Origin: Ferrovibrio sp.
Lineage (GTDB): Bacteria > Pseudomonadota > Alphaproteobacteria > Ferrovibrionales > Ferrovibrionaceae
Reading direction: 5' to 3'
DNA length: 64,000 bases
Assembly (NCBI RefSeq): GCF_029255545.1
Contig: NZ_JANLJJ010000094.1
Coordinates: 53,870-117,869 of the forward strand
Shown: piece by piece, positions 1-64,000 of the stretch
How positions within the stretch are numbered: the first letter of the stretch is position 1
Layout: each line of letters opens with the position of its first letter
The notes under the pieces: model-generated
What the model was told of the DNA's origin: nothing
Databases searched by the model: none
What the model saw: the letters and a program-made list of their open reading frames with translations, nothing else
Program-made: the position numbers and the translations under genes

Positions 1-307
1 GCGAATGGCCCACCAGATGGCAGCGCTCGATACCAAGTGCATCAAGGAAGACAGCAAGCGCGCCAGCATAATCGCTTGCGGAAGGGTGCACCTGCGGCAG
101 CGGCGAGGACTCGCCGTACCCTGGCGCGTCCCAGGCGATCACTCGGTGCCTGGTCGAAAGCCCTGACAGCTGGTGCCGGAAGGAGCGGCCCGCCGAGCCG
201 ATGCCATGCAGCAGCACAAGCGGCGGGCCGTTACCGGCTTCCAGATATGATATGATCTGGTCACCCGCACGAATGCGGCGGGACGCCAGGACATCAGTAG
301 CCGTCAT
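1..307 (-). CDS. alpha/beta hydrolase, N-terminal part (C-terminus runs off the window)
   Basis: Reverse complement reads MTATDVLASRRIRAGDQIISYLEAG.. ..AVFLDALGIERCHLVGHS, with the GHS nucleophile elbow; ATGA overlap with the upstream cupin gene. Confidence 0.75.
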   Translation of the reverse strand, partial: MTATDVLASRRIRAGDQIISYLEAGNGPPLVLLHGIGSAGRSFRHQLSGLSTRHRVIAWDAPGYGESSPLPQVHPSASDYAGALAVFLDALGIERCHLVGHS

Positions 308-1257
308 GCCGCGCGGAATGCGATCGTCTCGCGGTCCGGGCTGCCCACCACCATGGCGAACTGCACGTCGCCGACGCCGTCATTGCGGAAGTAATGCGCG
401 CGGCCGGCCGGATTGAAGATCAGGTCGCGGGTGCCGATCTTCTGCTCAACCACCTTGCCATTCTCTTCCCAGCCCACCGTGAGCGTGCCTTCCAGCACGA
501 AATAGACATCCTCGACATCGCGGGCATAGGTCTTCACGCCGGCGCCGCGCGGCAGATGGATCATATCCATGCGATAGCGCTGCGGTGGCGCGCCGTTTTC
601 GCCGATATAGACCATGCGGGCGAAACCGGCCGGATCCCAGACCGGCTGCCGATCACGGTAGCGCACCACATGGCGGGCGAATTCCTGGTGACGCGGATCG
701 CTGCTGTCGATCTCCAGCGGCGCGACCTTGCCCTCGCCGGCACCGAACACACGCGCCAGTTCCAGCGGCTTGTTCTTCGGATGGCAGGTATAGACCGGCG
801 GCTCCGGCTTGCCGCTGCCCACCGTGATCTGCATCAGCACCGGCTCGACGCCGTCATTGCGGAACCCATGTGGGCGGCCAGTCTTGTTCAGCACCATGTC
901 TCTGGGGCCGAGCTTGGTCTCGATCACCTCGTCGCCCCAGACCCAGCCGACGGTCAGCACACCCTGCAGGATCAGGAAATGCTCGACCACCTCATGGGAA
1001 TGGGCGGCGGCGAACTTGCCTGGCGGTTTGTGCACCAGGCTGAACGTGAAAGCCTGGGCTTTCAGCGTGTCCGGGCCACTGGCCTTGGGCGAGCCGCCGC
1101 CGCCAACATAACGCATCTGCGCGCGCTCCAGCTCGGCGAAGCCGCGGTTGCCGGGAAAGGCATCCCAGTCGAAGGTCTTTTCGGTATGGCGGCCGACTAG
1201 GGCCGTCATGGCCTCGGCCAGATCCGGTTCGGATGGCGTTGCGAGATTGGCAGACAT
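304..1257 (-). CDS. bicupin domain protein (gentisate-dioxygenase-like/regulatory cupin)
   Basis: 317 aa with two similar cupin halves (HSHEVVEHFLILQGVLTVGWVWGDEV.. and ..VEDVYFVLEGTLTVGWEENGKVVEQKIGTRDLIFNPAGRAHYFRNDG). Confidence 0.75.
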   Translation of the reverse strand: MSANLATPSEPDLAEAMTALVGRHTEKTFDWDAFPGNRGFAELERAQMRYVGGGGSPKASGPDTLKAQAFTFSLVHKPPGKFAAAHSHEVVEHFLILQGVLTVGWVWGDEVIETKLGPRDMVLNKTGRPHGFRNDGVEPVLMQITVGSGKPEPPVYTCHPKNKPLELARVFGAGEGKVAPLEIDSSDPRHQEFARHVVRYRDRQPVWDPAGFARMVYIGENGAPPQRYRMDMIHLPRGAGVKTYARDVEDVYFVLEGTLTVGWEENGKVVEQKIGTRDLIFNPAGRAHYFRNDGVGDVQFAMVVGSPDRETIAFRAA

Positions 1258-1325
1258 CTGGATTCCTCTGACAGCGCGGCGATGTCCCCATCAAAGGCCA
1301 AGCCGCTTGCAACCTCAATAAAAAA

Positions 1326-1348
1326 GGACTTAACTTTAAGTTAAGTCC
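1326..1348. promoter_or_regulatory. near-perfect inverted repeat, candidate LysR operator
   Basis: GGACTTAACTT-T-AAGTTAAGTCC: 11-bp arms around one base in the divergent cupin/LysR intergenic region. Confidence 0.7.
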
Positions 1349-1367
1349 GTTCCCCTGGAATCCTTCA

Positions 1368-2303
1368 ATGCCCTCGCCAGACGCCATCTCAACCCGCCAC
1401 TTCGAGATTTTCCTGACCATGGTGCTCAGCCGCGGTATGGCGGAAGCGGCCGACAAGCTGGGTATCTCCCTGCCGGCGGTGTCGAAAAGCCTGAAGACGT
1501 TGGAGCGCGAAACCGGCCTGACGCTGTTCCGTCACGTCAATGGCCGGTTAACGCCGACGACGGAAGCTGAACGATTACTGCCCTATGCCCAACGGGCGCT
1601 GGATCATCTTGAGCGCGCGAGAGAGATGGCAACAGCCTTGCGCGGCGGCAACGCCGGCCAGATCGTGATCGGCACTGCCGGCCCGGCCATGACTTCGCTG
1701 CTGCCAAGCGCAATCGGACACTTTCACAAGAGCTGGCCGGATATCAGGATCGAGCTGCAGATCGACAGTACCAGCCGCCTACTTGAAAAGGTGGCCGGCA
1801 ATGAAGTCGATATCGGCATCGGGACACCTCTGGTCCGCGATATTGATGCCCGGATCATGCAGCTTTTACAGGTGGAGGATCTTTGCGAAGACTGGCTTGT
1901 TGCCGTCTTTCCTCAGGGGCATCACCTGACAAGGCAGCCAACAATCCGCCCGCAGGATCTGATCGAAGAAACATTGATCGGCTTGCCGATTGAGTCAGCC
2001 ACAACCAATCTGATCCACGCTATATTTCAACAGGCGGGTGTATCGGTAGATTCCAAAATTGTAGCTGCAAACGCAGTCGGCGTATGCAGTCTGGTGCAGC
2101 AGGGAATCGGCGTTGGCTTGCTTAACCCGCTTGTCCTGGCAAATGGCATATTCCCTGGCGTGCACTCAATTCCATTCCGTCCGCGCATAAAACTGCGCAC
2201 ATGCATTTATTATTCAAAACTCCATCAACCGACCGCGCCTGTATTAAGGATGAGGGACAGCCTCCGGCAGGCCGTCATTTCACTTCAAAAAAGCGCTGGG
2301 TGA
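1368..2303 (+). CDS. LysR-family transcriptional regulator
   Basis: N-terminal HTH (FEIFLTMVLSRGMAEAADKLGISLPAVSKSLKTLERETGLTLFRH) and LysR substrate domain. Confidence 0.92.
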   Translation: MPSPDAISTRHFEIFLTMVLSRGMAEAADKLGISLPAVSKSLKTLERETGLTLFRHVNGRLTPTTEAERLLPYAQRALDHLERAREMATALRGGNAGQIVIGTAGPAMTSLLPSAIGHFHKSWPDIRIELQIDSTSRLLEKVAGNEVDIGIGTPLVRDIDARIMQLLQVEDLCEDWLVAVFPQGHHLTRQPTIRPQDLIEETLIGLPIESATTNLIHAIFQQAGVSVDSKIVAANAVGVCSLVQQGIGVGLLNPLVLANGIFPGVHSIPFRPRIKLRTCIYYSKLHQPTAPVLRMRDSLRQAVISLQKSAG

Positions 2304-2534
2304 ATTTGACTGAATCTGGCCACCCTATTTGGCATAAAGACTCGACTTGACACTCCCTCAGTCTCATGAAGCACATGGATCTCTTACTTAGTGACTGTTT
2401 GAAAATGTAATTTAATTGCGCGCCAAAGTTTATTGTTGTTTTTGCTTTGGCGCCGCTGAGGCGGATGCAGATGCGTCCGCCAGCCGCTCGGCGTTACCCG
2501 GGCAGCGATCTTTTTGGTTGGACGTTAAGCCGGA

Positions 2535-2699
2535 CTAGCGAATAACCCGATAGACGCGCTCTAGACTTTCCTCGCGGGTCAACTGTGCGAAGCGGTAGAT
2601 GTCTGAGTTCGACGGCATCTTTCCAGGATGACTGCGGTCGTGCTCACGCTGCAAGCGCAGCTTTTCCATTTCGATCTGTTTCAAGTAGTCGGCGGCCAT
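2535..2699 (-). CDS. 54-aa hypothetical passenger ORF inside the IS
   Basis: MAADYLKQIEMEKLRLQREHDRSHPGKMPSNSDIYRFAQLTREESLERVYRVIR*, with GGAGAG upstream of ATG; below the ORF-track length cutoff. Confidence 0.5.
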   Translation of the reverse strand: MAADYLKQIEMEKLRLQREHDRSHPGKMPSNSDIYRFAQLTREESLERVYRVIR

Positions 2700-2791
2700 A
2701 TGGGCTCTCCATGTGTGTTGGCTGCTGATCGTGGTGCGGCTGCTACGAACAGCCGCACCACACCTTCAACATGGCGCACCGTAAAGAATCG

Positions 2792-3220
2792 TCAACCGGG
2801 CTTCTCGCAGAGAGCATAAAATGGGTTCAATAGTGAATAGCTCTCGTCCCAATTGAATTGCTCGACTTTGTTTTTGACGCGAATCCCATAGAAAAGCGAC
2901 GTGTTGCTCTTGCTATCTAGAACGAAAATAATCGCTTCGTCTGGTAGTGACCGATCCTCAGATGGAAAAACTAACTCGAACGATCTTCCGCCGCCCTTTT
3001 TATATTGCAGTTTCTTGAATGGGCCTTCGTCTTTAATTGGGTCTTCAAACTTTCGCATACACTCGCCCAGTCTACGGATAGTCCAAAGTGGACCGAAATC
3101 TGGGATGCCTGGACGGATATGCACGACACTATTCTTGAACGCCTCAATCTCTGGTGTCTGCGCCTGTGCCAATGTTGGCAGCATCAACAGCACAGCCAAC
3201 GCTAACAATTTTCTCCGCAT
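2792..3220 (-). CDS. hypothetical exported protein, passenger gene of the IS5-family element
   Basis: 142 aa with a clear signal peptide MRRKLLALAVLLMLPTLAQAQ. Confidence 0.7.
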   Translation of the reverse strand: MRRKLLALAVLLMLPTLAQAQTPEIEAFKNSVVHIRPGIPDFGPLWTIRRLGECMRKFEDPIKDEGPFKKLQYKKGGGRSFELVFPSEDRSLPDEAIIFVLDSKSNTSLFYGIRVKNKVEQFNWDESYSLLNPFYALCEKPG

Positions 3221-3669
3221 TGTGTGCCCCTCGCATCACGCGCCTCTCCGCGACGCACTCTGGCGTCGGGCGGGTAATAGCGTGAAAGCTAGGCGAACAC
3301 GCCCTGCCATTTCCCCATAAGGCACACGTCACCATGTACCTCTGGCCGGAGCCGGGTCTTGTATAGGGCAGGCCACCCGACATAGGGGGGTCGTGCCTAG
3401 CTTTGGAGCGCTATCACACGCTGATTGAAGCATATCGGGCGGTTAACAAAGAGGCAATCGGACGATCAAGTATTTGATAAGTTTATTCTTTTCGGCAAAA
3501 TTTGTCCGAGTTAGGGAGATTCGTCCGAACGTAAAAAGCAGATATATTTTCATCATAACATATTGATTTTATTGATATAATAGCCATGGCCAAGTTGTAT
3601 TTTTAGCCCATTTCTGCTAGATTTTGCCTTGAAAATACTAGCAAAATCAATGGCTTAATTTCTGCGCTT

Positions 3670-4458
3670 ATGGGAGCCTATCCGACAGATCTGACGGACG
3701 CGCAATGGGGCCTCATCAAGCCCCTGTTGCCGCAGCCGGCTGCTCTCGGTAGGCCCCGGCAGACAAGCCTACGCCGAGTGGTCGATGCGGTTCTCTATGT
3801 ACTGAAAACCGGCTGCCATTGGCGCATGTTGCCCATCGAGTTCCCGCACTGGCGCACCGTCTATGGTTATTTCATCGCGTGGCGCAACAGCAGCCTCTGG
3901 CTGGAGATTCACCGGCGGCTCTACGTGAAGGTTCGGCGGCTAGAGGGGCGCAATCCGAGCCCCAGTGCCATTGTGATCGACAGCCAGAGCGTTCGTACCG
4001 GGAAGATGGGCGGTCAGCGCGGCTACGATGGTGGCAAGCGTGTCAAAGGCCGCAAGCGCCATGTCGTAACGGATACGCTTGGCCTCCCACTTGCCATCAC
4101 CGTCACCTCCGCAAACGTCCATGACAGCAAAGGTGGAATGAAATCGGTGGAGCGCGCTGCCGATTTCGTTATTCATCCGGCCATTCGGAAGCTCTACGCC
4201 GATGGCGCCTATGGCGGGCAACCTTTTCGGCAATTTGTACGAAAGACTATACGATCCACAGTGACGGTCGCCGGTAATCTGGCACAAGTGACCAAACGGT
4301 TTGAACCAGTCCCGAAACGCTGGGTCATCGAGCGAACATTCGCGTGGTTCTACGATTGCCGTCGCTTGACCATCGACTACGAGCGAACGCTGCAAAGCAG
4401 CCGGGCCATGCTGCATATCGCCGCGATCAGGATTTTGCTCGGCCGAATGAACGAATAA
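3670..4458 (+). CDS. IS5-family DDE transposase
   Basis: LTDAQWGLIKPLLP.. VIDSQSVRTG.. GYDGGKRVKGRKRHVVTDTLG.. LYADGAYGG.. WVIERTFAWFYDCRRLTIDYER. Confidence 0.95.
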   Translation: MGAYPTDLTDAQWGLIKPLLPQPAALGRPRQTSLRRVVDAVLYVLKTGCHWRMLPIEFPHWRTVYGYFIAWRNSSLWLEIHRRLYVKVRRLEGRNPSPSAIVIDSQSVRTGKMGGQRGYDGGKRVKGRKRHVVTDTLGLPLAITVTSANVHDSKGGMKSVERAADFVIHPAIRKLYADGAYGGQPFRQFVRKTIRSTVTVAGNLAQVTKRFEPVPKRWVIERTFAWFYDCRRLTIDYERTLQSSRAMLHIAAIRILLGRMNE

Positions 4459-4827
4459 CGCGGTCGTCCTGCCCAATATGATTGGATCGCCAACGGCCGT
4501 GCCGGGGAAGAACCCTGCATGGCCGTTTTTCGCACATCTGGTAAATTTCGGCTGTCAACAGCAGCAAATCGGGCTATTGCTGATGCCTAAATCCAGCATT
4601 TATCAAACAGTCACTTAGATAATGAGAGTTCCAAGCGCCCCGCTGAAGCGGCTAGAACGGCGCATTCACTAACTGCAATGCCGATAGAATTCCCTGCCCG
4701 TCGGCGGTGAAATTCTATCTGAGCATGGAAATCAGCAATGGACCTTGCGAGAATTTTTCTTCAACTTCCCAACATGTGTGAGCATAGAACACTATTCCCC
4801 TTACCCATATTCAACTTGATACCCATC

Positions 4828-5365
4828 TCAATTGCGGCGTAAGCGGTGCTCAAGAATGTCGGTTTCGCCATAACCGGCTGCATCGGGAATCCTGAATACT
4901 CGGCCATTCGTGCTGTCTATAGGTTCCGAAATAACTGTCACGACGGTCCGGGCCTGCGCCGCAGCCAGTGCTACCCCCACCGCAGTAAACTGCGCCAGCC
5001 ACCGCAGATTCATATACGTGGCAAACATCAAGTTGAGTTCGGCCGCCTCGGCCGCCGCGACCACGGTGCGGGGTCGCAACCAGGCCGCCGAAACTACCTC
5101 CCGCAGATCGGCAGCGGCGACCTGATGCCGCGGCGCCGGCGCCAGAAAGAAATGCGTATCGAACCGCTTGGGCAGATGTGGCGGCGGAATCCAGTGGGCA
5201 AACGGCACCAGGGCCCGCGTGGCGGGCCGAAAGCCGCCGGTCTAGAGGGTGGCGGATAAATCGTTGGTCGGATCGACCGTTGCCGCTTCGGGCTCGACCA
5301 ACAGCAGACCGGATTCTTCGAACGTTTCGCGGATGGCCACCACACGCAGAGTGGCGTCGCTGGCG
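4828..5365 (-). pseudogene. decayed copy of a NUDIX hydrolase (paralogue of 19375-20091)
   Basis: ..VVAIRETFEESGLLLVEPE..DLSATL*TGGFRPATRALVPFAHWIPPPHLPKRFDTHFFLAPAP.. aligns with the intact gene; premature TAG at 5242-5244; 5' end missing. Confidence 0.85.
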
Positions 5366-5410
5366 CAGCTTCGCAACTATCTCTTCCGGCTTGTATCTTT
5401 TGCGCGGCAT
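5366..5410 (-). pseudogene. IS3-family orfA 5' fragment fused to the NUDIX remnant
   Basis: MPRKRYKPEEIVAKLRQ is a characteristic start of IS3-family OrfA; sequence then switches into NUDIX homology. Confidence 0.7.
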
Positions 5411-5843
5411 ACGGTCCTCCTTGATGCCAAAAACAATATATCAATCTGGATCACTTCAAAGGCGGAGGATCGGTCTAATGCGGGACAGGCTCAACCGCCG
5501 AAGCCGCAAGAAGAGGAATAGGCACCGATAATCGACGCGCAGTATACATTGCCGAATGTACCCAGTAGGCATTCACTTTAATTGCCAAAAAGTCTTCGCC
5601 CAGCTGCACGAAAGTCGAAAATAAGTGGCAAGATTTGCCGCTCATCCAGCAGCATTCTCGTATTGCGGCGGCAATAATTGCCGCACACATAAAATAGCAA
5701 TCACCCGCTACTCTAGTATTTCGCACTTTTGCGCCGCCACTGTTTTGGCATGTATTTTGCTCTCATGGTTATCAAGTGCGACAACAATAATCGTCTAGGA
5801 ATACGATATTACCGACCGCAATCAATTCGAAGAAGGAAATGCC

Positions 5844-6149
5844 ATGCCAAATTCGCGTATTTCATTTACGCCAATGGGAACCTTTATAAGCTCGTCACCG
5901 ATTGCCAAAGCCACGCCAAATGCCAAAGGGGATGAGACCGTCAATTCGTTTCAGCAAATGTTGGCGCAAGCTAATAGCGGACAACCCAATACTTCCCCTG
6001 TTCTTGATATGCGACTATTGAATGCATTGATGAATTCTCAACAGTCAAAATATTTTGTTGAGGATAATTCAGGGCAGCTAATGACGTCTCTGAGCGCAGG
6101 AAATATTGGTAATCACTTCAATTTCAGCCAGATTCAGTCACAGTTATGA
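5844..6149 (+). CDS. hypothetical 101-aa protein
   Basis: ORF with ribosome-binding-like aagaaggaa upstream; no recognised family. Confidence 0.4.
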   Translation: MPNSRISFTPMGTFISSSPIAKATPNAKGDETVNSFQQMLAQANSGQPNTSPVLDMRLLNALMNSQQSKYFVEDNSGQLMTSLSAGNIGNHFNFSQIQSQL

Positions 6150-6343
6150 GTCCGGGCTGGCGCCGAGTCGTATTGCCAAGACTTACTGAAGGGTGCTCGA
6201 GGCAGACTACCCAAGCGTCAATGAAAGTCGGTAGATATAGTAATTCAACGTTGGCCAAAACTGATATGGAATTTGAAATGTCTCCGAGCCGATAGACTCA
6301 ATCCGCCTAGTACATGCCAACAATATTAAGAGAAACACATAAC

Positions 6344-6748
6344 ATGCCGAACGATGAAGATCAGATTCGCACGCTTGTCCGAACGTGGCTATCCGCCACC
6401 AAGGCAGGAGATATTGATACAATACTCGATCTCATGACCGACGATGTCGTTTTTCTCGTTCCCGGTCAATTGCCGATGCGGAAACGGGAATTTGCGGCTC
6501 TATCCCAAACCCAAACGAAGTGCCATCGCCCCACATTCGAGGCCGATTCGGAGATTCAGGAAATCCAGGTTTCTGGTGATCTCGCTTTTGTTTGGACGAA
6601 ACTCTCAATTGCAGTGACTTCGCCTGGAGGAACCCATTCAATGAAACGTGCGGGCTATACCCTTTCCGTTCTGCGGCGGGAAAGCGGTAAATGGCGGTTA
6701 GCCAGAGATGCAAATCTTCTAACACCTATCACGCCGTCGAATAGGTAA
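6344..6748 (+). CDS. SgcJ/EcaC-type NTF2-like (DUF4440-like) protein
   Basis: MPNDEDQIRTLVRTWLSATKAGDIDTILDLMTDDVVFLVPGQ..; first in-frame Met with this homology at 6344. Confidence 0.7.
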   Translation: MPNDEDQIRTLVRTWLSATKAGDIDTILDLMTDDVVFLVPGQLPMRKREFAALSQTQTKCHRPTFEADSEIQEIQVSGDLAFVWTKLSIAVTSPGGTHSMKRAGYTLSVLRRESGKWRLARDANLLTPITPSNR

Positions 6749-7163
6749 CTATGACATTGTCGCGTCATTGAACGGGCATTCTACCATATCAATCTGGCGC
6801 TCAAGTAAAACGACATCATTCACATAATAAAGCATATGATACTTTTCTGATCGACCAGATTGCGGATTAAAATTTTATATTGGGTTTATCTTGATCACCA
6901 GGATTAGCGGATGATGCACGCGCCTTATTGTATTCTGCAATTGACCAGCTTGGCGTTTTTGAAATCCAAATACCGAAAGTCAGAAGCAAAGAATGCACCG
7001 TCGGGTTAATCCCGCCGCATTTAGATTTTTTTGTCATCACACGGCTACGAAATCTAAATCGTCGCTCAGATTGGTAGCATACGCCTCCAGATTCAAAGCA
7101 TCACTCAATGTAATTGATATGGGTTCTGCGCTGAACCCGTCAGAAATGACCTGAGGCAGCACT

Positions 7164-8093
7164 TCAGGACATAGACGCACGAGCTTTAGCAACGCTAATC
7201 TTCTGCGTTTGTTGGCCAAACCAGATGCCACCGACTATCAAAGCGACACCTGCGATTTGAGAAAGTGTGAGTGTCTGATCAAGTAAAATCCAGCCTAGCG
7301 TTACAGCCGTCAAAGGACTCAAAAAGAGAAGAAAAGATACCATAGTCGGCTCCAGACGTCTTATCCCACGAAGCCAAAGAAAGTAAGTTCCCGCGGCGCC
7401 GACCAGACCTAGCCATACAATACCTAGTGCATTATTCGCAGTCAGGTTAGATGGAACCGGCTCTAGCGATAGGGCTACGGGCAGAAGCAGTACTCCTCCG
7501 GCCGTCAACTGCCATGCGGTAAATGTGAGCGCCGATACTGGCGGCTGCCATTTCCTGCTAAGAACTGTTCCACAGGCCATCGACATTGCGCCCCCAAGAC
7601 CGGCTGCGATCCCGATCGCATCCAGCTTTGCTGCCGGGGTCAAGACCAGAAGTGCTACACCCACAACCCCTGCAACAGCCGACGCAATAGCTGCAGATTG
7701 TATTGCCCTGCCAAGAACCAGCCGGGCAAGACCAATCACTATTAACGGCTGAATCGCACCTACTGTCGCTGCGACTCCACCTGGCAAGCGGTACGCCGAG
7801 ACGAACAATAGCCACCAGAAGATCGAAAAGTTAAATGCTCCAAGCAGAAAACTGCGCCACAACCAAACACCACGAGGCAATGTTCTGACGATGACAAGTA
7901 ATAAAATTCCCGCGGGCAACGCTCTTAGCATGGCAACTGTCAGAGGTATCCCGGCTGGCATAAACTCAGTGGTGACGATGTATGTGCTCCCCCATATAGC
8001 TGGCGCAGCGGCGGTCGACAAAACGTCGAGCGCATGCACCGGCGATGTTTGTGGTACTGACAAACCACCAGTTCTTGAGGAATCGATTTTCAT
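7164..8093 (-). CDS. EamA/DMT-family transporter
   Basis: About 10 hydrophobic segments, AIWGSTYIVTTEFMPAGIPL; start at 8093 overlaps the upstream stop. Confidence 0.85.
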   Translation of the reverse strand: MKIDSSRTGGLSVPQTSPVHALDVLSTAAAPAIWGSTYIVTTEFMPAGIPLTVAMLRALPAGILLLVIVRTLPRGVWLWRSFLLGAFNFSIFWWLLFVSAYRLPGGVAATVGAIQPLIVIGLARLVLGRAIQSAAIASAVAGVVGVALLVLTPAAKLDAIGIAAGLGGAMSMACGTVLSRKWQPPVSALTFTAWQLTAGGVLLLPVALSLEPVPSNLTANNALGIVWLGLVGAAGTYFLWLRGIRRLEPTMVSFLLFLSPLTAVTLGWILLDQTLTLSQIAGVALIVGGIWFGQQTQKISVAKARASMS

Positions 8094-8491
8094 ACAAACT
8101 CCAGGACTTGATCGAGCGGTCGTCGAGGCTTTTGCGGCCAATTTCCAGATGCTGGTCTACCGACAGTCATGAGCAGCACAGGAATCTCATTTCCGCTGAG
8201 GCCGAATCCTTGTGCGACTGCATCTGGATCAAATCCAATCATTGCTCCTGTTGATAGGCCATAAGCCGCTGCTGCAAACATTAACGTTGCAGCGCCGAAT
8301 GTCGCGGAGCGAACAGCTTCATCTCGCTGCATTCGAGGATCATGTGAATAAAGCGCATCCGCCCCGTTAATCCATTGCGTCGCTGTATCAGCCGACATAA
8401 AGCCGGTATCAACGAAGTCGCGGAGCCTATCTGCGGAAGTCGGCTGCTCATAAGCAGTCCCGCATGATTTCGCACACGGATCATGTGCCAA
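8090..8491 (-). pseudogene. N-terminally truncated nitroreductase
   Basis: C-terminal half only: ..DPRMQRDEAVRSATFGAATLMFAAAAYGLSTGAMIGFDPDAV..GNWPQKPRRPLDQVLEFV; the N-terminal FMN-binding half is absent. Confidence 0.65.
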
Positions 8492-8608
8492 GCGTTTGAG
8501 ATTTACGGCCAGTAATCAAATTGGCGCATCAGTAAGTTTATTTACACAGCGCCGAGCGCGCGACGCTAATCATGGCATCATTAGAGAGTTCGCGCATATT
8601 CTGCCGAC

Positions 8609-9199
8609 TCACGCAAATTGCCTGAATATTGTGGCGAAGGCGATTTTCTTAAAGCGTTCGAGCGGTGCTGCACTCCGCTCCACTTTCATGCGGAGAATTG
8701 CGCCTTCCCAAGATGCAAGCATGAAATCGGCGAGTTCTTCCGGTGCAAATGCCGTGTCAATTTCGCCAATCAACTGCGCCTCCCGAATGCAGTCCGCGAA
8801 ACGGCCCCGCCATTCAAGGAAGATCTCCGACAGTCGAACGCGCAGCATCTCGCTGACCGGGGCTGCCTCAAGGCTAAAATCGCCAATCAAGCATCCGCGC
8901 TCGAAGCTGTCGGCTTTGAGCCGCGCAGTAATAATGTCAAGGTAACGCTGCAAACGCTGGCGCGGCGTCAGGCTCTCGTCGTCAAGCGCCAAGGAAACAA
9001 GGTCTCGCACATGCTCGAAATATCGATCCAGAACGTCACGGCTGAACACTTCCTTTGACCGGAAATGATTCGTGAACGAGCCCTGGGATACGTCCGCTTC
9101 CGCTACCACGTCGCGGACGCTGGAGCCGGAGTATCCCTTTCGTAGCATGACGCGAAGTCCTGCCTCTAAAATTTCTTCTCGAAGTGACTTGCGTCCCAT
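8609..9199 (-). CDS. TetR/AcrR-family regulator
   Basis: REEILEAGLRVMLRKGYSGSSVRDVVAEADVSQGSFTNHFRSKEVF. Confidence 0.92.
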   Translation of the reverse strand: MGRKSLREEILEAGLRVMLRKGYSGSSVRDVVAEADVSQGSFTNHFRSKEVFSRDVLDRYFEHVRDLVSLALDDESLTPRQRLQRYLDIITARLKADSFERGCLIGDFSLEAAPVSEMLRVRLSEIFLEWRGRFADCIREAQLIGEIDTAFAPEELADFMLASWEGAILRMKVERSAAPLERFKKIAFATIFRQFA

Positions 9200-9319
9200 A
9201 GCAGCAAAATGCGGGCGTCCGTATTAATTGTCAATCATGTTGAATTCGACCGGCTTAAACCCGATGCCTCATCCAAGGATTAATTCAAGTCCTGTCATCA
9301 TGTTGAGCCGATCTGGGCC

Positions 9320-9840
9320 GGTTAGGCTGCGGAGTTGGGCGCAAACCCCGCCGACGGCTCAAGCGCCCGACCCCGTCGCATAGCGACGGCGCTGAGTTTA
9401 GCATAAGTCTCCGGCGGCAGGTCGCGGAGTGCGGAGTGCGGCCTTACGATGTTGTAGTCGCACTGCCATGCCCTAGCAGGTCCCTAGCCCGGGCCAGGGA
9501 CCTAAACAAAGTATCGTTGAGCAGCTCGCCACCCAGGCAGCCACTGAAGCTCAAGACAAAGCCATTCCGCATAGGCTTGCCCGGAGCGATGTAATGTCAT
9601 TCGACGCCGCGCTCCTGCTGCCTGCGGGGGATGGCGTTGGAGGTCAGTTCGCTACCGTTGTGGCTGACCACCAGCAGCGGAAGCCCCAGCGGCTGGAGAT
9701 CCGATCCAGTTCGCGGACGGCCCGTGGGCCGAACAGCGAGGTATCGGCCTCCAAGCCTAGGTATTCTCGGCTGAAACAGCAGGATGCGGAAACAGCAACC
9801 ATCGATCAACACATTTGGTTCCCTATGGTGCATCAATACT
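9320..9840 (-). pseudogene. IS3-family orfB (integrase) 3' remnant, frameshifted
   Basis: Reverse strand reads VVSHNGSELTSNAI / [31 protein letters not shown] / [22 protein letters not shown] in different frames. Confidence 0.85.
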
Positions 9841-9989
9841 GAAGATTGTGCATCTTCACGCTAGAGTACTTCGTACCAAATAGAGGTTGTGCCCAGATTG
9901 AGCGCGTGAAGGTTTTTCAAACGTTTCCGATTTTTTGTGCGCGATAAGATTGGCGTAAGGACATTGATGTTCTTATTGAAAGAACATCA

Positions 9990-11756
9990 GTGCCGATAGC
10001 AATATTTTCGGACCACTGCGCGAGGCTACCTTTGAATTATCTGACTCCGGGTGCAGCGACCATCGTTACGGCAGCGCCAGCCATCGTCGCCATCGCATGC
10101 CTGTTCGCCTACTTGAAGGTGAGGGGCGGAAGGCATCTTCTGTATTGGAGTGCCAGCCACATCGCGATCATCGTTCCGTTTGCGCTCGCAAGTTTCGGAA
10201 ACATGCCCTCCGATCTTAAGGTCCTCCCGATATTTTGTGCTTACACGATTGGAGTGCAGGCTTTTGCGGTAGCCATGGTGTTCGGTGTCCGATCGCTTGT
10301 CGGACTCCGAGATGATCTTGCCTTCGCAATCCTTGGAACCGCGGCGATCAGTGTTTCTGTCATTCTGATCGAATGGATGATCGCGCGACCAAGCCAGATA
10401 TCGCCGTATCTTCAGAGCATCCTTGTGGCATATGCAGCCGCACTGTTATTCATCAAGCGGCAGTCGGCCCTGTATGTTGTTATAGGTATTTTGCTGGTCA
10501 TCCGTATATGTCTGACCCTGCTGTATTATCTTCTGCCGGGCACGCCGGATAACTACACGACCCTGCTTTTTGCATTCACATCCGCGAACCTTCTCACGGG
10601 CATGGGTTTTGTGCTCATGGAATTTGATAACGCCAGGCATCGGGAGCGCACCGCGAGGTATGAGGAGCGAAGCACGAAGGCCTTCTTGGAAGCCATTCTG
10701 GATATAATACCGGCAATTATCAGTCATAAAGACCGCGATCTCCGCTACCGGGTGGTTAACCGGGAGATGCGGAATCTCCTCGCACCGTATTACGGCAATC
10801 CCATCGGGCAGACTTGGGAAGAACTCACGGCCGGCGGGCGAAGGCCATTTGTCGAGGATATTGATCGACAAGTCATCGAAAGCGGGAATACCGTTGCGAC
10901 CGAGCAGCATTGGGTTCTGCCTGATGGAAAGGCCATGATGATCCTCGCAAGAAAGATACCCTTGAGGAACGAACGCGGCGGAATCGAGGGGGTGGTATCC
11001 TGTGGAATCGATATCACTGAATTGAAGGAAACTGAGGCTGAGCTTTCGCGGCAATATGTTGCCGCGGAATCGGCAAACAAGGCAAAAAGCGTTTTTCTGG
11101 CCAACATGAGCCATGAACTCAGAACACCATTGAATGCGATTATTGGCTTTGCCGAGATGATGAGCGGCGGTTACATCGGGCCAATGAATGACAGGCAGCA
11201 AGAATACGCAAAGCACATTTATGAGTCAGGAACGCATCTTCTGAAAATCGTGAATGATATCCTCGATCTTTCGAGAGTTGAAAGCGGTCGCTTCGAATTT
11301 GAGATCACCAGCGTTTCGCTGGACGAAATCGGCCATATGGCGATTGAAATGGTTGCGCCGCAGGCGAAACCTAATGGTGTATCTCTGGTACTCGCCGAGT
11401 CCGGCCTTCAGGTTCAAGCAGACAGGCAGGCCCTGACCCAGGTTCTGATAAACCTCTTGATCAATGCGGTGAAGTTCAACAGGAAAGACGGCTACGTCTG
11501 GCTCTCGGCCGAGCGGATTGATGACCGCGTAAAAATCACGGTCGAGGATACGGGCATCGGAATGGCGACTAAGAGGGCATTTTCCGATACATCGATGCCG
11601 TCCCAGGATGAGGCATACCGAAAGCAGGCCAATGCGGGGGCGGGGCTTGGCCTTCCAATCAGCCGGGTTCTGGTTGAACGACAGAATGGGCGCATGCGGA
11701 TCAGGAATAGGGTGGAGGGTGGCACAATTGTTGAGATATTCCTGCCCTCGTCATAG
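9990..11756 (+). CDS. membrane-bound PAS sensor histidine kinase
   Basis: N-terminal TM block; PAS; H-box MSHELRTPLNAIIGFAEMM; N-box NLLINAVKFN; DTGIGM; GAGLGLPISR. Confidence 0.9.
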   Translation: MPIAIFSDHCARLPLNYLTPGAATIVTAAPAIVAIACLFAYLKVRGGRHLLYWSASHIAIIVPFALASFGNMPSDLKVLPIFCAYTIGVQAFAVAMVFGVRSLVGLRDDLAFAILGTAAISVSVILIEWMIARPSQISPYLQSILVAYAAALLFIKRQSALYVVIGILLVIRICLTLLYYLLPGTPDNYTTLLFAFTSANLLTGMGFVLMEFDNARHRERTARYEERSTKAFLEAILDIIPAIISHKDRDLRYRVVNREMRNLLAPYYGNPIGQTWEELTAGGRRPFVEDIDRQVIESGNTVATEQHWVLPDGKAMMILARKIPLRNERGGIEGVVSCGIDITELKETEAELSRQYVAAESANKAKSVFLANMSHELRTPLNAIIGFAEMMSGGYIGPMNDRQQEYAKHIYESGTHLLKIVNDILDLSRVESGRFEFEITSVSLDEIGHMAIEMVAPQAKPNGVSLVLAESGLQVQADRQALTQVLINLLINAVKFNRKDGYVWLSAERIDDRVKITVEDTGIGMATKRAFSDTSMPSQDEAYRKQANAGAGLGLPISRVLVERQNGRMRIRNRVEGGTIVEIFLPSS

Positions 11757-12938
11757 CCGCTTCTTCCAGACGCCAACCGGCGATATCAGTGGTCCGCAGG
11801 GCGGCCCTGGTCGCTACCATCTATCGGATCACCTCCTGAGCTGCAGGTAGCGCCATCAGTGCGCTTGCGATCCGGTGCAGATGACGCGAAAGGCTGGATG
11901 CCCCGGCATAAAATCCGTGCATTCACACTTCGTTTAACCTTTTATGGCGTCAGCACCAGCAATACCATCAGCCCGTCCGTTCTCATCTCCAGACCATGCG
12001 CATCAATCTCAAAGCCCAGAGCTAAGGTCTGACGATCCACATGATCATCGACAAAATCGAAGACTACGCAGCCATGTTAACTAACTTAAGTCACACGGCC
12101 GACGAAGCCAGCTTCGATGTCAATCGAGTCTCAGTTGATGAATTGCGAGTATCGATCAGGGAGGTCAGCATCCCGAACAGCCCAGAAGTGGTTCCCACCA
12201 GGCCATTGCTTCTCATCCGTCCGATCCGTCTGTCTTCGGTGAGAAACCGGCCCTGAACGGCAAAGGTCTCTGGCGAAGTTCATCACCCGCCAATCTGACC
12301 CAGGCAGCATTGGCTGAATAAATTTAGCCATGCCCTGCCCTACTTCTCGATTCCAATACGACGCAAGCCAGCCGAGCTTTTCATAGACATCTGGCTGACC
12401 AACAGTACTGTCGCTTTGAGCCTGGATTGCTTCCCTAATCACTGTGCCGCGTTGATACAACAAATGATTCTCTATCATCCCGCCCTGACGGCTGAAGATA
12501 CCTAACTCACAAAATATGTTTAAGAACCAAACCCCATCGCGATCGCATAGGAGTCGGCTACTTTTATAAGTATACCAGACTTCATGCTGCGTACTAATTT
12601 TCCGCCGATAGCGCCGCCGCCCTAGAACGATGCGGGGCGCCTTCGCGATTGTTGACTCAAGCCTATAGTCACGAAATATATTACCAAAAACTCTCAGTAG
12701 ATTTTCCCTGCTTGCACCTCAGAGCCGTTTTCTAGGCCATCACCGCACACTTGAGCGACTTAGCAATCGATGCATTGAGATGGCCCGCCACGCTCAAACC
12801 AGATGCAACTTGATATTTGTGCAACGCCTCTTGCGTCTACGCCCGATGACGCCGTCTGCGGACCTTGGGTCACGCAACTGACCCGCGACATCATTAGCCA
12901 CAGCTGTTATGCGAGATCACCCTTAGAGCACTTGACAT

Positions 12939-12958
12939 TAGTAACATATAAGTTACTA
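12939..12958. promoter_or_regulatory. inverted repeat at the promoter of the toxin-antitoxin operon
   Basis: TAGTAAC-ATATAA-GTTACTA directly after a TTGACA -35-like box and upstream of ATG 12967. Confidence 0.6.
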
Positions 12959-12966
12959 TCATCAAC

Positions 12967-13302
12967 ATGAAAGCGTCGAAGCCGACAAAGATTCTCGAAT
13001 ATCTCGATTCGGCAAGTCGCTCTCCCTTCAGCCGCTGGTTCGACCGATTGCCGGCGGCCGCGGCTATTAAAATCCGCGCCGCGCTTGTGCGCCTCGAAGT
13101 AGGTAACCGGTCAGAGGTCAAGTCCGTCGGCAGCGGCGTACTTGAACGTCGTATCGATTATGGCCCTGGCTATCGGATTTACTTCGGTGAAGACGAGAAC
13201 GGCACGCTGATTATCCTACTTGGCGGCGGAGACAAGCGAAGGCAGAGTGACGATATCAACGTCGCCAAAGCCAATTGGCAAGACTACAAGCGCAGAAAAT
13301 AA
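12967..13302 (+). CDS. type II toxin, RelE/ParE superfamily, HigB/Gp49-like
   Basis: YLDSASRSPFSRWFDRLPAAAAIKIRAALVRLEVGNRSEVKSVGSGVLERRIDYGPGYRIYFGEDENGTLIILLGGGDKRRQSDDINVAKANWQDYK. Confidence 0.9.
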   Translation: MKASKPTKILEYLDSASRSPFSRWFDRLPAAAAIKIRAALVRLEVGNRSEVKSVGSGVLERRIDYGPGYRIYFGEDENGTLIILLGGGDKRRQSDDINVAKANWQDYKRRK

Positions 13303-13325
13303 AAGCTATCGCGTGGAGGCCGACT

Positions 13326-13673
13326 ATGGCTTTGACTAAGGACTTTCAAGAGACTGTTGCGGCTCGGGCGAAGAAAGATCCCGAATTCCGCCTTGGCCTT
13401 CTACAAGAGGCGATTTCTGCACTGCAGGATAATGAACTCGATGTCGCGAAACAGCTTCTTGCAGATTATGTGAATGCAACTGCGGGATATAAGAAGCTTT
13501 CTGTGCTTACAAAGACGCCAGAAAAAAGCTTAATGAGAATGCTAGGCCCAAAAGGCAATCCAACCATCGAGAACTTCTTTTGCCTTTTGTCCCCACTCCT
13601 CTCGAATGAAAATGCCAGGCTCGTCGTGCATTCACAGCCATCACGCAGCCGCCCGAAACGGCCCAATCGATAA
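13326..13673 (+). CDS. HigA-like antitoxin (HTH)
   Basis: MALTKDFQETVAARAKKDPEFRLGLLQEAISALQDNELDVAKQLLADYVNATAGYKKLSVLTKTPEKSLMRMLGPKGNPTIENFFCLL; immediately downstream of the toxin. Confidence 0.85.
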   Translation: MALTKDFQETVAARAKKDPEFRLGLLQEAISALQDNELDVAKQLLADYVNATAGYKKLSVLTKTPEKSLMRMLGPKGNPTIENFFCLLSPLLSNENARLVVHSQPSRSRPKRPNR

Positions 13674-14027
13674 CAGCGCCTTAAACCCTCAAATGACCTC
13701 TATGGCGGGTCATCTAGATATTAATTTTCAGCGCGAAAGCCGCATGACGACGGATCAATCGACCAAACCAACACAATGCCAGATAAACTTGCGAGCCTGT
13801 CTTCTGGCCGGCGCCAATTCTGCTCAAACCACACCTATCGACCATAACTATTTCGATAGCCTACGCGATCGTATTCGAGACAGTCACATCGTCAAAATGC
13901 CGTCTCAGTAGATTCTCACTCAGTAGAAAACTCACATTTGATCCTGGTAGATAGATTTCCCAGCGTTGCCCCTAACCCCCGTAGCCTTTGGCATCTCACT
14001 TCGCCCGTCATTGGCGTTGGAAACTGC

Positions 14028-14861
14028 TTACTGCCCTATTTCTGGAAAGAGTGACGGCGCGCCATAACCACGCAATACCCCGCCACTTGCCCGAATCCAC
14101 TTACCCCAAAAATCTTCAATCGCCTTCATCTCGACCGAGGATTTGTACTTCCCATCGTCCGTATATCCAGCGCCGTGGATGTACACTTCAACGCCATTTA
14201 ACTGACCAATCATGTTGGCTAAACGCGCTTTATCGATCTCCTTGTCCGGCTCGATCCTCCGCACTTTGTTATTCGCGTAAAAGCTCGTTGTGGCTGAGTT
14301 CTCCAGCATATCAGAGAGTATAAAGAGGTATTGGCGCTCCGCTTTCTTGGTGGAAAGGAACTCGCGTGAGAGCATAGTTAGCGTGCCTAGGATCTCCGTG
14401 TTTGGCAGATTGGTCGACGACTCGTCGAAGATCTTTTTCAGATGGCCGGCAACAAGATTCCGCGTGGCAGATTCCTGCTCTTGCAGACATTTTGCCATTT
14501 TCGCCAATGCAACTTTTCCTGTCGTAAATTTCTTATTTTCAGGAATGTCCTGATCTAAAATCGCTTCTAGAACGACCTCACTATACCGCTCTTTCACAAA
14601 GGCTGAGAAGCTCACGAGAACTACGCGATCGCCAGGCTTTATGAATTTCTGAATCTTTTTATTGGCTGTTTCCTGCAGTCCCGCGTCGAACTTTGCCGTC
14701 TGATCAACGACGACGACAAGTTCACGCTTCGCCTTCGACGCAGCCTGTCCTGCTTCGACGATGGTGTAGCAGCTAGGAACCTCTACTGTTGCCGCATAGG
14801 CAGCTGACAAAGATAAAATACAGATAACTGCTACTCGAAAGATAAGCGCTATAGCACACAT
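14028..14861 (-). CDS. exported VWA-like protein
   Basis: Signal peptide MCAIALIFRVAVICILSLSAAYA; ELVVVVDQTAKFD..GDRVVLVSFSAF..YLFILSDMLENS: VWA-like strand pattern with a degenerate MIDAS. Confidence 0.6.
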   Translation of the reverse strand: MCAIALIFRVAVICILSLSAAYAATVEVPSCYTIVEAGQAASKAKRELVVVVDQTAKFDAGLQETANKKIQKFIKPGDRVVLVSFSAFVKERYSEVVLEAILDQDIPENKKFTTGKVALAKMAKCLQEQESATRNLVAGHLKKIFDESSTNLPNTEILGTLTMLSREFLSTKKAERQYLFILSDMLENSATTSFYANNKVRRIEPDKEIDKARLANMIGQLNGVEVYIHGAGYTDDGKYKSSVEMKAIEDFWGKWIRASGGVLRGYGAPSLFPEIGQ

Positions 14862-14871
14862 AAAGGCCTCG

Positions 14872-16338
14872 TTATGTTGGTCGTACTGACAACTCACGAC
14901 GCAAACGAGCGCGCATCTCATCTTCTGTCTCTTCGCGTTGTGCATGCTCCTGTAAGAGTTCGGCCCGGATCCGGGCCTCCATTTCTTCCCGCGTCTCAGA
15001 ACGCCTTTCATCCGTCGTATCAACTGGCAAGGTCTTGGCTTGGGCAGCAGGCACCTCTTCCACAGATGATGTATGGCGCCGCGAATCATCCTTCTCTTTC
15101 ATAACTACAAAGCTATTGAAGTTGCGATCCTCGGCTTGACCGGCCATCTTCATGGCATCGCCCTCGATGCCGGTAGCAACTATACGATCGTCCATTCTCG
15201 CCTGCAGCCTAGAAAGATGGCCTTGAGCAACATTCGCGACCACATCCATCTTGGCACGATGGTAGTCGATGTATTCGTCCTCGGTTGTGAAGTTGTGGCT
15301 AATGCGCCATGCCTTCTTGGACTCTTTTCCGGCAAAGCCAGTTTTAAAGCCGAGCAAGACGCCGACGATCTGAATAAACACAAATAGAACGGCGAGAACG
15401 CCAAAAGTGACCAGACCACCTTTGCGCTTTGTCGTCGCAACCTCTTCGGCAGCCTTATGCTCAGCTGCTTTTTGAGGGCTGGAAAAAACGTCGGGAGCTT
15501 TATTGAGAGATGGAAAGCCAAATGACGGGCCGCTCGTTGGGCTCAACGTCGTCTCTTCGATAAGCATCTGTTCGAGCTTTTGTTGCCGAACATAGGCCGC
15601 GCCAGCGGCAACAAGAACGACCATAATAATGGTCAGAATGGTAACAATTGGCGGCCTAACACGCATATCGGCGCGCACATTGAGGCGATTACCGGTTTGC
15701 ACATAATGAGGTTCGTTATCGTCTTCATTGTTATTATCAATGCGGATTGCGCGCGAAGTGATGTTCTTCGCATTCCTATGGGCCGCCCATTGCGAGCGAA
15801 CCGCACTTACCATTCCCCTGACATACAACTCATGCCCTGTGAAATGGGTGAGCATGACAAGCAAAATTGAAATGACTATGGATATGCCGAAGGCGCCAGC
15901 CATCTGTGTCGCCTCAGATGCACCTGGGATAGTCCAGCCAGCTAGGACATACGAAAATCCAAGTGCCTCAATAAAGACGAGAACGCTAATCGCAATCCAG
16001 CCGCCCGTGCTCAGCGGCGATCGGCCGATCTCGTTGACCTTCGAGAGATAGCTGGCTGATTTTCTATAAGCTTGTGGATGCGAGCGGACTTCTCGATAAT
16101 TCTTGTAAAAATCCGTGCATAGCTCGATTTCAGACTGGAACCAGCCCTTATCAGCCCGCCGCGTCTTGCGTGAAAGTCTCGCTGCCTTGCCGATAATCGG
16201 CAAACTATACCAAGCGCTTTTCACAAAAAGGCAGACCTCTTCCCACCAGACTTTGAGGGACAGAATAAACGCCATTGTCAGTAAAATGGCGCCGATGATC
16301 GCCCGATAAGCGCTCAGGAAATCGTAGATTTCATCCAT
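14872..16338 (-). CDS. multi-TM membrane protein with charged cytoplasmic tail, unknown family
   Basis: 488 aa, about 5 hydrophobic segments, coiled C-terminus (REEMEARIRAELLQEHAQREETEDEMRARLRREL). Confidence 0.7.
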   Translation of the reverse strand: MDEIYDFLSAYRAIIGAILLTMAFILSLKVWWEEVCLFVKSAWYSLPIIGKAARLSRKTRRADKGWFQSEIELCTDFYKNYREVRSHPQAYRKSASYLSKVNEIGRSPLSTGGWIAISVLVFIEALGFSYVLAGWTIPGASEATQMAGAFGISIVISILLVMLTHFTGHELYVRGMVSAVRSQWAAHRNAKNITSRAIRIDNNNEDDNEPHYVQTGNRLNVRADMRVRPPIVTILTIIMVVLVAAGAAYVRQQKLEQMLIEETTLSPTSGPSFGFPSLNKAPDVFSSPQKAAEHKAAEEVATTKRKGGLVTFGVLAVLFVFIQIVGVLLGFKTGFAGKESKKAWRISHNFTTEDEYIDYHRAKMDVVANVAQGHLSRLQARMDDRIVATGIEGDAMKMAGQAEDRNFNSFVVMKEKDDSRRHTSSVEEVPAAQAKTLPVDTTDERRSETREEMEARIRAELLQEHAQREETEDEMRARLRRELSVRPT

Positions 16339-16349
16339 GGTGTGCCTCG

Positions 16350-17903
16350 TTACTTGTCACTTGGAATTGTTGGAGCAAAATCGGCCACATGCACAATGCC
16401 GCCCTTATCGTAGTAAAGGCGGCCAAACTTGGTCTTGCCGGGTGCGCTTGTATCAAATACTAGGTCCATACATCGGACTGGCCAGGCGTCTTCTGCCATG
16501 AAGACGCGATACAGAATTCCAGACTCTCCCTCAAAGCCGCGCGCATTTGCCGGTGTCTTGATGGTCGGCACCTGGTCACCTGGCTTGTAATCCTTGAAAA
16601 CGATCATTTGCGGTGGCTCTTCAACTCTGGCTCCATCACGCAAAACTTTGACGCCAGAAAGACCGGCCAAATGGCCATTCAAATTCTGTGTCCATGACGT
16701 GCCGTAGAGGCCTGGCATATACGCACTCGTGCGCCGCGAGACCTCTTCGCCCGTGGCAAGCGAGCGCATGATTCCTACTTTTTGGTTCGGGTCTGACAGA
16801 CAGGAGGTTTCTGTATATGCCGTCTCGCTTGATGCGAACGCGCGACTGACAAAACTAAAGGTTGAACTCGATCTGGCTCTATCGCCAACCGCTGAGGCCA
16901 CCGCGACACCCTTGCCATTGACAGGCTGCCCCCCAAAGTCAATGCCAGTGCCTGGCTTCAACGCAACGGCGTATTCGACGTTGGCTTCGGCGGGCTTTTG
17001 GTGCTGTGGCTGCGATGATGGTGCCGACTTAACATTTGCCGCGGTCGGCGATGGCAGAGGCGCCACAGTGACAGTCGTACGTGCGATTTGACTCTTTGCT
17101 GCGCGCTGCATGTAATTGATATTAGCGTCTTGCTTCGCCTCGTAGGCTATGACGCCGCTTTCAGTCTGGAGCTCGACGACTTCGACACGCCGATTCAGCG
17201 CCCGGCCCTCTTCCGTCGTATTGTCGCCAATCGGCCGCGTCTCACCGGCGCCTTTATAGTAGATATTGCTCCGCGGAATGCCCGCATTAGCGAAGACATT
17301 GGCAACGGCCTTGGCGCGTCGCTCTGAAAGCGCCAGGTTCTGCTCAGCACCGCCAGAATTGTCGGTATGGCCGACGATTAGGACTTTGTTATTTGTGCCG
17401 GCATAGGCGCCGGCGATTGTGCGCATATCATTCTCTGTCGCTCGACTCATCTCGGCGCTGCCGACGTCAAACATTGACTTTGAGTGAATGATCGTTGCGA
17501 TGCCCTCATCGATCTTCTTGTCAGATGTCGTCTGATCGGGCTGCGTTCTCCAGTCAATCCCAGCCGACTTGACCTCAATCTCTTTCGCTGCCAAATCGAC
17601 CCCATAAAGGCGCTTTTTCGCCTCTTCGATCTTTTGACAGCGCTGCTTGATGAAATGGCTAGCCGTCGCGCCGATGGCACCGCCAGCCGCCGCACCAATA
17701 ACAGCCCCCTGGCCGCGATTGTTCTTCCCAGCAAGCATGGCACCAGCGAGCGCGCCAAGAATCGTGGCTCCAACAATATAGGCAGGTTCGCCGACACTGC
17801 ATTCTGGCGCCTCTGACACTGCACCATTTCGGCTCGCGCATCCGGCCAGGCTAAGAGCTGTCGCCGCAACGCATGTTGTCGCGATTCTTGAAACCGGCTT
17901 CAT
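16350..17903 (-). CDS. OmpA-family lipoprotein with glycine-zipper segment and novel C-terminal region
   Basis: Lipobox LSLAGC; GALAGAMLAGKNNRGQGAVIGAAAGGAIGAT; OmpA_C motif GHTDNSGGAEQNLALSERRAKAVANVFANAGIPRSNIYYKGAGETRPI. Confidence 0.85.
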   Translation of the reverse strand: MKPVSRIATTCVAATALSLAGCASRNGAVSEAPECSVGEPAYIVGATILGALAGAMLAGKNNRGQGAVIGAAAGGAIGATASHFIKQRCQKIEEAKKRLYGVDLAAKEIEVKSAGIDWRTQPDQTTSDKKIDEGIATIIHSKSMFDVGSAEMSRATENDMRTIAGAYAGTNNKVLIVGHTDNSGGAEQNLALSERRAKAVANVFANAGIPRSNIYYKGAGETRPIGDNTTEEGRALNRRVEVVELQTESGVIAYEAKQDANINYMQRAAKSQIARTTVTVAPLPSPTAANVKSAPSSQPQHQKPAEANVEYAVALKPGTGIDFGGQPVNGKGVAVASAVGDRARSSSTFSFVSRAFASSETAYTETSCLSDPNQKVGIMRSLATGEEVSRRTSAYMPGLYGTSWTQNLNGHLAGLSGVKVLRDGARVEEPPQMIVFKDYKPGDQVPTIKTPANARGFEGESGILYRVFMAEDAWPVRCMDLVFDTSAPGKTKFGRLYYDKGGIVHVADFAPTIPSDK

Positions 17904-18064
17904 TATTCCCCCTCGTGACGCCATTTTTGAACGCCATCACATGTACCTGCCGAGGGAAACTATACGGCCACGCTGACGTGCGGTGCAATTTCAAGCGCAC
18001 ACCATGGTTCACGGGGTGGCAGATAGATTGCAATCGTATGCAGCCTTGCATGCGGGGCGTCTTT

Positions 18065-18080
18065 GAATACATATGTATTC
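18065..18080. promoter_or_regulatory. perfect 16-bp palindrome upstream of the ompA-like operon
   Basis: GAATACATATGTATTC equals its own reverse complement; intergenic. Confidence 0.5.
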
Positions 18081-18288
18081 GACACTGCTTGCATGCTGAA
18101 GATCGTGCGCCGCCTTGAAACTCTCAGGGAGTGACCTTTCGTCTAAGGCAATTCAGTAGAATATTATTCAGTAGATTTGTCATTTTCGATCCGAACAAGG
18201 AGACAAGCGGGCCTTGATAGATTTTCGCCGGCAGGTCCCTACCAGGAGATTTTCGGCATTGGACCTGCCAACCCCACTGTACTCCGCC

Positions 18289-19263
18289 CTATAAGCCCTG
18301 GCAGAACTCCGCCTGTGTATTGATGATGCGGCATAGATGGCGCCGCACTCTGGTATCGATAAAGTTGACCGCGACAAACTCAGACGATCGGCAAAGTGCC
18401 AATGGGTCATTGGGGTCTTCGTCTTTGTTTGATTTTAGGTAATGTAGCAGACCGACCAGTCGCATCGGCTCATTGTCATTGATCGGCATCAAAATCACCG
18501 GCCCGCCGCTGTCCCGCCAGCAACTGCCACTACTGCCCTGGCTCAGGGTCTCGTCATAGATAAATTTAAACAGACCACCATTCTGCGGCGGTTCAGTCTC
18601 TGAAACCCCAAGTAACGCCTCTTTCGGCGTGTCTTTGACCGCCGTATTGGCGCCGTAACCTGCCAAGGCGAACCGCTGGCGCCCTTTGGCATTAGGCGTT
18701 GAGAGCACTGGCATATCAAGGCTGTTCGCCTCAATCTGGTCGACCATGAGCACTGCGATATCAAGATTGACAGCCACCACGCTTGGATCACTGCTATTGG
18801 GCTCAGCCGCTGCATAGTCGCGAATGGTCGAGACTGCTGTTTCTTTAGGCCGCCTGATTGCAACAAGCGACTTGTCGACGCGTCGGCCGTTGCCATCAAG
18901 TAGGCAGTGCTTGGCTGTGATGATGCGATCTTTAGCAATGTAAGTGCCCGTACAGACCATTTTGCCAGACACAAAGACTGGAACGACCAGGCCAAAGCGT
19001 TGAGCTGGCAGATCTGAGATAGTGATGCAGCCATCATTCATGCCGCCCGATTCGCCTATACATTTATGGTGCATAATCATCGGTACGACATGATCGTTAA
19101 TCGACAGCTCTTTGGCGATATCAAGCGGCAGGCCAAAGTCTGAGCCATAAGGCGTTGTGGCCTCGAAACGATACTGTTCAGCCTTGGCCTTATCGGCTGG
19201 CCGCATCAGAAACTTGCCATCGGCCATAGCCAGCAAACCGGCACGCACCATCAAGTCATTCAA
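18289..19263 (-). CDS. trypsin-like serine protease
   Basis: Catalytic triad motifs IITAKHCL (His), NLDIAVLMV (Asp), CWRDSGGPVI (Ser); TTG start called; open frame continues upstream to the NUDIX stop codon. Confidence 0.8.
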   Translation of the reverse strand: MNDLMVRAGLLAMADGKFLMRPADKAKAEQYRFEATTPYGSDFGLPLDIAKELSINDHVVPMIMHHKCIGESGGMNDGCITISDLPAQRFGLVVPVFVSGKMVCTGTYIAKDRIITAKHCLLDGNGRRVDKSLVAIRRPKETAVSTIRDYAAAEPNSSDPSVVAVNLDIAVLMVDQIEANSLDMPVLSTPNAKGRQRFALAGYGANTAVKDTPKEALLGVSETEPPQNGGLFKFIYDETLSQGSSGSCWRDSGGPVILMPINDNEPMRLVGLLHYLKSNKDEDPNDPLALCRSSEFVAVNFIDTRVRRHLCRIINTQAEFCQGL

Positions 19264-19374
19264 GAATTCGCGCTCTAAGCTCGAATCTGGCTTTTGAAGC
19301 AGAACCCGGGGGTTAATCTTGCGCGACAGCTTCTCAAAGGCAGCTTCTAGTATTGTATGTAACGCCGACAGCCA

Positions 19375-20091
19375 TCAGCTGCGGCGGAAGCGGTGTTCCA
19401 GCACGTCGGTCTCGCCGTAAGCGGCGGCTTCCGGTATCCGGAATACCCGGCCCTGCGGGCTGTCGGCCGGTTCCGGGATCACCGTCACGATCGGCCGCAC
19501 TTGCGCCGCCGCCAGTGCGGACGCCACGCTGTCGTGACGCGCCAGCCAGCGCAGATTCATATAGGTGGCGAACATCAGATTGAGCTCGGCGGCCTCGGCG
19601 GCCGCGACCACCGCCTGGGGCGGCAGCCAGGCCGCCGACACCACTTCGCGCAGGTCGGCCGTTGCCGTCTGGTCCGCCGGCGCCGGCGCCAGGAAGAAAT
19701 GCGTGTCGAAACGCTTGGGCAGATGCGGCGGCGTGATCCAGTGCGCAAACGGCACCAGGCTTTGCGTGGCAAGCGCGCAGCCCGTGCGCTGCACCAGCGT
19801 TGCGAAATCCTGGTCCGGACCGGACCGGACCGGTGCAGGCTCGGCCAGCAGCAGACCGCATTCCTCGTAGGTTTCGCGGATGGCGGCGATGCGTAGCGCG
19901 GCCTCGGGCCCCGAAAGCGCGGCATCGGCGGCATCGACGGTGCCGCCGGGAAACACGAACTTGCCGGCAGCATAACTGGCCGATCCGGTGCGCTCGACCA
20001 TCAGCACTTCCGGGCCGGCGGCCGCATCACGCAGCAGGATCAGCGAGGCGGCAAGGCGCGGCGTGACGGGGGCGGCAGGTGCGGCGGTCAT
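19375..20091 (-). CDS. NUDIX hydrolase-like protein
   Basis: ALRIAAIRETYEECGLLLAE, the REx2EE-type NUDIX core; stop/start overlap with the MFS gene. Confidence 0.85.
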   Translation of the reverse strand: MTAAPAAPVTPRLAASLILLRDAAAGPEVLMVERTGSASYAAGKFVFPGGTVDAADAALSGPEAALRIAAIRETYEECGLLLAEPAPVRSGPDQDFATLVQRTGCALATQSLVPFAHWITPPHLPKRFDTHFFLAPAPADQTATADLREVVSAAWLPPQAVVAAAEAAELNLMFATYMNLRWLARHDSVASALAAAQVRPIVTVIPEPADSPQGRVFRIPEAAAYGETDVLEHRFRRS

Positions 20092-21377
20092 CAGGACATC
20101 TCCGGGTTGGACGGGCTGGCAGGCCGGATCGCGACCGGCGCGCGAAAGGCATGCTGCAGGAGGAATGGCAGGGCGGCGACGACGATGCCGGCGGCTGCCA
20201 CCAGCAGCGCCGGCCGGTAGCTGGCGCTGGCATCATGCAGGTAGCCGGCACCCCAGGCGCCGATGCCGGCACCGATATTGCTGCAGGCATAGATCACGCC
20301 GTAGATCGCCGGCGCCGATGCGCCGGTGAACAGCCGGTTCGACAGCGTGGCGACGATCGGCCCGGGCGCGCCCTGGGCGATGCCGAAGATGCCGACGAAG
20401 CAGGCGAGCAGCCATTCGAACCGGAAATAGCTGAGGCTCAGCAGGCAGAAGATGCCGAGGAAGGTGCAGGCGAAACTGAGCAGCGCAATCGGGCGCAGGC
20501 CGAAGCGGTGCGACAGCCAGCCGGTGGAAATGACGCCGCCGACCGACAGCATGCCAGCCAAGCCGAAGGCGGTCGCGGCCTTCAGCGGCGCATAGCCGCT
20601 TTCGACCAGAAACGGCACCACCTGGACGATGACCATATACATGCTGAAGCCGGTGAAGGTGAAAGACAGCGCCAGCCCGAGGAATTCCGGCCGGCGCAGC
20701 GCCTGGCGCAGCGTCAGGCCCCCGCCGGCCGGATCGCCGCCGCGGCCGGACGGCTGCCCGGGCAGCGAAGCCGCGCCGGCCAGACGATGCCAGGGCAGCG
20801 CCATGGTCACGACCAGCAGAACGGCGACGCACCATCCCATCGCCATGTAGGTGCTGCGCCAGCCCTGCCATTCGATCCACCACTGCGCCAGCGGTACCAC
20901 GAGCAGCGACCCCATGCCGAGGCCGGAATAGGCCACGCCCATCGCCACCGACATGCGATGGCGATACCAGCGGCCGATCAGCGCCGAAGCGGGCACGATG
21001 CCGATCGCGGAAATGCCCATGCTCGCGAGAATCCCGATATACAGATAGAATTCGACCATCGCGGTGCTGCGGGCGGCGAGGAACAGGGCGCAGCCGATCA
21101 GCAGCACACCAAGCGCATAGTTCACCCGCGCACCGAACTGGCGCAGGATCAGGCCCGCCAGCGGCGCACTGACGCCGGTGGTCAGCATGTAGGTCGAATA
21201 GACGCCGGCGGTCTGCTGGCGGGTGGCGCCGAAATCCTGCTCGACCGGCAACAGGAACACCATCCAGCTGTCGGCAATGCCGCGCGATATGAAGATGAAG
21301 CCGAAAGCCGCGATCAGCGCGAGCAGGGCCAGACGGCGGTTCTCCCGCCCTGCTCCGCCTACCCCGCTTTCGCTCAC
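20091..21377 (-). CDS. MFS transporter
   Basis: 12-TM pattern, 428 aa. Confidence 0.88.
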   Translation of the reverse strand: MSESGVGGAGRENRRLALLALIAAFGFIFISRGIADSWMVFLLPVEQDFGATRQQTAGVYSTYMLTTGVSAPLAGLILRQFGARVNYALGVLLIGCALFLAARSTAMVEFYLYIGILASMGISAIGIVPASALIGRWYRHRMSVAMGVAYSGLGMGSLLVVPLAQWWIEWQGWRSTYMAMGWCVAVLLVVTMALPWHRLAGAASLPGQPSGRGGDPAGGGLTLRQALRRPEFLGLALSFTFTGFSMYMVIVQVVPFLVESGYAPLKAATAFGLAGMLSVGGVISTGWLSHRFGLRPIALLSFACTFLGIFCLLSLSYFRFEWLLACFVGIFGIAQGAPGPIVATLSNRLFTGASAPAIYGVIYACSNIGAGIGAWGAGYLHDASASYRPALLVAAAGIVVAALPFLLQHAFRAPVAIRPASPSNPEMS

Positions 21378-21384
21378 GATCCGC

Positions 21385-22674
21385 CTATTGCAGCACGGTT
21401 GACGGCAGCCAGGTCACCAGCGCCGGGAACATCGCCAGCAGCAGGATGACCAGCATATGCGCAATCACATGCGGCGTGACGCCGATGAAGATGTCCTTGA
21501 CCGGGATCTTGGAATAGGCCGAGACGACGAAAACATTCAGACCCACGGGTGGCGTCACCAGGCCGACTTCCGCCGTGATGATGATGATGATGCCGAACCA
21601 GATCGGATCGAAGCCCAGCGCCGTGATGACCGGCAGCACCACCGGCACGGTCAGGAACAGGATGGCGATCTGGTCCATGATGCAGCCGAGCGCCAGATAG
21701 ATCAGGATGATGAGCAGGAAGATCACCCAGCGCGACACATCCAGTTCGCCGACAAAGCCGACCAGGCTCTGCGTGAAGCCGGTCAGGGTGAAATAGTAGC
21801 CGAAGACCTGCGCGCAGATGATGATCAGGATGATCATGCAGGTGGTGCGCGAGGCGCTGAACAGCGCCTGCCACAGCTCCGCCCAGCTCAGTCGCCGCCG
21901 GATCATCGCGATCACCATGGCGCCGAAGGCGCCCAGGCTGGCCGCCTCGGTGGGCGTGGCGATGCCGAGATAGATGCAGCCGGTGACCAGCATGATCAAC
22001 GCAATCATCGGCCCGACCACGCGCAACGAGGCCAGCTTCTGGCGTATCGTATAGCTGGATCCCGCCGGCGCATGTAAGGGATTGATCGCGGCCAGCACCA
22101 GCACGGTCAGGATAATCACCAGCGTCACCAGCAGGCCGGGGATGATGCCGGCGATCAGCAGCTTGCTGATGCTGACCTGGGCGATCAGACCGTACAGCAC
22201 GATGGCGATGGACGGCGGAATCAGCATCGCCAGCGTGCCGGAAATCGCCACCACGCCGGAAGCCAGGCGCGGGTCGTATTTGTGCCGGATCATCGCCGGG
22301 ATGCTGGTCCCCGACAGCGTGGCTGCCGAGGCGGTGGACGAGCCGGAGATCGCACCGAAGCCGGCGCCGGCCAGCGCGGTGGAGATCGCCAGGCCGGCCG
22401 GCGTGCGCCCGAGCCAGACCTTGGCGCTGTCGAACAGCTCTTCGGCGATGCGGCTGACGATGATGAATTCCGCCATCAGCATGAACATCGGCACGGTGAT
22501 CAGTTCATACGAGGATGTACCCGAGATCGGCGCCGTATTCAGGACGCCGAGCACCATGTCGAGGCCGCCCTTCAGATAGAGGCCGACAATACCTGCGACG
22601 CCCAGGGCGAATGCCACCGGCATGCCGAACAGCAGCAGCAGCAGCATGACGATCAGTCCAGCCGCGACGATCAT
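21385..22674 (-). CDS. TRAP transporter large permease (DctM-like)
   Basis: LLLFGMPVAFALGVAG..; GxxxxxGLVTPPVGLNVFV motif. Confidence 0.93.
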   Translation of the reverse strand: MIVAAGLIVMLLLLLFGMPVAFALGVAGIVGLYLKGGLDMVLGVLNTAPISGTSSYELITVPMFMLMAEFIIVSRIAEELFDSAKVWLGRTPAGLAISTALAGAGFGAISGSSTASAATLSGTSIPAMIRHKYDPRLASGVVAISGTLAMLIPPSIAIVLYGLIAQVSISKLLIAGIIPGLLVTLVIILTVLVLAAINPLHAPAGSSYTIRQKLASLRVVGPMIALIMLVTGCIYLGIATPTEAASLGAFGAMVIAMIRRRLSWAELWQALFSASRTTCMIILIIICAQVFGYYFTLTGFTQSLVGFVGELDVSRWVIFLLIILIYLALGCIMDQIAILFLTVPVVLPVITALGFDPIWFGIIIIITAEVGLVTPPVGLNVFVVSAYSKIPVKDIFIGVTPHVIAHMLVILLLAMFPALVTWLPSTVLQ

Positions 22675-23216
22675 TCCACATGCTCCACATGATGCTGGTT
22701 GCCGCCTTCCTGCTCATACACCCGACCGGAGGCGAGCGCGGCGATGCGGCGGATCACATTCAGCGTGATGCGGATCATCAGCAGGGCGATACCCAGCGCC
22801 GCGATCAGGTAGGGCGGCCAGGTCGGCCAGGGGATCGCGCCGTCGACCACGTCGCCGGCCTGCATGCCCTCGACACCGCTCTCGAGCATCTGCTTGAGGA
22901 TCAGCGCAAAAAAAACCAGGGCGGTGCAGTAGCCGAGAATTTCGCCGATTGCGAACAGGCGCGTGCCACGCAGACTCTCGAACAGATCGACCTTGATATG
23001 GCCGCCGCGCCGGAAGGTGTCGGCCAGCGCAAGGAAGAAAACCAGCGTGACGAGATACATGCCGATCAGGTCGTAGGACCAGCTGAGCGGCGCCGAGAAG
23101 AGATAGCGCATGACCACATCGACGACGATCACCAGCATGATGAACATCAGTCCGAGGCCGGTCAGATACAGGAATGCCTTTTCGACAGCCGCCGTCAATC
23201 TGTCCAGTATCAGCAT
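22671..23216 (-). CDS. TRAP transporter small permease (DctQ-like)
   Basis: 4-TM DctQ pattern; ATGA overlap with dctM. Confidence 0.9.
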   Translation of the reverse strand: MLILDRLTAAVEKAFLYLTGLGLMFIMLVIVVDVVMRYLFSAPLSWSYDLIGMYLVTLVFFLALADTFRRGGHIKVDLFESLRGTRLFAIGEILGYCTALVFFALILKQMLESGVEGMQAGDVVDGAIPWPTWPPYLIAALGIALLMIRITLNVIRRIAALASGRVYEQEGGNQHHVEHVE

Positions 23217-23244
23217 GTCCGCTTCGCCTCCCCCTTATCGGCCG

Positions 23245-24009
23245 TTACCGGCCACGCCATTGCGGCTTGCGCTTTTCCTTGAAGGCCCGCGGGCCTTCCT
23301 GCGCGTCCTCGCTGCGATAGACACGATCAAACAGGTGGTGGCCGGCGCGCAAGGCCGCCGAGCGCCCCATTTCGGTCGAAAGATACACCAGCTCGCGCGC
23401 GGCGCGCACCGTCAATGGCGCATTGGCGGCGATCTTCTCCGCCATGGCCATTGCAGCTGACATCAATTCGCCGGCCGGCACCACCTTGTTGACGAAGCCG
23501 ATCTCGTAGCCGCGGCGGGCATCGATCGGATCACCGGTCAGCAGCAGTTCCATCATCACGCGCTGCGGGATGATATGACCGAGCGGCGCAGCCCAGGGCA
23601 TGCCGCGCCCGACCTTGCCTTCGGTGATGGCGAAGGTGGCATGTTCGGCCGCCACGCAGAGATCGCACATCTGCACCAGCAGCCAGCCGCCGGCGTAGGC
23701 CACGCCGTTGACGGCAGCGATCACCGGCTTGGTGACATTGACGCTGTCGCCGATGACCGGCAGGAAGTCGCGCGGCGGCACGCCCAGCATGGTATCGGCA
23801 GCCTCTTTCAGATCCATGCCGGCGCAGAAGGCCTTGTCGCCGCTGCCGGTCAGGATCGCCACCTGGGCGGCTTCGTCGGCCTCGAATCGCTCGAAAGCCG
23901 CACGCAGTCCGTTGCGCACGCCGCTGCTGATCGCATTGCGCTGCTCGGGCCGGTTGATGGTGATGACGACCACCGCACCGCGGCTCTCGTAGAGGATATC
24001 CTGGCTCAT
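23245..24009 (-). CDS. enoyl-CoA hydratase/isomerase family protein
   Basis: VVVITINRPEQRNAI.. DKAFCAGMDLKEA.. crotonase motifs. Confidence 0.92.
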   Translation of the reverse strand: MSQDILYESRGAVVVITINRPEQRNAISSGVRNGLRAAFERFEADEAAQVAILTGSGDKAFCAGMDLKEAADTMLGVPPRDFLPVIGDSVNVTKPVIAAVNGVAYAGGWLLVQMCDLCVAAEHATFAITEGKVGRGMPWAAPLGHIIPQRVMMELLLTGDPIDARRGYEIGFVNKVVPAGELMSAAMAMAEKIAANAPLTVRAARELVYLSTEMGRSAALRAGHHLFDRVYRSEDAQEGPRAFKEKRKPQWRGR

Positions 24010-25244
24010 CGCTGCGCCTCTTCGTTGTCATGCCAGCGCCGGATCGCGCCGCCCGCTTCCAGTTCGTCGAGTTCGGTCGCGCCCAGCCCGATTTCGCGCA
24101 GCACTTCCTCGGTATGCTCGCCCAGCATGGGCGCCGCCCGGCTGTAGCCCGCCGGCGTGGCCGAGAAGCGCACCGGATGGCTGGGCATGCGCAGCTTGCC
24201 GTCGCGCGGGTCGTCCAGCGTCCGGAAGAAGCCGACATCGGCCAGATGCGGATCGCTGTAGAGGTCGGCCGTGCTGTTCAGCCTGGCGCAGGGGATTTCC
24301 GCCTTGTCGAGCAGCTCGAGCCATTCCGCCGAGCTGCGCTGCGCCAGGATTTCCGCCACGATGGTGCAGAAATCGGCCATGTTGGCGCTGCGGTCGGCCT
24401 GGCTGCGGAAGCGTTCGTCGGCGGCGAGATCCGGCCGCTGCGCCAGTTCGGTGAAGCGGCGCCACTGCTTGTCGTTATAGACCAGCACCGACACATAACC
24501 GTCCTGCGTCTTGTAGGGGCGGCGGAACGGGGTGACGGCACGGGTGTAGACCGGTGGCCCCATCGGCGGGTCGTAGATCGCGCCGGCGATATGCTCGATC
24601 AGCAGGAAGGAGGCCATGATCTCGAACATCGGCACTTCGATTTCCTGGCCGCCGCCACCGCGCTGGCGGTGGAACAGCGCCGCCATGATGGCATAGGCGG
24701 CGCTCAGCGCGGAAACCTTGTCGCCGACCACGGTGGTGACATATTGCGGCTCCGAATTGATCTCGGCCTGCAGCATGGCCAGGCCGCTGACCGCCTGGAT
24801 CGTATCGTCATAGGCCGGGCGGCCGGAATAGCGGCCGTCGCGGCCGTAGCCGTAGAGGCTGGCATAGATGACGCCGGGATTGATTGCCGCAATCGCGGCA
24901 TAGTCAAGGCCCAGCTTTTCGATCGCCGGCTTGCGCATCGAATGCAGCACCACATCGGCCTTCGCCGCCAGCTTCAAGCAGAGGTCACGGCCCTTCTCCT
25001 GCCGCAGATCGAGCACGATGCCGCGCTTGCCGCGGTTGAGATTGACGAACATGCCCGCGCGGCCTTTGGTGCGGCTCGGCCCGACATAGCGCGAGGTGTC
25101 GCCGTCGGGGCTTTCCAGCTTGATCACATCGGCGCCCAGATCGGCCATGATCTGCGTGCAGTAGGGCCCCATCAGAACCGAGGTGAGGTCGAGGACGCGG
25201 ATGCCTTCGAGCGGGCCGGGCTTCTTCGCAGCGGATTGACTCAT
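24006..25244 (-). CDS. CaiB/BaiF-family CoA transferase
   Basis: PLEGIRVLDLTSVLMGPYCTQIMADLGADVIKLESPDGDTSR. Confidence 0.95.
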   Translation of the reverse strand: MSQSAAKKPGPLEGIRVLDLTSVLMGPYCTQIMADLGADVIKLESPDGDTSRYVGPSRTKGRAGMFVNLNRGKRGIVLDLRQEKGRDLCLKLAAKADVVLHSMRKPAIEKLGLDYAAIAAINPGVIYASLYGYGRDGRYSGRPAYDDTIQAVSGLAMLQAEINSEPQYVTTVVGDKVSALSAAYAIMAALFHRQRGGGGQEIEVPMFEIMASFLLIEHIAGAIYDPPMGPPVYTRAVTPFRRPYKTQDGYVSVLVYNDKQWRRFTELAQRPDLAADERFRSQADRSANMADFCTIVAEILAQRSSAEWLELLDKAEIPCARLNSTADLYSDPHLADVGFFRTLDDPRDGKLRMPSHPVRFSATPAGYSRAAPMLGEHTEEVLREIGLGATELDELEAGGAIRRWHDNEEAQR

Positions 25245-26512
25245 GCCACGGCCTTTTGCGCCGCATGCAGGGCGCGATCGAGGGATTCACGATGATCCGG
25301 ATGGGCGATGGCGATCATCGCCCGGGCGCGCTGCTGCAGCGACTTGCCACGCAGGTCGGCGGCACCATATTCGGTGACGATCACATCCGAATCGCTGCGC
25401 GCGGTGGTGACCGGGCCGGACAGGTGGGCGACGATGCGCGTGACCTTGCCCTCCTGGGCCGTGCTGGGCAGCGCGATCATGGAGCGGCCGCCCGGCGACG
25501 CACCGGCGGCACGTACGTAATCGACCTGGCCGCCGACGGCACCGAGATACCAGCCGCCGGCGATTTCGGCATTCACCTGGCCGCTGAGATCGACTTCGAT
25601 GGCGGAATTCAGCGAGATGAAGCGCGACAGGCGCGACAATGTACCGATGCCGTGGGTATGCGACAGCGGATGCATGCGCACGCCCTTGTTGCGATGGCAG
25701 AAATCGTAGAGCCGGCGCGTGCCGATCAGTGCACCGGTCACCATCACGCCGGGATCGACTTCCTTGTAAACATTGGTCACCGCGCCGCATTCGACCAGGT
25801 CGGCGGCACTGTCGCCCAGCATGCCGGAATGGATGCTGAGATCGCGATGGCTGCGCAGATTGGCCATCACCGCTTCCGGCACCGCGCCGATGCCGACCTG
25901 CAGCGTGGCGCGCTCCGGGATGAAGGCCTCGGCGTATCGGGCGATGGCGCGGTCGAGATCGGTGATCGCGGCCGGCGCCAGTTCGACCAGCGGCCGGTCG
26001 GTGTGGATGGCAATGTCGATATCGGCATCGGTCAGCGGCTCGGCGCAGGGCACCTGCGGCACCTGCGCGTTGATCTCGGCGATCACCACGCGGGCGCGGC
26101 GTACGGCGGCACGGATATAGTCGCTGATCAGGCCGAGGCTGTAATGGCCGTTCTCATCGGCCGGCGCCAGCTGGATGAAGGCGACGTCGCAGGGCAGCAC
26201 GCCATCGGCAACGTAACCCTCCAACTTGGAGACATGGCAGGGCACGACATCCAGCACGCCTGCCTTGGTCAGCCGGCGATGCGTGCCGGCGGCGCCGACA
26301 CCGACGAAACGGATATGGTCGGCATGTTCGGGCTTCAGCGTGCTGGAAAAACCGGAACCCAGAAACGCCGTGACGCCGCCGAGATCGGCGCGCTGGGCGA
26401 TCAGCGCTTCGGTCAGGGTCAGCGGCTCGCCGCAGGCCTGGCCCCACATGATGGTGTCGCCGCGCCGGATAATGCTGCGCAGATCCAGCGCTTTGGCATC
26501 GATCACCTGCAT
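25241..26512 (-). CDS. acetyl-CoA hydrolase/transferase family CoA transferase
   Basis: IWSGEPL-type GQACGEPLTLTEALIAQ.., LQVGIGAVPEAVMANL, EYGAADLRGKSLQQRARAMIAIAHPDHRESL. Confidence 0.92.
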   Translation of the reverse strand: MQVIDAKALDLRSIIRRGDTIMWGQACGEPLTLTEALIAQRADLGGVTAFLGSGFSSTLKPEHADHIRFVGVGAAGTHRRLTKAGVLDVVPCHVSKLEGYVADGVLPCDVAFIQLAPADENGHYSLGLISDYIRAAVRRARVVIAEINAQVPQVPCAEPLTDADIDIAIHTDRPLVELAPAAITDLDRAIARYAEAFIPERATLQVGIGAVPEAVMANLRSHRDLSIHSGMLGDSAADLVECGAVTNVYKEVDPGVMVTGALIGTRRLYDFCHRNKGVRMHPLSHTHGIGTLSRLSRFISLNSAIEVDLSGQVNAEIAGGWYLGAVGGQVDYVRAAGASPGGRSMIALPSTAQEGKVTRIVAHLSGPVTTARSDSDVIVTEYGAADLRGKSLQQRARAMIAIAHPDHRESLDRALHAAQKAVA

Positions 26513-26516
26513 GGCG

Positions 26517-27389
26517 TCAGCCCCTGGCCTGCAGCTGCTGCGCCATCGCGACGACCGCCTCGGCGCGCTTGAGCAAAGGCCCGTCGATCATATGGCCCTT
26601 GAAGTCGATGGTGCCGATGCCGCAGCGCTTGGCATCCTCGTAAACCGCGATCAGCTCGCGCGCATGGGCCACTTCATCGGTGGTGGGCGCATAGATCTCG
26701 TTGCTGAGCTCGACCTGGCGCGGCACGACGCAGATCTTGCCCTGATAGCCCAGATCGCGGCCCTTCTCGGCGTCGCGGCGGAACTGCTCGTCGTCGCGGA
26801 TTTCCACCACGGCCTGGTCGAGGGCGATGATGCGCGCCGCCTTGGCCGCCAGCACCACCTGCGAACGGGCATACAGCACTTCCTCGCCGCTTTTGGTGCG
26901 GCGCCCGCCGATATCGGCGGCGAAATCCTCGGCACCGAAAAAGGCCGAGGTGATGCGCGGATGCGCCGCACAGAGCGGCACGGCATCGATCACGCCGCGC
27001 ATCGATTCGATACCGGCCATGATCTCGATGCGCCGCCGGCCCGGCTGCGCCGCTTCGGCCTGGGTGATCGCATGGTCGACCGGGAAGAGCTGGTCGCGCG
27101 TTTCCAGCTTGGGAATGATCAGCCCGTCGATATCGCAGAGCACCGCGGCTTCGATATCACGGATGTAATGCTGCGAGGCCGCTTCATTGACGCGGATATA
27201 GATGCTGCCGCGCAGTTTCTCCCTGCGCAGCATGGTGACGGCCTCGTTCAGACGATCGCGCGCCGAGGCCTTGTCACCTTCCGGCGTGCCGTCTTCCAGG
27301 TCGATGGCATAGCAATCGGCCCGGAAGCGCGGGAATTTCGCCAGCAGGTCATGCCGGTTGGCGGGCGCGAAAAATAGACTGCGGATCAT
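26517..27389 (-). CDS. HpcH/HpaI aldolase / citrate-lyase-beta-like (CitE family) protein
   Basis: RSLFFAPANRHDLLAKFPRFRADCYAIDLEDGTP.. Confidence 0.92.
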   Translation of the reverse strand: MIRSLFFAPANRHDLLAKFPRFRADCYAIDLEDGTPEGDKASARDRLNEAVTMLRREKLRGSIYIRVNEAASQHYIRDIEAAVLCDIDGLIIPKLETRDQLFPVDHAITQAEAAQPGRRRIEIMAGIESMRGVIDAVPLCAAHPRITSAFFGAEDFAADIGGRRTKSGEEVLYARSQVVLAAKAARIIALDQAVVEIRDDEQFRRDAEKGRDLGYQGKICVVPRQVELSNEIYAPTTDEVAHARELIAVYEDAKRCGIGTIDFKGHMIDGPLLKRAEAVVAMAQQLQARG

Positions 27390-28393
27390 GCCACGGACTC
27401 CTGGGTGAAATTCCTGCGGTAGGCCGCGCAGGCCTCGTCGAAGATGTCGCGCACGATCTGGCCGGCCGGTTTGACCGCATGGATCAGGCCGACACTCTGG
27501 CCCGCCGGCAGCACGCCATTCTCGATATCGCCCTCGATGCGGCCGAGGATCGTCGCCGGCGCGCCGATTTCCTGCAGCTGGCGCGGATAGGGCAGGATCT
27601 TGTCCTGGTTATGCTCCCAGTAATTGGTGAACTTGTTGCGCAGCATGCGCACGGTCTTGCCGCTATGGGCACGGCTGATCACCGTGCCCTCCTCGTCGCG
27701 CGCGACCAGTTCGTTCTTGTAGTTGTCATGCGCGCGGGCTTCGTCGCTGGCGATGAAGCGCGTGCCCATCCAGACGCCGACGGCGCCGAGCGCCAGCGCC
27801 GCCAGCAGGCCGCGGCCATCGGCCAGGCCGCCGCCGGCGATCACCGGAATCTTCACCGCTTCCGCCACCGCCGGCACCAGCGCGGCGGTGCCGACGCGGC
27901 CGACATGGCCGCCACCGTCGCCGCCCGAGGCGATCAGCATGTCGACACCCTGCGATTCCAGCATGCGGGCCTGCCGCACATTGCCGACCACGCTCATCAC
28001 CGTGATGCCGAGCGCATGGGCATCCTCGACGACGGCGAGCGGATTGCCGAGGCCCGAGATCAGCACCGGCACGCGTTCTTCCAGGCTGACCGCGATCTGG
28101 TCCTGCACCTGGCGGGTATATTTCACCGAAGCATCGTCATCGCCCGAGACCTTGGCGAACAGGATATCGACGCCGAAGGGCTTGTCGGTGGTGTCGCGGA
28201 TGACGCGGATTTCGCGGCGCAGCTCGTCGGCAGTGAGATAGCCGGCGCCGATCACGCCGAGGCCGCCGGCGGCGGAGACGGCAGCGGCGAGACGGCCATA
28301 GGCCACCTGGCCCATGCCGGCCTGCATGATCGGATATTCGATGCCGAGGCGGCGGCACAGCACGGAATTCTTGAGAACGGAGTCAATCGACAC
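27386..28393 (-). CDS. nitronate monooxygenase family protein
   Basis: YPIMQAGMGQVAYGRLAAAVSAAGGLGVIGAG.. GGDGGGHVGRVGTAALVPAV. Confidence 0.9.
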   Translation of the reverse strand: MSIDSVLKNSVLCRRLGIEYPIMQAGMGQVAYGRLAAAVSAAGGLGVIGAGYLTADELRREIRVIRDTTDKPFGVDILFAKVSGDDDASVKYTRQVQDQIAVSLEERVPVLISGLGNPLAVVEDAHALGITVMSVVGNVRQARMLESQGVDMLIASGGDGGGHVGRVGTAALVPAVAEAVKIPVIAGGGLADGRGLLAALALGAVGVWMGTRFIASDEARAHDNYKNELVARDEEGTVISRAHSGKTVRMLRNKFTNYWEHNQDKILPYPRQLQEIGAPATILGRIEGDIENGVLPAGQSVGLIHAVKPAGQIVRDIFDEACAAYRRNFTQESVA

Positions 28394-28427
28394 GATGGCT
28401 TCTCCCGGTACGCGCGGATGCGGCGGA

Positions 28428-29594
28428 TCAGTAGGATTTCGGCAGGCCGAGCACTTTCTCGGCGATGAAGCTGAGGATCATTTCGCGGCTGACCGGCGCG
28501 ATGCGCGGAATCATCACCTCGCGCATGTAGCGCTCGACATGGAATTCCTTGGAATAGCCATAGCCGCCATGCGTCATGACCGACTGGGTGCAGGCCTTGA
28601 AACCGGCTTCGGCGGCCAGGTATTTCGCCGCATTGGCCTCGGCGCCGCAGGGCTGGTTCGAATCGTAGAGTTCGGCGGCGCGCAGCATCATCAGGTTGGC
28701 GGCTTCCAGTTCCATCCAGTTCTGCGCCAGCGGATGCTGGATCGCCTGGTTCTGGCCGATCGGCCGGCCGAAGACGACGCGTTCGTTGGCATAGCGCGCG
28801 GCGCGCTGCAGCGCGACGCGGCCTAGCCCGATCGCTTCCGCTGCCAGCAGGATCCGCTCCGGATTGAGGCCCATCAGGATGTATTCGAAACCGCGGCCTT
28901 CCTCGCCGATGCGGTCTCCGACCGGGATCTCGAGGTTATCGATGAAGAACTGGTTCGAATCGATGCATTTGCGGCCCATTTTCTCGATTTCGCGCGCCTC
29001 GCAGCGGCTGCGGTCGAGATCGGTGTAGAACAGCGTGATGCCATCGGTGGGCCGCTTGCACTGTTCGCGCGGCGTGGTGCGGGTGAGCAGGAATAGCTTG
29101 GTGGCGCGCTGCGCCAGCGTGGTCCAGACCTTGCGTCCATTTACGATGTAGCGGTCGCCCTGCAGCACGGCCTTGGTCTTGATATTGGTGGTGTCGAGGC
29201 CGGCATCGGGCTCGGTGACGGCAAAGGACGCCATGATTTCGCCGCGGATGATCGGCGGCAGCATGCGCTGCTTCTGCTCGTCGGTGCCGAATTTCGCGAT
29301 CACTTTCGGCGCGAAGACATTCAGGTGGATCGCCGAGGCGCCGCTCATGCCGGCACCGGATTCGGCAATCGCCTGCATCATCACGGCGCCTTCGGTGATA
29401 CCCAGCCCGGCACCGCCGTATTCCGTCGGCATGGTCAGGCCAAGCCAGCCGCCATCGACCATCGCCTGCTTGAAGGCTTCGGGGAATTCGCCGTCACGGT
29501 CGCGCGCCAGCCAGTAATCGTCGCCGAATTCGGCACAGACCCGCAAAATGGCGTCACGAATAGTCTGCTGGTCAGCGGTCAGGCTGCCGGGCAT
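28428..29594 (-). CDS. acyl-CoA dehydrogenase family protein
   Basis: TEYGGAGLGITEGAVMMQAIAESG.. MASFAVTEPDAGLDTTNIKTKA.. THGGYGYSKEFHVERYMREVMIPRIAPVS. Confidence 0.95.
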   Translation of the reverse strand: MPGSLTADQQTIRDAILRVCAEFGDDYWLARDRDGEFPEAFKQAMVDGGWLGLTMPTEYGGAGLGITEGAVMMQAIAESGAGMSGASAIHLNVFAPKVIAKFGTDEQKQRMLPPIIRGEIMASFAVTEPDAGLDTTNIKTKAVLQGDRYIVNGRKVWTTLAQRATKLFLLTRTTPREQCKRPTDGITLFYTDLDRSRCEAREIEKMGRKCIDSNQFFIDNLEIPVGDRIGEEGRGFEYILMGLNPERILLAAEAIGLGRVALQRAARYANERVVFGRPIGQNQAIQHPLAQNWMELEAANLMMLRAAELYDSNQPCGAEANAAKYLAAEAGFKACTQSVMTHGGYGYSKEFHVERYMREVMIPRIAPVSREMILSFIAEKVLGLPKSY

Positions 29595-29614
29595 GGCGTT
29601 TCTCCCATTGTTTT

Positions 29615-29630
29615 GTTCCTATATAGGAAC
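29615..29630. promoter_or_regulatory. perfect 16-bp palindrome, candidate IclR-family operator
   Basis: GTTCCTATATAGGAAC between the acyl-CoA dehydrogenase and the IclR gene. Confidence 0.7.
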
Positions 29631-29732
29631 TGAATACTTATATCGGAACAACGTAGAGAAGCGACGGCGCACCTGTCAAGCCGAATACGTCACGGATCGG
29701 AAAAAGGGTGACAGGCCTGGAGTCGGCGCGAC

Positions 29733-30557
29733 TTAAACGCTGCCGGGATAGGGTCCGGTGAAGCCGAGCAGGCGGGAGGCCCGTTCGCCGAAAGCATGCA
29801 CCAGCGCGGCGAGCCGGTCGTGCCGCGCTTTCAGCCTGGCAATCGGTGCGGCGATGGCGAACACCGCGACGACGGTGCCGTTGCGGTCGTAAACCGGTGA
29901 CGACACACCGCCCGCACCTTCGACGATTTCCTCGTAGGATGCGCTGACGCCGGTGGCGCGGATCGCAGCCAGGCTGCCGCGCACCTCTTCGGGATGCAGG
30001 CGCCGGCCGCCATTCGGCAACACGAGGTCGGTGTCGCGCAGGTAAGCATCGATCTGTTCTGCCGGCTGAAACGCCAGCAGGGTCTTGCCGAAAGCCGAGC
30101 AAAACAGCGGCCGCCGCGTGCCGATCAGCGAACTGAAGCGGATCGCGCCGCGGCTTTCGATGATGTCGACATAGACGCCGTGTCGGCGGTCGTCGCCCAT
30201 TACGCCGAGCAGCGTGGTTTCGCCGCCCTGCTCCATCATCTCGGCCAGCAGCGGATGCAAGCTGGCCGACAGCGAGGATTCCGGGGTCAGCCGCGTGCCG
30301 ATCATTGCGCCGAGCCGCAGCGCATTCGCCCCCAGCTGGTAATGCCCGTTGACCTGGGTGACATAGCTGCCGGCCTCGAGCGACCGCAGCAGGTTGAGCA
30401 GGCTGGTTTTCGGCGTCTGCAGCTTTTCGCTCAGCCGGGTCAGGGTCAGCCCGTCCTTGCTGCCGGCCAGTTCCTCGAGCGCCTGCATCACGCGCAGCGG
30501 AGAGCGCGGGCCCTCCGGGCGCGGCTCGCCATCAGAATTGGGAGTTGTGTTGTTCAT
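29733..30557 (-). CDS. IclR-family transcriptional regulator
   Basis: SPLRVMQALEELAGSKDGLTLTRLSEKLQTPKTSLLNLLRSLEAGSYV; IclR effector domain. Confidence 0.93.
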   Translation of the reverse strand: MNNTTPNSDGEPRPEGPRSPLRVMQALEELAGSKDGLTLTRLSEKLQTPKTSLLNLLRSLEAGSYVTQVNGHYQLGANALRLGAMIGTRLTPESSLSASLHPLLAEMMEQGGETTLLGVMGDDRRHGVYVDIIESRGAIRFSSLIGTRRPLFCSAFGKTLLAFQPAEQIDAYLRDTDLVLPNGGRRLHPEEVRGSLAAIRATGVSASYEEIVEGAGGVSSPVYDRNGTVVAVFAIAAPIARLKARHDRLAALVHAFGERASRLLGFTGPYPGSV

Positions 30558-30570
30558 ATTTTCGAATATA

Positions 30571-30586
30571 ATTCCAATATCGGAAC
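30571..30586. promoter_or_regulatory. second candidate IclR-family operator
   Basis: ATTCCAATATCGGAAC, matching GTTCCTATATAGGAAC at 12 of 16 positions; in the iclR/dctP divergent region. Confidence 0.6.
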
Positions 30587-30676
30587 GTAGATACTACTTT
30601 CTGAGCGACGACGCCGAATATGCCGCAAGGCAAAGGCCAAACACAACCGATTCAGAAGCGGATAACCGGAGGAAAC

Positions 30677-31723
30677 ATGCCGAAATTCATACCCATGCTG
30701 GTCGCAGCTGCCGTCACGGTCGCCGGCCCTGCCCTGCTCGCCGGCACCGCCACCGCGCAGGATGGCAAGACGATCAACCTGCGCGTCGCCGATTCATTTC
30801 CGGCCGGCCATTTCATTCCCGCCACCGCCACCATTCCCTGGATGGAAGGGGTGACCAAGAAGACCAACGGCCGTGTCAAATTCGAATATTTCCCGGCCCA
30901 GCAGCTCGGCAAGGCGGCGGATCTGCTCAACCTGACCCAGACCGGCGTGGCCGATATCGGCTATGTCGGCATGTCGTATGTCTCCGACAAGATGCCGCTG
31001 TCCAGCGTCGCGCAGTTGCCCGGCGCTTTCACCACCGCCTGCGAAGGCACGCATGCCTACTGGAAACTCGCCAAGGGCGAGACGATGACCAAGCATGAAT
31101 TCGGCGCCAACAAGGTGCGGCCGCTGTTCGCCATCGTGCTGGAACCCTACCAGTTCTACACCACCAGCAAGCAGGTGCGGACGCCGGACGACGTCAAGGG
31201 CCTGAAGCTGCGCAGCACCGGCGGTGCCATGGACATCTTTGCGCGCAAGATCGGGGCGATCCCGGTGCGCATGGCGGCGCCGGAGGCGCGTGAATCGCTG
31301 TCGCGCGGCACGCTGGACGGGCTGATCTTCCCGAATGAAAGCGTGATGTCCTACGACCTACAGAGCTTCACGAAATTCGGCACCAAGGGCGGCAATTTCG
31401 GCAGCTTCGTGGCCGCCTATGTGGTCAGCGACGCGGTGTGGAAGAAAATGCCGAAGGACGTGCAGATGGTGATGACCGAGGTCGGCGAAACCGTGACCTT
31501 CAACATCTGCAAGGTGATCGATACCAATATCGGCGCGGTGCAGGACAGGTTGGCGGCCGCCGGCGTCAAATACCACACGCTGACGCCGGAGGAGCGTAAG
31601 CCTTTCGACGCGATCTCCAGTGAAGTCGCGAACGAATGGGCCGACGGTCTCGACAAGCGCGGCAAGCCGGGCAGCCAGGTGCTGAAGGAATTCCGTGCCG
31701 CCCTTGCCACGGCCAAGCCCTGA
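30677..31723 (+). CDS. TRAP transporter substrate-binding protein (DctP-like)
   Basis: Signal peptide, GKTINLRVADSFPAGHFIP.., RSTGGAMDIFARKIGAIPVRMAAPEA; GGAGG before ATG 30677. Confidence 0.93.
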   Translation: MPKFIPMLVAAAVTVAGPALLAGTATAQDGKTINLRVADSFPAGHFIPATATIPWMEGVTKKTNGRVKFEYFPAQQLGKAADLLNLTQTGVADIGYVGMSYVSDKMPLSSVAQLPGAFTTACEGTHAYWKLAKGETMTKHEFGANKVRPLFAIVLEPYQFYTTSKQVRTPDDVKGLKLRSTGGAMDIFARKIGAIPVRMAAPEARESLSRGTLDGLIFPNESVMSYDLQSFTKFGTKGGNFGSFVAAYVVSDAVWKKMPKDVQMVMTEVGETVTFNICKVIDTNIGAVQDRLAAAGVKYHTLTPEERKPFDAISSEVANEWADGLDKRGKPGSQVLKEFRAALATAKP

Positions 31724-31748
31724 ACCGACAGGGCCCAAACATCTGACG

Positions 31749-31776
31749 AAAGCCCTGGCAACTCTGCCAGGGCTTT
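31749..31776 (+). terminator. intrinsic terminator of the TRAP SBP gene
   Basis: AAAGCCCTGGCA-ACTC-TGCCAGGGCTTT followed by TTC. Confidence 0.85.
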
Positions 31777-31926
31777 TTCATTCACCGAGATTGCCTCGGC
31801 GCCCGCTCGAACAAGCAGATTCAACTATTCGACTCCAGACCTTGAATAGCCTTACCGCACACTCGCATTGCCATTTCGGTCAGTACCAACCGAGATGAGC
31901 AGACTCGTTCTGATAAATTTGTACTT

Positions 31927-32075
31927 GGGACAATTTGCGACATCCCGCTGCTAAAGCACGCTAAGAATAGCCAATCCGCCTGCAGTTTTCCGATATTCTC
32001 CAAGTTGGCCGGAGAGGGAAAGTTAGCTTCCTCTGCTTATGATGGGGTCGCTCCTCCCTGCCCCGCATGATAGGT
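31927..32075 (+). repeat. degenerate copy of the att-proximal repeat
   Basis: GGGACAATTTGCGACATCCCGCTGCTAAAGCACGCTAAGAATAGC..CTGCAGTTTTCCGATATT.. clearly similar to 38482-38592 and 52826-52935. Confidence 0.7.
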
Positions 32076-32298
32076 GCGTCGGCAATGCATCACCGATTTT
32101 TAACAGACTCAGCGCGTCAGCCTTCCACTTGATCAAGGGCGACTTTCATCTCGGCGGCAATCAAAGATGTAAAATGCACTCAGTACGGCATTGAGGGTGA
32201 ATCGTCAGAAATCTACTAGTAGGTCGGTATAGTGACTTCTACTGATAAATTAATTGCCACGAATCACGGGCGCCTCGACCGAAACTGGAAGTTATCTG

Positions 32299-32682
32299 CT
32301 ACCGAAATAGATTTCTGAGCCAACGCCAGAACGAGAAGTGCGGCCGACAGCTTTCGAAATATGCCTCTCGACGTGCTTGTTCAGATGCTCGTCCAGCCTG
32401 CACCTCAGCATCACTCCATTGAGTGGACCAGTGTACGTCCCCATTGTCTATAATGTAGTGAGATCGGCAGGGACGCTGCCAGCTTCCAACCGATGGCCAT
32501 AGCGACGGCCCCCGCGAGCCGTCGCGCACAGACCACTCAGTCGGACCAAGTGGCGTCCTGATCTTTTCACCACACCCGCAGGCACAGAGGTGAGCTGCCG
32601 TACTGTACTTTTCGGAGACATAGAGCACCCCAGGCTCCAGCACCTTCGGCATGAAATCGACTTGGCGGCGCTCAAATTTCAA
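32299..32682 (-). CDS. DUF6527-like small Cys/His protein of the ubiquitin-like operon
   Basis: LYVSEKYSTAAHLCACGCGEKIRTPLGPTEWSVRDG.PSLWPSVGSWQRPCRSHYIIDNGDVHW; overlaps the E1 gene. Confidence 0.75.
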   Translation of the reverse strand: MKFERRQVDFMPKVLEPGVLYVSEKYSTAAHLCACGCGEKIRTPLGPTEWSVRDGSRGPSLWPSVGSWQRPCRSHYIIDNGDVHWSTQWSDAEVQAGRASEQARREAYFESCRPHFSFWRWLRNLFR

Positions 32683-33871
32683 CGGACTGCCTCACTAGGC
32701 GCATATCGCCGACCTGGAAGATCAAGTTAAAGAACGGGTCATCATCGACATAGAGACCGAGTTTCTTTTTATACAGTAGCACAGCAAGCGACGCATTTAG
32801 CGAGTTGAGCTCCGCAATCTGAATGTTCGTTTTGTAGATATCGTCCGGGTTGTCGTGGGTCGGGACGAGCTGGGCATCACGGACCGCTTGCGCGTCCTCG
32901 GCCGAAAACAGCGTGGTTCTAACGCCGCCAGAAATCGAGCCGTGCTTGCGGTTCAGACCCATGCCGACATCGATGAAAGGAATGCCGAGCGAGATTAGTA
33001 GGTCGATAATTTTTTCTCGCGCGGATCCTTTGTCCACGCACACAAAAGCGAATGTCACACCCTCCAGATCGCCGGAGGACGTCTCATCAATGTACTTCGC
33101 ATCAAAATGCAGGCCATGGCGGAAATTGTTGTAGCGGCCGGCATAAACTTCGGCCTTGGTCTTACGCAGCTCACCATCATCAAGTAGCCGCCCTGGAGAT
33201 CGGTATGCATTGTGGACATGATAGGCATCGGCATCGAATGCCTTGATTGCCTTGACTGGTGTCTTGACCATGAAGTCGAGGACATATCCGCCTGTGCCAC
33301 CCAGCCCAATGATTGCGACGATTTCATTTTTGAATGCCGCAGCCAGATCACTGATCTCCGCGCGCGTAGTCAACGTGTCCCTGATCTTGAAGACGGATTC
33401 GTCTGGACTGCTGCCATAGGAGTTGAACGTCAGGGGGGTGACATTGTGCAAATCCATTGCCGGACCACTGATGATCGTAACGTACCGCTCTATCTTGTCG
33501 AAGAAATCGACATAGCCTGCGGCTGGTTTGTTGGAGAATTGGCGCTCGACGACCACGCGCGGCTCGACATTACTCAACTGGATCTGGTGCGGCGTATCAC
33601 CGAGGTTCGGGATCGGCTTGCCGTCCAGCCCATGCGGTGCTGATCCTGCGAATGAGACTTGGTGGTTCTGTTGCCTAACTTTCTCTTTGTCCTCGAACAC
33701 TAATAGGGTGGCGATTGCTCCCCACTTCAGCGCTCGCTCGGGACCGAGATAGGGGATATCCCGCACGACCAGATAATTGTTGTCGAACGAGATGGCATAT
33801 CCCCTCTCGGCGAGGCGCCGGATGTCGTCGTTACGACTGACCAGTGTCTGTAACATTGAACTCCATCCCAT
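32672..33871 (-). CDS. ThiF/E1-family ubiquitin-activating-like adenylyltransferase with N-terminal extension (DUF6791-like)
   Basis: Rossmann GLGGTGGYVLDFMVKTPVKAIKAFDAD..YHVHNAYRSPG; likely start Met at 33856. Confidence 0.85.
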   Translation of the reverse strand: MGWSSMLQTLVSRNDDIRRLAERGYAISFDNNYLVVRDIPYLGPERALKWGAIATLLVFEDKEKVRQQNHQVSFAGSAPHGLDGKPIPNLGDTPHQIQLSNVEPRVVVERQFSNKPAAGYVDFFDKIERYVTIISGPAMDLHNVTPLTFNSYGSSPDESVFKIRDTLTTRAEISDLAAAFKNEIVAIIGLGGTGGYVLDFMVKTPVKAIKAFDADAYHVHNAYRSPGRLLDDGELRKTKAEVYAGRYNNFRHGLHFDAKYIDETSSGDLEGVTFAFVCVDKGSAREKIIDLLISLGIPFIDVGMGLNRKHGSISGGVRTTLFSAEDAQAVRDAQLVPTHDNPDDIYKTNIQIAELNSLNASLAVLLYKKKLGLYVDDDPFFNLIFQVGDMRLVRQSVEI

Positions 33872-34115
33872 CCTTCACCTTCACCGAGCCGCCCGGCGAG
33901 AGAACGCCTTCGGGCTTGTTCCCATGGCCCTTCTTATAGGTCACGGAGTAGGTGCGCTCTGGATGCTGGGGGTAGTCAGGAAACTCAAGGGTGACCACCT
34001 GGGCGTAGGTGATATCCTCGTTTTTCGGCCATTCGTGGGGTGTCGCCTCCACGATGATGGTGGCCGTCTTGTCGTTGCCACCTCCACCGTGGCCTTTATC
34101 CTTGTGGTCGGCCAT
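33831..34115 (-). CDS. multiubiquitin-family ubiquitin-like protein (single domain)
   Basis: TATIIVEATPHEWPKNEDITYAQVVTLEFPDYPQHPERTYSVTYKKGHGNKPEGVLSPGGSVKVKDGMEFNVTDTGQS matches the remembered multiubiquitin-domain pattern. Confidence 0.85.
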   Translation of the reverse strand: MADHKDKGHGGGGNDKTATIIVEATPHEWPKNEDITYAQVVTLEFPDYPQHPERTYSVTYKKGHGNKPEGVLSPGGSVKVKDGMEFNVTDTGQS

Positions 34116-34202
34116 GGGCCTGACTCCTTTTCTCTCTATACGCTGCAAGATCGCAGCTCGTTGCATCAACCCGGTCGCAGACCGGGAACCGGTTGTGGCC
34201 GG

Positions 34203-34418
34203 CTATTTCTCTTTAACCGTCGTATTCGGGCTCCGTTTGCCGTGATCGGTCGTCACGTACCGCCCGCTGATTGCACTGCGGTAGTGATCGCCCGAAGAGC
34301 CGCTCTTACCCCGGCTTTCGTGCACGGTCGTCCCGGGGCTCGCCTTGCCATGCGCCGTCGTCACATAGCGGCCGGAGATGGCGCTCCTATAGGGGCCGCT
34401 AGCTTTTCCCTTGCTCAT
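34203..34418 (-). CDS. small basic protein with two tandem YRSAISGRYVTTxHGKxSPxTTV repeats
   Basis: Start MSKGKASGPYRSAISGRYVTTAHGKASPGTTV..HYRSAISGRYVTTDHGKRSPNTTVKEK. Confidence 0.8.
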   Translation of the reverse strand: MSKGKASGPYRSAISGRYVTTAHGKASPGTTVHESRGKSGSSGDHYRSAISGRYVTTDHGKRSPNTTVKEK

Positions 34419-34465
34419 TTTCATCAACCTTTCCAAGATCTTCACCAGCCAATCTGGCACGAAAC

Positions 34466-34485
34466 CGTATGGATTAAACCATACG
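34466..34485. promoter_or_regulatory. inverted repeat between the divergent repeat-protein and XRE genes
   Basis: CGTATGG-ATTAAA-CCATACG. Confidence 0.6.
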
Positions 34486-34572
34486 ACTTCTATTCTGTCA
34501 ACTAATCTGTTACGGTTTCGTCAGGATATTAGCAGTCCCCGTAGGGGCAGATTTTTATGCAGCGGAGGGCGA

Positions 34573-34893
34573 GTGGCGCTATCAGACAATATTCGGAAGC
34601 ATCGTGAGCGCGCGCGAAAGTCGTTGCAGGAACTTGCAGATGCGACAGGTGCGTCGAAGGCGCACATCTGGGAAATCGAGACGAACCGTGCGAAGAATCC
34701 GTCGATTGATTTACTGACGAAAATATCAAGCGTACTCGGCGTGAGTGTCGCAGAACTGGTCGGTGAGAATCCTCGCGATCCAGACGAAGCCCCCGAGATT
34801 GTCGCTATGTACCGAGACCTTAAAGGCCTCTCCGAAGGCGACCGGAAAGTGATCCAGGAGATGATCTCGCACTTCCGAAAGCGCAAGGACTGA
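34573..34893 (+). CDS. XRE-family HTH regulator
   Basis: GTG start with GGAGGGCGA upstream; LSDNIRKHRERARKSLQELADATGASKAHIWEIETNRAKNPSIDLLTKISSVLGVSVAELVG. Confidence 0.92.
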   Translation: MALSDNIRKHRERARKSLQELADATGASKAHIWEIETNRAKNPSIDLLTKISSVLGVSVAELVGENPRDPDEAPEIVAMYRDLKGLSEGDRKVIQEMISHFRKRKD

Positions 34894-34894
34894 C

Positions 34895-35806
34895 ATGCTG
34901 TCGGTGACCAGGATGGATCTAGACGGTCCTACGTCTCCCACTGCCCTGGTCATGAAGATTCTCAAATCCGAACCAAGCCTCACGCTGCCGATTCCAATCG
35001 AAGCAATCGCCCGACAGCTCGACATCACAGATATTGTCGAAATCGAGGCAGAAGGCTTCGTGGGTGGCCTGATTACCGACACCAGTCGCAGTGCTGGCTC
35101 CATCCTTGTTCGACGCGGCCTCATGGAAGAGCGTCGCCGATTCACCGTCGGGCATGAACTCGGCCATTTTCTAATGCGGCATCATAAAGGCGCTGCAGAA
35201 GGCTTCCGCTGCACGGCGGTCGATATGCGCCGTAACCAGCGGGTGGGAGAACTAACACCTGCCATGCGATGGGAGGTCGAGGCGAACGAATTCTCATCGC
35301 TGCTATTGATGCCCCCTCAGCTGTGGCGCAGGGAGATGGCAGGCTTCCGCCGACCAGAAATCGGTCAAGTGACGGAGATGGCCCAGCGCTTCGCGGTTAG
35401 CAAAGAAGCTGCGGCGCGGACTTTTGCGTCCTATCACGAGCTGCCGATAGCGATGGTTGTGGTGAAAGACGGCAAGTTCGAGCGGGTGTACCGCAACATC
35501 AGCAAGTTTCCGAAACTCTGCGTCACCCATGGCATGCCAATTCCAGTCGGGTCGGTCTTCCATCGAGCCAAAAACATCTCTGGGAAAGTTACCGACCTAG
35601 TTGAAGCCCGCGCAGAAGAGTGGCTGGAGTCTGATTGGGGCAAGCCGATGCCCGCCCTCTCAGAACAAGTGCAGTTCCAGGCTGGCGGCTACGCTCTAAT
35701 TATGCTCTGGGCCGAAATGGAGGAGCAGGACGATGAATACGATCCAGACGATGACCGAACCGCGAAACAGCGGCTGGCCGACCGCGTTTCGCGTTCCAAC
35801 AGATAA
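34895..35806 (+). CDS. ImmA/IrrE-family metallopeptidase
   Basis: RFTVGHELGHFLMRHHK (HExxH); directly follows the XRE gene. Confidence 0.92.
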   Translation: MLSVTRMDLDGPTSPTALVMKILKSEPSLTLPIPIEAIARQLDITDIVEIEAEGFVGGLITDTSRSAGSILVRRGLMEERRRFTVGHELGHFLMRHHKGAAEGFRCTAVDMRRNQRVGELTPAMRWEVEANEFSSLLLMPPQLWRREMAGFRRPEIGQVTEMAQRFAVSKEAAARTFASYHELPIAMVVVKDGKFERVYRNISKFPKLCVTHGMPIPVGSVFHRAKNISGKVTDLVEARAEEWLESDWGKPMPALSEQVQFQAGGYALIMLWAEMEEQDDEYDPDDDRTAKQRLADRVSRSNR

Positions 35807-36230
35807 CGGGCGCCAACCCGAGCCGCGGTTGTATCCCTACGGTCGTTACGACCATTAGAACAACCCGTCATTCTCGCCTGCTTAACTGTGTAGTTTCACG
35901 CTCAGTAGATTTTTCTTCAAATCACTCTACAAGGACGACAATCTTGGGTGATTGACAGAGCCGCCGCCCTTTTACCGCCAAAAAACACTGTTAGACAAAT
36001 TCTCACTTATTGATTTGCGATTCTCATTTATTGCTGGACTGAACAGTAAATCCACCGAAACAACCAAATCACGCTCAGCGCGTTCCCCACGATGAACTTC
36101 CGGGAAGGCCCATCCACGTCTCCCATCAGACACATCTGAGCCAATCGATCTTCCGGCCTACTGGCTGGAAGATTGGTCCCGCACCGTATGTGTCTTAGAT
36201 GTAAAAGCACAAGTTCGAGATTTTTCCATT

Positions 36231-36252
36231 TATTGGTGTTATACCACCTGTA
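36231..36252. promoter_or_regulatory. imperfect operator related to the 38345 palindrome
   Basis: TATTGGTGTTATACCACCTGTA, about 30 nt upstream of the XRE gene at 36284. Confidence 0.55.
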
Positions 36253-36283
36253 TTTAGTCCCCTCGGCCTGTTCGTTTGCGGCC

Positions 36284-36571
36284 ATGGACATTCGAAAAAT
36301 CGTTGGGCGAAATCTGCGCAAATTGCGGGTTGAGCGAGGAATGACAATAGACGACCTTGCCGGAGATGCTGATGCAGAACCCTCGTGGACTGCCAGGATC
36401 GAACGAGGCTTGGTCAACGTTGGAGTTGATCAGCTTGCCCGGTACGCAAAAGTGCTGAAAGTTAAGGTAGCTGACCTTTTCGTTGAGCCGGCCCCGGGTT
36501 CGGCGATTCCAAAGCCGCTAAAGCCTGGCCGGCGCCCTTCACGCAACTCACCAAAAGCTCGTAGTCGTTAA
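36284..36571 (+). CDS. XRE-family HTH regulator
   Basis: MDIRKIVGRNLRKLRVERGMTIDDLAGDADAEPSWTARIERGLVNVGVDQLARYAKVLKVKVADLF. Confidence 0.88.
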   Translation: MDIRKIVGRNLRKLRVERGMTIDDLAGDADAEPSWTARIERGLVNVGVDQLARYAKVLKVKVADLFVEPAPGSAIPKPLKPGRRPSRNSPKARSR

Positions 36572-36588
36572 GCTATAGCCATTCAAGT

Positions 36589-36957
36589 TTAGTGCTTGTG
36601 ATGGGCGGAACACCGGACACGATACCATCCCTTCGCAATCAACTCTCCAGGCTGACTGCAGACCCCGCATGTGCGTGCGCTAGTTTGCACTGCTGACTCA
36701 ATCAGTTCCTCGATTTCGTGACCTGCAACTGCCGCAATTCTCAATAGGCCATATTTCTCTTTCACCTGCCAAACCACGAACCCCTGACGGCACTCCGTGT
36801 CTAGGTGTTCGATCTTCTCGGCGAGATCCCAAAGCAACGGAATCCATCCTGCCTCAAACGAGAAGTCGCCAACCTTCTTGTCGGCAGTTAATTTTGCGAA
36901 TTTCTGCCGCAGATCGACTAGTGAGACCACTGGAATACACCTTGCTGTTCCCCTCAC
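36589..36957 (-). CDS. hypothetical protein with C-terminal zinc-ribbon-like CxxC..CxxH
   Basis: ..VWQVKEKYGLLRIAA..ARTCGVCSQPGELIAKGWYRVRCSAHHKH. Confidence 0.65.
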   Translation of the reverse strand: MRGTARCIPVVSLVDLRQKFAKLTADKKVGDFSFEAGWIPLLWDLAEKIEHLDTECRQGFVVWQVKEKYGLLRIAAVAGHEIEELIESAVQTSARTCGVCSQPGELIAKGWYRVRCSAHHKH

Positions 36958-37694
36958 GCGCGCAGGACCCTCAGAATCTGATAGGGACTATGCGTGCAGC
37001 GGACACAGCCGTGTGGCGCGGCCCCCTTTGACATCTCGATTGGTCCAAAATTGTATTTGTGCAATGTATGACCGAAACGATCCACCGGGATCTCACCCAA
37101 ATTTCCGACAGCGACATCCGCGATAAGGTCTCCATCAAGCATCGCGAAATCGGAGATCCTAAATCCCTTCCCCAGCGCTGCTGACGCCGAACAGAAGTCC
37201 GCCCACCGAATGCCATCGGCGTATGGCACCAACACTCCGCCCGGCAGACTTAGGATGCTTGGATCGTCGTCAAAAGCCGCATAGCTCTCAATCTCCCCGC
37301 CCGCATGCTGCACTCTGTTCAGCCACTGATAAATCTCGTCTGATCTCGTTGCGCCTTTTCCTTCAGGCTCAGTACACCAACTGGCATGCAGCCAAGTGGA
37401 AGAGAGTCCGTTGATGTCGAGAATGTGCTCGACATTCCTTCTTCCGAGCTTCCTCCAACTCGACGTGATGACAAGCCGGGCATCGTGTCCGAGTACTAAT
37501 TCCCCCACAAGCGACACGGCAACCGGGTCGAACTTCGGAACACGCGTCTCGCGATTAAACTTCCGAATTTCCGTTGCATCAAAAGGCTCGGGCAGATCAG
37601 CAAGATCTCCACCCCAGATCAAGGGCAGAGATCTTGCTCGGTGCGAAATCATCGGACCATCAAAGTCCAGGAAGATCACCTTCATGTATTCCAC
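36954..37694 (-). CDS. HAD-like domain protein (related to HAD of RNA-repair 'Swiss army knife' proteins)
   Basis: MKVIFLDFDGPMIS (HAD motif I), ARLVITSSWRKLG (motif II), AAFDDDPS; ATGA overlap with the downstream gene. Confidence 0.75.
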   Translation of the reverse strand: MEYMKVIFLDFDGPMISHRARSLPLIWGGDLADLPEPFDATEIRKFNRETRVPKFDPVAVSLVGELVLGHDARLVITSSWRKLGRRNVEHILDINGLSSTWLHASWCTEPEGKGATRSDEIYQWLNRVQHAGGEIESYAAFDDDPSILSLPGGVLVPYADGIRWADFCSASAALGKGFRISDFAMLDGDLIADVAVGNLGEIPVDRFGHTLHKYNFGPIEMSKGAAPHGCVRCTHSPYQILRVLRA

Positions 37695-38318
37695 ACGTGA
37701 AGTTTTCCATCGAATTCGTTCAGTTCGTGCTGAGACAAAATGTAGATCTCTTCTTCCTTTGGATTCTCGCTTTGCACTTTTGCAAGGAGTTGATCAATGG
37801 TCCGGGACGACTTCCCGCCCTGCCGAGTACCCAAATGCCACCGCGGCCGATCTGCTTGTGTAACAGCAAAGTTTAAGCCCAAAGCAAGATGGCTCAGCGC
37901 TGGCGTCACCCCCCCATCCGTCTCGTCGCTCAGGATGACCCGACAAAAGCCCGGCAAGCCGAAACCTGGATCCGACGACGATGACCTCCCACAACTCGGC
38001 CTGTGCAGCAGTGGCCAGCGGAGGCGGCGACCAGCCCCACCTCCGCTGCCACTCGTTTGCCTCGTAGCGGAATATTCGACGCCACTCTTCTCTTTTCAGA
38101 AATTCTGCCTCCGCATCGGCTGGCGGCTCAACTTCTGGACCTGCCCAGACGGCAAGATACTTGCGGCCCTCGAAATCACTGGCGGTGCCTTTGCTAAAGT
38201 TGACTGAGGTTAGGCTCCCTGACGAAAGCCAGCTGCCAGAAGGAGTTCGACCGACCAAGATCACGGAGCCTTTCAGTTCGAATAGCATGGCACCTGCAAT
38301 CGGAATGTCAGTGTCCAT
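37682..38318 (-). pseudogene. hypothetical gene split by an apparent frameshift
   Basis: Frame 1 (37794-38318) ..ELWEVIVVGSRFR and frame 2 (37682-37957) LPGFCRVILSDETDGGVTPALSHLALGLNFAV.. join near 37955-37970 into one plausible protein of about 210 aa. Confidence 0.55.
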
Positions 38319-38344
38319 CGGTCACGTCCTCACGTAAGGGTCTT

Positions 38345-38368
38345 ATATTGGTGGTATACCACCAATAT
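38345..38368. promoter_or_regulatory. perfect 24-bp palindrome, candidate XRE operator
   Basis: ATATTGGTGGTATACCACCAATAT, about 27 nt upstream of the 38318 start. Confidence 0.75.
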
Positions 38369-38481
38369 TAATTGAAAATCATCAGCCATTTTCTGCTTTG
38401 TTGGGATCGATGGCAGGAGATTGAGCAACACTGCTCTGCGGCGATCGGCACACTGGTTGCGCTTGCAATTCCAGTCTGCAT

Positions 38482-38592
38482 GGGACAATTTGGGACACAC
38501 CGCTGCTAAAGCATGCTATCGATAGCTACTTGGGCAGATAACCCATCTGCAGTTTTCCGCTATTTTCCCAGGCGTCTGGAGGGAGCAAGTCA
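38482..38592 (+). repeat. att-proximal repeat, copy adjoining the tRNA-Gly fragment
   Basis: GGGACAATTTGGGACACACCGCTGCTAAAGCATGCTATCGATAGC..CTGCAGTTTTCCGCTATTTT. Confidence 0.75.
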
Positions 38593-38638
38593 GCTTCCCA
38601 AGCTTACGACGGGGGTTCGATTCCCCTCACCCGCTCCA
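38593..38638 (+). repeat. 46-bp att core = 3' part of tRNA-Gly(CCC)
   Basis: GCTTCCCAAGCTTACGACGGGGGTTCGATTCCCCTCACCCGCTCCA: anticodon loop, T-arm GGGGGTTCGATTCCCCT, acceptor CACCCGC-T-CCA; no 5' tRNA half. Confidence 0.85.
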
Positions 38639-38855
38639 AATCACATCAAGCACTGACGCGACCTGGCGACGGCATGATTCAATTCGCCCGGCGCCGACTA
38701 TTCCTGGCAAGCGCGCATGCCTTCGGCCGCGGCACCGGCTACAGCGATCTTTTTTGATAGAGGCCGTCCTGGTGTTGCGCCTATCTGAATGAAACCCGTG
38801 GCGCCCGATCCAAACCACCCTTATCAATCTTCGTCGCATGCGAGATACGCGCCCC

Positions 38856-39872
38856 ATGAAGAAGATCGGCTTTCTATCCTTTGGACACTGGTCGGAATCA
38901 CCGCAATCAGCAGCCCGATCGGCCCAAGACGTTCTTTTACAATCCATTGACCTGGCCGTCGCGGCCGAAGAGCTTGGCGCCGATGGGGCATATTTCCGTG
39001 TCCATCACTTTGCCCGCCAGCTCGCCTCCCCCTTCCCTCTGCTCGCTGCAATCGGGGCCAGGACACGCCGGATCGAGATCGGCACCGCCGTCATCGACAT
39101 GCGGTATGAGAATCCCCTCTACATGGTCGAGACTGCCGGCGCCGCGGATCTGATCGCCGGTGGCCGCCTGCAGCTTGGCATTAGCCGTGGCTCACCTGAA
39201 CAGGTGATCGACGGCTGGCGCCATTTTGGTTACGCGCCTGCCGAAGGCGAAAGCGATGCCGACATGGGACGCCGGCATGGCGAGGTTTTCCTCTCGCTGT
39301 TGACGGGCAAAGGCTTTGCCCGGCCAAATCCCAACCCGATGTTCCCCAACCCACCCGGGTTGCTGCGCCTTGAACCCCACTCGGAAGGATTGCGTGATCG
39401 TATCTGGTGGGGCTCCGCCTCTGATGCGACCGCCGTCTGGGCGGCCCAGCAGGGCATGAACCTGCAAAGCTCGACCTTAAAGGCCGACGAGACTGGCGAA
39501 CCCTTTCACATCCAGCAAGCCAAACAGATTCGCCGCTATCGCGAGGCGTGGAAGGCGGCAGGGCATAAGCGTACGCCACGTATTTCTGTCTCGCGCTCCA
39601 TCTTTGCGCTGGTCAATGACCTCGACCGCGCCTATTTCGGCCGCGACACCAGCAGCGACCAGGTCGGCGTCATCGACAATATGCGGGCGATATTCGGCCG
39701 CAGCTACGCCGCCGAACCAGACCGGCTGATCGATGCCCTCAAAGGCGACGAAGCAATCGCCGAAGCTGATACGCTGTTGCTGACCGTGCCCAATCAGCTG
39801 GGCGTTGCCTACAACGCCCATGTCATCGAGACCATTCTCACCCAGATTGCGCCGGCACTCGGCTGGCGATGA
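38856..39872 (+). CDS. LLM-class (luciferase-like) flavin-dependent oxidoreductase
   Basis: MKKIGFLSFGHWSE..LAVAAEELGADGAYFRVHHFARQLASPFPLLAAIGARTRRIEIGTAVIDMRYENPLYMVETAGAADLIAGGRLQLGISRGSPE. Confidence 0.92.
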   Translation: MKKIGFLSFGHWSESPQSAARSAQDVLLQSIDLAVAAEELGADGAYFRVHHFARQLASPFPLLAAIGARTRRIEIGTAVIDMRYENPLYMVETAGAADLIAGGRLQLGISRGSPEQVIDGWRHFGYAPAEGESDADMGRRHGEVFLSLLTGKGFARPNPNPMFPNPPGLLRLEPHSEGLRDRIWWGSASDATAVWAAQQGMNLQSSTLKADETGEPFHIQQAKQIRRYREAWKAAGHKRTPRISVSRSIFALVNDLDRAYFGRDTSSDQVGVIDNMRAIFGRSYAAEPDRLIDALKGDEAIAEADTLLLTVPNQLGVAYNAHVIETILTQIAPALGWR

Positions 39873-39923
39873 ACCGACGACCAGCGCCAACGAAACATCC
39901 GGGCTACGGAATAAAGGGGAACC

Positions 39924-40139
39924 ATGGCTGACGACAATGTCTCAATGCGCGTCACTGCACTTGAAGAGCGCGTCGCATACCAAGATGAGACAATCGATGC
40001 TCTGAATCAGGCCGTGACGAAACAATGGGCCCAAATCGACAAGCTGACGCGACTGGTCGACGCGCTGACCGATCGATTGCGCGAAGCCGAAGCCAAAGCA
40101 GCCCAAGGTCCGGTCACCGAGCGCCCGCCCCATTACTGA
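39924..40139 (+). CDS. slyX: SlyX-like protein
   Basis: MRVTALEERVAYQDETIDALNQAVTKQWAQIDKLTRLVDALTDRLREAE..PPHY. Confidence 0.85.
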   Translation: MADDNVSMRVTALEERVAYQDETIDALNQAVTKQWAQIDKLTRLVDALTDRLREAEAKAAQGPVTERPPHY

Positions 40140-40396
40140 TCAATAGAGACCCTGGAATATCTGCTGGGCCAGATCCTACTGGCAGGATTTAATTCCACCG
40201 CGATCAAAGTGGAAAATCCAATGACGAGTGATCTGCGCAGGTAGAACCTGCGCTCCAGCCACATACAAAAGGCATTTCTCTACCTGCTCAAAATGAACAA
40301 TCAGCCTTATTTCCCGCCAGGCAATATCTGGGGTTTCCCTGGGGCAGGCGCTTCAAATCAAAACTCTGTTCGAAGTTTTGCCCTATCACACATATT

Positions 40397-41806
40397 TCAG
40401 TCGCGATATTGCGGCCGGGCGCAGGGCAGGAATTGGCCGCGGCCGGCCCGACCGACCGGCCTGCCCTGCTCGATGACGATTTCGCCACGTGAGAGCACCG
40501 TGTCCGGCCAGGCCGATATCTCCATCCCCTCATAAGGCGTGTAGTCTACATTGTGGTGCAGCATGGCGTTACGAATGCTGCGCGGCGCACCGGTATCCCA
40601 CAGAACAATGTCGGCATCGGCGCCGATGGCGATCGAACCCTTGCGCGGGTAAAGCCCGTAGAGCTTCGCCGCATTGGTGGCCGTGAGCGCGACGAATTGC
40701 TGCAGCGTGATTCGCCCCTTCAGCACCCCTTCCGACAGCAGCAGCGCCATGCGGGTCTCAAGGCCGGGAATGCCGTTTGGGATCTTCGAGAAGGATGCCC
40801 CCTCGCCGGCCACTTTCTTGCCGGTCGGCCCATGCAGCCTGAAAGGCGCATGATCCGAAGAGACAATATCAAAGGTGCCATTGCGCAGGCTGGACCAGAT
40901 CACCTCCTGGTTCGCCTTGTCGCGGGGCGGCGGCGAACAGATGCACATGGCGCCGTCATGTCCCGGCCGGTCGAGATCCTCGGCACTGAGGAAGAGATAC
41001 TGCGGGCAGGTTTCGGCATGGATGCGCAGGCCGCGCGACTGCGCCCAGCGGATCTGCTCGACGGCCTCCCGGCCCGAAACATGCACGATCAGGATCGGCA
41101 CATCGACCAGTTCGGCAAAGCTGATGGCGCGATGGGTGGCCTCGCGCTCGACCAGCAGCGGCCGGGCCACCGCGTGATACTTCGGCGCGATCCGCCCCGC
41201 CAGCTCCAGCCGCTCGGTCAGCCAGGCGATAGCATCGGTGTTCTCGGCATGGATCATCGCCATGGCGCCCTCGCGGCGCGCCACATCCAGCGTCTCCAGG
41301 ATCTGGCGGTCGTTCAGCTTCAGGTCATCGTAAGTCATATAGATCTTGAACGACGTATAGCCTTCGCCGATCAGGGCCGGCAGCTCCTGGCCCAGCACCG
41401 AAGCGGTCGGGTCGCTGACGATCAGATGGAAGGCATAGTCAATCAGCGCCTTGCCCTCCGCGCGCGCGTGATAATCGGTGACCGCCGCACGCAGAGACTG
41501 CCCCTTCATCTGGCAGGCGAAGGGAATCACAGTCGTGGTGCCGCCGCAGGCTGCCGACAGCGTGCCGGACGCAAAATCGTCGGCCATCACCGAACCATCG
41601 CTCATCGGCTGGTCGAGATGGCAATGGGCGTCGATACCGCCTGGCAGCACCAGGCGGCCGGCCGCATCAATCTCGCGATATCCGGCGGAAAGCTCCTGTC
41701 CCAGCGCGGCGATCAGACCATTCCGGATACCAAGGTCGCAGACCATCGTATCGGCGGCCGTGGCGACACGCGCATTACGGATGACGAGATCAAAACGGCC
41801 ACTCAT
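40397..41806 (-). CDS. dihydropyrimidinase/hydantoinase-family amidohydrolase
   Basis: GGIDAHCHLDQPM.. SFKIYMTYDDLKLNDRQIL.. SSDHAPF.. cyclic amidohydrolase motifs. Confidence 0.93.
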   Translation of the reverse strand: MSGRFDLVIRNARVATAADTMVCDLGIRNGLIAALGQELSAGYREIDAAGRLVLPGGIDAHCHLDQPMSDGSVMADDFASGTLSAACGGTTTVIPFACQMKGQSLRAAVTDYHARAEGKALIDYAFHLIVSDPTASVLGQELPALIGEGYTSFKIYMTYDDLKLNDRQILETLDVARREGAMAMIHAENTDAIAWLTERLELAGRIAPKYHAVARPLLVEREATHRAISFAELVDVPILIVHVSGREAVEQIRWAQSRGLRIHAETCPQYLFLSAEDLDRPGHDGAMCICSPPPRDKANQEVIWSSLRNGTFDIVSSDHAPFRLHGPTGKKVAGEGASFSKIPNGIPGLETRMALLLSEGVLKGRITLQQFVALTATNAAKLYGLYPRKGSIAIGADADIVLWDTGAPRSIRNAMLHHNVDYTPYEGMEISAWPDTVLSRGEIVIEQGRPVGRAGRGQFLPCARPQYRD

Positions 41807-42582
41807 GACGATGCCGTGTCCTTGCCGCTGATCAAGGCTGTCAGGGCCGGCGCCACGCCCGTCACATCCTTGGGATCGGGCCGGCGGAAGCTGCCGGCAG
41901 TGGCCTTGCGCGGGCCCAGTTGCGCCAGCAGTTCGGCCTGCTTCACCGCCGCCGCCACGCCATCGATGACGGGCACCGGGATGCGGTCGGCCACGACCTG
42001 CGCCAGGCCGGCCAGTGGCGCACCGGCGAGGATGATGACGTCAGCCCCGTCCTGCTCGATGGCGCGGCGCGCCAGATCGACGAGCAGGGTTTCCTTCTCC
42101 GCCTGCACGTCGCCAATATCGCGGAACGGCCCATCCAGCAGGCGGATGCCGGCCAGACGTCCGGTCAGGCCGTGATACTCCACGCATTCGCGATACCATG
42201 GCCCGAGCGCCGTGGCGAAAGACACGATGGCGAAGCGCCGGCCCAGCATGCAGGCGGTCAGCATCGCAGCCTCCGCCAGGCCGATCACCGGCACCGGCAT
42301 CAACTCGCGCGCCCCGCCCAGGCCCGGATCGCCGAAGGCGGCAATCACCGCCGCATCGAACTGCCCGACTCGCTCGGCCAGCATTTCCAGCGCGACGCGG
42401 CCACCGATCACGGCCTCGGCCCGGGTGGCGATATAGGGCACGCCGTAGGAGGCCGTGGCGAAGCTCAGCGCCGTCTCCGCGCCGGCGGCGGCCCGCGCAG
42501 CGGTGGCGATGCGGTCGGTCACCGATTGCGAGGTATTCGGGTTGATCAGCAATATGCGTGTCATGAGGTCACTCCGGTCCAC
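41803..42582 (-). CDS. Asp/Glu/hydantoin racemase family protein
   Basis: MTRILLINPNTSQSVTDRIATAAR.. AAVIAAFGDPGLGGARELMPVPVIGLAEAAM.. ILAGAPLAG. Confidence 0.92.
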   Translation of the reverse strand: MDRSDLMTRILLINPNTSQSVTDRIATAARAAAGAETALSFATASYGVPYIATRAEAVIGGRVALEMLAERVGQFDAAVIAAFGDPGLGGARELMPVPVIGLAEAAMLTACMLGRRFAIVSFATALGPWYRECVEYHGLTGRLAGIRLLDGPFRDIGDVQAEKETLLVDLARRAIEQDGADVIILAGAPLAGLAQVVADRIPVPVIDGVAAAVKQAELLAQLGPRKATAGSFRRPDPKDVTGVAPALTALISGKDTASS

Positions 42583-43934
42583 AGGCCGCGCTCGGCAAAA
42601 ATGGTTTCCGCCCGGGCGGCGAAATCGAGCAGGAGATCGTCGGCAAAGCGCCGCGCAACAATCTGCAGTCCGAAGGGCAGGCCGGCAGCATCGCGCCCGC
42701 AGGGCACGGAAATCGCCGGCACGCCCGCATGGTTGAACATCGGCGTGAAGACGGCATGGTCGCGCGGCGCGGCCGGCCGACCGCCGATCCGCGCCGGACC
42801 GAGTTGCGTCGCCGGCCAGGCGATGCAGGGCACGGTGGGGCCGAGCAGCAGATCGAAATCGCCGAAAAAACGCGCCAGAGCCTGGGCCGTGGCCTCGCGC
42901 AGCAGTAAAACCGCCGCGACATCCGAACCCTGCAGCGCCAAGCCAGCCTCGATCTGCCGGCTGAGATCGGGATCGAACAACTCCGGCTCGCGGCGATGGC
43001 GCTCGCCATAAAGTGCCGCGAGCCCAGCATGCTGCAGCGGCATGAAGCCGGCCTCGCCGAGTCCGTCCGGCCAGGCCGGCGTTGCCGCCGCGATGGAGAA
43101 CCCGGCGGCACGCAGCGCATCGACGGCGGCCGCGATGCCGTCACGCACGCTGCCGTCCATTGCGGCATCAAGGCCGAAGGTGGGGCTGAAGGCGATACGC
43201 ATTTGTCCACTCGTCAAAGCCGGCGGCGGCGGACAACTGGCCGGATCGCGTGGATCGAAAGCCGCCAGGACGACGAAAGCCTGCCGCAGCGCAGCCATGT
43301 CGCGCGCCATCGGCGCGATGACGCCATTGCCGAAAACCGGCTCGGCGAAGCCGGGGCCAAGCGGGATACGCCCGGCGGAGGGTTTGAAGCCGACCAGGCC
43401 GCAATGCGCCGCCGGACGCCGAGCCGAGCCGCCGGCATCGGTCGCCAGCGCCAGGTCGCCGATCCCGGCCGCCAGCGCGGCCGCGGCACCGCCGGAGGAT
43501 CCGCCCGGCGTCAGGTCCGCATCCTGCGGATGCCGTGTCATGCCGTGCAGCAGATTCACGGTCACACCCTTGCAGGCGAATTCCGAGCAGTTGGTGATGC
43601 CGAGATACAGCGCACCAGCCTGCCGCAGCCGCGCCACGGCCCAGGCGTCTTCAGGTGCGGTGAAATCGCGGAACAGCCGCGAGCCCTGGCTGATTGTCTC
43701 GCCCGCGACCCAGAGATTGTCCTTCACCGTAAAAGCCTGCCCATAGAGCGGCATCGGCCGGCCCGCCGCATGCGCGCGCTGCAGCCGCACGGCCTCGGCG
43801 CGCACGGCGTCCGGATCGTGGCGAATCACGGCATTGAGCGCCGGATTGCGTTGCGCGATCCGGGCGATCGCCTGCTCGGCAATGGCAGCAATATCGGGCG
43901 GACCGGCCTCGTGCCGGATGGCCGCGGACGTCAT
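42561..43934 (-). CDS. amidase signature-family amidase
   Basis: GQAFTVKDNLWVAGETISQGS.., LTPGGSSGGAAAALAAGIGDLALATDAGGSARRPAAHCGLVGFKPSAGRIP; likely start 43934. Confidence 0.93.
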   Translation of the reverse strand: MTSAAIRHEAGPPDIAAIAEQAIARIAQRNPALNAVIRHDPDAVRAEAVRLQRAHAAGRPMPLYGQAFTVKDNLWVAGETISQGSRLFRDFTAPEDAWAVARLRQAGALYLGITNCSEFACKGVTVNLLHGMTRHPQDADLTPGGSSGGAAAALAAGIGDLALATDAGGSARRPAAHCGLVGFKPSAGRIPLGPGFAEPVFGNGVIAPMARDMAALRQAFVVLAAFDPRDPASCPPPPALTSGQMRIAFSPTFGLDAAMDGSVRDGIAAAVDALRAAGFSIAAATPAWPDGLGEAGFMPLQHAGLAALYGERHRREPELFDPDLSRQIEAGLALQGSDVAAVLLLREATAQALARFFGDFDLLLGPTVPCIAWPATQLGPARIGGRPAAPRDHAVFTPMFNHAGVPAISVPCGRDAAGLPFGLQIVARRFADDLLLDFAARAETIFAERGLWTGVTS

Positions 43935-45139
43935 GGCCACACCATCCGGCGCAGGGGCCAAGTGCCGGCGAGGCAGAGCAGGCCGAGGGCGATGAAGGCC
44001 GCACCGTAGCCGAGGCCGGAGGCAAGCAGGCCGACCAGCAGTGGCGCCAGCACCAGCCCGCTGTAACTGGCCAGCAGCACGGCGCCGGTCGCGGCCGCGA
44101 CCTGATCGGGCGGCGCCTGCTGCGCCACCTCGGCGAGGAAGACGCCGTTCCAGCCGCTGGCGGTCAGGCCGAAAAGGAAAACCAGAATGAACAGACTGCT
44201 GCCATGCAGATAAGGCGTGGCAAGGCCGACCAGGATCGCACAGATGGCCATGGCCAAACCCAGTCCCGCGATCACGGCCGGGGGGCCGCCGAGAAATGGC
44301 GTCATCCAGCCCCAGCCGAGACGGCCGAGCAGGCCGCCGCCCTGGGCGACCGCCAGCAGAATGCCGGCGGCGACAAGGTCGAGGGACAGTTCCAGCGTGA
44401 GAAAACTGATCAGGAAGGTGTTGAGACTCATCTGCAGGGCGGAATAGCCGAGCGAGGCCGCAGCCAGCCGTCCCAACCCGGCATTCCGCCGCAGCAGCGC
44501 CAGCGCCTCCTGCCAGCGCAGCGTTCGGGCCTGCGTCGCCGCGAAGCGACCCGCCAACGGCTGGCAGGCGATGGCCAGCAGGGTCGCCGCGACGGCCACC
44601 AGCCAGGGACCCTGGCGCCAGTCGCCGGCCGCCAGGACAGGCAGCAGCAGCGATCCGGTCATGGCGCCGATCTGGTTGCCGGTCTGGCGCAGCGAGAACA
44701 CCAGGTTGCGTTCCTGCGGCTGGGTGGCCTGCGCCAGCACGGCCGAGCTGGCCGGGGTTTCCGGTCCGAAGGCGAATCCCAGCAGAATGGCCGCCAGCAG
44801 AAAGCCGATCGGCTGGCCCGCCGCCAGCAGCAGCATCGCCAGCATGACGAGTCCCAGCACGGCCTGGGCCAGGCGGATCGGACCGATGCGGTTGCACAGG
44901 ATGCCGCCGAACAGCGAGGTGACGGCGCCAAGGCCGAAGACAATCACGCCATACAGACCGAGCATCGCTGGCGAGAGTCCGCCGCCCAGCTGCGGCGCCA
45001 GCACCGGCACGGCGAAGACGGCGAGCGCGACGCAGGCCTGCAAGGCCGTCATCGCCGCCAGGGGCGAACCAAGACGGCGCCAACGCGGCATGATATTCTG
45101 CTCAACAGACATAGGGAGACGTGCGATGTCCATGACCAA
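43931..45139 (-). CDS. MFS transporter
   Basis: 12-TM pattern; likely start Met at 45112. Confidence 0.88.
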   Translation of the reverse strand: MVMDIARLPMSVEQNIMPRWRRLGSPLAAMTALQACVALAVFAVPVLAPQLGGGLSPAMLGLYGVIVFGLGAVTSLFGGILCNRIGPIRLAQAVLGLVMLAMLLLAAGQPIGFLLAAILLGFAFGPETPASSAVLAQATQPQERNLVFSLRQTGNQIGAMTGSLLLPVLAAGDWRQGPWLVAVAATLLAIACQPLAGRFAATQARTLRWQEALALLRRNAGLGRLAAASLGYSALQMSLNTFLISFLTLELSLDLVAAGILLAVAQGGGLLGRLGWGWMTPFLGGPPAVIAGLGLAMAICAILVGLATPYLHGSSLFILVFLFGLTASGWNGVFLAEVAQQAPPDQVAAATGAVLLASYSGLVLAPLLVGLLASGLGYGAAFIALGLLCLAGTWPLRRMVWP

Positions 45140-45482
45140 GGCTGGCGGAATTTCGATTCATGCCGTGGATGTGGCGGCGGGACGGCCGGCTAATGGCATG
45201 CGCGTCGAGCTGCATCGCCTGGAACCGCACCCGGAGAAGCTGGCGGAAGGCCGGCTCGCTGCCTCTGGCGCCTTCGACCATGCCACCGCGCGCGGCGAGG
45301 GCATTACTGTTGGCCGTTACGAAGTGCTGTTCCATGTCGGCGAATGGCTGGCCGGGCAGGGTCGCGATGGCAGATTCCTCGACATCGTGCCCTTCCGTTT
45401 CGCGGTCGACGATGCGCGCCAGCATTTCCATCTCCCCTTTAAATTCACCCCCTGGGGGTTCTCGCTGTTCCGCGGCAGTTGA
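45126..45482 (+). CDS. 5-hydroxyisourate hydrolase / transthyretin-like protein
   Basis: ISIHAVDVAAGRPANGMRVELHRLE.. RYEVLFHVGEWLAGQ..RFLDIVPFRFAVDDARQHFHLPFKFTPWGFSLFRGS. Confidence 0.9.
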   Translation: MSMTKAGGISIHAVDVAAGRPANGMRVELHRLEPHPEKLAEGRLAASGAFDHATARGEGITVGRYEVLFHVGEWLAGQGRDGRFLDIVPFRFAVDDARQHFHLPFKFTPWGFSLFRGS

Positions 45483-45485
45483 TGT

Positions 45486-46301
45486 TCAGCGCATGCGGCG
45501 CGACAAGCCGGCGAAGCGCTCCATCAGCAGCATCAGCGCCAGGCTGAACAGGATCAGCACGCCGGACACCGCCGCGACGCGGACATCCAGCGTGTTTTCC
45601 ATCGTCTGCCACATGCGGATCGGCAACATCTCGTTGCGCGCATCCGACAGGAACAGCGAAACCGGCACGTTGTCGAAAGACGACATGAAGGCGATGAAGC
45701 CGCCCGCCATGATGCCGCCGCCGATCAGCGGCAGCACCACCCGGCGATAGGTATAGATCCGGCTGGCGCCCAGGCTGGCCGAGCATTCGAGCAGCGAGGG
45801 ATCGAGCTGCGACAGGCTGGCCAGGGTGGTGCGGAACACATAGGGCGCGCAGACGACGACATGGCCGATCACCACGGTGGTGAGCGACAGCGGAATGCCG
45901 ATCAGGCTGAAATACATCAGCGCCGACAGGCCGAAAGCCAGCGCCGGCAGCACCAGCGGCGACATGAACAGACTTTCGAGCTTACGTGCGGCGGCGGATT
46001 TCGAGCGCGCCACCGCAAAGGCGGCTGGCACGGTGAACAGGATCGAGACCAGCGTGGAGAGAACGGCGGCCTGCAGGCTGTTCCAGGCCGCATCCTGAAT
46101 CTGCCAGGCATCGGCTAGCGCCACATACCAGCGCACCGAATAGCCCGGCGGCGGAAATTTCAGCGAATAGCCGTCGGTGAAGGAGACGATCAGCACAATA
46201 GCCGTGGGCGCGGTGATGAGCAAAACGGCAGCCGCGCTCAGGATACCCATGGCGGCATGGAAGCTGATCGAATCCAGGTCCTGGCGACGCCCGACGGCCA
46301 T
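45486..46301 (-). CDS. ABC transporter permease (PotC-like)
   Basis: ABC2-type permease EAA-like motif LECSASLGASRIYTYRRVVLPLIGGGIMAG. Confidence 0.92.
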   Translation of the reverse strand: MAVGRRQDLDSISFHAAMGILSAAAVLLITAPTAIVLIVSFTDGYSLKFPPPGYSVRWYVALADAWQIQDAAWNSLQAAVLSTLVSILFTVPAAFAVARSKSAAARKLESLFMSPLVLPALAFGLSALMYFSLIGIPLSLTTVVIGHVVVCAPYVFRTTLASLSQLDPSLLECSASLGASRIYTYRRVVLPLIGGGIMAGGFIAFMSSFDNVPVSLFLSDARNEMLPIRMWQTMENTLDVRVAAVSGVLILFSLALMLLMERFAGLSRRMR

Positions 46302-46311
46302 GGTGCCCTCC

Positions 46312-47178
46312 TCACATCGCGGAATAGCGCCGCGTATAGCGGCCGAGCAGGTTGAACAGTGCAATGCAGAACAGCACCGCCACCATGAAGATCACCGAGA
46401 TCGTGGCGGCGAAAGGCCAGTTCTGCAGCGTGAGCGCCTGCTGGTAGATATACATCGGCATGTAGAGCTGCTGCCCGCCACCGACCAGGCTCTGGGTGAT
46501 GAAGGCGGTGACGGCGGCCGAGAAGGTCAGCACCGAGCCGGCGATGATGCCGGGCAGGCTGAGCGGCAGCACGATGCGGAAAAAGCTGCGCCAGCGGCCG
46601 GCGCCGAGCGCCGCGGAGGCGGATTCAAGATTGGGATCGAGTTTCTGCAGCGCGTCGATCAGCGGCAGCACCATCAGCGGCAGCTGAACCTGCGCCAATG
46701 CGATGACCAGGCCGCCATGGGTATAGAGCAGGCGCAGCGGCGTTTCCGTCAAGCCGAGTTCGAGCAGCAGCGTGTTGACGATGCCCTGCCGACCCAGGAT
46801 GACGATCCAGGCGAAGGTACGCACGATAACGCTGGTGAGCAGCGGCAGAACGGTAACCAGGATGATGACACCCTGCCAGCGCGGGCCGGCATTGCGGTGC
46901 AGCCAGGCCAGCGGAAAACCGAGCAGCAGGCAGAGCAGCGTCGTCTCGACGCCAAGCCGCAGCGTGTCGAACAGGACGCCGAGGCCGAAGCCGTCCGACA
47001 GCGCCTTGGCATACTGGGCGAGGCCCCAGGCGGCCATGTCCTTGTCGGCATGCAGGCTGACCGCGAACAGCAGGAGCAGCGGGGCAATGAAGAACAGTAG
47101 ATAGAACAGCATGAGCGGGAGGGCCAGGAAGCCCTCCCCCCGTTCGGAGGCACCAGTCGTCGTGCGCCCCGAGGCCAT
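46312..47178 (-). CDS. ABC transporter permease (PotB-like)
   Basis: LESASAALGAGRWRSFFRIVLPLSLPGIIAG; likely start 47178. Confidence 0.92.
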   Translation of the reverse strand: MASGRTTTGASERGEGFLALPLMLFYLLFFIAPLLLLFAVSLHADKDMAAWGLAQYAKALSDGFGLGVLFDTLRLGVETTLLCLLLGFPLAWLHRNAGPRWQGVIILVTVLPLLTSVIVRTFAWIVILGRQGIVNTLLLELGLTETPLRLLYTHGGLVIALAQVQLPLMVLPLIDALQKLDPNLESASAALGAGRWRSFFRIVLPLSLPGIIAGSVLTFSAAVTAFITQSLVGGGQQLYMPMYIYQQALTLQNWPFAATISVIFMVAVLFCIALFNLLGRYTRRYSAM

Positions 47179-47180
47179 GC

Positions 47181-48230
47181 TCAGACCTTGATCTCGCGGT
47201 TGAAGCGGTCGATCCAGGCGGAGCGGTTTTCGTTGATCTTTTTCCAATCCTGGAAGATGAAGGTCTTCTGCAGCTCGGCCTGGTCCTTGGCCAGAACCTT
47301 GGAGATCTCGCCCTCCATCTTGACCTTCTTGTTGGTCGGTACGATCAGATAGGGGCTCTTCATCAGCACCGCCTGCACCTCGGGGCTCATGGCGGCATCG
47401 ATCAGCGCCGCCGCCAGCTTGGCATTGGGCGAATTCTTGACGATATGGATGCTGGTCTTGAAGGCGATGGCGCCGGTCTCGGGCTTGACGAATTCGACCG
47501 GCACGCCACGCGCGCGCAGCAGCTGGATGGCATTGAAATTACCCGGACCGATATCGATCTGGCCCTGCTGGAACAGGGTCGCCAGCGCGCCCGGATTGGC
47601 GGCCACCGCGGCCAGGTTCGGCTGCAACGCCTTGAGCGCCGCGAAGGCCGGTTCGATATTCGCTTCGCCGCCGCCCTTCATCTTGGCCAGTTCAACCATG
47701 AAGCCGGTGCCCAGCGTGGAATTCAGGTTGGTGATGCCGACGCGGCCCTTGTATTCGGGCTTCCACAGGTCGTTCCAGGATTTCGGCGGCGTCTTGATCT
47801 TCTCCGGATTGTAGGTGATGCCGACCACCTGGAAGAAGATCGCCGGGCCGAACGGATCCTGCGCCTCGGGCAGCAGATCGGCATAATGCTTGCTCTGCGC
47901 CGTGGGGAAGGGCTCGACCAGATCCTGGCCGATGGCGACCAGCGCCGGGCCGGGATCGTGCAGCATCACGTCGATCGGCGGGTTGCTGCGGGCGGCCGTG
48001 ACCTTGGCGATCTGGTCGACCGAGAGCATCGGGTCAAGCGCGATCTCGGCATTGCCGTTGGTCTTGCGGAAATACGGCACCAGCACGTCCCGGTGCGCCT
48101 CCTCCCAGCTGCCGGTGAAGGTGGCGAAGACCAGCTTGCGCGCCTGCGCCATGCCCATGCCGGGAAAGAGCGAGAGCGCGGCCGTACCCAGGGCGGTGAG
48201 CAGCGCCTCACGACGATTGAATTCCATCAC
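47181..48230 (-). CDS. ABC transporter extracellular solute-binding protein
   Basis: Signal peptide, KLVFATFTGSWEEAHRDVLVPYFRKTNG.., PotD-like fold pattern. Confidence 0.9.
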   Translation of the reverse strand: MMEFNRREALLTALGTAALSLFPGMGMAQARKLVFATFTGSWEEAHRDVLVPYFRKTNGNAEIALDPMLSVDQIAKVTAARSNPPIDVMLHDPGPALVAIGQDLVEPFPTAQSKHYADLLPEAQDPFGPAIFFQVVGITYNPEKIKTPPKSWNDLWKPEYKGRVGITNLNSTLGTGFMVELAKMKGGGEANIEPAFAALKALQPNLAAVAANPGALATLFQQGQIDIGPGNFNAIQLLRARGVPVEFVKPETGAIAFKTSIHIVKNSPNAKLAAALIDAAMSPEVQAVLMKSPYLIVPTNKKVKMEGEISKVLAKDQAELQKTFIFQDWKKINENRSAWIDRFNREIKV

Positions 48231-48253
48231 ATATGCCTCCTCGTTGCGTTGTT

Positions 48254-49393
48254 TTACTGTTTCGGTGCTGGAAAAATCTGCACTGCATCGAGCGATACCG
48301 GGGCGACACGGACCGGCGTGCCGCTGGTGAATGGCTGGGCGCCAGCAGAACGGGCGGATGAGACCTTCAGCGCCCGTCCGGATGCGGTGACGATTTCATG
48401 CACGATGGTGGTACCCAGCGGCATGCCGAGCTCGACCTTGCCGGCCAATCCTTCGCCGTCCTCGACAAAAGCCAGATTGTCGGGCCGCACCGACACCACG
48501 ACGGCGGTTCCCGCAGCCATTTTTTCCGCCGGCCGCGGCAGGACCAGCCGCAGGCCGTCATCAAGCCGGACGGCGCAGGAGGTCGCATCGCTGCTTTCCA
48601 GATGGCCCGGCAGCAGATTCGACGTGCCGACAAAGGTGTTGACGAACAGCGTCTCCGGCCGGTCGTAAATCTGCGACGGCGTACCGAACTGCTCCAGCCG
48701 GCCCTGCGACAGCACCGCGATGCGGTCCGACATGCTGAGGGCTTCCTCCTGGTCATGGGTCACCATGACGGCGGTGATGCCGGACATCTTCTGGATGCGC
48801 TTGATCTCGATCTGCATGTCGAGGCGCAGGTTCTTGTCCAGCGCCGCGAAGGGCTCGTCGAGCAGCAGGATACGCGGCTGCACGGCCAGCGCGCGTGCCA
48901 ACGCGATGCGCTGCTGCTGGCCACCGGAAAGCTGGCGCGGATAGCGGTCGGCGAAAAGCTGCATCTGCACCAGAGCCAGCATCTCTTCCACACGCACGCG
49001 CTGCGCCGCCCTGTCGGTGCCGCGGGCGGCCAGACCATAGGCGATGTTGTCGGCAACGGTGAGATGGGGGAACAAGGCGTAGTTCTGGAACACGATGCCG
49101 ACAGAACGCCGGTTCGGCGGCAGGTCGTCGATGGGCGTGCCGCCGACGATCACGCGCCCCATGGTCTGGTTGATGAAGCCGGCGACGATACGCAGCAGCG
49201 TGGTCTTGCCGCAGCCCGAGGGGCCCAGCAGCGACACCAGCTCGCCGGCCCGGATATCCAGCGTCACATCATCCACGGCCGTCGCGCTGCCGAAGCGATG
49301 CGTGATCGCATCCAGGGTCAGCGATTGGCCCGCTTTTTGAAACGCAGGGCTGGTATCAGAGTCTTGGACCGCCATATCGGGCATTGTATCCAA
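48254..49393 (-). CDS. ABC transporter ATP-binding protein (PotA-like)
   Basis: Walker A LLGPSGCGKTTLLR, signature LSGGQQQRIALARAL, TOBE-like C-terminus. Confidence 0.96.
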   Translation of the reverse strand: MDTMPDMAVQDSDTSPAFQKAGQSLTLDAITHRFGSATAVDDVTLDIRAGELVSLLGPSGCGKTTLLRIVAGFINQTMGRVIVGGTPIDDLPPNRRSVGIVFQNYALFPHLTVADNIAYGLAARGTDRAAQRVRVEEMLALVQMQLFADRYPRQLSGGQQQRIALARALAVQPRILLLDEPFAALDKNLRLDMQIEIKRIQKMSGITAVMVTHDQEEALSMSDRIAVLSQGRLEQFGTPSQIYDRPETLFVNTFVGTSNLLPGHLESSDATSCAVRLDDGLRLVLPRPAEKMAAGTAVVVSVRPDNLAFVEDGEGLAGKVELGMPLGTTIVHEIVTASGRALKVSSARSAGAQPFTSGTPVRVAPVSLDAVQIFPAPKQ

Positions 49394-49586
49394 TGTTGCG
49401 TCTTATTGTTTACAAGCTCTAGCAAGATGCATACCATCTCCCGGGCAGCAGAACAGGGGCTTGTTTTACCTGTAAGAATCAATTTTGTGCGGTTTTCACC
49501 ACTTACCGGGCGCGGGGGCCCGCCGGCGACTTTTTAGGCAATGTGCGCAGGTCGCGATGCATTTCGCGGCAGATCGGAGAGACGAT

Positions 49587-50959
49587 TGGATGCAATCACC
49601 CTGTTAACGGACGTCGCCGAAGGGCGGCAAAGTGCCGGCAGCGCCACGGCCGATAGCCTGCGCCGCGCGACAGCCAGCGATCCAATGCTGCACGCCTTCA
49701 TCACGCTGTCGGAGTCTGCCGGCCCGGAGGCGAGGCAACTGGATGCCGAAGGCCGGCAGAGCCGCCCGCTGTTCGGCCTGCCGCTGGCGGTCAAGGACCT
49801 GACCGACACGGCCGGGCTGCGCACCACCCACGGCTCGCTCATCCATCGCGACCACGTTCCCGTACAGGATGATATCGTGGTGACGCGGGCGCGTGTCGCC
49901 GGCGCGGTCATCCTCGGCAAAACCAACACGCCGGAATTCGGTTTCGGCGCGCTCTGCGCCAATGCACTCTGCCCATCCACCGCCAATCCCTATGACCTGT
50001 CGCTGAGTTCCGGGGGTTCAAGCGGCGGATCGGCTGCGGCCGTCGCCGCCGGTTTGGTGCCTGCTGCATTCGGCACCGATTTCGGCGGATCGGTGCGCAC
50101 GCCGGCCGCCTTCTGCGGCGTGGTCGGTTTCCGGCCCAGCGCCGGCCATCTCCCCTCGACGACACGCCGGCTGGCCTGGGATGCGATGCCGACGATTGGT
50201 TTTCTGACCCGCAGCGTGCGCGATGCCGCCCTGCTGTATGACAGCCTGGCCGGACCGGATGTCCGCGATCCGGCCTCGTTGCGGCTTCCACCAGGCAAGG
50301 CGGCATCCATGCGGCGCATTGCCTGCTCGAGCGATCTGGGCGCCGCGCCGATATCGCAGGCGATGGCCGAACGTTTCGCCGCCGCCATCGCGGCGCTGCA
50401 ACGAACCGGCCGAATCCCGCTGCCGGCGCATCCCGACTGCACCGGCGCAATGGCCAGCTTCGCCACGCTGCGCGCGGCGCATATCCACAGCAACCTGTCA
50501 CCGCTGCGCGAGCGCCATGGCGATCTGCTCTCGCCGACCGTACGCTGGAATATCGGCCGCGGCGACAGCCTGACCGCCGCCGCCTATCTGCAGGCGGAAG
50601 CCGACCGTACTGTCCTCTACCGGCGCTTCATCGCATTCTTCGACGATTTCGACATCCTGATCACGCCCAGCGCCGCCATCCTGCCCTTCGCGGTCGATGG
50701 CGGCGAAGTCTGCGAGATCGACGGCCGCCCGCTGGACAGCCTGATCGATTATCTGGCCATCACCGCCATCATCACGCTGACCGGCTGTCCGGCCCTCTCC
50801 CTGCCCTACTGGCCGCCGGGCGAGGCCCTGCCCATCGGCCTGCAACTGATCGCTGCGCCAGGCTGCGACCGCAGCCTTTTCGCTTTCGCCGCCGAACTCG
50901 AAAGCCACGCGGATTTCGGCTTCCGGCCACCGCCGCTTTTCATGGAGAATTTCCAATGA
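49587..50959 (+). CDS. amidase signature-family amidase
   Basis: LAVKDLTDTAGLRTTHGS.., SGGSSGGSAAAVAAGLVPAAFGTDFGGSVRTPAAFCGVVGFRPS; TTG start at 49587 preferred (GGAGAG upstream) over ATG 49541. Confidence 0.9.
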
Positions 50960-51669
50960 TCCGTCTCGGCATGCTGACGCCGTCCTCGAATACGGCGCTG
51001 GAGCCGGCCACTGCGGCCCTGACGGCGCAACTGCCGGGCGTCACGGCGCATTTCTCGCGCTTTCCGGTCACCGAGATCGCCCTGTCCGATTCCGCGCTGG
51101 GCCAGTTCGATGCCGGGCCGATCCTGCAGGCGGCAGACCTGCTGGCGCATGCCCGCGTGGATGCCATCGCCTGGAATGGCACATCGGCGAGCTGGCTCGG
51201 CTTTGATCGCGACGAAACCCTGGCCGCCGAGATCCGGCGGCGCACCGGAATCCCTGCCACCACAGCGATCCTGGCGCTGAATACGCTGCTGCAGCGGCTG
51301 CAGGCCCGGCGTATCGCCATCGTGACTCCCTATACCGGCGACGTGCAGGCACGGATCATCGGAAATTACCGCAGCCGGGGCCTCGACTGTATCGCCGAAC
51401 GCCATGCAGGCCTGCGCGACAACTTCTCCTTTGCGGCGTTGCCGGCAGAGACACTGGAGGATTTTCTACTCTCTGTCGCCGCCGACAAACCGGATGCGAT
51501 CGCAGTGATCTGCACGAATATGGATGCCACCCGTCTGGCGCCGGTCATCGAAGCGCGCACCGGCATTCCGGTCCTCGATTCCATTGCCTGCACGCTGTGG
51601 GGCATGCTGGACCTGCTGCGCATCGACAAGGCACCGCTCCGCGACAGCGGCCGGTTGTTCAGCCTTTAG
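50956..51669 (+). CDS. maleate isomerase / arylmalonate decarboxylase / Asp-Glu racemase family protein
   Basis: MIRLGMLTPSSNTALEPATAAL.. IAWNGTSASWLG.. AVICTNMDATRLAPVIEARTGIPVLDSIACTLWGML. Confidence 0.9.
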   Translation: MIRLGMLTPSSNTALEPATAALTAQLPGVTAHFSRFPVTEIALSDSALGQFDAGPILQAADLLAHARVDAIAWNGTSASWLGFDRDETLAAEIRRRTGIPATTAILALNTLLQRLQARRIAIVTPYTGDVQARIIGNYRSRGLDCIAERHAGLRDNFSFAALPAETLEDFLLSVAADKPDAIAVICTNMDATRLAPVIEARTGIPVLDSIACTLWGMLDLLRIDKAPLRDSGRLFSL

Positions 51670-52369
51670 CGGTGCGGATTTTGCGGGGCCGGATACCCAG
51701 GGCCTCGGCCAGGTCGACACTGCGCGCCGCCGGCTCACTGAGATCCATCTCCGCCTCGACATGATCAAGATGCTTCAGCATCAAAGCGGCAGCCTGCTTA
51801 CCCTCACCGGCAATGATGGCGGCGACGATCTGGCTGTGTTCGTCGGGCGGGCAGGCTTCATGTTCGCCCCTGGCATAAAGCAGGATCGCCAGGCAGGTCA
51901 GCGCCTGCAACTCGGTGAGCAGCCGGACCAGCACATTATTCTGCGTCAGTTCGGCCAGCAGTAGATGAAATTCGCCGGTCAGCCGCACCAGCGTCGGCCG
52001 GTCGCCGGACTTGCGGGCGGCATTCTCGGCCGCCAGATGATCCCGCAGGCGACTAGCATCCTGCGCATTCAGCATCCCGGCGAGCTGCGTCACGATGGCG
52101 GGCTCGACCATACGGCGCACAGCCAGGAACTGGCGCGTTTCCGAACGGGTCGGCGCCGCCACGGTCGCGCCGTGATTGCGGCGCTGGGCCACGATCCCGT
52201 CCTGGGCCAGGCGGACCAGCGCATGGCGCACGATCGTACGGCTGACGCTGAACAGCTCAGCAAGCCGCTCCTCCGTCAACTTCTCGCCGGGCGGCAGACG
52301 CCGCTCGAAGATGGCCTGAAGGATGCGGTGTCGGATCGCGGCGTCAGCGGCTGAATCGGTGGTCAGCAT
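51659..52369 (-). CDS. GntR-family (FCD) transcriptional regulator
   Basis: RHRILQAIFERRLPPGEKLTEERLAELFSVSRTIVRHALVRLAQDGIVAQRRNHGA. Confidence 0.95.
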   Translation of the reverse strand: MLTTDSAADAAIRHRILQAIFERRLPPGEKLTEERLAELFSVSRTIVRHALVRLAQDGIVAQRRNHGATVAAPTRSETRQFLAVRRMVEPAIVTQLAGMLNAQDASRLRDHLAAENAARKSGDRPTLVRLTGEFHLLLAELTQNNVLVRLLTELQALTCLAILLYARGEHEACPPDEHSQIVAAIIAGEGKQAAALMLKHLDHVEAEMDLSEPAARSVDLAEALGIRPRKIRTAKG

Positions 52370-52825
52370 TTGTATGCATGATATACTGAAATTGGATGCA
52401 ATATACCATCGCCGCAGATGATTTTCTACAGCAGATCAGCAGGCCGGGTTGATGCGGTAGATAATGCCGAGCGATTAAACGGTCTTCAACGGCATCTCTG
52501 GCGTGGCCGATATCTTCGCCGTTCCAGGTTTTACCGCGTCGGCCGCATTCAACAAATCTGCATGGACCGCACTATATCCGCGTGCACTGCCGGACCGATT
52601 CGCACTACTCCGTCGCTGCGTCGCGGATCTCGGTTTCGGCATCGTCTGAAGGTTCCAGCCCTGGCTCCAGTCTTTGGTTGCCTGGAAACGCATCCCCAGC
52701 TGCTCCCATAGCCAGCCTGCCATCACTCCAATAAGCACTGCATCATGCCCCCTCGGAGTGGCCGGCCCGCGCAATCAGGCCGGCCATTTATTGTCCGGCA
52801 TCAACCGAACCGGCAAAAAAACCGC

Positions 52826-52935
52826 GGGACACTTTGGGACAAACCGCTGCTAAAGCATGACAAGAATAGCTAAAGTCCCGAAAATCAAACTGCCGTTTTC
52901 CATCATTTTTTGACAGCCGGAATCCCCATCCATGG
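52826..52935 (+). repeat. att-proximal repeat, copy adjoining the second tRNA-Gly fragment
   Basis: GGGACACTTTGGGACAAACCGCTGCTAAAGCATGACAAGAATAGC..CTGCCGTTTTCCATCATTTTTTG. Confidence 0.75.
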
Positions 52936-52981
52936 GCTTCCCAAGCTTACGACGGGGGTTCGATTCCCCTCACCCGCTCCA
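52936..52981 (+). repeat. 46-bp att core, identical to 38593-38638
   Basis: GCTTCCCAAGCTTACGACGGGGGTTCGATTCCCCTCACCCGCTCCA, exact match. Confidence 0.88.
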
Positions 52982-52995
52982 GCTTCTCCACCCCC

Positions 52996-53904
52996 TCACG
53001 CGCCGCGCGCCTTCACATAAATCGCGCGCAGCGTGGTGGTGGCGCAGATGAACAGCCGGTTGCGCTTCGGGCCACCGAAACACAGGTTGGCCACCACTTC
53101 ATCCAGCAGAATCTTGCCCAGCAGCGTGCCGTCGGGCGCGTAGCAATGCACGCCGTCGCCGGCCGAAGCCCAGATGTTGCCCTCGGTGTCGAGGCGGAAG
53201 CCATCGAAAAGCCCGGTATCGCAGAAGATGAAATCCTCGCCCGCGCCCAGGCTGCGGCCGTCGGGCCCGAGCGGATAGCGGCGGATTTTCGGGTGGCAGT
53301 CGGGGAAATGCGTGCGGCCGGTATCGGCCACGAACAGCATGGATTCATCGGGCGAAAAGGCCAGGCCGTTGGGCTGTTTCATGTCGTCGACCACGCGGGT
53401 GATGGCGCCCGATGACGGGGCGATGCGATAGACATGCCGGCCATCCTGTTCCATCGGCGCGGCGTCGCCCTCGTAATCGCTGTCGATGCCGTAGGACGGA
53501 TCGGTGAACCAGATCGAACCGTCGGATTTCACCACCACGTCGTTGGGCGAGTTCAGGCGCTTGCCATCATAGCTGTCGGCCAGGATGGTGCGGCTGCCGT
53601 CGATCTCGTAGCGGCTGACGCAGCGGCCGCGATGCTCGCAGGCGATCATGCGCCCTTCGCGATCCACGGTGTGGCCGTTCTGGTTGCGGCAGGGCTGCTC
53701 GAAGACGGCGACGGCGCCGCTCATTTCGTCCCAGCGCAGCAGGCGGTCGTTCGGGATATCCGACCAGACCAGGTAACGCCCGGCGGCGAAATAGGCCGGC
53801 CCCTCGGCCCAGCGCCCGCCGCTCCACAGCGTGTCGATCCGCGCATTGCCATGAATGAGGCGGCGGAAACGCTCGTCGCGGATGTCGTAATGTCCTCCCG
53901 CCAT
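52996..53904 (-). CDS. SMP-30/gluconolactonase/LRE-family protein
   Basis: LWSGGRWAEGPAYFAAGRYLVWSDIPNDRLLRW.. LNSPNDVVVKSDGSIWFTDPSYGI.. QPNGLAFSPDESMLFVADTG. Confidence 0.95.
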   Translation of the reverse strand: MAGGHYDIRDERFRRLIHGNARIDTLWSGGRWAEGPAYFAAGRYLVWSDIPNDRLLRWDEMSGAVAVFEQPCRNQNGHTVDREGRMIACEHRGRCVSRYEIDGSRTILADSYDGKRLNSPNDVVVKSDGSIWFTDPSYGIDSDYEGDAAPMEQDGRHVYRIAPSSGAITRVVDDMKQPNGLAFSPDESMLFVADTGRTHFPDCHPKIRRYPLGPDGRSLGAGEDFIFCDTGLFDGFRLDTEGNIWASAGDGVHCYAPDGTLLGKILLDEVVANLCFGGPKRNRLFICATTTLRAIYVKARGA

Positions 53905-53931
53905 GGCTCGATCCTTTATTACATTGGTCCT

Positions 53932-54882
53932 TTACGACAGCACGCGCTGGTTCCGGCCATAGACCAGCAGCATGGCGATGATCACCGCGCCATAGATGAT
54001 CTGGCGGCCCGCCTCGGGCATCTGCATGATAGACAAAACGGAATTGAGCAGCACGATCAGAATCACGCCGATCAGCGTGCCGATATACCGCCCGCGCCCG
54101 CCGAGGATATGCGTGCCGCCCAGCACCACGGCGGCAATCGCCGGCAGCAGGTAGACATTGCCCATGCCCTGGTAGGCCTTGGCCGAATAGCCGGCCAGCA
54201 GGATGCCGGCGATGGCGGCGCAGACCCCCGACACCACGAAGGCGCCGAGGATCACCCAGCGCGTGTGGATGCCCGAGAGATAGGCCGCGGCCTCGCGCGA
54301 GCCGGTGGCATAGATCGCGCGGCCAAAGCCGGTGCGGGTGAGGATGACGACGATGGCCAGCGATACCGCCGCCCAGACGAAGATCGCCGCGGGAATGCCG
54401 AGCAGGCGTTCCTTGGCGAGAAACACCATCAGCGGCGTGGCGGTGTCCTGCGGCGCGAAGCCGCCGGTCTGCGCCACCATCAGGCCGCGCAGCACGGTAT
54501 CGACGCCGAGCGTGAAGATCATCGACGGGATGCGCAGCCAGGCAACCCCGATGCCGTTCACCAGGCCGACCGCCACGCCGACGGCCAGCGCGGTGGGCAC
54601 GGCCATGTCCCCGCCGATGGCGGTGGCGGTCATGGCCGCCGCCGTCAGGGTCCAGGGGATCGAGAGGTCGATATGGCCGAGCAGGATCACCATCATGATG
54701 CCGGCCGCGCAGATGCCTAAGAAAGCGCCGATCTGCAGCTGCTGCAGCAGGTAGTTCGGCGACAGCAGCGGCGCGGTGCCGGTGGTGGACAGCGTGTAGC
54801 CGGTGCCGATCAGCAGGATCACCAGGATGAAGCCCAGGGCGATGGCGATCGGTTTGTTTTCGGCCGAGACAAGTCTGCGCAT
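53932..54882 (-). CDS. sugar ABC transporter permease (RbsC-like)
   Basis: Multi-TM, VVLGGTHILGGRGRYIGTLIGVILIVLLNSVLSIM. Confidence 0.93.
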   Translation of the reverse strand: MRRLVSAENKPIAIALGFILVILLIGTGYTLSTTGTAPLLSPNYLLQQLQIGAFLGICAAGIMMVILLGHIDLSIPWTLTAAAMTATAIGGDMAVPTALAVGVAVGLVNGIGVAWLRIPSMIFTLGVDTVLRGLMVAQTGGFAPQDTATPLMVFLAKERLLGIPAAIFVWAAVSLAIVVILTRTGFGRAIYATGSREAAAYLSGIHTRWVILGAFVVSGVCAAIAGILLAGYSAKAYQGMGNVYLLPAIAAVVLGGTHILGGRGRYIGTLIGVILIVLLNSVLSIMQMPEAGRQIIYGAVIIAMLLVYGRNQRVLS

Positions 54883-54886
54883 GGCG

Positions 54887-55933
54887 TCACCTGAACAGAT
54901 CGAGTTTGTTCTTCACCCGCAGGGTGCGGAAGGCGCCGAACGACACGGCGGTGAGCAGCACCACGCCCTCGATCAGCGGCTGCAGCAGGGGATCAATATC
55001 GAGGATGCGGAAATAGAACGAGATCACCCGCAGGATCAGCGCGCCGACCAGGCTGCCGATGGCGCCGCCGCTGCCGCCCAGCAGGGAGGTGCCGCCCAGC
55101 ACCACCGCCGCGATGGAATTCAGGGTATAGGCGCCGGCCTGCTGGATGTCGGCATTGCCCGAGGAGGTCTGGATGGCGAGATAGAGTCCGCCGCAGGCCG
55201 CCAGGAAGCCCCCCAAGGTGAAGGCCGCGATCTTGGCCCGATTGATCGGCAGGCCCGACATATAGGCCGATCCCTCGGCCGAGCCGATGGCATAGACGGT
55301 GCGCCCGGTGACCGAGCGGCGGAAGGGTATCCAGACCAAAGCCGCCACCACGATGACCAGGATGACGGGCACCGGGATATCGGCGAAGGGCGAAAGCCAC
55401 CAGGCCTGGCCGCCATCGGCGATGCCATAGGTTTCGGCGAAATCGGCCACGGAGTTGGTCAGCGCCCAGCTCAGGTCCTCGTCCACGTCCCCGCCCGGCT
55501 TCGGCCTGACCAGCAGGGCGAGGCCAATGGCAATCGCCCCGGTGGCCAGCGTGGCGATGATCGGCTGGATCCGGCCGTAGACCACGATGATGCCATTCAT
55601 CAGCCCAAACGCCGTGCCGGACAGCAGCGTCACCACCACGCCCAGCAGGATCTGCGCCGGCGAGCCGTGCAGCAGTTCGGAGGCGATGCAGTTGGTCAGC
55701 GTCATCACCGCGCCGACCGAGAGGTCGAGCCCGCCGAGCAAAACGGGCAGGGTCTGCGCCATGGCGACAAAGACGATGGCGACGGCCTCGTTGGAATTCT
55801 GGATCGCCACGGCCGACGAGAAACCGCGCGGATGCAGGATGTTGTAGACCAGGCACAGCACGACCAGCAGCAGGATGGCGGCGGCAAAGCCCAGATTCTG
55901 CTGCAGCCATCGCGTCAGGGACTTGGCAAGCAT
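54887..55933 (-). CDS. sugar ABC transporter permease (RbsC-like)
   Basis: GGLDLSVGAVMTLTN.., VVLGGTSLLGGSGGAIGSLVGALIL. Confidence 0.93.
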   Translation of the reverse strand: MLAKSLTRWLQQNLGFAAAILLLVVLCLVYNILHPRGFSSAVAIQNSNEAVAIVFVAMAQTLPVLLGGLDLSVGAVMTLTNCIASELLHGSPAQILLGVVVTLLSGTAFGLMNGIIVVYGRIQPIIATLATGAIAIGLALLVRPKPGGDVDEDLSWALTNSVADFAETYGIADGGQAWWLSPFADIPVPVILVIVVAALVWIPFRRSVTGRTVYAIGSAEGSAYMSGLPINRAKIAAFTLGGFLAACGGLYLAIQTSSGNADIQQAGAYTLNSIAAVVLGGTSLLGGSGGAIGSLVGALILRVISFYFRILDIDPLLQPLIEGVVLLTAVSFGAFRTLRVKNKLDLFR

Positions 55934-57456
55934 CAGGCGGCCCGCGGGTCGATGTTGAGCGAGGCGGCGACCAGGCTTTCCTCGGTGATGCCATCGCCGG
56001 ATTGTTCGCTGACCACCCGCCCGCCATACAGCACCGCGACACGGTCGCAGCAGCCAATCAGTTCCGCATAATCCGAGGAATAGAACAGGATGGCCTTGCC
56101 GGCATCGGCAAGGTCGCGCATCAGCCGGTAGATTTCCTGCTTGGTGCCGACATCGATGCCGCGGGTCGGATCGTTCAGCAGGATGATGTCAGGGTCGATC
56201 ATCAGCCATTTGGCGATCACCACCTTCTGCTGGTTGCCACCCGAGAGCGTCATCACGGCATCCCGGGGAGAGCCGGCCTTGATCTGCAGCTTGGCGATGC
56301 CATCCGCCACGGCCTGGCGGGCGCGCTGGGGATCGATGAAGGGGCCGCGCGATATCCTGGCCTGACAGGCGGCCAGAAGGTTGTCGGCAATCGACATGCC
56401 CAGCATCAGGCCTTCGGTCTTGCGGTCTTCCGGCACCAGGGCCATGCGGGTGGACCCCGATTTCGCCGCCGCCGGCGAGGCCGGCCCGCCGCGCTGCCCG
56501 GCAATCGCGATCTCGCCCCCGACATGCTCCAGCACGCCGAACAGCGCGAGCAGCAGTTCCTTCTGCCCTTGCCCATCGAGGCCGCCGAGGCCGACGATCT
56601 CGCCGCGAGCGACGGACAGGTCGATGCCGTTCAACCGGTCTTCCCATGTCAGGCCGCTCACCTGCAACAGGGGCTGGTCTTCCTGCGCCTGCTGGCGCGC
56701 TGGCGGCCGGGGCGGAAACTGCGCCTCGACATCGCGCCCGATCATCAACTTCACGATCTCGCGGCCGTTCTTTTCACCTTTGGCAAATGTCTCGATATGC
56801 CGGCCGTTGCGGAAGACCGACAGGGTGTCGCACAGCGCATCCACCTCGTGCATGCGATGCGAGATGAACAGGCTGGCCACGCCTTTGGATTTGAGATCGG
56901 CGAGAAGGTCATAGACCGTCTGCACGTCGCGGGCGGTGAGCGCCGATGTGGCCTCGTCCAGGATCAGCACCTTCGGATCGCGACCGAGCGCCTTGGCGAT
57001 CTCGATCATCTGACGGCGCGACAGCGACAGCTCGCGCACCAGGGCATTCGGATCGACATCCTCGCAGCGCACCCTGGCGAGAAGCTTTTCCGCGCGCGCC
57101 TTCTGGGCGCGGCGATCGATCAGCCCCAGGCGGCGCGGCGGATCTGATATCGACAGGTTGTCGGCGACCGTCAGGTCGGGGATCAGCGAAAGTTCCTGGA
57201 ACATGCAGATGATGCCCGTATCGCCGGCGGCGCGCGGCGATGCGAAGGCAACCGGCCTGCCCTCAAGGCGGATTTCCCCGGCATCGGGCTGCAGTACGCC
57301 GGACATGATCTTGATCAGGGTCGACTTGCCTGCCCCGTTTTCCCCAAGGATGCCGTGGATGGACCCAGCCGAGCAGGCGAAATCGACATCTTCCAGCGCC
57401 CGGATGCCCGAGAAATGTTTCGATATGCCGCGATATTCGATGATGACGTCGGTCAT
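55933..57456 (-). CDS. sugar ABC transporter ATP-binding protein (RbsA-like, duplicated ATPase)
   Basis: GENGAGKSTLIKIMSGV, ELSLSRRQMIEIAKAL, LSGGNQQKVVIAKWLMIDPDIILLNDPTRGIDVGTKQEIY. Confidence 0.96.
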   Translation of the reverse strand: MTDVIIEYRGISKHFSGIRALEDVDFACSAGSIHGILGENGAGKSTLIKIMSGVLQPDAGEIRLEGRPVAFASPRAAGDTGIICMFQELSLIPDLTVADNLSISDPPRRLGLIDRRAQKARAEKLLARVRCEDVDPNALVRELSLSRRQMIEIAKALGRDPKVLILDEATSALTARDVQTVYDLLADLKSKGVASLFISHRMHEVDALCDTLSVFRNGRHIETFAKGEKNGREIVKLMIGRDVEAQFPPRPPARQQAQEDQPLLQVSGLTWEDRLNGIDLSVARGEIVGLGGLDGQGQKELLLALFGVLEHVGGEIAIAGQRGGPASPAAAKSGSTRMALVPEDRKTEGLMLGMSIADNLLAACQARISRGPFIDPQRARQAVADGIAKLQIKAGSPRDAVMTLSGGNQQKVVIAKWLMIDPDIILLNDPTRGIDVGTKQEIYRLMRDLADAGKAILFYSSDYAELIGCCDRVAVLYGGRVVSEQSGDGITEESLVAASLNIDPRAA

Positions 57457-57520
57457 GCCTGTGCTGCATCCGGCTAAAAGCTGGTCGCCCCTGCATAGGG
57501 GAGGACAGTTTCCGCGAAGA

Positions 57521-57551
57521 CAGGGCCCCGGATGTTGAACCCGGGGCCCTG
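57521..57551 (-). terminator. intercistronic hairpin/attenuator
   Basis: CAGGGCCCCGG-atgttgaac-CCGGGGCCCTG: 11-bp perfect arms between SBP and ATPase genes. Confidence 0.65.
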
Positions 57552-57569
57552 TTCGATCCGGGAGGACGG

Positions 57570-58706
57570 TTATTTCACGTCAGCTTCGGTCTTCGACATG
57601 ATCGCCGGGCCGGAGACGTTCACGCCGCAGGGCGGGAACTCGTTGACCGTGAAGAAGTTGTCCGGAAGGCTGGTCCAGAAGTTCACGCCGTCCTTCAACT
57701 GCGTGTAATCGGCCACCGGCAGCGGCACCGAGATGAGCTGCGGCATGGCCTTGCCTTCCAGCGCGGTGACCGCCGCCTTCATGGCGATCGCGACCAGGCC
57801 GGGTGACTGGCCGATCGAGATGCCCTTCAGGCCCTCGCCCGCATGCTTGGCGACGAGCTTGCGGAAACCGTTTTCGGACTCGCCGGCAATCGGGACCATG
57901 GGATGCTTGGCATCCAGCATCGCCCGGACCACGCCGGTGGTGCCGCCCTGCGCCGCGATCGCATCGAACCTGCCGTGCACGGCGATGGCGTCGGCCGTTA
58001 CCTTCTGCGCGGTGCCGTCATCCCAGTTTCCCACCACCTGGACAACCTCCCACTTGCCGCCCGATGCCTCGAGCGCCTTGTGGATGCCGACCGAGCGGTC
58101 GCGGTCGACCGAATTGCCCGGCAGGCCGCGTACCTCCAGGATCTTGCCCGAGGTCTTGCCCGCCGCCTTCAGCTCCTTGAGCAGGAATTCGGCCCAGGTC
58201 TTGCCCATGGCAAGCTGGTCTTCGTTCACCTGCATAACCTTGTCGGTGTCTAGCACATTGTCGAACGGCACCAGCACCACGTTGTTCCGGTCGGCCAGAC
58301 GGATGACGCGGTCGAAACCGTCCGGCGACACCGCGATGGTGACGATGGCGTCATAACCCTGGTTGATGAAGTCCTCGATGGCGCCCAGCTGAGCCGGCGC
58401 GTCGGTTCCGGTGGAAACGACCTTGAACTCCTTGATCTTGCCCTTCATCGACGGATCTTCGGCAAAAGCCTTGGCCGTCTTGATCATCTGGATGCGCCAG
58501 GTGTTGCCGACGAAGCCGTTGACCACGGCGACGCGGTATGGGCCCGGACGGCCGGCCCACTGGAAGTATTTGGTGCTGTTGGACCAGGGCTTGAAACAGG
58601 CCGGATCGGCACCGGGGCCCGAAACGACCTTGGGGCCGGCATAGGCCAGCTGCGCCGACAGCGCCACCGCCATCACGACGGCCGAGAATGTGAGAACTGA
58701 TTTCAT
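57570..58706 (-). CDS. sugar ABC transporter substrate-binding protein (RbsB-type)
   Basis: Signal peptide; YRVAVVNGFVGNTWRIQMIKTAKAFAEDP.. INQGYDAIVTIAVSPDGFDRVIRLADRNNVVLVPFDN. Confidence 0.93.
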   Translation of the reverse strand: MKSVLTFSAVVMAVALSAQLAYAGPKVVSGPGADPACFKPWSNSTKYFQWAGRPGPYRVAVVNGFVGNTWRIQMIKTAKAFAEDPSMKGKIKEFKVVSTGTDAPAQLGAIEDFINQGYDAIVTIAVSPDGFDRVIRLADRNNVVLVPFDNVLDTDKVMQVNEDQLAMGKTWAEFLLKELKAAGKTSGKILEVRGLPGNSVDRDRSVGIHKALEASGGKWEVVQVVGNWDDGTAQKVTADAIAVHGRFDAIAAQGGTTGVVRAMLDAKHPMVPIAGESENGFRKLVAKHAGEGLKGISIGQSPGLVAIAMKAAVTALEGKAMPQLISVPLPVADYTQLKDGVNFWTSLPDNFFTVNEFPPCGVNVSGPAIMSKTEADVK

Positions 58707-58787
58707 GGTGGTTCCTCCCTCTGTTTAAAGCATCCGTTCGGAATTCTTCGGACTGCGGTCCACGTCTCCGTTATTTCGGATCTGCCT

Positions 58788-59660
58788 TCATGCTGACGCC
58801 TTCGTCAGACCCACTGCCTCCATCTCTTCGCTGAAATTCCTGAAGCCGATCATCAGGTGGCTGCGTAGGCGATACTGGAATGCCAGGCGGTCGCGCGCGG
58901 CCAGCGCGTCGATCACTCCGGCATGCTCGGAATAGGTTTCAGTCTTGTATGACCGGCGGGTCTTGCCTTTCTGCATGATCCGCAGGACGACCGGCTTCAT
59001 CACCTTGTAGACATCCATGATGGCGTCGTTGCCGAGGATCGATATCAGCCGGGTGTGGAAGTCGTAGTCGACCTCGGAGGCTTCCTGGATGTCGCTGATT
59101 TCGGCCAGCCGGTTGTTGATCCCGTAGAGGTCTTCGATATCCCGGTCAGTCAGCCGGTCGAGCAGCCGGTCCGCCGAACCGACCTCGAGTAGGTCGCGGA
59201 AGGCCTGCACGTCGCTGAAGGTCTTGCGCGAGACCTCCATGGTGTTGAAGGAAAACAATTCGAACGCGCGCGACAGGCGGTTGTCGGTGATTGTCGCGCC
59301 CACCTTGGGCCGCACATCCACCAGGCCATAGGCCTTCACGATGCGCATCGCTTCGCGCACCGTGTTCCGGCTGGCATTGAACTGGGTGCAGAGCTCACGT
59401 TCGGTCGGCAGGTTATCGCCGACCTTCAGCCCGGCATCGGCGATCAATGCGCGTATTTGTTCGACCACGGCATCCACGGCCGATCCGCCAGGCGATCTCC
59501 CAGACGATCCGTTTTTCAGTGCTATGGCTTTCTGGGCCGATACGCGTGTCTTCGGTTTCACCGCATCCCCTGTGTGATCGGTGTTCCCTGTTGGGATGGC
59601 TTGAACCGTCACCCTATTTGTTGGACCAGAATCCCTAGTGAGCCCTCGGCGCCCTGTCAA
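58788..59660 (-). CDS. FadR/GntR (FCD) family regulator
   Basis: IRALIADAGLKVGDNLPTERELCTQFNASRNTVREAMRIVKAYGLVDVRPKVGATI. Confidence 0.94.
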   Translation of the reverse strand: MTGRRGLTRDSGPTNRVTVQAIPTGNTDHTGDAVKPKTRVSAQKAIALKNGSSGRSPGGSAVDAVVEQIRALIADAGLKVGDNLPTERELCTQFNASRNTVREAMRIVKAYGLVDVRPKVGATITDNRLSRAFELFSFNTMEVSRKTFSDVQAFRDLLEVGSADRLLDRLTDRDIEDLYGINNRLAEISDIQEASEVDYDFHTRLISILGNDAIMDVYKVMKPVVLRIMQKGKTRRSYKTETYSEHAGVIDALAARDRLAFQYRLRSHLMIGFRNFSEEMEAVGLTKASA

Positions 59661-59810
59661 CTCCGTCTTTCTCCGGCCGTCCCGAAAACCGGGAAATGGA
59701 GCTTAAATCCCCACAAAACAACAGCAGATTGCACAAGCGCGGCATTTTCAGGCGCGAAGGGCACGAATTGACCCCCATTAGGGACATCCATTATTTGTAG
59801 GACCAAATAC
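59616..59810. promoter_or_regulatory. pair of similar GntR-like motifs at the divergent promoter
   Basis: ATTTGTTGGACCAGAAT (59616-59632) and ATTTGTAGGACCAAATA (59793-59809). Confidence 0.5.
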
Positions 59811-59857
59811 AAACGACCGGCAGGCAGGCCGCCGGTGGACGGAAGGGGTGGAGACAG

Positions 59858-61009
59858 ATGGCGTTCTTTCTGGGACAGGCGGAAAACGACGGCGTGTTCA
59901 TCGGCCGGATCTGGTCGCCCGAAGCCGCGGGCCCCTCTGTGGTGACGATCCAGGACGGCATGGTGGTGGACATCACCTCCCGCGCGGCGCCAGTCGTCGC
60001 CGATATCTGCGACATGGACGATCCGGCCGGTTTCGTGCGCGCGGCTGCCGGGCGCGTTGTCGGTCCGGCGGAGCAGATCGCGGCCAATACACCCGGCAAC
60101 GGTACGAAACCGCATTTCCTGGCCCCCTGCGACCTGCAGCCGATCAAGGCCTGCGGCGTGACCTTCGCCTCCTCGATGGTCGAACGCGTGATCGAGGAGA
60201 AGGCAGCCGGCGACCCGAAGCGGGCGGAGGCGATCCGGAAAAAGGTCGGCGACGTGATCGGCGGTTCGCTGCGCAACATCAGGGCCGGCTCGGAAGCGGC
60301 GGCCGGCGTCAAGCAGGCGCTGATCGCCGAAGGCATGTGGAGCCAGTATCTGGAGGTCGGCATCGGCCCGGATGCGGAAGTCTTTTCCAAGGCGCAGATG
60401 CTGTCGGCCATGGGGCCGGGCGCGGATGTCGGCCTGCATCCGGTCTCGAAATGGAACAACCCCGAGCCCGAGATCGTGCTGGCGGTATCCAGCCGGGGCC
60501 GCATCGTCGGCGCGGCGCTGGGCAACGACGTCAACCTGCGCGATGTGGAGGGGCGCTCGGCGCTGCTGCTCTCGAAGGCGAAGGACAACAACGCAAGCTG
60601 CGCGATCGGGCCGATGATCCGCCTGCTCGACGGCCGTTTCACGCTGGACCATGTGCGGCAGGCCGAACTGGACATGACCGTGACCGGACCAGACGGCTTC
60701 GTGCTGAAAGGCCGTTCCTCCATGAAGCAGATCAGCCGCGATCCGGAAGACCTGGTGCGGCAGACGCTCGGCCGCCATCACCAGTATCCGGATGGCATCA
60801 TGCTGTTCCTCGGCACGCTGTTCGCGCCGACCGAGGACCGCGACATGCCCGGCGAAGGCTTCACCCACAAGATCGGCGATGTGGTGCGGATTGCCTCGCC
60901 CGGCCTCGGTTATCTGGAGAATACGGTGCGGCTGTCCACCGAATGCGCCGAATGGACCTTCGGCGCGCGGGCCCTGATGCGGAACCTGGCGGTGCGCGGC
61001 CTCATCTGA
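59858..61009 (+). CDS. fumarylacetoacetate hydrolase family protein (AraD1-like)
   Basis: LQPIKACGVTFASSMVERVIEE.. GPGADVGLHPVSKWNNPEPEIVLAVSSRGRIVGAALGNDVNLRDVEGRSALLLSKAKDNNASCAIGP. Confidence 0.92.
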   Translation: MAFFLGQAENDGVFIGRIWSPEAAGPSVVTIQDGMVVDITSRAAPVVADICDMDDPAGFVRAAAGRVVGPAEQIAANTPGNGTKPHFLAPCDLQPIKACGVTFASSMVERVIEEKAAGDPKRAEAIRKKVGDVIGGSLRNIRAGSEAAAGVKQALIAEGMWSQYLEVGIGPDAEVFSKAQMLSAMGPGADVGLHPVSKWNNPEPEIVLAVSSRGRIVGAALGNDVNLRDVEGRSALLLSKAKDNNASCAIGPMIRLLDGRFTLDHVRQAELDMTVTGPDGFVLKGRSSMKQISRDPEDLVRQTLGRHHQYPDGIMLFLGTLFAPTEDRDMPGEGFTHKIGDVVRIASPGLGYLENTVRLSTECAEWTFGARALMRNLAVRGLI

Positions 61010-61030
61010 GGCCGGGCCGGCCCTGCAGGA

Positions 61031-61657
61031 CTACGCCGCGCCGGTCAGCCAGGCTTCTTCGCCAGCATGGAACGTATCCAACTGTTCCGGGCGGTCGTCG
61101 CCGAGCAGATCGGGATTCACCGTCACGCCACGACTCTGCTGCATGTAGGCGAGAAACCGGTAGGACGGGCGCAGGGTGGTCAGCACCGCCCAGTCAACCG
61201 GCAGGGTTTCGGCCGCATTGACGGTGCGCATGATGTCGCGCTCGAAGAGCACCTCGAAGGACAGCAGCTTCCAGGCGCCGTTCTCGCGCACCGCGCGCGA
61301 GAAGAAGCGGCAGAAGACATGGAAGTCCACCTCGACGCCGCTGAGCCTGGCGCGGTTGAAGATCATCGCCGGGCTCTCGACGGTGGCCCTGTCGCCGACG
61401 ATCCGGGCATAGGCGGGAAACACCCAGTGCTTGCTGGTGGTGCCCGCCGACTTCATCCATGTGCGAGTGGCTTCCACATAAGCCTCGCCGCCCCGGCCGT
61501 CATACCAGCTGGTCCGCACATAGGCGTCGTCGTGGAAACAATCCCGCATCACATCGAAGCGGCGCTGGTCGCGGGCGAACCGCTCGCGCCGGACGAGGTC
61601 GAAGAGTTCCTCGCGGTCCAGCATGGCCTGCAGGCGGCGGTCGGCGTCGGGCTGCAT
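61031..61657 (-). CDS. SnoaL-like/NTF2-like protein
   Basis: REELFDLVRRERFARDQRRFDVMRDCFHDDAYVRTSWYDGRGGEAYVEATRTWM. Confidence 0.85.
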   Translation of the reverse strand: MQPDADRRLQAMLDREELFDLVRRERFARDQRRFDVMRDCFHDDAYVRTSWYDGRGGEAYVEATRTWMKSAGTTSKHWVFPAYARIVGDRATVESPAMIFNRARLSGVEVDFHVFCRFFSRAVRENGAWKLLSFEVLFERDIMRTVNAAETLPVDWAVLTTLRPSYRFLAYMQQSRGVTVNPDLLGDDRPEQLDTFHAGEEAWLTGAA

Positions 61658-61669
61658 CAGCCTCTCCCT

Positions 61670-63670
61670 TCAGGCCGGGCTGGCGAGTTTGTGGAACTGG
61701 CGGCGGTTCTGGATATAGGCGGCCAGCACGACCGGCGCCATGATCGCCAGCCCGAGGCCGAGAAGCTGCCAGTCGTTCATGCCGGGCACGGCCTCACCGG
61801 GCAGCGCGATCAGCAGGGCACCGACCAGGATGGGCAGCCGCAGCATCCAGCCGACCGGACCATTCCCGAAAATGGGGCCGATCCCGATGATGTAGCCCTG
61901 GATGCCGCTGGCGAAGACCCAGACCCCGAAGACGGCCAGCGCCGTCGAGATGAGGATGTTGTCCCAGGTTCCATTCATGATGAGGGCGGGGTCGAAGACG
62001 AAGAAGAACGGGATGAAGTAGATGATGCTGCCGATCCGCATCGCCTCGAAGCCGGTGCGCATGGGCGGCGTCTTGGCGATGGAGGCGGCCGCAAAAGCGC
62101 CCAGCGCCACCGGCGGCGTGATGAAGGACAGCATGCCCCAGTAGAAGATGTAGAGATGCACCGCAAGCGGGTCGAGCCCGACCTGGATCAGCGCCGGGGC
62201 CAGCATCACCGCGAGGAAGATGTAGCAGGCGGTGGCCGTCATGCCGGTGCCGAGGATCAGGCTGGTGATCGCCCCCATGATGAGAAGCAGGTAGGGCGAG
62301 CCGCCGGCAATGCTGAGCAGGTCGTTGACCAGCGTGCCGGCCAGGCCGGTCATCGACAGGCCGCCGACGATCATGCCGACCGCGGCGAGGGTGGCGGCAA
62401 GGGTGGCGAACAGGCGCGCCAGGCTGTCGATGAAGGCGATCAGCTCCTTTTTGCCCCAGCGGTCGGTCTTGGACACGATCTGGTTGACCACCAGCAGAAC
62501 GACGGTGGCATAGAAGGGCGCATATTGCTCCTGCTGCATGACGAGCAGCATGACGGTGAGGAATATGAAGGCGAAGACATGGTGCCAGCCTTCCTTCAAC
62601 GTCGTCTTCAGATCGGGCAGTTCTTCCTTCGTCAGTCCGCGCAGGCCTTCGCGGGCGGCGCGGGCATCGATCTGCACGAACAGCCCGAAGAAGTAGAGGA
62701 AGGCGGGGATCGCGGCGGCAATGGCGATCGTGGCGTAAGGCACCTGGAGGAAATCCGCCATCACGAAGGCGGCCGCACCCATCACCGGCGGCATCAGCAC
62801 GCCGCCCGTCGAAGCGCAGGTTTCGATTCCGGCGGCGACGGTGCCCTTCATGCCGACCTTGCGCATGGCAGGGATCGTCATCACGCCGGTGGTCAGCACA
62901 TTGGTGACCACGCTGCCGCTCAGCGAGCCCATCAGGCCGCTGGAAAGGATCGCGACCTTGGCCGGCCCGCCCCGGACCTGGCCGAGCAGGGCGAAGGCGA
63001 GGTTGATGAAGAAGCGGCCGGCACCGGTATGCTCCAGCGCCGCGCCGAACACCACGAAACCGAACACGAGATTGGCAAAGGCCTTGAGCGGGATGCCGAG
63101 GATGCTCTCCAGACTCATGGCGTGATAGGCGGCAACATACTCGAAGGGGGAACTGAAGGCCGAGATCGGCCCCGGCAGCATGTCGGCGAACAGCGGATAG
63201 AACGAGAAGAACAGCACGACCAGGCTGAGGACCAGGCCGCCGGCGCGGCGGCCCGCATCGAGCATGACCGCCCACAGGATGGCGCCGATGACGACCGCGA
63301 TCATCGGAGGCGACATCTCCCAGCCCGAGAGCACGATGTCGTAGGCGTGGAGAATGAAATATCCCAGGGCAAGGAAGCTGACGACCGCCAGCGTCCAGTC
63401 GATGATGCCCGGCCCCTGCCCTGCCTTCAGCTTGCCGGCGGGAAAGAGCAGGAACACGAGCGGGATGCAGAGCGCGAGGACAGCGTAGAGATACTGGTTC
63501 TCGAGGATCGAGACATGGAAGACCGCACCGATGTTGAAGGTCTGGTTGATCCCGAGCAACAGCATGGCCACCGTGAAGGCGCGGACGACCAGGACTGTCT
63601 TGCCGCCGACTTCGCGGGCAGGTGCGGCCTCGCCGTCGTAGAAGCTGTTTTCGATTGTGGACATCTGCAT
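61670..63670 (-). CDS. fused TRAP transporter permease (DctQM, TAXI type)
   Basis: 666 aa; FVVFGAALEHTGAGRFFINLAFALLGQVRGGPAKVAILSSGLMGSLSGSVVTNVLTTGVMTIPAM; TPPVALGAFAAASIA. Confidence 0.95.
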   Translation of the reverse strand: MQMSTIENSFYDGEAAPAREVGGKTVLVVRAFTVAMLLLGINQTFNIGAVFHVSILENQYLYAVLALCIPLVFLLFPAGKLKAGQGPGIIDWTLAVVSFLALGYFILHAYDIVLSGWEMSPPMIAVVIGAILWAVMLDAGRRAGGLVLSLVVLFFSFYPLFADMLPGPISAFSSPFEYVAAYHAMSLESILGIPLKAFANLVFGFVVFGAALEHTGAGRFFINLAFALLGQVRGGPAKVAILSSGLMGSLSGSVVTNVLTTGVMTIPAMRKVGMKGTVAAGIETCASTGGVLMPPVMGAAAFVMADFLQVPYATIAIAAAIPAFLYFFGLFVQIDARAAREGLRGLTKEELPDLKTTLKEGWHHVFAFIFLTVMLLVMQQEQYAPFYATVVLLVVNQIVSKTDRWGKKELIAFIDSLARLFATLAATLAAVGMIVGGLSMTGLAGTLVNDLLSIAGGSPYLLLIMGAITSLILGTGMTATACYIFLAVMLAPALIQVGLDPLAVHLYIFYWGMLSFITPPVALGAFAAASIAKTPPMRTGFEAMRIGSIIYFIPFFFVFDPALIMNGTWDNILISTALAVFGVWVFASGIQGYIIGIGPIFGNGPVGWMLRLPILVGALLIALPGEAVPGMNDWQLLGLGLAIMAPVVLAAYIQNRRQFHKLASPA

Positions 63671-63694
63671 CTGACCTGAAAGAGCCGGACTATC

Positions 63695-64000
63695 TTACTT
63701 GAAATATGCCGGGAACCCAGCCGCCTCGAGAGCCTCGGCACGCACCTTCAGCCACTTCGCGGCGAAATCGTCGCCTTTCACGGCGGCCATCTTCTTCCAG
63801 GCCTCCTGCAGGACCTTGCCGCGGGCCACGAGCTGGTCGTTATGTTTCTGCTTGGTGGCATCCCAGGTGCCGGCTTCCTTGTAATATTTGATCGCACCCT
63901 CGTTGTACGGCACGACCCAGTCATAGACCTGCGACTTGGCCGCCCAGCCGGAGGTGCCGGACTGGGCCTTGCTGTAGACCGGCGCCTGCAGATCGATGGC
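63695..64000 (-). CDS. TAXI-family TRAP substrate-binding protein, C-terminal part (runs off the window)
   Basis: Open frame to the window edge ..YDWVVPYNEGAIKYYKEAGTWDATKQKHNDQLVARGKVLQEAWKKMAA; next to the fused permease. Confidence 0.8.
   Translation of the reverse strand, partial: AIDLQAPVYSKAQSGTSGWAAKSQVYDWVVPYNEGAIKYYKEAGTWDATKQKHNDQLVARGKVLQEAWKKMAAVKGDDFAAKWLKVRAEALEAAGFPAYFK

Follow-up and report, generated by a model that had tools for sequence, protein, structure and literature searches.

Here, we identify a compact operon for a ubiquitin-like protein (Ubl), a ThiF-type E1 and a DUF6527 protein in Ferrovibrio sp. as a member of the polyUbl/DUF6527 class (Iyer group 6e, domain-X subset) in a single-Ubl, JAB-less form and, judged from the sequences of its products, as a JAB-less and Prok-E2-less sister of the Bub operons. 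We propose, with about even confidence, that it is a mobile, DNA-damage-inducible operon for Cys-independent protein modification by the Ubl; a putative role in defence is plausible. The operon class is not new, having been described since 2006 with its families already in Pfam and NCBIfam, and as a find within this genome the operon is unremarkable, being a further copy of a catalogued family. Its interest lies in a possible Cys-free, Gly-free chemistry that its compactness makes testable. The three genes are a complete, compact and widespread form of a Ubl class with poorly known chemistry, and the trio is small enough for reconstitution from one expression plasmid. Conjugation without E1 or E2 cysteines or a Gly terminus would, if true, widen the scope of ubiquitin-type chemistry and bear on its origins.

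The window, i.e., the whole stretch of DNA that was analysed, comprises 64,000 nt of contig NZ_JANLJJ010000094.1, and the operon lies on this 124-kb contig. The features discussed below are, in window positions:

31926-32060, plus strand: degenerate copy of the tRNA-Gly(CCC) repeat, left island edge (repeat match)
32299-32682, minus strand: DUF6527 protein, predicted to bind metal (H-x-C-x-C-G-C ... C-x2-H; PF20137, 5e-22)
32672-33856, minus strand: E1 of 394 aa, DUF6791 (residues 11-162; PF20590, 3e-40) plus ThiF adenylation domain (about 165-394; PF00899, 2e-8)
33831-34115, minus strand: Ubl of 94 aa with a single Multi_ubiq beta-grasp domain (PF14452, 2e-16)
34203-34460, minus strand: small ORF of 85 aa, 5' of the Ubl gene, with two RSAISGRYVTT-type repeats (ORF call)
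34461-34490, no strand: imperfect 15+15 palindrome GAAACCGTATGGATT/AAACCATACGACTTC between the divergent genes (inverted repeat)
34573-34893, plus strand: capH-type XRE repressor, divergent from the operon (PADLOC capH, 2.5e-26)
34895-35806, plus strand: capP-type ImmA/IrrE (M78) protease, divergent from the operon (PADLOC capP, 6.8e-54; PF06114, 8e-14)
38592-38638, plus strand: 47 bp of the tRNA-Gly(CCC) 3' end, att-like repeat, right island edge (identity 47/47)

The initial annotation placed three overlapping minus-strand genes at 32299-34115. ORF calls agree with its coordinates, motifs and gene count, and Pfam matches, all above the gathering scores and far too strong for chance, agree with its reading of the products as a multiubiquitin-type Ubl, a ThiF/E1 and a DUF6527-like protein. 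The Ubl gene starts at ATG 34115, with AGGAG upstream, and its stop ends at 33831. The E1 gene runs from ATG 33856 to a stop at 32672, overlaps the Ubl gene by 26 bp and encodes the GLGGTGG motif, while the DUF6527 gene, encoding CACGCGEK...PCRSHY, starts at TTG 32682 or ATG 32652 and ends at 32299. The unit is, however, wider than this interval and includes capH/capP, the small ORF and an island at about 31.78-38.64 kb. The initial annotation did not notice CapH/CapP or the att repeats of tRNA-Gly, nor that the E1 lacks a catalytic Cys and the Ubl a C-terminal Gly. The small ORF is possibly the first gene of the operon transcript; it matches no Pfam or NCBIfam family and has no homologue at the loci of the relatives. 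DUF2188 genes stand in its place at loci L013 and L105.

The Ubl/E1/DUF6527 trio is a conserved and widespread unit. A GTDB scan with the E1 profile yielded at least 495 confirmed relatives, of which 80 loci from more than 10 phyla were kept; together with eight plasmid loci, these form the set of 88 loci used here. In this neighbourhood survey, which had been suggested at the outset, the Ubl gene lies upstream of the E1 gene at 88 of 88 loci and a DUF6527 match is present at 87. The exact 26-bp Ubl/E1 overlap is possible, via an in-frame E1 start codon, at 73 of the 88. In a set of 385 genomes of Alphaproteobacteria, 7 encode DUF6791 and 11 encode DUF6527, and in all seven with DUF6791 a DUF6527 gene lies about 0.8-1.3 kb away (Fisher P = 1.4e-12, 385 genomes). 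Relatives are also found on 114 plasmid records, 40 of them typed as conjugative. A viral or phage origin was rejected, as neither IMG/VR nor the phage records contain any relative.

PolyUbl operons of group 6e, with a subset carrying "domain X instead of JAB", were described by Iyer, Burroughs and Aravind in 2006 (PMC1779556). We infer that domain X is DUF6791, an identification made here and not stated in that paper. The likeness to group 6e extends to a Multi-Ub-type Ubl upstream of the E1, an unrelated, non-JAB N-terminal domain in the E1 (DUF6791 in the window), a separate predicted metal-binding protein with conserved Cys and His residues (DUF6527) and a mobile, sporadic distribution. 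However, group 6e has two or three Ub domains and a Prok-E2/RWD gene, whereas the operon in the window has one Ub domain and no such gene. For one species, the 2006 survey lists a Ub-like domain that stands alone, and for a non-JAB variant of Mesorhizobium it lists three tandem Ub-like domains (PMC1779556); the Mesorhizobium locus analysed here (L018) is a three-Ub DUF6791 operon.

Bub is the name now given to the branch that has been studied most. The Citrobacter Bub operon and nine other Bub-like operons mostly encode Multi_ubiq, Prok-E2_E, Prok-JAB plus ThiF, and DUF6527, with DUF6527 not annotated in two of the ten; several lie under CapK/S-like or CapH/P-type genes. The window shares with Bub the combination of Multi_ubiq, ThiF E1 and DUF6527 as well as the type of upstream regulator, which is capH/capP here and CapH/CapP, CapW or CapK/S in Bub. 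It differs from Bub in having neither Prok-E2_E, which there is separate or fused to the Ubl, nor a JAB-E1, in place of which it has a DUF6791-E1. The hhalign match between the window-type E1 and the Bub JAB-E1 (6e-16) covers the ThiF part, and the E1 profile matches 9ea4 at 3.9e-7; 9ea4 and 9ea8 are the Citrobacter structures of BubCD and BubA, respectively. A comparison of profiles A2 and A10 was set aside as circular because A10 includes window-type sequences. The Bub work of Gong (2025) and Ye (2026), both cited in PMC13373217, may already cover operons of the DUF6791 type. Bil (BilABCD) and CBASS Cap2, an E2-E1 fusion, share the logic of a bacterial Ubl and E1, but they have recognised E2s, and Bil also has a JAB, whereas the window has no recognisable E2 or JAB.

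The Ubl family profile matches the solved structure 9cd2 (ZDHYS365 multi-ubiquitin domain protein) over its full length (1.5e-50), and because of this match the beta-grasp fold of the Ubl is established by homology. While 9cd2 has three beta-grasp domains, the window Ubl has one, as do most of its close relatives; the family as a whole ranges from one to three. Plasmid-borne homologues of 9cd2 are directly followed by a ThiF gene. The window Ubl ends in ...FNVTDTGQS. This tail follows a T-x-x-S pattern in the 88 relatives, with a terminal Ser in 86 and Thr at -4 in 87, and the tail of 9cd2 is VTQTDKS; a C-terminal Gly is present in none of the 88 related Ubls. The tail might have been a mere by-product of the gene overlap, but TGQS is kept at six loci (L050, L055, L057, L062, L074 and L085) at which the E1 frame, as identified, does not allow an overlap with the Ubl stop. 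By contrast, several stand-alone Ubls of JAB-type operons, Bub included, end in ...TTEG. The persistence of TGQS without overlap and the different ending in JAB-type operons thus make T-x-x-S look like a functional feature of the Ubl that differs between operon types.

Several lines of evidence bear on the activity of the E1. First, the protein scores 553 bits with NCBIfam NF004803/PRK06153, for which the cut-off is 419. Second, ATP-site residues are mostly 96-100% conserved across 89 sequences (the G184-G189 loop GxGGTG, D208, D210, N216, R219, K234 and D275), and because these residues are kept, the E1 likely carries out adenylation. Third, the E1 is not a cofactor enzyme, an outcome that would have undone the initial reading, since the ThiF/MoeB equivalogs score far below their cut-offs (TIGR02356, 27.5 bits vs 275; PRK05690, 11 vs 266) and since a Ubl gene is adjacent at 88 of 88 loci. 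The PADLOC E1-E2 models align with the window E1 only around the Rossmann loop. Across the 89 sequences, there is no conserved Cys at the catalytic E1 position and no CxxC pair. C273 is the sole Cys of the window E1 and the only common Cys among the 89 E1s (90%). It lies in the strand leading to D275, and its position two residues before this ATP-site residue rules it out as a catalytic Cys.

The N-terminal DUF6791 domain has eight invariant or near-invariant residues across the 89 sequences (H65, G71, P74, S108, K110, K121, Y125 and D160). S108 is conserved at 100% and is the sole invariant Ser of the entire E1. From this conservation alone, we infer that Ser108 might be an acyl acceptor; its invariance may instead be structural. 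AF2 models were made of the DUF6791 domain and of DUF6527. The model of the DUF6791 domain is fair (pLDDT 85, pTM 0.78), and a Foldseek search of the PDB with it, in line with the check suggested at the outset, placed Atg3/Atg10 E2s as the top three matches, with non-significant E values of 0.056-0.085 and TM scores of about 0.2-0.26 (Atg3, E 0.056, TM 0.26). UBE2H and Rad6 appear lower in the list, and helix-grip folds score similarly. E values and TM scores in this range hint at an E2 fold of DUF6791 but do not establish one. The initial reading of the operon as free of E2 and JAB is right for recognisable JAB and Prok-E2 domains, but its "without E2" is too firm in view of these matches. 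DUF6791 as a JAB or Prok-E2_E domain was rejected by hhalign, as neither the comparison with the JAB of BubCD (P 0.16) nor that with Prok-E2_E (P 0.086) was significant, and at E<=10 no Pfam family was found in the domain beyond DUF6791 itself and scattered noise. Pro-Cys at 74-75, ten residues past the conserved His65, is present in 34 of 89 relatives. The family is not uniform at position 75, where Cys, His and Tyr all occur and the window E1 has His; this variation rules out Cys75 as a universal catalytic Cys.

In DUF6527, H31, C33, C35, C37, C72 and H75 are conserved at 99%, and P63, S64 and G66 are invariant; together, this pattern resembles a metal site plus a conserved surface. The AF2 model is confident (pLDDT 92.7) and has no PDB fold match (best E 0.46), and sequence searches with DUF6527 gave nothing meaningful. 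Metal binding, target recognition or tag removal are guesses at its role. The window protein aligns with the DUF6527 proteins of JAB-type operons, including that of Nostoc, and DUF6527 is also annotated in the Synechocystis operon.

The divergent capP is the only M78 gene in this genome, and the probability that it lies beside the operon by chance is therefore negligible. At 36 of 74 related loci, an ORF for an M78 protease with HExxH lies within 2.6 kb upstream, 32 of these divergently, and five WYL proteins are encoded at related loci. With about half of the related loci lacking an upstream M78 gene, this regulator is associated with the operon but not obligatory. These observations sit beside earlier ones: in a study of Synechocystis from 2016, 70% of PF14452 proteins adjoin HTH/COG2856 pairs, then taken as toxin-antitoxin (PMC4963859), and Bub is often associated with CapH and CapP or with CapW (PMC13373217). 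In CapP-type control, an ssDNA-activated protease cleaves CapH, and DNA damage is sensed in this way (PMC13373217). The palindrome at 34461-34490 is a candidate operator for CapH. A second XRE regulator (36173-36571) is encoded in the same island; it matches capH more weakly (6.9e-9) and has no protease partner.

Synteny with two genomes of the same genus stops at 31778-31782, just past dctP. This breakpoint and the repeats at 31926-32060 and 38592-38638 delimit an island of about 6.8 kb with tRNA-Gly att-like repeats at its borders. The 47-bp repeat is identical to the 3' end of a tRNA-Gly(CCC) gene at contig position 11026-11099 (ARAGORN), and this call also led us to reject a tmRNA as its origin. 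A further copy of the tRNA-Gly(CCC) 3' end lies at about 52936-52981 (46/46), and a GGGACAATTTGGGACA-like motif stands before each of the copies at 31926-32060, 38592-38638 and 52936-52981. In the same genus, the 47 bp are found at tRNA-Gly genes and at further places. The three copies in the window suggest more than one round of integration, at tRNA-Gly or close by. None of the island proteins that were scanned is recognisable as an integrase. The island also encodes a HAD_SAK_2 protein (36954-37694; PF18143, 6e-12), of a family linked to RNA repair, adjoined by ORFs at 36589-36957 and 37794-38318. Elsewhere in the window, an ORF at 3670-4458 resembles an IS5 transposase by sequence only.

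In the model that we propose, CapH would repress the operon, and DNA damage or phage ssDNA would activate CapP, leading to cleavage of CapH and expression of the operon. The Ubl would need no maturation step because its gene ends at the putatively functional TGQS tail. The ThiF domain would use ATP to adenylate the carboxylate of the terminal Ser, and a target-protein amine would then receive the acyl group either directly or via an oxyester on Ser108 of DUF6791, both routes being proposed because there is no catalytic Cys. DUF6527 would bind metal and select targets or assist transfer or removal. The full chemical scheme, i.e., a Gly-free, Cys-free Ubl pathway in which the adenylated terminal Ser is transferred directly or through the Ser108 oxyester to targets or a small molecule, with DUF6527 as a zinc-type partner lacking a PDB fold match, is put forward tentatively, and we consider it rather unlikely.

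Other readings of the same features have to be weighed. MccB, whose substrate is the microcin C7 heptapeptide, modified at its C-terminal Asn, resembles the window E1 in having an extra N-terminal domain and in adenylating, like an E1, a peptide C-terminus that is not Gly, and the E1 profile matches it at 2e-5; the MccB system involves neither a Ubl nor DUF6527. By analogy, the E1 would adenylate the Ubl Ser and leave a nucleotide or small group there, and the Ubl product or its assemblies would be the active agent. The missing catalytic Cys, the missing dedicated Prok-E2 gene and a conserved non-Gly C-terminus, as would suit an enzyme reading the last side chain, fit such a mechanism. We regard it as unlikely, however: the surroundings of the operon contain no recognisable gene for a peptide exporter or for self-immunity, and in the sister Bub operons these families of Ubl, E1 and DUF6527 are found together with Prok-E2_E and JAB; for Bub, a 2026 paper, going by its title, reportedly claims protein conjugation. 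If DUF6791 were instead a diverged E2, the protein would be an E2-E1 fusion like CBASS Cap2, with a thioester only in the Cys75 subset. The Atg3/Atg10 fold matches, with UBE2H and Rad6 further down, an alpha/beta order in the AF2 model compatible with UBC/RWD and the Pro-Cys of 34 relatives all point this way. Yet the fold scores are not significant and are shared by helix-grip folds, position 75 varies and is His in the window, and no profile links DUF6791 to Prok-E2_E, leaving this reading rather unlikely.

A ThiS/MoaD-type sulfur carrier with its activating enzyme, serving cofactor synthesis or tRNA thiolation, would explain the ThiF Rossmann domain, and this genome does hold other ThiF-family genes. 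It is nevertheless highly improbable in view of a Ubl without a Gly-Gly terminus, the very low equivalog scores, the sporadic occurrence on plasmids and islands and the defence-type regulator genes. A different question is what the operon responds to. That it serves a DNA-damage-induced stress response and is not anti-phage is a serious possibility, although we hold it to be short of an even chance. It draws on the sensing of DNA damage by CapP-type control and on Bub, for which phage protection has not been demonstrated (PMC13373217), whereas the mobile, patchy spread of the operon (7 of 385 genomes, 114 plasmid records) resembles that of defence genes.

Further genes accompany individual operons. 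A Bub-like operon of Bradyrhizobium has a phosphotransferase gene between the ThiF E1 and DUF6527 (L108:4252-5856). On rhizobial plasmids (L019, L102 and L106), genes for an S8 peptidase and an AAA/ATP-binding protein adjoin Ubl operons of both types, and these two look like a separate, recurrent defence-type pair.
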